A stretch of DNA of 32,570 bases from Deltaproteobacteria bacterium (GTDB lineage: Bacteria; Desulfobacterota; Deferrimicrobia; Deferrimicrobiales; Deferrimicrobiaceae), in assembly GCA_020346465.1 (NCBI GenBank), contig CP070783.1, positions 2,109,652 to 2,142,221 on the forward strand, written 5' to 3'. The translations under genes and the position numbers were made by a program. Under the pieces are notes generated by a model, which worked only from the letters and a program-made list of their open reading frames with translations, was not told where the DNA came from and did not search any database. The stretch's first letter is position 1. Each line of letters starts with the position of its first letter. Below are positions 1 through 32,570 of this stretch, piece by piece.

Positions 1-258
1 CCGCCAGGCGGGACGGTCATGCTTTCCGGGCTGGTCAAAAACGAGATGGCAAAAGACGTGGCAAAAGTTCCTCTCCTGGGCCAGATCCCGGTTCTGGGCG
101 AATTGTTCAAGTCCCGAAGCTTCCGGGAAAACAAGACCGAACTCGCCATTTTCATCACGCCTGCGGAAGTCAAGGAACCCTTCACGAAGGAAATCGCGGC
201 ATGGGAGACAAAGGCTTCCGCGGAGCAGGAGGCAATGCGGTTTCGCCTCATCGAGTAA
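1..258 (+). CDS. Secretin C-terminal end (Tad/Flp pilus outer-membrane channel, CpaC/RcpA-like), 5'-truncated by the window
   Basis: The reading frame is open from base 1 and ends with TAA at 256-258, so only about the last 85 residues are present. They contain the conserved secretin C-terminal pattern: a glycine-rich 'GG..MLSGL' strand, then 'VPLLGQIPVLGELFKS', then 'ELAIFITP'. This part forms the end of the beta-barrel gate of type II/III/IV secretin multimers in the outer membrane. The next genes (CpaF ATPase, TadB, TadC) identify it as the channel of a tight-adherence pilus rather than a general secretion system. The stop lies 12 bases before the preferred cpaF start, so the two are cotranscribed. 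The last residues, after the secretin core, are charged and helical. Which secretin subfamily it belongs to cannot be decided from this fragment. Confidence 0.85.
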   Translation, partial: PPGGTVMLSGLVKNEMAKDVAKVPLLGQIPVLGELFKSRSFRENKTELAIFITPAEVKEPFTKEIAAWETKASAEQEAMRFRLIE

Positions 259-270
259 AGGAGAATGCGG

Positions 271-1488
271 ATGCATGCGGAACGGCTGCGGGCACTCCAC
301 CAGAAAGTCGTTGCCCTTCTCGATTCCCGGAACACGGGGCGGATCTCGGAAGACGAGGAATCGATGAAGGATCGCGCAGCGCACTATCTTCACTCGGAAC
401 TGAAGCGGATGCTTCTCCCGGACACGGAAGAGGAATCCCTCCGCAAGGGAATCCTGGACGAATTGTTCGCATACGGTCCCATAACCCCGTTTCTATCAGA
501 CCCAATGGTCACGGAAATCATGGTCAACGGGAAAAATTCTGTTTACGTCGAAAAATCGGGGAAATTGATCCGGACGGACATTGCCTTTCTGAGCGACGAA
601 ACCCTCCGGGGAACCATCGACCGGATGGTCTCCCGGGTGAACCGGCGTCTCGACGAGTCCTCCCCGTACGTGGATGCGCGTCTCCCGGACGGTTCCAGAA
701 TCAACGCCATCATCCCTCCCGCGTGTCTCTCCGGCCCCTGCCTCACCATTCGCAAATTCCGCAAGGAACCGTTCTCCATGGAGGAACTGATCGGGCTTCG
801 CACCCTTTCGGAAGAGGCCGCGGATTACCTGCGGGAGGCCGTGGTCAATCGAATGAACATCATCGTTTCCGGAGGAACGGGGTCCGGTAAAACCACTCTC
901 CTCAACGCACTCTCCCGTTTCATCCCCGACGAGGAACGAATCGTCACCATTGAAGACGCCGCAGAAATCCATCTGCCGAAACCGCATGTCATCATCCTGG
1001 AAGCCCGTCCCCCAAATGTCGAGGGGACGGGGTCGATCACGATCCGCGATCTGGTGCGGAACTCCCTGCGGATGAGGCCCGACCGAATCATCGTGGGGGA
1101 ATGCCGGGGCGGTGAGGCCCTGGACATGCTCCAGGCGATGAACACCGGCCATGACGGGTCGATTACAACCGGCCATGCAAACACCCCCCGCGACATGCTG
1201 CGCCGCCTGGAGACCATGGTCCTTTTTTCGGGGGTCGAAATCCCCGTGAAAGCGATCCGGGAGCAGATCGCCTCGGCGATCGACATTCTCGTCCATATGA
1301 GCAGGTTGAGGGACGGAAGACGCGCAGTGACGTCCATCGCCGAAGTCACCGGGATCAGCGAGAGCCAGATCCTGCTCCAGGATATTTTCCGGCGGAACCA
1401 TGAGAGGGGAACAGGGACGAGAGGGGAACTGAGCGCAACCGACGTCCCCTCCAAATTCCTTCCCCTCGGAGAAACTGGATGGGCATGA
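271..1488 (+). CDS. cpaF: CpaF/TadA-type secretion ATPase of the Tad pilus
   Basis: This is a hexameric cytoplasmic ATPase that powers assembly of Flp pili. With the ATG at 271 it is 405 residues. A Shine-Dalgarno AAAGGAG at 257-263 lies 7 bases before this ATG but only 1 base before an in-frame ATG at 265, so 271 is preferred. The N-terminal half has the CpaF pattern (GPITPFLSDP, MVTEIMVNG). The P-loop GGTGSGKTT is at about residues 201-209, the Asp-box region follows, the Walker B-like RIIVGECRG is at about 272-280, and the family-typical GHDGSITTGHAN is at about 293-304. The length is near the lower end for CpaF, which often carries a longer N-terminal extension. The gene overlaps the next one by 10 bases, indicating translational coupling with tadB. 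Family assignment is firm; substrate and host role are inferred from context. Confidence 0.95.
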   Translation: MHAERLRALHQKVVALLDSRNTGRISEDEESMKDRAAHYLHSELKRMLLPDTEEESLRKGILDELFAYGPITPFLSDPMVTEIMVNGKNSVYVEKSGKLIRTDIAFLSDETLRGTIDRMVSRVNRRLDESSPYVDARLPDGSRINAIIPPACLSGPCLTIRKFRKEPFSMEELIGLRTLSEEAADYLREAVVNRMNIIVSGGTGSGKTTLLNALSRFIPDEERIVTIEDAAEIHLPKPHVIILEARPPNVEGTGSITIRDLVRNSLRMRPDRIIVGECRGGEALDMLQAMNTGHDGSITTGHANTPRDMLRRLETMVLFSGVEIPVKAIREQIASAIDILVHMSRLRDGRRAVTSIAEVTGISESQILLQDIFRRNHERGTGTRGELSATDVPSKFLPLGETGWA

Positions 1489-2330
1489 CCTTCGCGGAAT
1501 ATTCCCTGTTCGCCGGCGGAGCGATCTGCCTCGCTTTCTTTCTCTTCCGAACCCTCGCACCCTATTTTCGGTTCCGCCTGGACAATACCGCTGAGACGAC
1601 CTCGAGAATTCTCCGGGAGGAGTTCCTGTCCCTTGCACCGGACCAGGTGCGGCGTATCGTTCTCGCGGCTGGCGCCATGACCGCGCTCGCAGCCATGGTC
1701 TCCACGAAGGATCTGCTCTTGGGGATCGCAGCCGGTCTCTCCCCCGCCTTTCTTTGCGGCGCCGTCGCCCGTTACATTCGCGCGAGAAGACGGAAGCAGA
1801 TCGTTTCCCAGTTGCCGGCCTTTCTCGAAATCCTTTCCGGCCACGTGAAGGCGGGGCACAGCATTCCGGAATCCCTCCAGGAAACGGCTCCCTTGCTTCC
1901 CTCGGGTATCCGGGAGGAAGTTTCCTGGCTCTGTCAGACGGTTCGCCTTGGCACCCCTCTGCCGGATGCGCTTCTCGTCTGGGCACAACGGATGAAATGC
2001 GAGGAAATCTCCATGATCGTCTTCCCTCTCCGGATCGCAATACCGGCCGGGGGAAACCTCTACGACCTTCTCACACGTTGCCGTGACATTCTGAGGGCGA
2101 AGATACGGCAAGAGGAAAAGATGCGCAGCATGACCGCCCAGGCGAGGCTCCAGGCTCTCGTTCTGACCATGTTGCCCCCCGGGTTCATCGCCGTCCTGTC
2201 GAGAATCGAACCCGGATACATCGCCCGTTGCCGGGAAACCGCCGCCGGGAAAACCATTCTGGTGATCACCGGCGCCTTGCAGCTTCTCGGATGGTTTTTC
2301 ATCCGGAGGATCATGGCGGCAAGCAAATGA
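1479..2330 (+). CDS. tadB: TadB-like inner-membrane platform protein (T2SSF family)
   Basis: This 283-residue protein is one of the two inner-membrane GspF/PilC-like platform proteins of the Tad pilus machine, where it couples the CpaF motor to pilin extraction. There is an N-terminal hydrophobic segment (about residues 8-24) and a second pair around 53-90. The T2SSF domain follows, with the typical 'LPAFLEILSGHVKAGHSIPESL' pattern near residue 110, and hydrophobic segments close the C-terminus. The ATG at 1479 has GGAG at 1468-1471 with 7-base spacing. An in-frame ATG at 1485 would give a 4-base ATGA overlap with the cpaF stop and cannot be excluded. It precedes tadC, with which it shares an ATGA junction. 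Membrane topology was judged by eye. Confidence 0.88.
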   Translation: MGMTFAEYSLFAGGAICLAFFLFRTLAPYFRFRLDNTAETTSRILREEFLSLAPDQVRRIVLAAGAMTALAAMVSTKDLLLGIAAGLSPAFLCGAVARYIRARRRKQIVSQLPAFLEILSGHVKAGHSIPESLQETAPLLPSGIREEVSWLCQTVRLGTPLPDALLVWAQRMKCEEISMIVFPLRIAIPAGGNLYDLLTRCRDILRAKIRQEEKMRSMTAQARLQALVLTMLPPGFIAVLSRIEPGYIARCRETAAGKTILVITGALQLLGWFFIRRIMAASK

Positions 2331-3145
2331 AGAGCCTTGATCTCCTGTTGATCGGCGTTCCGATGGTGGCCGGCATCGTCGTGCTGCTCCGGTTTTTTCA
2401 ACGGACATCGCTCCCCGGCGCGATGGTTCGCATCCCCGAAACGGTCGTGGAAGCGCACAGGAAGGCACACGCGAAACTGGTCGAATGCAGGGCGTTCTCC
2501 CTTTCCGGCGGGATGCTGGTCACCTCCCTCGGCAGTTGGCTTGCAGGGGAAGCAGTAGGGATAACCGTGACGACCCTGTCCCTGGTTCTCAACCCCTCTC
2601 GTTCGCATATCCTCTTTTCGATTCTTCTCGGCATTTGCCTTGGATGTGCAACGCTCTTCTTGTCTCTCAGGAGACAGGCGAACAGGCACGTGCGAAGCGT
2701 GCGCTCCTCCCTTCCCGTAGCCTCCTTCCTGCTTTCCCTCCTGCTCGAGGCGGGCATGGGTTCCCACTCCGCCTTGCAGGAAGTTGCGCGCGCGATTCCG
2801 AACGGACCGCTTGCAAGGGAGCTGGAAGAGATCACCCGGGCGCGAACGCTGGGAATCTCAAGGGAGGCCGCTCTCGAGAGATCGCGTCGACGTGTGCCGG
2901 TGGAGGATTATCATATCTTCCTGAATCTTGTCAGCCAGGGAGAGCGGTTGGGGGTAGGGCTTTCCCGGGGTCTGCGGGACCATTCCTCCAAAATGCTGGA
3001 AGGAGAACTCTACCGCGCGGAAGCGACGGCCCAGAAAGCTGCGGTGAAACTCCTCTTTCCGTTGGTGGCGTTCATATTTCCGGCGGTCGCGCTCATCATC
3101 TTTTCCCCCATCATCCTGAATATTTGGGAAGTGTGGGGGCAGTAA
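2327..3145 (+). CDS. tadC: TadC-like inner-membrane platform protein (T2SSF family)
   Basis: This is the second platform protein of the Tad pilus system, 272 residues, and it likely pairs with TadB in the inner membrane. The chosen ATG at 2327 overlaps the tadB stop as ATGA (2327-2330), a clear coupling signature. The frame is open further upstream, but that stretch lies inside tadB and has no coding character. An N-terminal membrane segment (LLLIGVPMVAGIVVLL), two more in the first half, a T2SSF-type cytoplasmic segment (SFLLSLLLEAGMGSHSAL) and a strongly hydrophobic C-terminus (PLVAFIFPAVALIIF) match the TadC layout. The 'GERLGVGLSRGLRDHS' segment is also typical of this family. It ends the recognisable Tad gene run in this window; no pilin or prepilin peptidase gene is visible here. 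Confidence 0.85.
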   Translation: MKSLDLLLIGVPMVAGIVVLLRFFQRTSLPGAMVRIPETVVEAHRKAHAKLVECRAFSLSGGMLVTSLGSWLAGEAVGITVTTLSLVLNPSRSHILFSILLGICLGCATLFLSLRRQANRHVRSVRSSLPVASFLLSLLLEAGMGSHSALQEVARAIPNGPLARELEEITRARTLGISREAALERSRRRVPVEDYHIFLNLVSQGERLGVGLSRGLRDHSSKMLEGELYRAEATAQKAAVKLLFPLVAFIFPAVALIIFSPIILNIWEVWGQ

Positions 3146-3163
3146 TCGGTGGGGCGGGGCACG

Positions 3164-3436
3164 ATGATGGGCAAAACGGGAATCATGGCTGCCCTGTTCC
3201 TGATTGTCGCCCTTTTCCCACAATCACACGCCTCGGGAGGAGCAACGGAACGGCCAGTCGGTACCGCCGCGAAGGCGGATATTCAGGGGAGACAGATCGC
3301 CCTTTCTCTCCGGATTGCGGAGGCGAAAGGGAAAACCCCCAGCCGGAAGCATTTCCGAAGCCTCCTGCGGCACAGTAAGAGGAAACCTCTCCGGGAGCCT
3401 CTCAAAGGGGGTGCCGGATTTCTTCGGGCACGTTGA
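3164..3436 (+). CDS. Small putative secreted protein at the end of the Tad cluster
   Basis: A 90-residue frame begins 18 bases after the tadC stop. The N-terminus looks like a signal peptide: a Lys near the start, a hydrophobic core (IMAALFLIVALF) and a small-residue region ending near HASG. The mature part is short, basic (many Lys/Arg in the last 45 residues) and has no recognised domain. The ATG at 3164 is preferred over an in-frame GTG at 3149 because the GTG has little room for a ribosome site; a GGGGCGGGG stretch lies before the ATG. In the Tad context it could be a small pilus accessory protein. The frame could also be non-coding, since only the leader is convincing. Moderate to low confidence. 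Confidence 0.4.
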   Translation: MMGKTGIMAALFLIVALFPQSHASGGATERPVGTAAKADIQGRQIALSLRIAEAKGKTPSRKHFRSLLRHSKRKPLREPLKGGAGFLRAR

Positions 3437-3437
3437 T

Positions 3438-3443
3438 TATAAT
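3438..3443 (+). promoter_or_regulatory. Candidate -10 box for the MFS gene
   Basis: A perfect TATAAT lies directly after the preceding small gene, about 48 bases before the preferred MFS start. No good TTGACA-like -35 box is seen 15-19 bases upstream, and a TG dinucleotide sits one base too far upstream for a classical extended -10. The call rests on the -10 match and position alone. Confidence 0.3.
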
Positions 3444-3490
3444 GGGAACTTCAACACCATTTGGGGAAGCGAGCGGCGGATGGGCATCCC

Positions 3491-4735
3491 GTGAATTCGT
3501 CGAAAATGCACTACGGCTGGATCATCGTTCTCACCGGGGGGCTGACCGTCTTCTCCTGCCTGGGGCTGGCGCGGTTCGCCTACAGCATGCTTCTTCCCTC
3601 GATGGGAAAATCCCTGGCGCTGGGCTACGACCAGATGGGGTTCATCGGAACCGGGAATTTCGCCGGGTACCTTGCTGCCGTCGCCCTGGCGCCGTTTTTC
3701 ATGCACTGGTGGGGCGGGCGCCGCACGATCACCGCCGGCCTTGCCCTCCTGGCCTTATGCATGGTCCTCATCGGGCAGGCCGCGGGGTTCGTTCCCGTCC
3801 TCGTCCTCTACTTCCTGACGGGGATCGGGAGCGGTCTCGCCAACGTGCCCATGATGGTGCTGGTTTCCCACTGGTTCACGCAGGCGAAACGGGGCCGGGC
3901 CGCCGGCCTCATGCTCGCCGGCAACGGGATTGCGATCATCTTCGCCGGCATGCTCGTGCCCTCTCTCAACAGCACCCTGGGAGCCGACGGCTGGAGAAGC
4001 GGATGGCAGATCCTGGGCGCGATCTCCGGCGCGATCGCCGTCACCGCGGGCCTGCTCCTGCGCGACTCACCCGCCGACCTCGGACTCGACCCGCTTGGTG
4101 AAAGGAACAACCCGGGGAAGGGTGCGGTCACTCCCCCGAAAGTGGGCGGGGCCAAAGGGATCGTGTTCCATCTCGGCGTCCTGTACCTCCTGTTCGGCCT
4201 CACCTACATGATCTACGGGACCTTCATCGTCACGACGATGGTCGCCGAGCGCGGCATGCCGGAAGTCACGGCGGGGCGGTTCTGGGCGTGGGTGGGATTC
4301 TTCAGCATCTTCTCCGGTCCCCTGTTCGGGGCCTTTTCCGACCGGATCGGGCGCAAGGGAGGGTTCATGGCGGTCTTCGCGGTGCAGACGGCGTCCTACG
4401 GCCTTGCCGGGATGGATCTCGGGGCGTGGCCCCTGTACCTGTCCATCGCGCTTTACGGAATCGCCGCCTGGAGCATTCCGACCATCATGGCCGCCGCCGT
4501 GGGCGATTACCTGGGCCCCGCAAGCGCGGCCGCGGGGTTTTCCATCATCACGTTCTTTTTCGGGGCGGGACAGACGCTCGGGCCGAGCCTTGCCGGCATC
4601 GTGGCGAAATCTACGGGGACGTTTTCCCTGAGCTACCTGATGGCCGCTGCCGCGACCGGGACCGCCGTACTGCTGGCTTCGTTCCTTCGCAAACCCCACG
4701 GGTCGAGCCCGGACTCCAAATTTTCCCAGGTGTAA
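3491..4735 (+). CDS. MFS transporter, YbfB/YjiJ-like
   Basis: This is a polytopic inner-membrane secondary transporter of about 414 residues with roughly 12 hydrophobic segments. The start of the protein (HYGWIIVLTGGLTVFSCLG, then LARFAYSMLLPSM) matches the YbfB/YjiJ branch of the major facilitator superfamily. The loop 2-3 region 'HWWGGRRTI' and the mid-protein 'FSDRIGRKGG' are the two positions where MFS proteins carry the G-x-x-x-D/R-x-G-R motif. Start choice is uncertain: GTG at 3491, ATG at 3506 and an upstream TTG at 3461 are all in frame, and none has a strong ribosome site. The N-terminal HYGW consensus favours 3491 or 3506. The substrate is unknown. Neighbours are unrelated: the Tad cluster ends upstream and a convergent operon ends downstream, so it is probably a monocistronic unit. 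Confidence 0.88.
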   Translation: MNSSKMHYGWIIVLTGGLTVFSCLGLARFAYSMLLPSMGKSLALGYDQMGFIGTGNFAGYLAAVALAPFFMHWWGGRRTITAGLALLALCMVLIGQAAGFVPVLVLYFLTGIGSGLANVPMMVLVSHWFTQAKRGRAAGLMLAGNGIAIIFAGMLVPSLNSTLGADGWRSGWQILGAISGAIAVTAGLLLRDSPADLGLDPLGERNNPGKGAVTPPKVGGAKGIVFHLGVLYLLFGLTYMIYGTFIVTTMVAERGMPEVTAGRFWAWVGFFSIFSGPLFGAFSDRIGRKGGFMAVFAVQTASYGLAGMDLGAWPLYLSIALYGIAAWSIPTIMAAAVGDYLGPASAAAGFSIITFFFGAGQTLGPSLAGIVAKSTGTFSLSYLMAAAATGTAVLLASFLRKPHGSSPDSKFSQV

Positions 4736-4771
4736 CCAGAATTTATCATATAATCTGTTACCTCATATTTT
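4732..4771 (+). terminator. Weak terminator-like hairpin in an AT-rich convergent gap
   Basis: GTAAC-c-AGA at 4732-4740 pairs with TCTGTTAC at 4754-4761 (8 pairs, one bulged C), and TTTTT follows at 4767-4771. The stem is AT-rich, so it is a weak candidate. The whole gap 4736-4871 is strikingly AT-rich (about 4740-4845) compared with the GC-rich genes around it. It separates two convergent genes, and I see nothing else in it. Confidence 0.3.
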
Positions 4772-4871
4772 TCAATTAAACATATTGATTACATTTTGAT
4801 ATTTAAACATAATTTGAATCTTTCGAACCTCTCCGCGGATCGGTTTCGAAAGCGTATCTTGGCGGCGGATT

Positions 4872-5831
4872 CTACACTGCCCGACGGGCCTCCTCCACGA
4901 TCGCCCGGATAACCCGCGGGTTGACGGAGGCGTCGATGGAGCAGCCGTTCGCCAGGAAGAACCGGTCCTTTCCGCCAAGCATCTTTCCTTCCCCCACGTG
5001 GTCCCGTAGGAAGGGAGCGGTTCTCCGGGTGACGATCTTGTGGTCGATGCCGCCCATGACGCACCCGGGGATCTTCCCTTTCACGGACTGCAGGGAAGGC
5101 CCCGCGGGACCGCGGTCCCACCAGTTGAACACCTGGGCCGGGAAATCGAGGCAGTCGTCGAAATAGAGGTCATCGCCGTGGATATGGGCGACGTTCATCC
5201 TGCCGCGCCCCGATACCGCCTCGAGCACCCGGTGCGCATGCGGCTTCACGAAGGTCAGGAAACGGTCCCGGCTCATGAACTCCCGGGAGGCCGGAACGGA
5301 AAGGAAGATCCCCGCCGAGCCGATGTCGAGGGATCTCCGGCAGTAGGCGATCAGATTCTCGGTGATGACCCCCAGTGCGTCCTGCACCGCGTCCGGCTCG
5401 CTCTCCATCAACGGTCCGATATGTTCCCCCGCGAGGGCTCTCTTCAACGTGTGCCAGGGGTCGAAGACCGTGTCGAGAAAATACGCCTTTCCGTTCAGCT
5501 CTTTCTGGATGACCTCCAGGGCCCGGAACTGCTCCTGCCAGGGAGACCTCTCCACGTCGAAGCGGGCGATCCGACGCAGATCCTCCCCGGTCCGGACGGC
5601 GTCGAGCCCCTCCGGCATGGGGTAGAAATAGTCGTTCATCACTTTGAGGAAGTCGAAATCGTAGGAACGGAAAGAATCGAGCGCCAGCCGCGCAAACCGC
5701 GGCCCATCCCCGTGCTGCACCCCGAAATGGTACCAGAGCGAAACCGGCGGCCGGTCCACCGGTTCGCCTCCCAGCACCCTGTCGACGAGTTCGATCTTGC
5801 TTTCGTTGGAACGCAACCCCATCCCTGTCAC
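4872..5831 (-). CDS. Uroporphyrinogen decarboxylase-family protein, not HemE
   Basis: This 319-residue protein has the URO-D/cobamide methyltransferase TIM-barrel pattern: an N-terminal 'RVLGGEPVDRPPV' motif, then segments equivalent to the barrel core. The HemE substrate signature (RQAGRY in the first 40 residues) is absent; the same place reads SLWYHFGVQHGDG. A His-x-His at residues 216/218 and a Cys at 297 (NGCSIDA) fall where MtaA/CmuA-type members carry zinc ligands of the form H-x-C...C. A metal-dependent methyl-transfer role is therefore possible but not shown. The start is GTG at 5831 or ATG at 5822 (316 residues); both have weak ribosome sites. It lies 15 bases after the HlyD-type gene and is probably the last gene of the exporter operon. 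The reaction and substrate are unknown. Confidence 0.8.
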   Translation of the reverse strand: MTGMGLRSNESKIELVDRVLGGEPVDRPPVSLWYHFGVQHGDGPRFARLALDSFRSYDFDFLKVMNDYFYPMPEGLDAVRTGEDLRRIARFDVERSPWQEQFRALEVIQKELNGKAYFLDTVFDPWHTLKRALAGEHIGPLMESEPDAVQDALGVITENLIAYCRRSLDIGSAGIFLSVPASREFMSRDRFLTFVKPHAHRVLEAVSGRGRMNVAHIHGDDLYFDDCLDFPAQVFNWWDRGPAGPSLQSVKGKIPGCVMGGIDHKIVTRRTAPFLRDHVGEGKMLGGKDRFFLANGCSIDASVNPRVIRAIVEEARRAV

Positions 5832-5846
5832 CCGTATCCGGACGGC

Positions 5847-7040
5847 CTACCGTTTCCGGACGCGCGTTCCCTCCTCGATCTGGTCGCTGGGGTGGGTGAT
5901 CACCGTCTCTCCCTCGGCCAGGCCGGAGAGGATCTGGGCGACCAGCCCGTTCCTCTGCCCGGTCTCCACGGTGCGGCGTCTCGCCCTGCCGCCTTCCGGC
6001 ACGAAAGCGGCCCACCCTTCGCCGTACCGGAAAAGCGCGCTGGCGGGAACCTGGAGAACACCGTCTCCTTCCCAGACGATAAAGCCCGCCTCCAGGCGGT
6101 AGCCGTCCCCGAGACGCTCCCAGAGGGGGGCGGGCGAGGTGATGTCGGCGATGACGAGCACCCGCTGCTCCTCCACGCCCAATGCGGAGATCTTGGTGAA
6201 ACCGGCGGGTTCCACGGTCCGCACCTTCCCTTCCAGCGGAACCTCTCCACCCCATCGCTCGAAGAGGACCGGCGTTCCCGGGCGGATGCGCACCGCTTCG
6301 TTCGACAGCACGTCGACCTGGACTTCCAGGGCCCGGGGGTCCCCGATCTCGATCAGGGGCCTTCCCGCCTCCACCGCCCCCTCGTCTTTATGGGGGATCC
6401 CCAGCACCCTCCCTCCCACGGGAGCGCGCACGGGCACGTTCCCGATCGGGCTTCGCCCCCCTTCCCCGGAGGTAACCATGAGCTGGGTGCGGGCCGCGTC
6501 CAGGTCGAACCGGGCGACCTCGACGGCGAACTCGGAGGACCGGCGCGTCGACAGGGCCCGGCGGGCTTCGGAGTCCGCCCTCTCCAGGTCATCGTCGCTG
6601 GCAAAGCCCGACCCGTGCAGCTTCTTCGTGCGCTCGTGTTTCGCCCTGGCGTAATCGTCGTCCGCCGCCGCCACCCGGGCGTTCTCCCTCGCCGCGTCGA
6701 GCGCCGACTTCGCGGCTTCGACCCGCGCGGCGGCTTCCGCGCGGCTGCGGGAATCGAGCACCGAAGGACGCAGGGGGTCGAGCTGCGCCACGACCTGTCC
6801 GCGCGCCACGTTGTCCCCCACGTGAAGATCGATCCGCTGCACGAACCCCGCAACGGGCGCCGACAGGACGAACCGGTCCTTCACCCTGGTTTTCCCCTCC
6901 TCCTCGATCGTGACGCGGAGAGGGCCGCGGGTGACCTTTGCCATGTCCACGGGGACCGGCCTCGGCATCATGCCGAACACGACGGCCAGGAGAACCGCCG
7001 CTGCCAGGGCAAAGAGGAGGACCCATCGGCGCCAGCGCAT
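5847..7040 (-). CDS. HlyD/MacA-type periplasmic adaptor (membrane fusion protein) of an ABC exporter
   Basis: This 397-residue protein links an inner-membrane exporter to an outer-membrane channel. The ATG at 7040 has GGGAG about 8 bases upstream and lies 5 bases after the permease stop. The frame is open further upstream to 7226, but that part is inside the permease gene and is not protein-like. A single N-terminal membrane anchor (WVLLFALAAAVLLAVVF) is followed by the barrel-lipoyl half-motif (GPLRVTIEEEGKTRVKDRF, APVAGFVQRIDLHVGDNVARGQVVAQLD). Next come a long Ala/Glu/Arg-rich coiled-coil hairpin (about residues 95-190), the second lipoyl half (VRAPVGGRVLGI) and a beta-barrel/membrane-proximal domain. 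The arrangement ATPase, permease, adaptor matches MacB/DevC-like tripartite efflux, with the outer-membrane partner encoded elsewhere. The substrate is unknown. Confidence 0.9.
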   Translation of the reverse strand: MRWRRWVLLFALAAAVLLAVVFGMMPRPVPVDMAKVTRGPLRVTIEEEGKTRVKDRFVLSAPVAGFVQRIDLHVGDNVARGQVVAQLDPLRPSVLDSRSRAEAAARVEAAKSALDAARENARVAAADDDYARAKHERTKKLHGSGFASDDDLERADSEARRALSTRRSSEFAVEVARFDLDAARTQLMVTSGEGGRSPIGNVPVRAPVGGRVLGIPHKDEGAVEAGRPLIEIGDPRALEVQVDVLSNEAVRIRPGTPVLFERWGGEVPLEGKVRTVEPAGFTKISALGVEEQRVLVIADITSPAPLWERLGDGYRLEAGFIVWEGDGVLQVPASALFRYGEGWAAFVPEGGRARRRTVETGQRNGLVAQILSGLAEGETVITHPSDQIEEGTRVRKR

Positions 7041-7045
7041 TCCGT

Positions 7046-9409
7046 TTACTCCCTTGCTTTCAGGACCGACACGAGGTCCAGCCGGCCCAGTTTTCGCACA
7101 ACCGCAATCCCCGAGATACAGGTGGAAGCCAGGACCACCGCGGCCGCAAAGGCGTAGGTGTCCGGCTCCAGGATCAGGGGCACCCGGTACAGGTCCGACT
7201 TGAGGCTCGCGGCGATGTAGCCGCAAAGGCCTCGCCCGACGAGAAAACCGATCGGGACGGCCGCCAGGGTGAGGGCGAAGAGCTCCCCAAGCATGATATA
7301 GGAGATCTCCCCCCTGGTGTACCCCAGGACGCGGAGGCTCGCCATTTCCCTGCTGCGCTCGGAAAGGGCGATCCGCGCGCTGTTGTAGACCACGCCGAAG
7401 GCGATCGTGCCGGCAAGCAGGGTGTTGATGAACGTGAAGATGAGAAGGGTCTCGCCCAGGGTTTCGTAAAAGCTCCGGATCGCATCCTCCCGGATCGTGG
7501 TCCCCGCCACGCGGGGCATCCCCTTCAGCGTTCCGTAGATCGCGGGCAGGAACCGTTCATCCGCTGCGAGGTAGGCACCCGAAATCGCGCTCCCCTCGCG
7601 CATGAGCCGGTTCAAGGCCCCCAGTTCCATGAAAGCGGAGACGCCGACGTACTGCTTCGCGAGGGCGGCCACCGGCACCTGCCGGACCGGCCGGCTTCCC
7701 TCGAGAACCTCGACGGTCAGTAGGTCGCCGGGGCGAACCCCGAGGATGCCGCCGAGATGGTCGGTCAGGACGACGCCCGCCGGCGGGATGGCCACGGGCC
7801 GCAACTTCATGTCGAGGATGCGGTGAAGGCTGCTCTCCGCCTCGATCCCCTGGATGGAGGTCCTATAGCTGCGGTGCTGGAACCTCAGGCGCGCGGGAAC
7901 GGTCCGGAAGGGCTCTCCGCGCTCCACGCCCCGGAGGCTCCTCAACTCGTGCAGGGACCTGCGGGACGCGGGCTCCACGAAGGTCACGGTGAGGTCTTCC
8001 CTCTGGGCAAGGCGGAACTGGACGTCCACCATGAAGTCCAGGGCATCCTCCTGGAACCTGCCCACCATGAGGATCGCGCAAGCGAGAGCGATCCCCACGA
8101 CCGAGAGGAGCGACTTGACCGGCCGGCGCCCGATATGCCGGGCGATCATGCGGCCCGGATGGGACAGGAAGCGCTTGAGGCCCAGGCGCTCGACCGCGGT
8201 CTCCCGGTATCGTTCCGGCGGCTCCGGACGCATGGCCTGGGCGGGGGGAAGCAGGGCGGCCCTTCGGACGGATTGCAGCGTGCCGAGCATCGCCGCGGCC
8301 GCGCTCACCAGGGCGGCCGTCGCCGCGACGGACGGGCGCAGCACGTACTTCATGTACGGGAAGCGGTAGAATTCCATGTAGATCCCGCTCAGGCCCCTCC
8401 CGAGCCATATGCCCGCAGCCAGCCCCCCGCATACCCCGGCCACGACGATCCACAGGACCAGTTTCGCGAAGTGCAGGCCGATGGCCGCGTTCCCGTATCC
8501 GAACGCCTTGAGGACGGCCACCTGCTCCCGCTGGATGCCGATGAGCCGCCCGAGGACGATATTCAGGAGGAACGCGGCCACGCCGAGGAAGATCACGGGA
8601 AAGAGGGTCGCAAGGGTCCCGAGCTGGCGGAACTCCTCGGAGAGGTACCGGTGGGACACCTGGTCGACCCTGCCGTACGCGCCCAGTCCGCCGTAGCGCG
8701 CAAGGAGTGCGTCGAGACGGGCGATGACATCCTCCGGGACGGCCCCGGGGATCAGGGTCAGGGCGACATCGTTGAAGGCCCCGTCCATGTCGTATGCGCT
8801 GGCCAGCGGTTTTCTGGCCATCCAGAACACGACGTACCGCTTGTAGTCCGGGAACAGGGCGCCCGGGCTGATCTGGTAGATATGCTCGGGGGACAGGGCG
8901 ACCCCGACGATGGTCAGGTCCCTGCGCCGGCCGTTGATCACCGCCCCGAAGCGGTCCCCCGGGGCAAATTCGTGCGCCTCGGCGAACGGTGCGCTTACGA
9001 TCACCTCGTCGTCCCGACCCGGGTCGACCGACCGCCCCACCCGGAGATAGAGCCCGTTCAGCAGGGGCCGCCCATCATCGGGGATCGATGCGAGCAGTCC
9101 CCTCACCGGGTCCACAAATCCGGGGATATCGAGGCTCGCCGAGGCGACGACCCGGGTTTCGACCCGGTCCACGCCCGGGATCTCCCGGATGCGCTCCGCG
9201 AGGCCTTCGGGGGCGCGCTTCAGGGAGGCGAAGACGTCGGCAAAGCGATAGTCCCGGTAATAGGAGGCCTGGGTCATGCGGAGCGAGTCCAGCGTGCTGA
9301 TGGACATGATGAAGGTGGCGACACCGCTGACGATCACCAGGGCGATGGCGACGGCCTGGCTTTTCATCCCCCACAGGTCCCGCCAGAGTTTCCTGTCGAT
9401 CGCCTTCAT
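7046..9409 (-). CDS. FtsX-type ABC transporter permease with two FtsX modules
   Basis: This 787-residue inner-membrane permease has an N-terminal transmembrane helix (about residues 16-37) and a large extracytoplasmic domain. A cluster of helices follows in the middle ([36 protein letters not shown]). A second helix-plus-periplasmic-domain block starts near residue 430 ([18 protein letters not shown]), and a final FtsX helix cluster closes the protein ([57 protein letters not shown]). The duplicated layout separates it from the single-module MacB and suggests it acts as one chain with both halves. It starts at the ATG at 9409, 4 bases after the ATPase stop, and is followed 5 bases later by the HlyD-type gene, so the three form an export unit. 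A '[16 protein letters not shown]' segment matches the FtsX coupling region that contacts the ATPase. The substrate is unknown. Confidence 0.9.
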
Positions 9410-9413
9410 CGCG

Positions 9414-10154
9414 TCACCAGTGGAGATCCCGCGGAAGCTTCTTGTCCGGGTTCCGGTACGTCTCGGCGACCGCCCCCGAACTCAGGCGGATCACCCGGTC
9501 CGACATGCGGGCGATGTCGGCGTTGTGCGTGATGACCACCGTGGTCGTGCCCAGCTCCCGGTTGATCCTCTCCAATGCCTCGAGCACCAGGATGCCGGTG
9601 GAGGAGTCGAGGGCCCCCGTGGGCTCGTCGCAGAGCAGGACGGCGGGGTTCTTGGCGATCGCCCGGGCGATGGCCACCCGCTGCTGCTCCCCGCCCGAAA
9701 GCTGGGCCGGAAAATGGTGAAGGCGGTCCGCGAGACCGACGAGGGCGAGCGCGTCCTCCGGGTTCTTCGGGTCCTTCGCGATCTCGGTGACGGCCGCCAC
9801 GTTCTCGAGCGCGGTCAGGCTCGGGATCAGATTGTAGAACTGGAAGACGAATCCCACGTGAAAGCGGCGATACTCGGTGAGTTCCTTCTCCGTGGCCCGC
9901 GTCAGGTCCCGCCCGCGGTAGGAGACTTCCCCCCCCGTGGAGGTGTCGAGCCCCCCGAGGATGTTGAGGAGGGTCGATTTCCCGCTCCCCGAGGGGCCCA
10001 GGAGCACGACCAGCTCCCCCGCGACCAGGTCCACGTCCACGCCGCGCAGGGCGTGCACCTGAACTTCCCCCATGTCGTAGATCTTGGTGAGGCCGCGGGC
10101 CCGGAACACGATCTCGCCCGGAGACGGAACAGCGACCCCGTTGTCGTTGCTCAT
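9414..10154 (-). CDS. LolD/MacB-type ABC transporter ATPase
   Basis: This 246-residue cytoplasmic nucleotide-binding subunit has all expected motifs: Walker A GPSGSGKS at residues 53-60, a Q-loop Gln near 105 (FVFQFYN), the signature LSGGEQQ at 152-158, Walker [10 protein letters not shown] at 172-180 and the switch His in VITHN. The sequence class (short, with 'TALENVA' and '[12 protein letters not shown]') is that of the ATPases that pair with FtsX-type permeases. The ATG at 10154 lies 37 bases after the upstream permease stop, and the stop falls 4 bases before the FtsX-type permease start. The N-terminal 14 residues are extra relative to the usual start of the domain, but no better start is evident. 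It drives the adjacent exporter. Confidence 0.93.
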
Positions 10155-10191
10155 GTGCGCCTCCCCGTGCCGCCGGTCGTTCCGCCCCCCT

Positions 10192-10719
10192 TTATCCGAC
10201 CTTTACGCCGCCGAAGAAGAGATGTGCCAGACATCCCGCGACGGGAGGGAAGAAGAACGTCGTGGCAAGCCGGATGACGGTGAATTTCCACCCCAGGATT
10301 CCGACCTCCATCGGAAGACGGGCGACCGCCCACAGGGACCACCCCGTCAGGAAGGCGATCATGGTTCCCGTACCCGCGCCGGCCCGCAGGAGCCCGGCCA
10401 CGATGGGGAGACTGACGTACGGTCCCCCCGGGGAAAGCCCCCCGGCCACCGTGCCGATGAGGATGCCCCGGAATCCCGATTCCGCCCCGACCCATTTCGC
10501 GATGAGGTCCCGGGGAAGGAGAACCTGGACCATCCCCGCGACGAGGAACGCGCACAGCAGCAGCGGAAGGATCTGGAGGATCATCCCGAGCCCCGATCGC
10601 AGGCCCTGAAGATGCTCCCCCTCCCCCCTCACATATCCAAGCGCAAGAAGAGCGAATGCCAGCCCGCCCATCACGATCGTCGGGATAACCATGCCTGTTT
10701 TCCTCCGTCTCTCTTCCAT
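10192..10719 (-). CDS. Half-size permease of the DUF318/ArsP_1 family
   Basis: This 175-residue membrane protein has about five hydrophobic segments. Two of them frame a '[26 protein letters not shown]' loop that matches the repeat unit of DUF318 permeases (the ArsP_1 family, organoarsenical and related permeases). Family members usually have about 300 residues with two such repeats and often a Cys-containing loop. Here only one repeat is present and no Cys pair is seen in the loop, so it may work as a dimer. The ATG at 10719 follows a moderate GGGCGGG site. The frame runs on upstream to 11292, but only as an overlap with the flavin reductase gene. It lies 41 bases after that gene and 37 bases before the ABC ATPase. 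The substrate is unknown. Confidence 0.75.
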
Positions 10720-10760
10720 GACCCGCCCTATCCGCTTCTCCGCCGGGAGGACCGCATTGC

Positions 10761-11348
10761 CTACCGTTCTTCCCCGATCGTCTTCCCGATGGAGTAGGCG
10801 CGCCCCAGGTTCCTGCCGAGCCCGTGGTACGTTCGACACTCCGGCGCGTAGATGACCGGCTTCACTTTTTCGATATCGGGCAGCCCCCCTTCCCCGATCA
10901 CCGATTCGTCCGCCTTGACGTCGAGAATCTCCCCGATGAACTGCGTGTGAAGCCCGATCTCCACGGTCCGAAGGAGCCGGCATTCCAGGACGAGGGGGAA
11001 CTCCCCCACGTAGGGGGCGTCCACGATCCCGCTGCGCACGGGAGTCAGCCCCGTGACGGCGAACTTGTCGACATTCCTGCCGGAGGCGGTGCCGATGTAA
11101 TCCGCCTCCCGGGAATGGGCCTCGGAGGGAACGTTCACCGTAAAGGCCTTGCGCACCATGATATTGCCGTGCGTGTAGGTTGCCTCCCGGAGGGATACGG
11201 CCACGCACGGGGGCTTCGAGCAGCAGACCCCGCCCCACGCCGCGGCCATCACGTTCGGTTTCCCCTCCTTGTCGTACGACCCCACCACCCACACCGGGGT
11301 GGGAAATACGAGAGTCTTCGGGCCGAAGGATGTTTTCATGGGTTCCAT
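10761..11348 (-). CDS. Flavin reductase-like FMN-binding protein (flavoredoxin-type)
   Basis: This 195-residue cytoplasmic protein matches the flavin reductase-like split-barrel fold: 'FPTPVWVVGSYDKEGKPNVMAAAWGGVCCSKPP' at residues 15-47, 'FTVNVPS' near 90 and 'FPLVLECRL' near 140. In this family the N-terminal barrel binds FMN, and members serve as electron carriers or NAD(P)H:flavin reductases. The Cys pair after the AWGG motif (VCCSKPP) and the later Cys residues are typical of anaerobe flavoredoxins. The ATG at 11348 has a strong AGGAGGGA ribosome site; an in-frame ATG three codons later is a less likely alternative. It sits between phosphoglucomutase and the half-size permease in a co-directional run. 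The physiological partner is unknown. Confidence 0.88.
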   Translation of the reverse strand: MEPMKTSFGPKTLVFPTPVWVVGSYDKEGKPNVMAAAWGGVCCSKPPCVAVSLREATYTHGNIMVRKAFTVNVPSEAHSREADYIGTASGRNVDKFAVTGLTPVRSGIVDAPYVGEFPLVLECRLLRTVEIGLHTQFIGEILDVKADESVIGEGGLPDIEKVKPVIYAPECRTYHGLGRNLGRAYSIGKTIGEER

Positions 11349-11406
11349 TCCCTCCTGTAGGTTCTTTCTCCGTAAGCCCCCCCGGCCGGCGCGGGCGGGC
11401 GGAGGA

Positions 11407-13074
11407 TCATCCTTTCCGGAAGACGCCTTCGACGAGGGCCTTCGCCTCCTCCTGGATGCGGCGAAGGTGGTCCTTCCCCAGGAAACTCTCGGCGTAGATC
11501 TTGTAGACGTCCTCCGTGCCCGAGGGGCGGGCGGCGAACCACCCGTTTTCGGTCACGACTTTCAGGCCGCCGATGGGAGCGCCGTTGCCGGGGGCGTTGG
11601 ACAACGTTTCCCGGATTCTCTCTCCCGCCAGTTCGGACGCCCCGACCTGGCTTGCCGAAAGCTTCGCGAGAACCACCTTCTGCGCCGGCGTGGCGGGAGC
11701 GTCGATCCGCTCGTAGGCCGGCTCGCCGAACCGGCGGGCCAGGGCGGCATACTGTTCCCCGGGGTCCTTGCCCGTCCGCGCCGTCATCTCCGCCGCGAGA
11801 AGGTCCATGATGATGCCGTCCTTGTCCGTCGTCCAGACCGTCCCGTCCCGCCGCAGGAAGGAGGCCCCGGCGCTTTCCTCCCCGCAAATGCCCAGCGCCC
11901 CCCCGAGGAGCCCCTCCACGAACCACTTGAACCCCACGGGCACTTCCACCAGGCGGCGGCCGAGCCCTCGGCCCACCCGGTCGATCATGCTGCTGCTCAC
12001 CACGGTCTTCCCAACGGCCGCGCGCTCCGGCCATTCCGGACGATGGGAAAACAGGTACGACACCGACGCGGCGAGGTAATGGTTGGGGTTCATGAGGCCG
12101 ACGCTGCGTGCGACGATGCCGTGCCTGTCGTTGTCGGTGTCGTTCGCAAAGGCTACGTCGAAGCGGTCCTTGAGGGCGATCAGCTTCGCCATCGCGTGCG
12201 GGGAGGAGCAGTCCATCCGGATCTTTCCGTCCCAGTCCAGGGTCATGAACCGGAATGTCGGGTCCACCTCGTCGTTCACGACCGTAACGTCCAGCCCGTA
12301 CCGGTCCGCGATCGGGCCCCAGTAGGCGATTCCCGACCCGCCGAGGGGGTCGACGCCCAGATGAAGTCCGGCGGCGCGGATCGCCTCCATGTCGAGGACG
12401 GAGCCCAGATCGCCGACGTAGGAACCGATGTAGTCATGGCGGTGCGTCGTCGCCGCGGAGCGGGCCTTCCCGATCGGGATCCGCTTCACCATCCGCAGGC
12501 CGTCCGCCAGAAAGCCGTTCGCCACCTCCTCGATCCGCCGGGTCGCGTCCGTGTCCGCGGGGCCTCCGTGCGCAGGATTGTACTTGAAGCCTCCGTCCTC
12601 CGGCGGGTTGTGCGACGGGGTGATCACGACACCGTCGGCAAGTCCCTCCTTCCGCCCCCGGTTGTAGGAAAGGATCGCGTGGGAAACCACGGGGGTCGGG
12701 GTATATCCCCGCTCCCGGTCGATCATCACCTCGACCCCGTTCGCCGCCAGCACCTCGAGCGCGGTGACGAACGCCGGCTCGGAGAGCGCATGGGTGTCCA
12801 TCCCCAGGAACAGGGGGCCCGTGATCCGCTGCTCCCTGCGGTAGAGGCAGATGGCCTGGCTCACGGCGAGGATATGGTCCTCGTTGAACCCGCACCGGAG
12901 GGAGGAGCCCCGATGTCCGGACGTGCCGAAGGAGACCCGCTGGTCCGGTACGGCAGGGTCGGGGCGTTCCGCGTAATAGGCGGACACCAGCCGTGCCACG
13001 TTCACCAGCATCGACGCGGGGGCCGGTTTGCCTGCCAGGGGACTCACGGTGACCAATGCACCCTCCCGTTCCAT
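11407..13074 (-). CDS. pgm: Phosphoglucomutase (alpha-D-glucose phosphate-specific)
   Basis: This enzyme interconverts glucose 1-phosphate and glucose 6-phosphate, linking central carbon metabolism to glycogen and nucleotide-sugar synthesis (including LPS sugars). At 555 residues it matches the E. coli Pgm type (about 546). Visible motifs are '[12 protein letters not shown]' at 48-58, the phosphoserine loop [16 protein letters not shown] with the catalytic Ser near 154, the metal loop 'NDTDNDRHG', the sugar-binding '[14 protein letters not shown]' and the phosphate-binding C-terminus '[16 protein letters not shown]'. The ATG at 13074 is preceded by a CGGAG; GTG codons at residues 8 and 10 are possible later starts. 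It follows the NTPase gene by 13 bases and so belongs to the same transcript as the exporter genes. Confidence 0.95.
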
Positions 13075-13087
13075 CGGCTCCGCAGGG

Positions 13088-13654
13088 CTAGCCGGGCCTT
13101 CCCCCCCGGAACATCTCCGAGATCTCCAAGGGAAGGCGGTCCCTGTTCGCCTGCGTCACAGGGACGATCGCGACGTCCGGGCGGTTCCGGATCCCCTGGA
13201 GAAAGAGGCCTCCGCCACGCAGGGGGATCGTGGCCAAAACGAGACGATCCGAGTCGAGGATTTCTCCCACACGGGTTCGGAACGCCTCCGAAAAGCACTC
13301 CATCTTTCCGATTTCGTCGATGATGAAGACCTTGTCGGCGGCCCCGGCGAGCGAGGGGATGGCGACCGCTTCGAAGGACCGGACGTCGACGACGTAGGCG
13401 CCTACCCGCGGCCCGGGACCGGACCGCCTGCTCGACAGCTCGCCTCTCCTGCCGTCGGTCGATTCCACAAGGAACCCGGTCCGGGTTCCCGCCGCGTCGC
13501 GGACCTCCTCGGTGAAAAACCCGACCGCTCCGGACCCGAGGATCCCGGCGATCTTTCTTGCCACGGTCGTTTTCCCGCATCCCGGGGGGCCGGTCAGCAG
13601 AACCTTGCCCGCGAATCGCCGCACCGCTTGTCCCGGTCCTTCCCCGTCCCGCAC
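13088..13654 (-). CDS. THEP1-type nucleoside triphosphatase
   Basis: This is a P-loop NTPase of the NTPase_1/THEP1 family, 188 residues from the GTG at 13654, close to the usual 170-190. Walker A GPPGCGKT is at about residues 22-29, '[18 protein letters not shown]' is the typical THEP1 segment after it, and the Walker B region is '[14 protein letters not shown]'. The GTG is supported by a GGAAAGGA site 4 bases upstream and by a sigma-70-like promoter about 30 bases upstream. A longer reading to 13858 would run through that promoter and has no family similarity. Family members hydrolyse NTPs broadly and their cell role is poorly known. It is the first gene of the eight-gene - strand run. Confidence 0.88.
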
Positions 13655-13684
13655 CGTGTCCTTTCCCCATCGGATTCCCGGACC

Positions 13685-13713
13685 ATTGTACTGCCGATCC
13701 CTCTGCTTGAGAA
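13685..13713 (-). promoter_or_regulatory. Sigma-70-like promoter for the NTPase-pgm-exporter operon
   Basis: On the - strand, TTCTCA (13708-13713) and TACAAT (13685-13690) are separated by exactly 17 bases, matching 4/6 and 5/6 consensus positions. The expected start near 13678 leaves a leader of about 24 bases before the GTG at 13654. Between this and the + strand promoter there is a dyad, GGGGGA (13740-13745) with TCCCCC (13755-13760), of unknown role. Confidence 0.45.
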
Positions 13714-13765
13714 CCGATGCCCATGGATATCCTCCAGGGGGGGGACCAGGGTGTTCCCCCGGGGT

Positions 13766-13793
13766 TTGTGGCAATCCGACGCCGCGATATAAT
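13766..13793 (+). promoter_or_regulatory. Sigma-70-like promoter for the 62-residue protein gene
   Basis: A perfect TATAAT at 13788-13793 is preceded, with 16-base spacing, by TTGTGG at 13766-13771 (first three bases of the -35 consensus). The transcript would start near 13800 and have a leader of about 60 bases. Confidence 0.45.
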
Positions 13794-13859
13794 AGATCTG
13801 TGGAAAGGGTGGGCTGGGCGGCTTGCAGGAAGGGAGGAGAGGACCTCAGGAGGTGCACG

Positions 13860-14048
13860 ATGGATGTCAGTCTGACCGGGACGGAGATTCATGCCCTCAG
13901 AGGACTCGTAGAGGAGGCCATCATCAAACTGGATAAAGAGGTCAAGGAGGGCATCGAGCCGAAAACGGCCAGTGCCCTCAAGGAAAGCAGGGACGTCTTC
14001 AAGGATCTTTTGGAAAAACTCCCCGTCGAGTTCGGCACTGTGTCCTAG
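13860..14048 (+). CDS. Small conserved-looking helical protein, function unknown
   Basis: The ATG at 13860 is preceded by a near-ideal AGGAGGT site and gives 62 residues, mostly predicted helix (TEIHALRGLVEEAIIKLDKEV, then a second helix ESRDVFKDLLEKL). It is acidic to neutral with no Cys and no signal or membrane segment. I recognise no domain. A perfect -10 box upstream and a hairpin downstream suggest an independent, well-expressed small gene. The frame is open upstream, but only through the divergent promoter region, so the short form is the gene. Two helices joined by a short loop could make a small dimeric bundle; that is only an inference. Confidence 0.7.
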   Translation: MDVSLTGTEIHALRGLVEEAIIKLDKEVKEGIEPKTASALKESRDVFKDLLEKLPVEFGTVS

Positions 14049-14100
14049 GGGGTCGGACCCCGACGAAACCCGGCACCTTGTTCGCCCTTTCCGCTCGAGA

Positions 14101-14126
14101 TCATCGGAAGGAGCCCCTCCCGATGA
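14101..14126. terminator. Bidirectional hairpin between convergent genes
   Basis: TCATCG-gaa-GGAG pairs with CTCC-CGATGA around a 3-base loop, giving about 10 pairs with one bulge. It lies between the 62-residue gene (ends 14048) and the convergent aldolase-family gene (ends 14142). The T-tail is short (TTT on the + strand), so termination strength is uncertain. Confidence 0.45.
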
Positions 14127-14141
14127 TTTCCGCTCCCTTCG

Positions 14142-15071
14142 TCACACATCCAGAGGCCGGGTGATGTCCTGCCCCGGAAGAATCCGTTCCAGAAGAGCAC
14201 GCAGCTGTTCCGCCGCCCCCGGAGAACAATCCGCGCCGGGATGGCGCACGCGGGCGGATTGGATCATCCCACGCATCCTGTAGATTTCCTTTCGGATTCC
14301 GACGCCGGGCTGCTGTTCGAAGACGATCAGCGGCAGAAACCGCCTGTAGAGATCCCAGGCGGCGTCCATCCGCCCCCGGCGCACCTCCCGGACCACCGCC
14401 ACCAGCACCTCGGGGAATGCAAAACCGGTCATGAACCCGCCGCTCCCCCGCTCCAGGTCGAACATCCCGTAAAGCGCCCCCAACCCCGTCAGGACGGGAA
14501 CGTTCCGGCCCGAGCCCGACATCGCCTGGACGAGCGCCGTGATCTTCTGGGGGGTGGGAGGGGCCTCCTCCTTGATGCACCCGACCGAGGGGATCTCGTT
14601 CACCAGCCGGGTCAGCAAGGGAACCGGCATGTGAACCTCCGTGGAGGCGGGGTGGTCCTGCACCACGATCGGAATCGAGATTCCGGCGGCGACCTGCCGG
14701 AAGAACTCGAGGATCTTCCCCTCGCCCGGTACGGGTTCCCGGGAGGGGGTCACCATCACCGCGGCTGCCCCGAGCGACTGGGCCGCCTGGCTCAGATGGC
14801 GCGTCGCAAGCGTTCCCTTGTGGCTCGTCCCGACGATCACCGGGATCCTCCCCGCCGCCGCGGAAACGGCGGTCCGGATGAGCTGCTCCCGCTCCCCGTC
14901 CCCGAGCCTGTTCGACTCCCCCAGCACGCCGAGAATGGTCACGCCGTCCACGCCGATGTCCGCCATGAACCGGACCACGCGGGCAAAGGATGCGAGATCG
15001 ATCTCCTCCCGGCCGTCGAACGGAGTCACGAGGATCGGGAACACTCCCGTGAAGGACAATTCCCCGGCCAA
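14142..15071 (-). CDS. DHDPS/NAL-family aldolase-lyase with a non-canonical active site
   Basis: This 309-residue protein has the class I aldolase fold of dihydrodipicolinate synthase and N-acetylneuraminate lyase. The Schiff-base Lys is present (VGCIKEEAP, Lys167), as is the substrate carboxylate loop at 48-52 (GVLGE in place of the usual GTTGE). The catalytic Tyr motif (Y-N-x-P) is replaced: 'IPIVVQDHPAST' puts Gln138 where Tyr is expected. It is therefore unlikely to be DapA and more likely acts on another 2-oxo acid. The start is TTG at 15071, supported by a strong GGGAGGTG site 5 bases upstream, with no ATG nearby. It is divergent from the quinone oxidoreductase gene. Substrate unknown. 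Confidence 0.85.
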   Translation of the reverse strand: MAGELSFTGVFPILVTPFDGREEIDLASFARVVRFMADIGVDGVTILGVLGESNRLGDGEREQLIRTAVSAAAGRIPVIVGTSHKGTLATRHLSQAAQSLGAAAVMVTPSREPVPGEGKILEFFRQVAAGISIPIVVQDHPASTEVHMPVPLLTRLVNEIPSVGCIKEEAPPTPQKITALVQAMSGSGRNVPVLTGLGALYGMFDLERGSGGFMTGFAFPEVLVAVVREVRRGRMDAAWDLYRRFLPLIVFEQQPGVGIRKEIYRMRGMIQSARVRHPGADCSPGAAEQLRALLERILPGQDITRPLDV

Positions 15072-15132
15072 CCGACACCTCCCCGGCAGACAGGCGGAAT
15101 GGGCGTGCCTGCCGCAATCCCATGCGGGATCC

Positions 15133-15140
15133 AGTATAAT
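15133..15140. promoter_or_regulatory. Overlapping divergent -10 elements
   Basis: On the + strand TATAAT (15135-15140) faces the oxidoreductase gene; on the - strand TATACT (15133-15138) faces the aldolase-family gene. No convincing -35 boxes are seen. A small dyad ATCCC-atgc-GGGAT at 15117-15130 lies next to them and could be an operator. Confidence 0.35.
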
Positions 15141-15159
15141 GCATCAGGAGGTGGAGGCG

Positions 15160-16128
15160 ATGAAAGCGATTCGAGTCCATCGGTACGGCGGCCCCGAGGA
15201 GATGACCCTGGAGGAGGTCCCCCTTCCGAAGCCCGAGGAGGGACACGCCCTTGTCCGGCTGAAAGCCGTCGGCGTGAACTTCATCGACATCTACCAGAGG
15301 ATGGGTCTGTACCCCATGCCGCTGCCTTTCACACCCGGCAACGAGGGGGCGGGCACCGTCGAGGAAATTGGACCGGGAGTCTCGGAGGTGGCCCCCGGGG
15401 ACCACGTGGCGTATGCCGGCGCTCCCGGTTCCTACGCCGAATACGCGGTGGTTCCCTCCTGGCGGGTTGTCAAACTCCCGGACGGAGCCGATCCGAAAAC
15501 GGCTGCCGCCCTGATGCTCCAGGGGATGACTGCCCATTACCTCTCCCACGACACCTATCCCTTGAAGCCGGGCGACGCCTGCCTGGTGCACGCCGCGGCC
15601 GGCGGCGTGGGTCTCCTCCTCGTCCAGATGGCCAAGCGGCGGGGGGCCCGGGTGATCGGCACCGTTTCCACGCAGGAAAAGGCCGGGCTGGCACGCGCGG
15701 CGGGCGCGGACGAGGTCATCCTGTACACCGAAAAGGATTTCGAGTCCGAGGTGAGGCGGCTCACGTCCGGGTCCGGGGTTCAGGTGGTCTACGATTCCGT
15801 CGGGCAGGCCACGTTCGAGAAGAGCCTCAATTGCCTGGCTTCCCGGGGGACCATGGTCCTTTACGGTCAGTCGAGCGGCCCCGTTCCGCCCTTCGACCCG
15901 CAGGTTCTCAGCGCCAAGGGGGGGCTCTTTCTGACGCGGCCATCCCTTGCGCACTACACGAGGAACCGGAAGGAACTCCTTTCGCGGGCCGAGGAGGTTC
16001 TCGGCTGGGCCGCCGGCGGTCTTCTCGACGTGCGCATCGGGGAAACGTTCCCCCTGTCGGAGGCAGGGGAAGCGCATCGGAGGCTGGCAGGCCGTCAGAC
16101 CACGGGGAAGATCCTCCTGCTTCCTTGA
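15160..16128 (+). CDS. NADPH:quinone oxidoreductase (zinc-free alcohol dehydrogenase superfamily)
   Basis: This 322-residue cytoplasmic protein has the expected length for the QorA group. The N-terminal GroES-like domain contains 'VGVNFIDIYQRMGLYP' (residues 38-52) and 'FTPGNEGAGTVEEIG'. The Rossmann domain has AAAGGVG at 145-151, preceded by the family-typical 'LQGMTAHYL'. Catalytic zinc ligands are absent, as expected for quinone oxidoreductases, which reduce quinones or enones with NADPH. The ATG at 15160 has AGGAGGT with 7-base spacing. An earlier ATG at 15139 overlaps the -10 box and is unlikely. It is divergent from the aldolase-family gene. The precise substrate is not determined. Confidence 0.93.
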   Translation: MKAIRVHRYGGPEEMTLEEVPLPKPEEGHALVRLKAVGVNFIDIYQRMGLYPMPLPFTPGNEGAGTVEEIGPGVSEVAPGDHVAYAGAPGSYAEYAVVPSWRVVKLPDGADPKTAAALMLQGMTAHYLSHDTYPLKPGDACLVHAAAGGVGLLLVQMAKRRGARVIGTVSTQEKAGLARAAGADEVILYTEKDFESEVRRLTSGSGVQVVYDSVGQATFEKSLNCLASRGTMVLYGQSSGPVPPFDPQVLSAKGGLFLTRPSLAHYTRNRKELLSRAEEVLGWAAGGLLDVRIGETFPLSEAGEAHRRLAGRQTTGKILLLP

Positions 16129-16516
16129 GAAGCCGGGCCTTCGGCAGCAGTCGCGGGAATTCCTCGACCCTCCCGCTCCGCTCCGGACGACATAGGGCGA
16201 ACGCTTTGCGCCCGGGATTTAAGGAGACGACGGCGCTGATGCCCCCCGTCGACACCGTGGCCTGGAAGACGGCCAAACTCCCGTTCCTGTCTTTCCTCGG
16301 CGCGCAACAGCCGAAGGGGGTCCACGGGCGTTCCTCTCACAGCGCGCCTCCCCTGTCCACCGGGGAATGTCCTCCCCTGTTGTCCGGTGCGTCAAAGAGC
16401 TCGAAGCATCCGGGATGGAGACAGCCGCCCCGTGGCGGGACCGGCCGTTGTCCGCGCGGGAACTTTTCTTGCCGAACGGGTGTCGAACCGGTACCCTCTT
16501 TCCCCTGGAGGCTCCC
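16129..16516. other. 388-base gap without a supported gene
   Basis: Both strands have open frames here, but none shows a family pattern, signal peptide or convincing start. A short GCCG-N6-CGGC hairpin lies just after the oxidoreductase stop (16132-16145). Two similar 16-base stretches (CTCCCCTGTccaCCGG and CTCCCCTGTtgtCCGG) occur near 16346-16386. A promoter for the downstream gene could not be pinned down. Confidence 0.5.
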
Positions 16517-18019
16517 ATGAAGAGCATGCTGTCCCTGGCGGCGCTCCTCACCGCCGCCCCGGTCCTGGCCCAGACGCAGCTGACCATCTACAACCAGAAC
16601 TTCGCCACCGTGAAGGAAACCCGCGTCCTGGACCTTCACGGGGGCGAAAACGAAGTGCGCGTCACCGACATCACCGCGCATCTCGAACCGGATTCGGTCG
16701 TGCTGCGCGACCTCCAGGACCCCGGCGCCCTCCGGATTCTCGAGCAGAACTACGAGAGCGATCCCCTGAGCGAAGGGCTGCTGCTGCGAAAATACGAGGG
16801 GAAGGTGCTGGAGTTCGAGGTCACCATTCCGCATACGGGCGAGAAGAGGATCGTGAAAGGCAAGGTCCTGCGGAGCGGGTATGTTCCCCACGCGTCGGCG
16901 TTCGGGCGATACGGGCGGCAATACTCCGCGCGGCAGACGGCGTACGGCCAGCCGCAGGGAGGAGGGCAACCCATCGTGGAGGTGGACGGGAAGATCCAGT
17001 TCGGCCTTCCGGGGAAGCCGATCTTCGACGCCCTCGGTCCGAAGGCGTTCCTGAAGCCGACCCTGTTGTGGAAGCTCTGGGCCGCCGCGCCGGGCAAGCA
17101 CGACGTGGAGTTCTCGTATCTGTCGGGCGGAATGCGATGGGAGGCCACGTACAACGCCATCGCTCCGGAGAAGGGGGACACGTTCGATCTGATCGGCTGG
17201 GTCACGCTGGAGAATATGAGCGGCAAGGATTTCGAAAACGCCGGCGTCAAGCTCATGGCCGGCGACGTGGCGAGGGCCAGACCGGAAGACGAACGGTCCC
17301 TGGAATACGGTGCGTTGGAGAGCCGGTCGGCCGTCGTCCCGCCAGGCGTCACGGAGCGCGCCTTCGAGGAGTACCACCTCTACACGCTGCCGCGGCCCAC
17401 GACGGTGCTGGACCGGGAGATCAAGCAGGTGGAGTTCGTCCGCGCAGCCCGGATCCCCGCCCAGCGGATCTACGTCTATGACGGGTTTCAACCGGACCCG
17501 AGCACCCGCGGGTGGGATTCCCGAACCATCCGGACGCGGCCGGACTACGGCACGCAATCGAGCCCGAAGGTCTGGGTGATGCTCGAATTCCGGAACGCGG
17601 AGGGATCCAACCTCGGCCTGGCGCTGCCGAAAGGAACGGTGAAGCTCTACCGGCGCGACGCGGACAACCGGAACGAATTCATCGGGGAGGACCGGATCGA
17701 CCATACACCGAAGGACGAAACCGTGCGGCTCTATACGGGGAACGCCTTCGACCTGGTCGGCGAACGGCGCCAGACGAATTTCCGGCTGGACACGAACAAC
17801 CATTGGGCCGAGGAAACATTCGAGATCAGGGTGCGCAACCACAAGAAGGAAACGGTCGAAATCCGCGTGGTCGAGCACATGGTTCGGTGGATCCAGTGGG
17901 AGATGAAGGCGAAATCGATGCCCTTCCAAACATCCGACGCCCGAACGATCGAATTCCGCCCGAAGGTTTCCGCCGGCGGCGAGGCCGTGATCACCTACAC
18001 GGTTCGCTATTCCTGGTGA
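16517..18019 (+). CDS. DUF4139 domain-containing secreted protein
   Basis: This 500-residue protein has a clear signal peptide (KSMLSLAALLTAAPVLA, cleavage expected after residue 18), so it is exported to the periplasm or outer membrane. The mature protein starts with a beta-rich 'TIYNQNFATVKETRVLDLHGG' region, typical of the N-terminal part of DUF4139 proteins. The central and C-terminal DUF4139 region includes 'VWVMLEFRNAEGSNLGLALPKGTVKLYR', 'LVGERRQTNFRLD' and 'ETFEIRVRNHKKETVEIRVVEH'. The function of this family is not established. The ATG at 16517 has GGAGG 5 bases upstream; the frame is open from 16367, but that stretch lacks protein character. It stands alone between an oxidoreductase and an acyltransferase, so context gives little help. 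Confidence 0.85.
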   Translation: MKSMLSLAALLTAAPVLAQTQLTIYNQNFATVKETRVLDLHGGENEVRVTDITAHLEPDSVVLRDLQDPGALRILEQNYESDPLSEGLLLRKYEGKVLEFEVTIPHTGEKRIVKGKVLRSGYVPHASAFGRYGRQYSARQTAYGQPQGGGQPIVEVDGKIQFGLPGKPIFDALGPKAFLKPTLLWKLWAAAPGKHDVEFSYLSGGMRWEATYNAIAPEKGDTFDLIGWVTLENMSGKDFENAGVKLMAGDVARARPEDERSLEYGALESRSAVVPPGVTERAFEEYHLYTLPRPTTVLDREIKQVEFVRAARIPAQRIYVYDGFQPDPSTRGWDSRTIRTRPDYGTQSSPKVWVMLEFRNAEGSNLGLALPKGTVKLYRRDADNRNEFIGEDRIDHTPKDETVRLYTGNAFDLVGERRQTNFRLDTNNHWAEETFEIRVRNHKKETVEIRVVEHMVRWIQWEMKAKSMPFQTSDARTIEFRPKVSAGGEAVITYTVRYSW

Positions 18020-18021
18020 CG

Positions 18022-18050
18022 CGGTCTACCCCGACCCGAACGGGGAACCG
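18022..18050 (+). terminator. Hairpin after the DUF4139 gene
   Basis: CGGT-cta-CCCCG (18022-18033) pairs with CGGGG-a-ACCG (18041-18050) around a 7-base loop, 3 bases after the stop codon. There is no T-tract, so it is a stable hairpin but only a weak intrinsic terminator. Confidence 0.3.
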
Positions 18051-18056
18051 GAATCC

Positions 18057-18188
18057 TCACGGCGTGTCATCGATCCCCACGCGGAACTGCAACACTCCCC
18101 ATTCATAGACCTCGACATCTTCCCCCCACTTGGAGGTTCCCTCGGAAGCCAGGAATCCCGCTCCGATGGGTTCCCGCAGATCATCCAC
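18057..18188 (-). CDS. Possible 43-residue micro-protein (or remnant)
   Basis: In the gap between the DUF4139 and acyltransferase genes the - strand holds an uninterrupted 43-codon frame from GTG 18188 to TGA 18057. Its composition is protein-like, with an acidic Trp/Tyr-rich core (TSKWGEDVEVYEWGVLQFRV) and GC-rich third positions like its neighbours. The GTG has no good ribosome site. Upstream in the same frame lies ATG-GAA-TAG (18215-18207) after a run of six G, which looks like an original start cut off by a nonsense change. It may be a small gene, or the end of a decayed one. I recognise no family. Confidence 0.35.
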   Translation of the reverse strand: MDDLREPIGAGFLASEGTSKWGEDVEVYEWGVLQFRVGIDDTP

Positions 18189-18276
18189 AGGCTGACCGGA
18201 AAAACTCTATTCCATCCCCCCGGAAGAAATGCGGACGATGCGGATTCGATGATAGAATCAAGCGAAAAACAGTCGA

Positions 18277-19707
18277 ATGAGCGGAACCGTCACCCTTCCC
18301 ATCTGGGCCGCCGCAATCCTGTTCCTTCTCGCAGCGTGGGCGGCCGTCGACCGCCTGCTGCTTCCGGGCGTCCGCTGGTTCATTCGCCGTCGCGTCAACC
18401 TGGTGCTCGAGGAGATCGGGAAACGCCTTCACCTGGAGGTCCGCCCCTTCTCCCTGACCAGGAGACAGGTGCTGATCGACCGGCTGATGTACGACCCGAA
18501 GATCCTGGAGGCTGCGGGGGCCCACTCGACGGAACAGAACATCCCGCGCAACGTCGTGATGGCGGAGGTCGAGCGCTATGCGAAGGAGATCGTCCCCTCC
18601 TTCAACGCATACGCCTACTTCCGGGTCGGCTACTGGGTCGCGAAAAAGACGGCGCGGATGCTGTACCGGGTGCGTGTGGGCTTCACGGACGAAGCGGGAC
18701 TTGCCGCCGTAGACCCGAAATCGAGCGTGGTGTTCGTCATGAACCACCGCAGCAACATGGACTACATCCTCGTGGCCTACCTTGCGGCGACCCGCACGGC
18801 CTTGAGCTACGCCGTAGGGGAATGGGCGAGGATCTGGCCGCTTCAGACGCTCATACGCTCCCTCGGTGCATACTTCATCCGGCGAAACTCGGGAAACCCC
18901 CTGTATCGTCTCGTCCTGGAGCGCTACGTCGCGATGGCCACCGAGGGAGGGGTCGTGCAGGCGATCTTCCCGGAAGGGGGATTGACGCGGGACGGGTCGC
19001 TTAGACCTCCGAAGCTCGGCCTTCTCGACTATATGACCCGCTCCTTCGACCCCGGCGGGGAGAGGGACATCGTCTTCATCCCGGTCGGCATCAACTACGA
19101 CCGGACCTTCGAGGACCGCAGCCAGCTGTTGTCGCTTGAAAAGGAACCCCCCGGGAAAAGCCGTCTGTTTGTCGTCGGCACCTCGTTGCGATTTCTTCTG
19201 CGCAACGTCGTCCTCATGATCCGCGGCCGGTGGTACCGGTTCGGCTATGCGTGCGTGAACTTCGGCTCACCGGTCTCCCTGAAGGGATACTGCCGCAGGC
19301 GCGGTGTCGACTTTCGGGCGATCGGCAGGGAGGAACGGTTCGGGAAGGTGGAAGAGCTGGCCGGGGAGCTCATGGCGGCCGTCGGGACCATGATCCCGGT
19401 GCTTCCGGTTTCCCTCGTGGCGACCGCGTTCCTGAACCAGGGGGGGAACCGCTGGAGCGAGCTCGACCTGAAAGCCGAAGTGCACCGTCTGCTCGCCTCG
19501 CTTGCCGCGGGGGGCGCCCACATCTACATTCCCCGCACGGACCACGATTACGCCGTCAACGTCGGCCTGCGAATGCTCACCCTTCGTCGCCTGGTGGAGG
19601 AAAAGGACGGGCTCTATGCCGCCGCCCCTCATCACATTCCTCTGCTTCGCTATTACGCCAACGCCATCCGGCACCTGTTTCCCGCAGGGGAATCCCCTAC
19701 CGCTTGA
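18277..19707 (+). CDS. PlsB/PlsC-type glycerolipid acyltransferase
   Basis: This 476-residue membrane-associated acyltransferase has an N-terminal hydrophobic helix (about residues 9-30). The acyltransferase blocks follow: NHRSNMD at 156-162 (His157 and Asp162, the HX4D catalytic pair), GAYFIRR at 197-203 and FPEGG at 231-235. Spacing and the long C-terminal extension (to 476) resemble glycerol-3-phosphate O-acyltransferases (PlsB/DHAPAT group) more than the 250-residue PlsC, although E. coli PlsB is about 800 residues. The likely role is the first acylation of glycerol 3-phosphate in phospholipid synthesis. The ATG at 18277 has no strong ribosome site. The stop overlaps the convergent TPR gene by 11 bases. 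Confidence 0.85.
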   Translation: MSGTVTLPIWAAAILFLLAAWAAVDRLLLPGVRWFIRRRVNLVLEEIGKRLHLEVRPFSLTRRQVLIDRLMYDPKILEAAGAHSTEQNIPRNVVMAEVERYAKEIVPSFNAYAYFRVGYWVAKKTARMLYRVRVGFTDEAGLAAVDPKSSVVFVMNHRSNMDYILVAYLAATRTALSYAVGEWARIWPLQTLIRSLGAYFIRRNSGNPLYRLVLERYVAMATEGGVVQAIFPEGGLTRDGSLRPPKLGLLDYMTRSFDPGGERDIVFIPVGINYDRTFEDRSQLLSLEKEPPGKSRLFVVGTSLRFLLRNVVLMIRGRWYRFGYACVNFGSPVSLKGYCRRRGVDFRAIGREERFGKVEELAGELMAAVGTMIPVLPVSLVATAFLNQGGNRWSELDLKAEVHRLLASLAAGGAHIYIPRTDHDYAVNVGLRMLTLRRLVEEKDGLYAAAPHHIPLLRYYANAIRHLFPAGESPTA

Positions 19708-19966
19708 GCTCTTCCATCAGAATCTCGCGGAGCGTCTCCGCGATCGGGGAAGGACCGATTGCCAGGGCACTTTCCGCACATTCCAGGGCTTCCCTTGCTT
19801 TCCCCTTCAATCGCAGCACGCTGGCCTTGCCCGTCCAGGCCTCGGTGCAGTCCGGGCAAACACCGATCGCCCTGTCGTAGATCTCCAGCGCCTCATCGGT
19901 TCGTTTTCCCGCTGCGAGGGCGTCGGCTTCCCTCACGTACGCATCGGCGAGTTCTTCCGGGTCCAT
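19697..19966 (-). CDS. Small TPR-repeat protein
   Basis: This 89-residue protein contains two tetratricopeptide-like helical repeats: 'ADAYVREADALAAGKRTDEALEIYDRAIGVCPDC' and 'TEAWTGKASVLRLKGKAREALECAESALAIGP'. A C-terminal helix may cap the pair. There is no signal peptide, so it is probably a cytoplasmic protein-protein interaction module. The ATG at 19966 is preceded by AGGAG 9 bases upstream and lies 11 bases after the DUF302 stop, so the two are likely cotranscribed. The 3' end overlaps the convergent acyltransferase stop by 11 bases. The partner is unknown. Confidence 0.8.
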   Translation of the reverse strand: MDPEELADAYVREADALAAGKRTDEALEIYDRAIGVCPDCTEAWTGKASVLRLKGKAREALECAESALAIGPSPIAETLREILMEELKR

Positions 19967-19977
19967 CGGGCGTTCTC

Positions 19978-20439
19978 CTACGAACCGGGGCGGGAAGCAT
20001 CGGAAGCCAGCGTTTCCAATGCCCCTTTCATCTTCCGGAGAACCTCGTCACATCCCTTGATCCCGTACCGATCTTTCAGGGACTCCGGATCGTTGTATCC
20101 GACCCGGACAACCCCCCCCTCGTCCTTCCACACCAGCATCTTCAGAGGAAGGTCGATCCCGGCGCTCTGCTTGCACTGCATCAACGGGGTTCCCCCCTTG
20201 GGATTTCCGAAGATCAGCACCTCGGTGGGGCGCAGTTCCATCCCGATCTTCCTGGCTCCTTCCGCATGATCGATCCGGTTGAAAAGGGTCATCCCCCTTT
20301 CCTTCACGAGACGTTCGACCCGGTCCGCGGTCTCCTTCGCGCCGTGGGAACTTTTCACGGAAACCAGGCCCTCCCCCGCAGACGCCGGCGGGACCGCACA
20401 CAGCACGAGCAACAGCATGGCAAACGGGATCTTTCGCAT
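19978..20439 (-). CDS. DUF302-family secreted protein
   Basis: This 153-residue protein has a signal peptide (KIPFAMLLLVLCAVPPASA, cleavage after residue 21). The mature part matches DUF302: 'SSHGAKETADRVERLVKERGMTLFNRIDHAEGA' followed by 'RPTEVLIFGNPKGGTPLMQCKQSAGIDLPLKMLVW'. DUF302 proteins are small alpha/beta proteins that bind ligands or act as accessory domains; their function is not firmly known. The ATG at 20439 has a strong AAGGAGG site. It lies 77 bases after the aldo/keto reductase and 11 bases before the TPR gene. The N-terminal leader points to the periplasm. Confidence 0.88.
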   Translation of the reverse strand: MRKIPFAMLLLVLCAVPPASAGEGLVSVKSSHGAKETADRVERLVKERGMTLFNRIDHAEGARKIGMELRPTEVLIFGNPKGGTPLMQCKQSAGIDLPLKMLVWKDEGGVVRVGYNDPESLKDRYGIKGCDEVLRKMKGALETLASDASRPGS

Positions 20440-20516
20440 GGCATCCTCCTTCGGGGTATTCCCGTATTAGAATCCCGATTCCGGTGGAAGTTTCCCTTCG
20501 ACGGAGACCGGAGTGC

Positions 20517-21500
20517 CTATTCGTGGCCCAGGACGGGGTGCGGTTCGTAATGCTCCGCAAGGGCCTTTCGCTCCTCCTCGTCCAGCCTGATCTCGAGGGC
20601 TTTCACCGCTTCCTCGAGTTGTTCCATCCGTGTCGCGCCCACGATCGGGGCCGTCACGCAGGGCTGGTGCAGAAGCCAGGCGAGAGCGACCTGGGACATG
20701 GTCACGCCCCGCTTCCCGGCGACATCCGAGAGGCGTTTTACCACCGCACGATCGCTAGGGCGGTAATACCACTTGTGGGCATAGTCGTCCGTGCGGGCGC
20801 GCACCGTCTCGCCATACCCTTCAGCAGGGGAGATCCTCGTCAGGAATCCCCTCGCCAACGGGCTCCAGGGCAGGATGCCGATCCCCTCCCTGCGGCAAAG
20901 GGGGATCATCTCCCGCTCCTCCTCCCGGTATGCCAGGTTGTAATGGTTCTGCATCGTGACGAACCGGCTGCCGCCGTGTTTCTCCGCGGCGCAAAGCATC
21001 CGGGCGAACTGCCAGGCGTACATCGATGACGCGCCGATGTAGAGCGCCTTCCCCGAGCGCACGACCCCGTCAAGCGCCTCGAGGGTCTCCTCGATCGGCG
21101 TGGAGGGGTCGAACCGGTGGATCTGGTAGAGGTCGACGTAATCCGTCCTGAGCCTGCGGAGGCTGTCGTCGATCGAGTGCCGGATATGCTTCCGGGAGAG
21201 CCCGCGCTGGTTGGGGTCGTCCCCCATCGCGGAAAACACCTTGGTCGCGATGATCACCTTGTCCCTGCCCGGCCCGAAATCCCTCAGGGCCTTGCCGAGG
21301 ATCTCCTCGCTCCGCCCGAGGGAGTAGACATCGGCGGTGTCGAAGAAATTGATCCCGAGCTCGAGTGCGCGCCGGATGAAGGGGCGCCCTTCCTCCTCCT
21401 CGAGGACCCATTCCCGCCAGCTCTTCGCGCCGTAGCTCATGCAACCCAGGCAGATGCGTGATACCGTCACCCCCGTCGCCCCGAGGTTCACGTATTCCAT
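20517..21500 (-). CDS. Aldo/keto reductase
   Basis: This NADPH-dependent oxidoreductase of 327 residues has the usual length and motifs: 'FDTADVYSLGRSEEILGKAL' (residues 53-72, with the catalytic Asp54 and Tyr59), Lys87 in 'IIATKVF' and His128 in 'YQIHRFD'. Together these make the Asp-Tyr-Lys-His tetrad. The 'IPWSPL'-type segment near 205 (GILPWSPLARGFLTR) and the NADPH-binding C-terminus (TAPIVGATRMEQLEEAV) also match. It belongs to the YghZ/Tas-type group that reduces aldehydes such as methylglyoxal; the substrate here is not known. The ATG at 21500 has a GGGAGGAAG site. It follows the kinase gene by 45 bases. Confidence 0.93.
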   Translation of the reverse strand: MEYVNLGATGVTVSRICLGCMSYGAKSWREWVLEEEEGRPFIRRALELGINFFDTADVYSLGRSEEILGKALRDFGPGRDKVIIATKVFSAMGDDPNQRGLSRKHIRHSIDDSLRRLRTDYVDLYQIHRFDPSTPIEETLEALDGVVRSGKALYIGASSMYAWQFARMLCAAEKHGGSRFVTMQNHYNLAYREEEREMIPLCRREGIGILPWSPLARGFLTRISPAEGYGETVRARTDDYAHKWYYRPSDRAVVKRLSDVAGKRGVTMSQVALAWLLHQPCVTAPIVGATRMEQLEEAVKALEIRLDEEERKALAEHYEPHPVLGHE

Positions 21501-21545
21501 CTTTGCTTCCTCCCTGGTTTCCGGAAATCTTCGGGGAGCGGTCTC

Positions 21546-23222
21546 CTACCGGGCCCCGACCAGCGGAACGATGAGCTTGGGATTGGCTCCCGGCGCGACG
21601 GTCACCGTCACCACTTTTTCCACGCCGAGAGGTTCGTTCACGAAGCGCAGCCGGTGCTCCCCCTCGGGGAGCTCCAGCAGGGAAATCGGAGTCACCCCGA
21701 GATACTGCTTCCCCTCGAATACCTTCGCCCAGGGAATCGCCTGGACCACTTCCAGGGTACCCGTCCGCCGCTCCAGCGCAATCCGGAAACGGGAAAGCTG
21801 CGCAAGCGAATCGGCCGGTACGGTTCGCGAGACGTACCCCTCCTTGCGGAACACGATGGTCCCGCCCGCCAGGGGCGCAGTGTCCAGATCCAGGGGGGTG
21901 GAGCCGAAAGAGGTCCCATCCGCGGAGCCCACCAGAACCCCTGCCGGCTCGGTCTCGATCCACACCCGTCGCTCCTTTCCGGGAAAGAGACCGCCCCGCG
22001 AAATCCCCTCCGGACTGGCCCCCTTCGGCGAGGACTTCCCGGGATCGGCGACGGATTCAGCACCCGTTCCCGGATTCGACGATCGGTTCCCGGAAGGGAT
22101 CGCCGGGGGGCCTGCGGGAGAGATCTCCCCCGTCACGACGGAAGAGTTTCCCCGCTGCGGCAGTCCGGTCCCCTTCCACAGCATCACGCCCCCCACGGAA
22201 ACCGCCACGAGCGCCGATGTCAACCCGATTCGGACTCCCCGTCTGCCCATCATCCCGTAGGCTTCCCTGTTCTCGCGCACCATGGCCGGATCGCCCCCCG
22301 AAGGGACGGGGTCAGCGACAACCGTATCTTCCTCGCCCTTTCCCGCCCCGGGGAAGAGGAGATCCCAGAAAGCGACCAGGTCGGTTCGGGATACGACCCC
22401 GGGAACGGCACTGCCGATCGCAAACGCGAGGCTGCCTGCCGTCGGATACCGGTCTTCCCTTTCCTTCGCCAGGCACTTCCTCAGAATCCCCGAGACGGCG
22501 GATGGGAAGCGGTCTGCGGGAAGATCTGCCGCATCATGATCGCTCAGGCGGGTGAGAACCTCCTCTCGCCTCTCTCCGCCGAAAAGCCTCCCCGGCAGGA
22601 AAAACTCCGCGGCGATCACCCCGGCGGAGAAAAGATCCGACGAAACGGACGCCTCCTCCCCCCTGGCCTGTTCCGGGGACATGTAGGAAAATTTCCCCTC
22701 CCATGCTTCCGGCCTGCCCTCCCCGGGGGGCAACCCCCGTGCAATGCCGAAGTCCGTGATTTTCACCGCCCCTGCCCTCGACAACAGGATGTTCGAGGGG
22801 GTGATGTCCCGATGGATGATCTTCCGGGAATGCAGGTAGGAGATCCCGTCCAGCATCCCTTCTACCCAGTACCGCCAGAGGGGGAGAGGGACCGGCATCG
22901 ATCGGACGCGCATTTGCGCGACCGCCTGCGCCAGGTTCCACCCGTCGACGAATTCCATGGCGAGATAGAAGGACGTTCCCCGTTTTCCGAAATCGAACAC
23001 CTGGACGAGGTTCTGATGGGAGAGGGTCGCCGCGATGCGCGCCTCCCGGATGAACATGTCGCGAAAGCGGGCATTCTCCGTGAAGCGCGGGTGAACCACC
23101 TTGACGGCCACGTTCTTCTCGAATCCCTCCTCCCCGCGCAGCCGGCAAAGGTATACCTCGGCCATTCCCCCGGATGCGATTTTCCGGATGACGGTGTATC
23201 GTTCGGGCAGGCCCGGAAACAA
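21546..23222 (-). CDS. Membrane Ser/Thr protein kinase with C-terminal PEGA repeats
   Basis: This 558-residue Hanks-type kinase has a G-loop at 17-26 (ASGGMAEVYL), catalytic Lys41, alpha-C Glu60, catalytic loop HRDITPSN at 137-144 and DFG at 157-159, so it looks active. A transmembrane helix lies at about 331-349. The extracytoplasmic part contains two PEGA-like beta repeats (about 419-484 and 488-556), which bind surface polymers or other proteins in related kinases. The start is TTG at 23222, backed by an AAGGAGGTAG site; no ATG is better placed. The stop codon of the response regulator lies inside that site, so translation is coupled. Location next to NtrYX suggests it feeds the same response, a guess without direct evidence. 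Confidence 0.9.
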   Translation of the reverse strand: MFPGLPERYTVIRKIASGGMAEVYLCRLRGEEGFEKNVAVKVVHPRFTENARFRDMFIREARIAATLSHQNLVQVFDFGKRGTSFYLAMEFVDGWNLAQAVAQMRVRSMPVPLPLWRYWVEGMLDGISYLHSRKIIHRDITPSNILLSRAGAVKITDFGIARGLPPGEGRPEAWEGKFSYMSPEQARGEEASVSSDLFSAGVIAAEFFLPGRLFGGERREEVLTRLSDHDAADLPADRFPSAVSGILRKCLAKEREDRYPTAGSLAFAIGSAVPGVVSRTDLVAFWDLLFPGAGKGEEDTVVADPVPSGGDPAMVRENREAYGMMGRRGVRIGLTSALVAVSVGGVMLWKGTGLPQRGNSSVVTGEISPAGPPAIPSGNRSSNPGTGAESVADPGKSSPKGASPEGISRGGLFPGKERRVWIETEPAGVLVGSADGTSFGSTPLDLDTAPLAGGTIVFRKEGYVSRTVPADSLAQLSRFRIALERRTGTLEVVQAIPWAKVFEGKQYLGVTPISLLELPEGEHRLRFVNEPLGVEKVVTVTVAPGANPKLIVPLVGAR

Positions 23223-23226
23223 CCGG

Positions 23227-24603
23227 CTACCTCCTTCCCCCCTCCGGCGCGATCGCCAGCTGCTTCATCTTCCGGTGGATGCTGGTCCGGTCCAGGCCCA
23301 GTTTCTCCGCCGTGCGGCTTATGTTGAAATCGTTCTCCCTGAGCTTCCGGGTGAGGAACTCCTTCTCGAACGCGAGGACGGCATCCCGGAAATGCTCCCG
23401 CTCGAACCCGCCCGCCGGCGGCGTCTCTTCGCGTGGCGGCTCGACCGCCAGAACCCGCGCAACGGTTTCCTCCCCGATCGAAGGCCCCGTCGACAGGATG
23501 ACGAGTCTCTCCACGACGTTTCGCAATTCGCGGACGTTCCCCGGCCAGGCGTGGGCGAGGAGCCGCTCCATCGCCTCCCGGGTGAACGTCTTCCGTTCTT
23601 TCCCGTGCTCGGCGCAGATCTCCCCGGCAAAATGGTCCGCGATCGGGGGGATATCCTCCTTCCGGTCGCGCAAAGCCGGCACGAGGATCGGGAAGACGTT
23701 CAGGCGGAAGTAGAGGTCGTCGCGGAATCTTCCCGCCTCGACCTCCCTCGGCAGGTTCCGGTTCGTCGCCGCGATGATCCTCACGTCCGCATGGATCTTC
23801 TCCCCCCCCCCGATCCTCTCGAACTGTTTCTCCTCGAGGACCCGAAGGATCTTCGCCTGTGTGCGCGGGCTCATGTCCCCCACCTCATCGAGGAACAGGG
23901 TGCCCCCCTCCGCCATTTCGAAGCGCCCTTTCCTGCGCCCGGTCGCGCCGGTGAACGCACCTTTCTCATGCCCGAAGAGTTCCGATTCGATCAATTCGTC
24001 GGGGATGGCGGCACAGTTCACCGCGACGAACGGGCGGTTCGCTCTCCTGCTGTGCCGGTGGATCTCGCGGGCGACGATCTCCTTCCCGGAGCCGTTCTCC
24101 CCGGCAACGAGGACCGAGGCGTTCGTGGGCCCGGCGGCCGCGATCTCGGCCCGGACTCTCCCCATGGATTCCGAATTCCCGACCAGGCGGTATTTCTTCT
24201 CGACCCGCTCCTTCAGCTCCACGTTCTCCAGGCGGAGCTCTCCCTGCTCGATCGCACGGGCGAGGGTAATGAGCAGCTTGGTGAGAGAGATCGGCTTCTC
24301 GATGAAGTCGAACGCGCCCATCTTGACCGCCTTCACCGCCGTGTCGATCGTCCCGTGGCCCGAGATCATGATGACCGGGATGATTGGGTACGCCTCCCGG
24401 ATCCTCTTGAGCGTCTCGAGACCGTCCATTCCCGGCATCCACACGTCGAGCAGGACGGCATCCACGAACGACCGGGACAGGATCTCGAGGCCCTGGGCGC
24501 CGTCTCCCGCCTGCATGACGTGGTAGCCGTCGTCGGACAGAACGCCCTCGAGCGTCTTCCGGATGTTCGTCTCGTCGTCGACGACCAGAACCGAGTATCC
24601 CAT
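23227..24603 (-). CDS. ntrX: NtrX-like sigma-54-dependent response regulator
   Basis: This 458-residue protein has three domains. The receiver holds Asp53 (DVWMPGMDG) and is preceded by the DD pair of the acidic pocket. The AAA+ sigma-54 activator domain has GENGSGKE at 168-175, GAFTGA at 215-220 (the sigma-54 contact loop), Walker B TLFLDE at 235-240 and an arginine-finger region. A Fis-type helix-turn-helix closes it (SRTAEKLGLDRTSIHRKMKQL). All activator motifs are intact, so it should open sigma-54 promoters when phosphorylated. The pairing with an NtrY-like kinase 7 bases upstream identifies it as the NtrX type rather than NtrC. The ATG at 24603 has an AGG 6 bases upstream. Targets are unknown; a nearby sigma-54-type site ahead of lpxC is a candidate. 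Confidence 0.93.
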   Translation of the reverse strand: MGYSVLVVDDETNIRKTLEGVLSDDGYHVMQAGDGAQGLEILSRSFVDAVLLDVWMPGMDGLETLKRIREAYPIIPVIMISGHGTIDTAVKAVKMGAFDFIEKPISLTKLLITLARAIEQGELRLENVELKERVEKKYRLVGNSESMGRVRAEIAAAGPTNASVLVAGENGSGKEIVAREIHRHSRRANRPFVAVNCAAIPDELIESELFGHEKGAFTGATGRRKGRFEMAEGGTLFLDEVGDMSPRTQAKILRVLEEKQFERIGGGEKIHADVRIIAATNRNLPREVEAGRFRDDLYFRLNVFPILVPALRDRKEDIPPIADHFAGEICAEHGKERKTFTREAMERLLAHAWPGNVRELRNVVERLVILSTGPSIGEETVARVLAVEPPREETPPAGGFEREHFRDAVLAFEKEFLTRKLRENDFNISRTAEKLGLDRTSIHRKMKQLAIAPEGGRR

Positions 24604-24610
24604 TGCGAAC

Positions 24611-26812
24611 CTACCCCCCTCCCTTTGGTCGGACGGGGAATTCGATCTCGAATACCGCGCCCCTCGGGACGTTCTCCCGAACTTTCACCGTACCCTGGTG
24701 GTCGCTTGCGACCGCGCTGACGATCGCCAGCCCGAGGCCCGTCCCCCCCTCCTTGCGGGAGAAATACGGCTCGAACAGGCGGTCCCGGTCCTCGGGAGGA
24801 ATCCCCGGCCCGTCGTCGCCCACGGAAATCCGCACGCTTCCCAGGGTCGGTTCGTGGGCCACCCGAACCACGACCCGCCCTTTCTCCGCCAGCGCCGCCG
24901 CCGCGTTCTCCAGCAGGTTGGTCATCGCCCGTCGGATCTGGAACGGGTCGAACCAGACCGGCGGAGTCTGCTCCTCCTCGAACTCCCACGCGATTCCGGG
25001 GTGAGCCGACCGGAACGTCTCCACGACCGTTCGCAGTTCCTCCGGGAGGTTCCCCTCCTTGAAGGCGGGAGCGGGCATGCGGGCGAAGCGGGTGAACTCC
25101 TCGACGAGGTTCTTGAGCGATCCCACCTCGGAGAGGATCGTCTGGGTGCTCTCGGCGAAGGCGGGATCGTCCGCGTGCGACGGCGCGAACCTCCTCTCCA
25201 GCCGCTCCGTGGAGAGCTGGATCGGCGTCAGGGGGTTTCGGATCTCGTGGGCGATCCGCCGCGCAATTTCCCTCCACGCCATGATCCGCTGCAGACGCAT
25301 CGCCTGCGAAAGGTCGTCGAAGGCCACCACCAGCCCCATGTACTCCCCGTCGTCCCCCTGGAGCGACGTCACGCTGACACGCAGGGAGATCCTCTTTCCC
25401 CCGACGGTGAGATCCACCTGCCTCTCCACCTGTCCGCCGGGGGTCTCCGCCAACTCGCGCGAAAGGGTCCGCACCGTCTCGTAGTGCTCTTCCCGGACCA
25501 CCTCCTTGTACGGCTTGCCCATGACCTTGTCCATTTTGATCGCGAGCAGCCGTTCCGCCACCCGGTTGATCATCGCGATGCGGCCCGTACGATCGATGAC
25601 GATGACTCCGGTGGAGATGTTCGTCAGGATCGTCTCGATGAACCGGCTCCTTCTTCGAAGCTCCTCGAACGTTGCCGAGAGGGATACGTTGGCGTCCTCG
25701 AGGCTCTGCTTCATCTCCTTGAGGTCCGCCGTCATCCGGTTGAAGGAGCCGACCAGGTTCCCGAATTCGTCGCTGGACTGGTAATCGAGCCGGACGTCCA
25801 GATCCCCGGAAGCCACCTTCTCGGTCCCTTCCGCCAGCATCTGGACGGGTACGGTTATCTGCCGCGCGAGGTAGATTCCCATCCAGGAGGCGGCGAATAC
25901 CACAAGGAGGGTGATGAGGATGAGCGTGGCCACGTAGCTGGCACGGATCGGGTCGTCGAGAAGCCGCACCTGGTGGTACTCGTCGTACGCTTTCGTGATC
26001 TCCCGGATCCGCGATACCTCATGGGGCGGGATCGTCTTCAACGCAACGACGGCCCTCCCGTCGGGCAGAAGACGGACGGCGGACACATACGACTCGCTGA
26101 CGAACGTCAATGCGCCTCTGCGCCGGAGGTTGCCCTCCAACCCTTTCAGGCGGGATCCGATCTGCGAGGTGATCTCCCCGGGAACGTCCCCGCCCCGCCC
26201 CAGGACACCGCCTTTTCCCACGACCAGGAGAGCAACGTCCGGGGATTTCCCCCTCCGGACGGCCTCCAGGGCGGCGTCGAGGGAGACCGCCTCCCCCTTC
26301 CGGAGGATTGCGGACGCCGCCTCCTCCGCCAGGCCGGCCAGGCTCCCGGCCTCCTTCTCGAGGTTCCCGCGGGCGATGTCGAGCGCGCTGGTCAGGGCGA
26401 GCCCGACCCTGCTGCCGATCCACGACTTGATGCTCGTCGTGGTGATGTTGGTGGCCGCGATGAAGAGGAGGATCGTGGGAATGAGGGAAAAGGAGATGAA
26501 GATGAGCACCAGGCGGGACCGGATCTTCGCCCCCAGGATGTTCCGCTTCCGGTCCATGATCAGCTTGAACACGTTCCGGGTGACGAGGAAGATCAGCAGG
26601 ACGATCAGGATGACGTTGATGTTGATGAGCGCGAAGATGATGATGTTGCTCGTGAACGTCACCGTCCCGCCGATCGCCGCCAGGTTCGCCTCCAGGATGG
26701 TGAGCCCGACCACCAGGGCGGCCACGAACCCGATGGCGATCCTCTCCCGCCTTCTCTTTGCGACCCTGTTCTCCGGGGAAAGGTCCGGCTTCCTGCGCAG
26801 ATTCTCTTTCAT
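24611..26812 (-). CDS. ntrY: NtrY-like membrane sensor histidine kinase
   Basis: This is a 733-residue kinase. Three N-terminal hydrophobic segments (about 25-47, 54-80 and 99-122) precede a periplasmic region of about 170 residues. A further membrane helix (ATLILITLLVVFAASWMGIYL) leads to a HAMP domain, a PAS domain (about 390-500), HisKA with His522 (AHEIRNPLTPIQ), and an HATPase with NLLENAAAAL, DDGPGIPPED and GGTGLGLAIV. This is the standard NtrY layout. The ATG at 26812 forms an ATGA overlap with the DUF4390 stop and best fits homologue N-termini; ATG 26839 is an alternative with a nearer GGAG. It is predicted to phosphorylate the NtrX-like protein encoded next to it. The signal it senses is unknown. 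Confidence 0.92.
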   Translation of the reverse strand: MKENLRRKPDLSPENRVAKRRRERIAIGFVAALVVGLTILEANLAAIGGTVTFTSNIIIFALININVILIVLLIFLVTRNVFKLIMDRKRNILGAKIRSRLVLIFISFSLIPTILLFIAATNITTTSIKSWIGSRVGLALTSALDIARGNLEKEAGSLAGLAEEAASAILRKGEAVSLDAALEAVRRGKSPDVALLVVGKGGVLGRGGDVPGEITSQIGSRLKGLEGNLRRRGALTFVSESYVSAVRLLPDGRAVVALKTIPPHEVSRIREITKAYDEYHQVRLLDDPIRASYVATLILITLLVVFAASWMGIYLARQITVPVQMLAEGTEKVASGDLDVRLDYQSSDEFGNLVGSFNRMTADLKEMKQSLEDANVSLSATFEELRRRSRFIETILTNISTGVIVIDRTGRIAMINRVAERLLAIKMDKVMGKPYKEVVREEHYETVRTLSRELAETPGGQVERQVDLTVGGKRISLRVSVTSLQGDDGEYMGLVVAFDDLSQAMRLQRIMAWREIARRIAHEIRNPLTPIQLSTERLERRFAPSHADDPAFAESTQTILSEVGSLKNLVEEFTRFARMPAPAFKEGNLPEELRTVVETFRSAHPGIAWEFEEEQTPPVWFDPFQIRRAMTNLLENAAAALAEKGRVVVRVAHEPTLGSVRISVGDDGPGIPPEDRDRLFEPYFSRKEGGTGLGLAIVSAVASDHQGTVKVRENVPRGAVFEIEFPVRPKGGG

Positions 26813-27363
26813 GGGGCGGAAATGTCTCCTCTTGCCCATTCGGTCTCCACATCCCAAAGGGAGGAAAAGAAGAGGATCGAGCGGAGCGGTTCCGACAGGC
26901 CCACCTTGTCAAGACGCGTCCGGACGTACGCACGGTACCTCTTCCCGCGGGTGACCTCGTAGTCCAGCGGCACGATGACCTCGTACCGGGTCATCCCTGC
27001 CAGCGCGGTGAAGATGTCCGGAAAAAGTTCCGCCCCCTTGCCCCGGTTCAGGTGGTACACGCGGGAGAGGGCATCGTACCGGACGGAGCGGGAGAAGGTG
27101 ACCTCGCCGAGCCTGGCGTTGAACCAGTTCCGGTGAACCCTCTCGACGCGCACGACGGTCTTGAAGGAGATTTCGATGCCGCTTTTTAACGCCTCCACCA
27201 TTTCGGGGGAAAACGCCTTCCGGAGGGTGAAAAAGACACGGGCCTCCTTTCCGTTGGCCCGTCCGTGGATGTCCGTGATGCGCGGCTTCGGGGAATCGCC
27301 GGCCGAGAGGACAGGCGTCGCGAGAACCGCTATAAAAATCAACGATATAGCAATGTAGCGCAA
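26809..27363 (-). CDS. DUF4390-family secreted protein
   Basis: This 184-residue protein has a signal peptide (RYIAISLIFIAVLATPVLSA, cleavage after residue 21). The mature part fits DUF4390: 'ARVFFTLRKAFSPEMVEALKSGIEISFKTVVRVERVHRNWF' and 'YEVTRGKRYRAYVRTRLDK'. Members are typically encoded just upstream of an NtrY-like kinase, as here, so it may work with the sensor in the periplasm. The function itself is not known. The start is TTG at 27363, with a GGGGGG stretch 5 bases upstream and a promoter 20 bases further up. The C-terminus lacks a membrane segment. It overlaps ntrY by 4 bases. Confidence 0.88.
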   Translation of the reverse strand: MRYIAISLIFIAVLATPVLSAGDSPKPRITDIHGRANGKEARVFFTLRKAFSPEMVEALKSGIEISFKTVVRVERVHRNWFNARLGEVTFSRSVRYDALSRVYHLNRGKGAELFPDIFTALAGMTRYEVIVPLDYEVTRGKRYRAYVRTRLDKVGLSEPLRSILFFSSLWDVETEWARGDISAP

Positions 27364-27380
27364 CAGATCCCCCCCGGGAC

Positions 27381-27408
27381 ATTATACCCGACTGAGGCAA
27401 ATCTGCAA
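27381..27408 (-). promoter_or_regulatory. Sigma-70-like promoter of the DUF4390-ntrYX-kinase operon
   Basis: On the - strand TTGCAG (27403-27408) and a perfect TATAAT (27381-27386) are 16 bases apart. The start would fall near 27374, giving an approximately 11-base leader before the TTG of DUF4390. The adjacent gap 27364-27472 otherwise holds only the lpxC terminator. Confidence 0.55.
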
Positions 27409-27428
27409 CAGATGGAAAATCGAGCGGT

Positions 27429-27463
27429 AAAAGGGGGGGGAGTGGCCCCGTCAAGGGCCACTC
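27429..27463 (-). terminator. lpxC terminator
   Basis: On the - strand GAGTGGCCC (27455-27463) pairs perfectly with GGGCCACTC (27440-27448) around a 6-base loop, 9 bases after the lpxC stop. It is followed by a C-run and then TTTT. The interrupted T-tract lowers strength, but the stem is clear. Confidence 0.55.
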
Positions 27464-27472
27464 GAAGGGGGA

Positions 27473-28366
27473 TTAGGCGCTTGCCTGTATATCCACGGGG
27501 ACCTTCCCCGTGCTGACAGGCGGGTCGTGAAATGCGGAACGCACGGGCGACGCGAGGTATTCGGCGACGGCGTGGTTCACCGTATGCCCCGGGCGGACGG
27601 CGACGAAAGAGCCGCGCACGGGACGCCCCAGCAGGGCGATGTCGCCGAGGAAGTCAAGCAGCTTGTGCCGGGCGAATTCGTTGGGGAACCGGAGACCCTC
27701 CGTATTGTGCACCTTGGCGCCTTCAACGACGATGGCGTTGTCGAGGGTCCCGCCTTTTGCGAGACCGGCCGCGCGAAGGGCGTCGATCTGCTCCCGCAGG
27801 ACGAAAGTCCGCGCAGGGGCGATTTCCTTGAGGAACCTCTCGGGGTTGAGGGTGAGCTTTGCCCATTGCCGCCCGATCGCGCTCGCCGGAAAGTCGACAG
27901 TCACAAGGATCTCCATCTCCACGCACGGGGAGACAACCACCATGGATCCGTTCCGGCGGATCCTGTCGTTCTCCCAGACCCTCAGGAACCGTCTGCGGAC
28001 GTCTTGCCGGGCAGGGCCCGCAGATGCGATCGCCTGGGAGATCTGGAGAGCGCTTCCGTCGAGGATCGGCAGTTCCGGGCCGTCCACCTCGATCACCGCG
28101 TTGTCGATCTCCATCCCGTACAGCGCGGCGAGGAAATGCTCCACCGTGGAGATTTTCGCGCCACCGGCGGACAGAACCGTCGCATAGGCCGTTTCGGCCA
28201 CGTTTTCGACGGTCGCGGAGATTTCGGTCCCCGTGTCCGTGCAGCGGAAGATCATTCCGGTATCGGGGTCCGCCGGCAGGATCCTCGCGGAGACATTTGC
28301 GCCGGTGTGCAGCCCGATGCCGGAAAAGGAAAGCGGCATCGAAATCGTGTGCTGGTAATCCCTCAT
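27473..28366 (-). CDS. lpxC: UDP-3-O-acyl-N-acetylglucosamine deacetylase
   Basis: LpxC catalyses the committed, zinc-dependent deacetylation step in lipid A synthesis. At 297 residues it matches family length. The zinc ligands are His77 (STVEHFLAAL), His234 and Asp238 (FARHKLLDFLGD), with the catalytic His265 in 'RPGHTVNHA' and Glu76 next to His77. The ATG at 28366 has GGGAGAAGG upstream. The frame stays open to 28429, but the extra stretch runs through the promoter region and does not match the family. It is the last gene before the terminator at 27429. A sigma-54-like promoter is visible just upstream. The gene is separated from DUF2905/ruvB by 163 bases, so it has its own regulation. Confidence 0.97.
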   Translation of the reverse strand: MRDYQHTISMPLSFSGIGLHTGANVSARILPADPDTGMIFRCTDTGTEISATVENVAETAYATVLSAGGAKISTVEHFLAALYGMEIDNAVIEVDGPELPILDGSALQISQAIASAGPARQDVRRRFLRVWENDRIRRNGSMVVVSPCVEMEILVTVDFPASAIGRQWAKLTLNPERFLKEIAPARTFVLREQIDALRAAGLAKGGTLDNAIVVEGAKVHNTEGLRFPNEFARHKLLDFLGDIALLGRPVRGSFVAVRPGHTVNHAVAEYLASPVRSAFHDPPVSTGKVPVDIQASA

Positions 28367-28400
28367 GTCCTTCTCCCGTTGGAATGTCGGGATAAGAGTT

Positions 28401-28416
28401 TGCAATCGACATGCCA
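28401..28416 (-). promoter_or_regulatory. Candidate sigma-54 (-24/-12) promoter of lpxC
   Basis: The - strand reads TGGCATG-TCGA-TTGCA, against the consensus TGGCACG-N4-TTGCA: 11 of 12 defined positions, with GG and GC exactly 10 bases apart. The transcript would start near 28390, leaving about 23 bases to the lpxC ATG, a natural leader that contains the ribosome site. No competing good sigma-70 promoter was seen in the 28370-28530 gap, although weak TTGGCA-N17-TATCCC exists. The match is read by eye. Confidence 0.55.
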
Positions 28417-28424
28417 AACAGGAC

Positions 28425-28475
28425 AACAAATAAGCTATTGTTTTTCAGTGAGTTATTTTGGCACTTGCCTGGCAA
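28425..28475. promoter_or_regulatory. Two dyads upstream of the lpxC promoter (possible activator sites)
   Basis: AACAAATA-agc-TATTGTT (28425-28442, one extra A in the left arm) lies about 8 bases upstream of the -24 element. TTGCC-t-GGCAA (28465-28475) lies about 50 bases upstream. Such dyads could bind a sigma-54 activator, but they might be chance or part of a hairpin. The region is unusually AT-rich for this genome. Confidence 0.3.
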
Positions 28476-28529
28476 CCCCAACAGGTGTCGCATCCATGCA
28501 ACTCCGTCTGTTGCCGGGAGACCACAGGT

Positions 28530-28742
28530 CTACTTCCGGAACAGCCAGAACAGGAGGGTCAGGACGACGCTGATGAGGATGCACGTGGCCAGCGGAAAGT
28601 AGAAGGTGAAGTTCTCCCGCTTGATGATGATGTCCCCCGGCAATTTGCCGATCCACCCGATCTTGTCGGAGAGCACGAGAAGAAGTCCGATGCCGGCCAG
28701 GACCAGACCGGCGACCAGGAGGATTTTGCCGAACGGGGCCAT
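28530..28742 (-). CDS. DUF2905 small membrane protein
   Basis: This 70-residue protein has two transmembrane helices (FGKILLVAGLVLAGIGLLLVL and ATCILISVVLTLLFWLF). Between them is the typical DUF2905 loop 'KIGWIGKLPGDIIIKRENFTFYFPL'. It is a small inner-membrane protein of unknown function, often found next to ruvB in Gram-negative and related genomes. The ATG at 28742 has a strong GGAGGAGG site and the gene follows ruvB by 21 bases, so it is cotranscribed with it. Its role in DNA repair is not shown. Confidence 0.92.
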   Translation of the reverse strand: MAPFGKILLVAGLVLAGIGLLLVLSDKIGWIGKLPGDIIIKRENFTFYFPLATCILISVVLTLLFWLFRK

Positions 28743-28763
28743 GCGTTCCTCCTCCCCGTCCCC

Positions 28764-29819
28764 TCATCCGTCCCCGAACAGGCCTTCCTGCTGGGTAGCA
28801 CGCTTGGGGGGTGCCAGACCGAGATGGCGGTATGCGGCGGGGGTAGCCACCCTTCCCCTCGGCGTTCGTTTCAGAAAGCCCTGCTGGATGAGGAACGGCT
28901 CGTACACATCCTCGATCGTGTCCCGCTCCTCGCTCACCGACGCCGAGATCGTCTCCACGCCTACCGGTCCGCCATGGAACTTCTCGAGGATGACCCGGAG
29001 GATCTTCCGGTCCATCACGTCGAGCCCCTCCCGGTCCACCTCCATCTTGAGGAGCGCGTGGTCGGCGATCTCCTGGTGGATCGTCCCGTCCCCGCTGACC
29101 TGGGCGAAGTCGCGCACGCGCTTGAGGAGCCGGATGGCGACGCGGGGCGTTCCCCGGGAGCGCCGGGCGATCTCCCGCGCCCCGTCGTCATCGACAGGGA
29201 TCGAAAAGGATTTCGAGGATCTCCGGATCACCTCCTCGAGCTCCTCGGGGCGGTAATACTCCAGCCGGGCATGGACGCCGAAGCGGTCCCTCAAGGGCGA
29301 CGTCAGGAGACCGGTGCGGGTCGTGGCCCCCACCATCGTAAACCGCGGGAGGGAGAGCCGGATCGACTTCGCGGACGGGCCCTGCCCCAGGATGATGTCG
29401 AGGGCAAAATCCTCCATGGCGGAGTAGAGCAGCTCCTCCACGACCCGGCTCAGGCGATGGATCTCGTCGATGAACAGGACGTCCCCGGGCTCGAGGGCCG
29501 TCAGGATCGCGGCGATGTCTCCCTTCCGCTCCACGGCGGGGCCGGAAGTGGTCCGGATCCCGACCCCCATCTCGTTGGCGATGATGTGGGCCAGGGTCGT
29601 CTTTCCCAGGCCGGGAGGGCCGGAGAGAAGGACGTGGTCGAGCGGCTCGCCCCGGTTTTTCGCCGCCTCGATGAAGGTCTCCAGGTTGGAGACGATGGAC
29701 GCCTGCCCGATGAAGTCGGCGAGGCGTTTCGGCCGGAGGGAAAGATCGAACGCACCCTCCTCCCCGCCGACCTTCGGGTCCACGATCCGCGTTTCCCTCT
29801 GGTCTTTTTCGTCCGGCAC
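28764..29819 (-). CDS. ruvB: Holliday junction branch-migration ATPase RuvB
   Basis: RuvB is the hexameric AAA+ motor that drives branch migration on Holliday junctions bound by RuvA. At 351 residues it has the usual length. It shows the N-terminal '[14 protein letters not shown]', Walker A GPPGLGKT at 67-74, Walker [12 protein letters not shown] at 114-124, sensor 1 '[20 protein letters not shown]' and the C-terminal winged-helix part ([25 protein letters not shown]). The start is GTG at 29819 with GGAGGTAA 6 bases upstream, and the gap to ruvA is 4 bases. No ruvC lies next to it. Confidence 0.98.
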
Positions 29820-29823
29820 CGGA

Positions 29824-30441
29824 TTACCTCCGCGGCCCCGAGAGGCGCTTCAGCGCCCTCCGGATCAGATCTTCCGCGGGCGCGTCCGCCCCGGCCTCCT
29901 TCCGCAGGGCGGCCACCGTAACCTGTACCTCTCCGCGGGGGAATCCCAGAGCGACCAGCGCCTGGGCGGCTTCGACTTCCGGCTCCGAGGAGGGCGCTGT
30001 CCCCTCTTCCGCAGGAACGAAGGCCAGCTCGACCGCCACTTTCTTCAACCGGTCCGGAAGCTCCAGGGCGATCCGCTGCGCCAGTTTCTTCCCGATGCCG
30101 GGGACCCGCGTAAACGGCGCCGCATCCTCCCTCGCGCATGCGGACAGGACGCCGGAAATCCCCAGGACCGACAGAACGGCCGCGGCGGACTTCGGGCCCA
30201 CCCCGCTCACGCCGATGGTCGCGAGGAAGATCTCCCGCTCCGTCTCGGAGGAAAACCCGAACAGGTCGGAACCCCCTTCCCGCATGTGGAGAAAGGTGCG
30301 CAGGAAGCACGGTTCCCCCTCGGGGGGAAGGTCGGCCCGCGTCACGGAGGAGACGCTCACGCGGAACCCCACCCCCGCGCATTCCACCACGACGAAATCC
30401 TTCCCTCCGCCCGCAAGGCGACCGCGCAGATGGTCGATCAT
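29824..30441 (-). CDS. ruvA: Holliday junction-binding protein RuvA
   Basis: RuvA is the tetrameric DNA-binding partner of RuvB. At 205 residues it has the OB-fold N-terminus (MIDHLRGRL...[13 protein letters not shown]) and paired helix-hairpin-helix motifs ([19 protein letters not shown] and [20 protein letters not shown]). A linker leads to the C-terminal domain III ([22 protein letters not shown]), which contacts RuvB. The ATG at 30441 has a weak ribosome site; a TATGAT -10-like box lies about 10 bases upstream without a good -35. The gene lies 42 bases after the small protein gene at 30484-30690. Confidence 0.97.
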
Positions 30442-30483
30442 CGCGGACCATCATACCATTTCTTCCCGCACCGGGGACGTGCC

Positions 30484-30690
30484 CTATTTTCTGGATTTTG
30501 CCGGGAGACCCTCTCTCTGTTTCCGCGGTGGTCGGCCGTCCGTCGCGGCCAGGACTCGTTTCAGTCCCCCGAAAGTGGTAAACCGATGCTTCATGCCGGA
30601 TTCGATATCCTCGACGATTCCCCAGATCTTGTCGGAATCGGACCGGTCTCTCCGGTAGACCCGAATGATGTAATTTTTCAAGACCGTCAT
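30484..30690 (-). CDS. Small protein with a 'NYIIRVYRRDR' N-terminal motif, function unknown
   Basis: This 68-residue basic protein has a conserved-looking beta-rich N-terminus: NYIIRVYRRDRSDSDKIWGIVED (residues 6-28). It is followed by a short helix (FGGLKRVLAA) and a Lys/Arg-rich tail. I have seen this motif in small proteins of similar bacteria, but no function is known to me. The ATG at 30690 has AAAGG immediately adjacent, too close for an ideal site. The frame is open upstream to 30969 but there overlaps a truncated paralogue in another frame, so the short form is the gene. It is 42 bases ahead of ruvA and may be part of that operon. Confidence 0.6.
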   Translation of the reverse strand: MTVLKNYIIRVYRRDRSDSDKIWGIVEDIESGMKHRFTTFGGLKRVLAATDGRPPRKQREGLPAKSRK

Positions 30691-30785
30691 CCTTTCTGTT
30701 TCCGCTGGATCGGCACGATGGACGCCTTCCGTCCGCTTTCCGCGGGAAGCGAGCAGGAAAAGCGACAGAGAGCTCATGGATTGGG

Positions 30786-30863
30786 TCACCCCGTCAATAC
30801 CCCCGCGAGTTTCCCGGGGCTCCCCCGGTCCCGGTACAGGATCCGGATCGTGTATCCCTCCAT
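30786..30863 (-). pseudogene. Truncated paralogue of the 68-residue small protein
   Basis: ATG 30863 to TGA 30786 encodes 25 residues (EGYTIRILYRDRGSPGKLAG and a few more). They align to residues 6-28 of the 68-residue protein 96 bases downstream, sharing Y-x-IR-x3-RDR and K-x2-G. After this match the frame stops, and no frame downstream resumes the helix and tail. A GAGGGG site about 5 bases upstream of the ATG is intact. It therefore looks like a tandem duplicate cut short, or a translated micro-protein, rather than random sequence. Confidence 0.5.
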
Positions 30864-30883
30864 CGACGCCCCTCGAGAAAGGA

Positions 30884-30924
30884 CACGGGGCCGGCCAAGG
30901 AGGAGGAAGGGGACCGGCCCTGTG
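30884..30924. repeat. Long inverted repeat with purine-rich loop
   Basis: CACGGGGCCGG (30884-30894) pairs with CCGGCCCTGTG (30914-30924), 10 of 11 positions, around a 19-base purine-rich loop. On the - strand it lies 90 bases after the BTAD-regulator stop and just ahead of the truncated small gene, so it may be a terminator of the regulator (a short TCCTTTCTC tail follows) or a leader structure. Confidence 0.4.
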
Positions 30925-30972
30925 CCGCGTAGCGCATGGTACGCGCCGCATTCCGCAACATCGTGCCATGGG

Positions 30973-31004
30973 AAAAGTGACAGATAGGGGACGTATTGGA
31001 TACG
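30973..31004. repeat. Possible REP-like remnant
   Basis: AAAAGTGACAGATAGGGGACG followed by CGTAT-tgg-ATACG (30992-31004) resembles the short palindromic units that flank REP-associated (Y1-type) transposases in related genomes. No transposase is present here, and the resemblance is from memory. It directly adjoins the BTAD-regulator stop. Confidence 0.25.
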
Positions 31005-31014
31005 GGGACGAAGC

Positions 31015-32570
31015 TCAGGCGGGACGGACTCCCCCCACGATGGCCTCGGTTTCCGGCGAGGGGGAGATCCCGAGTCCCGAGGAAAGCGCCTTGCGGCAGC
31101 GGCCGTAGACCGCCATTGCCTCGGCGGCCTGTCCGGCCCGGAGATGGCAGGCCATCAGTCGCTGGTAGAACACCTCTGCGAGCTCATCCACTTCCAGCCC
31201 TTTCCGGTAGCAAGCGATGGCCTCCGCCCACTGCCCTTCCTTTTCCAGGCATCCTCCGAGAAACTCCACGGCCCGAAGGAACTTGCTCCTCAGCCGTTCC
31301 CGCGTCCCCACCACCCAGGGGCGGGAAACTTCCCCGGGCAGGAAAGGCCCCCGGTACAAGGCGACGGCTTTCGACGCGACACTCATGGCGCGCGCTTTCT
31401 CCGGGCATCCCTCTCCGCCTGAAGATGCGACGTCGATCCGCGCGGTGAGGGATTCGAAGGCGAAGGCGTCCACCCAGCAATGGCGGGGATCCAGGGTCAC
31501 CCGGCCCTCCCGCAGCGACACGGCCTTTTCCTCTCCCAGCATGGATCGCAGGCGGCGCAGCGTCGTGGCGAAGGACTGGTGCGCGAGGTCCCCTTCCGCC
31601 TCGGGCCAGAGGATGTCGGTCAGCCGCTCTTCGGGGACGTCCTTCCCTCCCAGCGCCACGAGCGCCTTGAGCATGAGGAGCGGTTTGTGCCGGGCCTTCC
31701 GGGAAAACGTCAGGGGCGTCTCTTCCTGCATCAGGTCGAACGTTCCGAGCGTGCGCAGTTTCAGCGGCCACGGCCAGTTCTCCGGATCCGGAAGAGCGCC
31801 ATCGGGGAGGAGAGCGTTTCTTCGGATGAGATCGCGTACGTACCCCCTCTCGATCCCCTTTTCCAGGGCTTTCGCGGCGACCGTCTCCAGCAGGCCGGGA
31901 CGCCAGAGGTAGACGTCGACGTACCCCTTCTCCCTTCCGATGCGCAACCCTGCCCGAAGGGAAGAAAGGCCGGACTCCTCCTTTCCCTTGAGAAGGGAAA
32001 AGTACGCATCGGCCAGCAGACAGACGAACCGGATGAAATGCATTCCTCTCTCTTTGCCCAACCGGTGGGCCCGCCTGAGATGGCGGGCCGCTGCATCCGC
32101 GTTTCCCCCTGCCTGAAGGACGAACGCTTTCAGCAGCAGAGCAAGCGCCTCGGTCCAGGGGTTCCCCACCTCCCTGCACGTGGCAAGACAGCGGTCCGCA
32201 TGGAACAGGGCCTTTGCCTGGTCTGCCCGATGCAGGGCTTCCCATGAGGAAAGGTAATGGTAAAAGGCCGCCTCCCACGGCTTCGCTGCCGAAATCGCGG
32301 CGGCCATCTTGTGCAGGAATCCCTTCGCTGTCGCCATATCCCCCTTGTGCAGGGAGGACAGCGCCCCGTGACCTTGGAGCAGAAAATCCATGAGGGGGAC
32401 GCCCGTGGCGCCAGCCAGTTCGAGACCCTCCGCCACTGCCTTCCGGCAGCGGTCATGCATGCCGTTCGCGTTGGAGTATGCCGCATCGAGCCAGCAGAGC
32501 GTGAGACGGGGAAGGGGGGAAACCTCCGGTCTCCGGCCCAGCCCGCGCAAGGAATCGAGGAGGAGCCCCG
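31015..32570 (-). CDS. Large MalT/AfsR-like regulator with TPR, winged-helix and BTAD domains (5' part outside the window)
   Basis: The frame is open to the right edge, so the N-terminus is missing; about 518 codons are visible. The first half is a helical TPR-like region (repeats such as 'GDMATAKGFLHKMAAAI' and 'GNADAAARHLRRAHRLGKERG'). An OmpR-type winged helix begins near 'LKLRTLGTFDL' (KPLLMLKALVALGGKDVPEERLTDILWPEAEGDLAHQSFATTLRRLRSML). The bacterial transcriptional activator (BTAD) domain closes the protein ('DAFAFESLTARI', 'ALYRGPFLPGEVSRPWV', 'YQRLMACHLRAGQAAEAMAVYGRCRKAL'). Such proteins usually carry an N-terminal NTPase domain that senses a ligand, here probably beyond the edge. 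It likely binds DNA and activates genes; the targets are unknown. Confidence 0.88.
   Translation of the reverse strand, partial: GLLLDSLRGLGRRPEVSPLPRLTLCWLDAAYSNANGMHDRCRKAVAEGLELAGATGVPLMDFLLQGHGALSSLHKGDMATAKGFLHKMAAAISAAKPWEAAFYHYLSSWEALHRADQAKALFHADRCLATCREVGNPWTEALALLLKAFVLQAGGNADAAARHLRRAHRLGKERGMHFIRFVCLLADAYFSLLKGKEESGLSSLRAGLRIGREKGYVDVYLWRPGLLETVAAKALEKGIERGYVRDLIRRNALLPDGALPDPENWPWPLKLRTLGTFDLMQEETPLTFSRKARHKPLLMLKALVALGGKDVPEERLTDILWPEAEGDLAHQSFATTLRRLRSMLGEEKAVSLREGRVTLDPRHCWVDAFAFESLTARIDVASSGGEGCPEKARAMSVASKAVALYRGPFLPGEVSRPWVVGTRERLRSKFLRAVEFLGGCLEKEGQWAEAIACYRKGLEVDELAEVFYQRLMACHLRAGQAAEAMAVYGRCRKALSSGLGISPSPETEAIVGGVRPA

Follow-up and report, generated by a model that had tools for sequence, protein, structure and literature searches.

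The lpxC locus and its neighbors

Lipopolysaccharide (LPS) synthesis is set at LpxC, which is also an antibiotic target. The 32,570 nt of deltaproteobacterial DNA analyzed here (the window) carry lpxC, and just downstream of it, on the same strand, the genes for a DUF4390 protein, an NtrY-like histidine kinase and an NtrX-like protein (Table 1). A preliminary description of the window had reported an NtrX-type activator with an intact GAFTGA loop at this position, and this is borne out by the profile matches: the protein has the receiver domain (REC), the AAA+ domain with GAFTGA and Walker motifs, and the Fis-type helix-turn-helix of the NtrC family, and the NtrX equivalog NF051870 is its best-matching family. 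It is termed NtrX-like because its score of 491 bits does not reach the curated NCBIfam equivalog cut-off of 600. The DUF4390 gene directly upstream of ntrY-ntrX gives the gene order of a DUF4390-NtrYX three-component system. The hairpin between lpxC and this operon has a weak T tract and is a possible terminator, and was not flagged by the terminator scan. A Ser/Thr protein kinase gene (window positions 21546-23222, - strand) directly follows ntrX, and such a gene also directly follows ntrY in genomes without ntrX. A SARP/BTAD-like transcription regulator with TPR-like repeats was recognized by eye at 31015-32550 (- strand).

Table 1. Positions of genes and predicted regulatory features around lpxC in the window.
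Feature	Position	Strand	Basis or remarks
NtrX-like enhancer-binding protein, REC-AAA(GAFTGA)-Fis HTH	23227..24603	-	Domain and motif matches
NtrY-like membrane histidine kinase (HAMP-PAS-HisKA-HATPase)	24611..26839	-	Profile matches; frame open from 26857
DUF4390 protein, PlrP-like, predicted exported	26809..27363	-	Pfam PF14334, 4.1e-29
-10 box (TATAAT) of the DUF4390-ntrYX promoter	27381..27386	-	-35 TTGCAG matches only 3/6
Third palindrome TGTTGCAGATTTGCCTCA	27393..27410	-	Overlaps the -35 of the DUF4390-ntrYX operon
Stable hairpin in the gap between lpxC and DUF4390	27440..27463	-	-19.8 kcal/mol, z -4
lpxC, sole copy in genome	27473..28366	-	Pfam LpxC 2.4e-94; TIGR00325; single match
Sigma-54 -24/-12 element TGGCATGtcgaTTGCA (= TGGCATGTCGATTGCA)	28401..28416	-	Pattern search and conservation in relatives
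IHF-like site between upstream activator sites (UAS) and promoter	28431..28455	-	Mismatch comparison with shuffles
Proximal UAS palindrome AGTTGCATGGATGCGACA	28486..28503	-	Predicted NtrX-like site, 69 bp upstream of -24 element
Distal UAS palindrome TGTGGTCTCCCGGCAACA	28509..28526	-	23 bp further up, 4 bp after DUF2905 stop

A sigma-54-type element upstream of lpxC

The TGGCATG-N4-TTGCA element that the preliminary description placed before lpxC was reproduced in both position and spacing, with GG at 28415-14, GC at 28403-02 and 10 bp between them, and it is close to the sigma-54 consensus TGGCACG-N4-TTGCW. Its last base lies 34 bp before the lpxC ATG at 28366. The transcription start predicted from it, at about 28390, gives a leader of about 24 nt, in agreement with the earlier proposal that the start fits the lpxC leader, and GGGAGAAGG precedes the ATG. 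RpoN is encoded in the genome, along with about 18 full enhancer-binding domains, and conserved palindromes at a fixed spacing form predicted activator sites at enhancer distance (see later).

A match to the consensus proves little by itself, because such matches are no more frequent than in controls: TGGCAYG-N4-TTGCW occurs twice in the 2.32-Mb genome and twice in the reversed control, and the element pattern with up to three mismatches has 12 matches in the window against 13.0 expected from shuffled sequence. The exact TGGCATG-N4-TTGCA pattern is found once in the window, and the chance of one TGGCAYG-N4-TTGCW match landing in the 163-bp gap before lpxC, reckoned from the reversed-control rate, is p ~1e-4. 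The only other perfect sigma-54 site of the genome (L276:1936-1951, - strand) is followed, 54 bp on, by a fliA-like sigma-28 gene, which itself comes directly after an enhancer-binding-protein gene. A fliA-like gene beside a gene of that kind is a classical setting for a sigma-54 target.

Conservation of the element

Two analyses proposed along with the preliminary description, a comparison of related lpxC upstream regions and a sigma-54 weight-matrix scan, both came out in its favor. Among genomes with an unfused lpxC (fused forms are described later), four more of the genus and six of the family keep the element as [TC]GG[CT]A[TC]G-N4-TTGC[AT], and its distance to the lpxC start is 46-59 nt in every family member whose gene is unfused. 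The dyads further upstream are conserved in family members as well, and in the alignment of relatives the -24/-12 element ranks with the most conserved positions between DUF2905 and lpxC. A second family of the class is represented by two genomes, one with TGGTATGttagTTGCA and the other with only a weak variant. At the level of the phylum, which gene content and named relatives suggest is Desulfobacterota, 101 lpxC loci (92 of them unfused) were scanned at a threshold of 12 bits, using a matrix that is our own approximation from the published consensus. Sites of at least 12 bits were found upstream of 66 of the 92 unfused genes, compared with 1 of 101 regions on the reverse strand, although related genomes are non-independent samples and many are fragmented metagenome assemblies. 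A chance resemblance would fit the equal counts of exact matches in the genome and the reversed control, but it is refuted by the conservation of position across the phylum against the near-empty reverse strand, and at the sequence level the element is confirmed as a genuine sigma-54-type site. Outside the phylum, sigma-54 sites before lpxC were seen in records of Pyxidicoccus, Rokuibacteriota (with ntrYX downstream), Acidobacteriota and Nitrospirota, and none in the Pseudomonas or Campylobacterales records examined.

The simple sigma-70 scan found no sigma-70-like promoter upstream of lpxC, and the terminator scan flagged nothing between DUF2905 and lpxC. The sigma-54 site might be a minor, conditional boost, with basal lpxC transcripts coming from read-through out of ruvA-ruvB-DUF2905 or from an unrecognized sigma-70 promoter, and with NtrYX only fine-tuning. 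The lack of a flagged terminator is consistent with this, as are the normally essential nature of lpxC and the fine-tuning proposed by the authors who studied the Desulfovibrio vulgaris system (see later), while the negative sigma-70 scan and the high conservation of the element weigh against it. We regard this reading as a tentative one, with somewhat less in its favor than against it, and it is compatible with the preferred reading, activation of a sigma-54 promoter by NtrX.

Linkage of the type lpxC-(DUF4390)-ntrY-ntrX is found at 44 of the 101 loci of the phylum. Sites of at least 12 bits are present in 34 of the 44 lpxC loci with ntrYX downstream and in 28 of the 42 without it; at these 28, another or a distant activator must therefore serve.

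Palindromes at lpxC and at the DUF4390-ntrYX operon

Nearly all family members have a palindrome of the type TGTTGCA-N4-TGCAACA (gap 4) whose distance upstream of the -24 element is 69-71 bp. The distal copy, read by eye, is present in most of them another 23 bp upstream, and in one (L075) it is stronger than the proximal copy. When 11 genomes were searched with up to two mismatches, only 2-5 sites per genome were found, two of which are nearly always those before lpxC and before DUF4390-ntrYX. The genome studied here has three near-matches: these two and one that was rejected as a regulon member, as it lies inside the tgt gene. Since the palindrome otherwise recurs only inside tgt, the predicted NtrX regulon consists of lpxC and the operon itself. 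In the phylum, 18 of the 44 lpxC-ntrYX loci have TGTNNC-N6-GNNACA before lpxC; matches to the TGTNNC/GNNACA half-sites have a spacer of 6 and hardly any other, and the reversed control gave 0 at spacer 6. Between the palindromes and the promoter there is an IHF-like site, whose best mismatches average 1.42 in 12 class members against 2.47 in shuffles, and whose register is -39 in 8 of the 12; this is suggestive only.

At the DUF4390-ntrYX operon, the weak -35 (TTGCAG) is embedded in the third palindrome, and the promoter was not flagged by the simple sigma-70 scan. The arrangement of palindrome and TATAAT does not vary among the family genomes in which NtrX is retained, and a palindrome so placed over the -35 suggests that NtrX autoregulates its operon, as has been reported in other organisms.

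Joint loss of the NtrX loop and the lpxC site

Among 40 loci compared, the lpxC sigma-54 site accompanies 31 of the 34 intact GAFTGA-type loops (one of them, L086, counted after placement by hand, its gene start being masked) and none of the six altered loops (GAFPGA twice, DAFPAA, GAVSWS, GALAAA and NSLPGT). Three loci have an intact loop and no site, which counts against the preferred reading. A Fisher test that ignores kinship gives p 2e-5, a value to be demoted because the six altered loops form one clade, so that the co-loss counts as a single evolutionary event. The sister of this clade has lost the site and keeps the loop; site loss before loop decay is the order expected if lpxC were the main sigma-54 target of NtrX.

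Receiver-LpxC fusions

A divergent LpxC with an N-terminal receiver domain, REC-LpxC, is encoded in several genera of the window's family. In all, 25 REC-LpxC sequences from several phyla were recognized, among them L138:518-1813, L181:6406-7665, L187:2506-3822 and L199:6989-8257. A FabZ fusion was considered for these long, divergent ORFs and rejected, the extra N-terminus being a receiver domain. At six loci analyzed closely in family genomes with REC-LpxC (L175-L180), and at a truncated seventh (L194), the DUF4390-NtrY genes are kept with no ntrX after them and no lpxC before them, one of these loci retains a C-terminal remnant of NtrX, and the palindrome has decayed. Elsewhere, at L181, L186, L191, L196, L197 and L199, NtrY is encoded directly upstream of REC-LpxC. 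Nine further loci (L182-L185 and L203-L207), including those of Desulfomonile and Nitrospinota, have a single ORF of about 710-960 aa in which a full NtrX-like protein is joined to LpxC, and the GAFTGA motif was not found in any of the nine.

The phospho-receiver residues are kept in all 25 REC-LpxC sequences, and the LpxC metal and catalytic motifs were present in all but one pattern check. In the tree, the fused LpxCs make up a single clade (support 100) that spans Desulfobacterota, Nitrospirota, Nitrospinota and Acidobacteriota, and their receivers group with NtrX receivers (97), apart from 13 other regulators of the genome that were tested. A predicted REC-LpxC structure (pLDDT 79, pTM 0.65) consists of two domains joined by a disordered linker, and is uninformative on switching. 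The fusions point to NtrX-type signaling acting on LpxC, and LpxC itself is probably a response-regulator output in these lineages. No report of receiver-LpxC fusions was found in the literature searched. Two genomes, G007 (L084/L192) and G018 (L082/L193), carry both an unfused, sigma-54-type lpxC and a REC-LpxC, which represents either a transitional state or assembly contamination.

The type of receiver found in these fusions also bears on whether the lpxC promoter, while real, is driven by some other enhancer-binding protein, with NtrYX a mere neighbor. The genome has enough enhancer-binding domains to supply one, the site persists at many lpxC loci that lack adjacent ntrYX, and in D. vulgaris the activator gene is not adjacent to lpxC. 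However, the lpxC palindrome recurs at the ntrYX operon and in no other intergenic place of the genome, it decays where NtrX is lost, and the fused receivers are NtrX-type. Another activator at this locus is thus unlikely.

A proposed NtrY-NtrX-LpxC circuit

The preferred reading, to which we give a probability of roughly 0.8, is that lpxC is transcribed from a working sigma-54 promoter formed by the element, with the NtrX-like protein of the adjoining downstream operon as its activator. NtrY and the periplasmic, PlrP-like DUF4390 protein would sense the envelope state and phosphorylate NtrX; NtrX~P, perhaps aided by an IHF bend, would bind the tandem palindromes some 100 bp upstream and drive RNAP-sigma-54, giving more LpxC and more lipid A. 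By also binding the palindrome that covers the -35 of the ntrYX operon, NtrX would limit its own expression, and LpxC would be its main or only sigma-54 target. Sister lineages may have swapped the transcriptional step for an NtrX-type receiver fused to LpxC, a change that we propose was open to them because the link between kinase and LpxC is so close. A local circuit of NtrY, NtrX and lpxC had been suggested in the preliminary description, and it gains support from the agreement of the conserved element, the palindromes at both promoters, the gene linkage, the co-loss of loop and site, and the NtrX-type fusions. From these sequence features we infer NtrX binding, activation, phosphotransfer, the signal, autorepression and phospho-control of REC-LpxC.

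Comparison with known systems

The preliminary description held that lpxC was not known as a sigma-54 gene, but this has a published counterexample. In D. vulgaris, lpxC (DVU2917) is the single mapped target of DVU2934, an NtrC-family regulator with GAFTGA, and is listed as sigma-54-dependent; in Syntrophobacter fumaroxidans, lpxC lies directly upstream of the operon of the orthologous regulator (Rajeev 2011, PMC3333781; Kazakov 2015, PMC4641369). Given this precedent, a sigma-54-controlled lpxC is not a new kind of arrangement. The likeness, drawn from the published descriptions and the S. fumaroxidans gene order, lies in the pairing of such a regulator with lpxC. The two differ in that the DVU2934 operon combines a kinase gene with one for an HD-GYP regulator and, by locus numbers, does not adjoin lpxC, whereas DUF4390-NtrY-NtrX does so here; beyond D. 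vulgaris, the DVU2934 motif preceded lpxC in only two Desulfovibrio, in contrast to the phylum-wide spread seen here; and here the palindrome series also occurs at the operon's own promoter. Compared by predicted sites, the motif census for NtrX yields lpxC and its own operon where DVU2934 has a single target. What the present analysis adds to the precedent is the wide spread of the arrangement, its very small regulon, a site for autoregulation and, most of all, the fusions.

DUF4390 corresponds to PlrP, which in Bordetella has been proposed as a third component of NtrYX systems, and the same gene immediately precedes the NtrYX pair in the PlrP-PlrSR and DUF4390-NtrYX systems of Beta- and Gammaproteobacteria (PMC13001219). 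Those PlrP-PlrSR systems are linked to rsmB and trkAH rather than lpxC, which is unmentioned in that report (PMC13001219). The machinery of the window is of the ordinary NtrYX type; the unexpected features are the circuit's dedication and the fusions. In Rhodobacter sphaeroides, NtrYX likewise governs envelope genes, but its effect on lpxC is indirect and negative: loss of NtrYX raises lpxC mRNA 8.8-fold, with no NtrX site at lpxC (PMC7240162). This increase counts against an activator circuit and, along with Sinorhizobium meliloti NtrX, which represses from sites over promoters, would favor a repressor or structural role for NtrX at lpxC. Such a role is very improbable here, as the palindromes are at enhancer distance and not over the lpxC promoter, no altered-loop NtrX accompanies an lpxC sigma-54 site, and the R. 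sphaeroides effect occurs without a site at the gene.

The signal and purpose of NtrYX are poorly known, and LpxC appears to be its dedicated output across a broad section of the diderm tree. In a large group of anaerobes, LpxC would be the main output of NtrY/NtrX, a membrane stress-sensing pair, by way of a conserved sigma-54 switch here and of a receiver fusion in sister lineages. NtrY would gain a measurable readout, and LpxC a new mode of regulation. To our knowledge, the one mode of LpxC control understood in depth is proteolysis, in enterics. The E. coli FtsH-LapB-LapC (YejM) system likewise has LpxC, the committed step, as the control point of LPS synthesis, and acts by proteolysis, whereas here control would be through sigma-54 transcription or a fused phospho-receiver.
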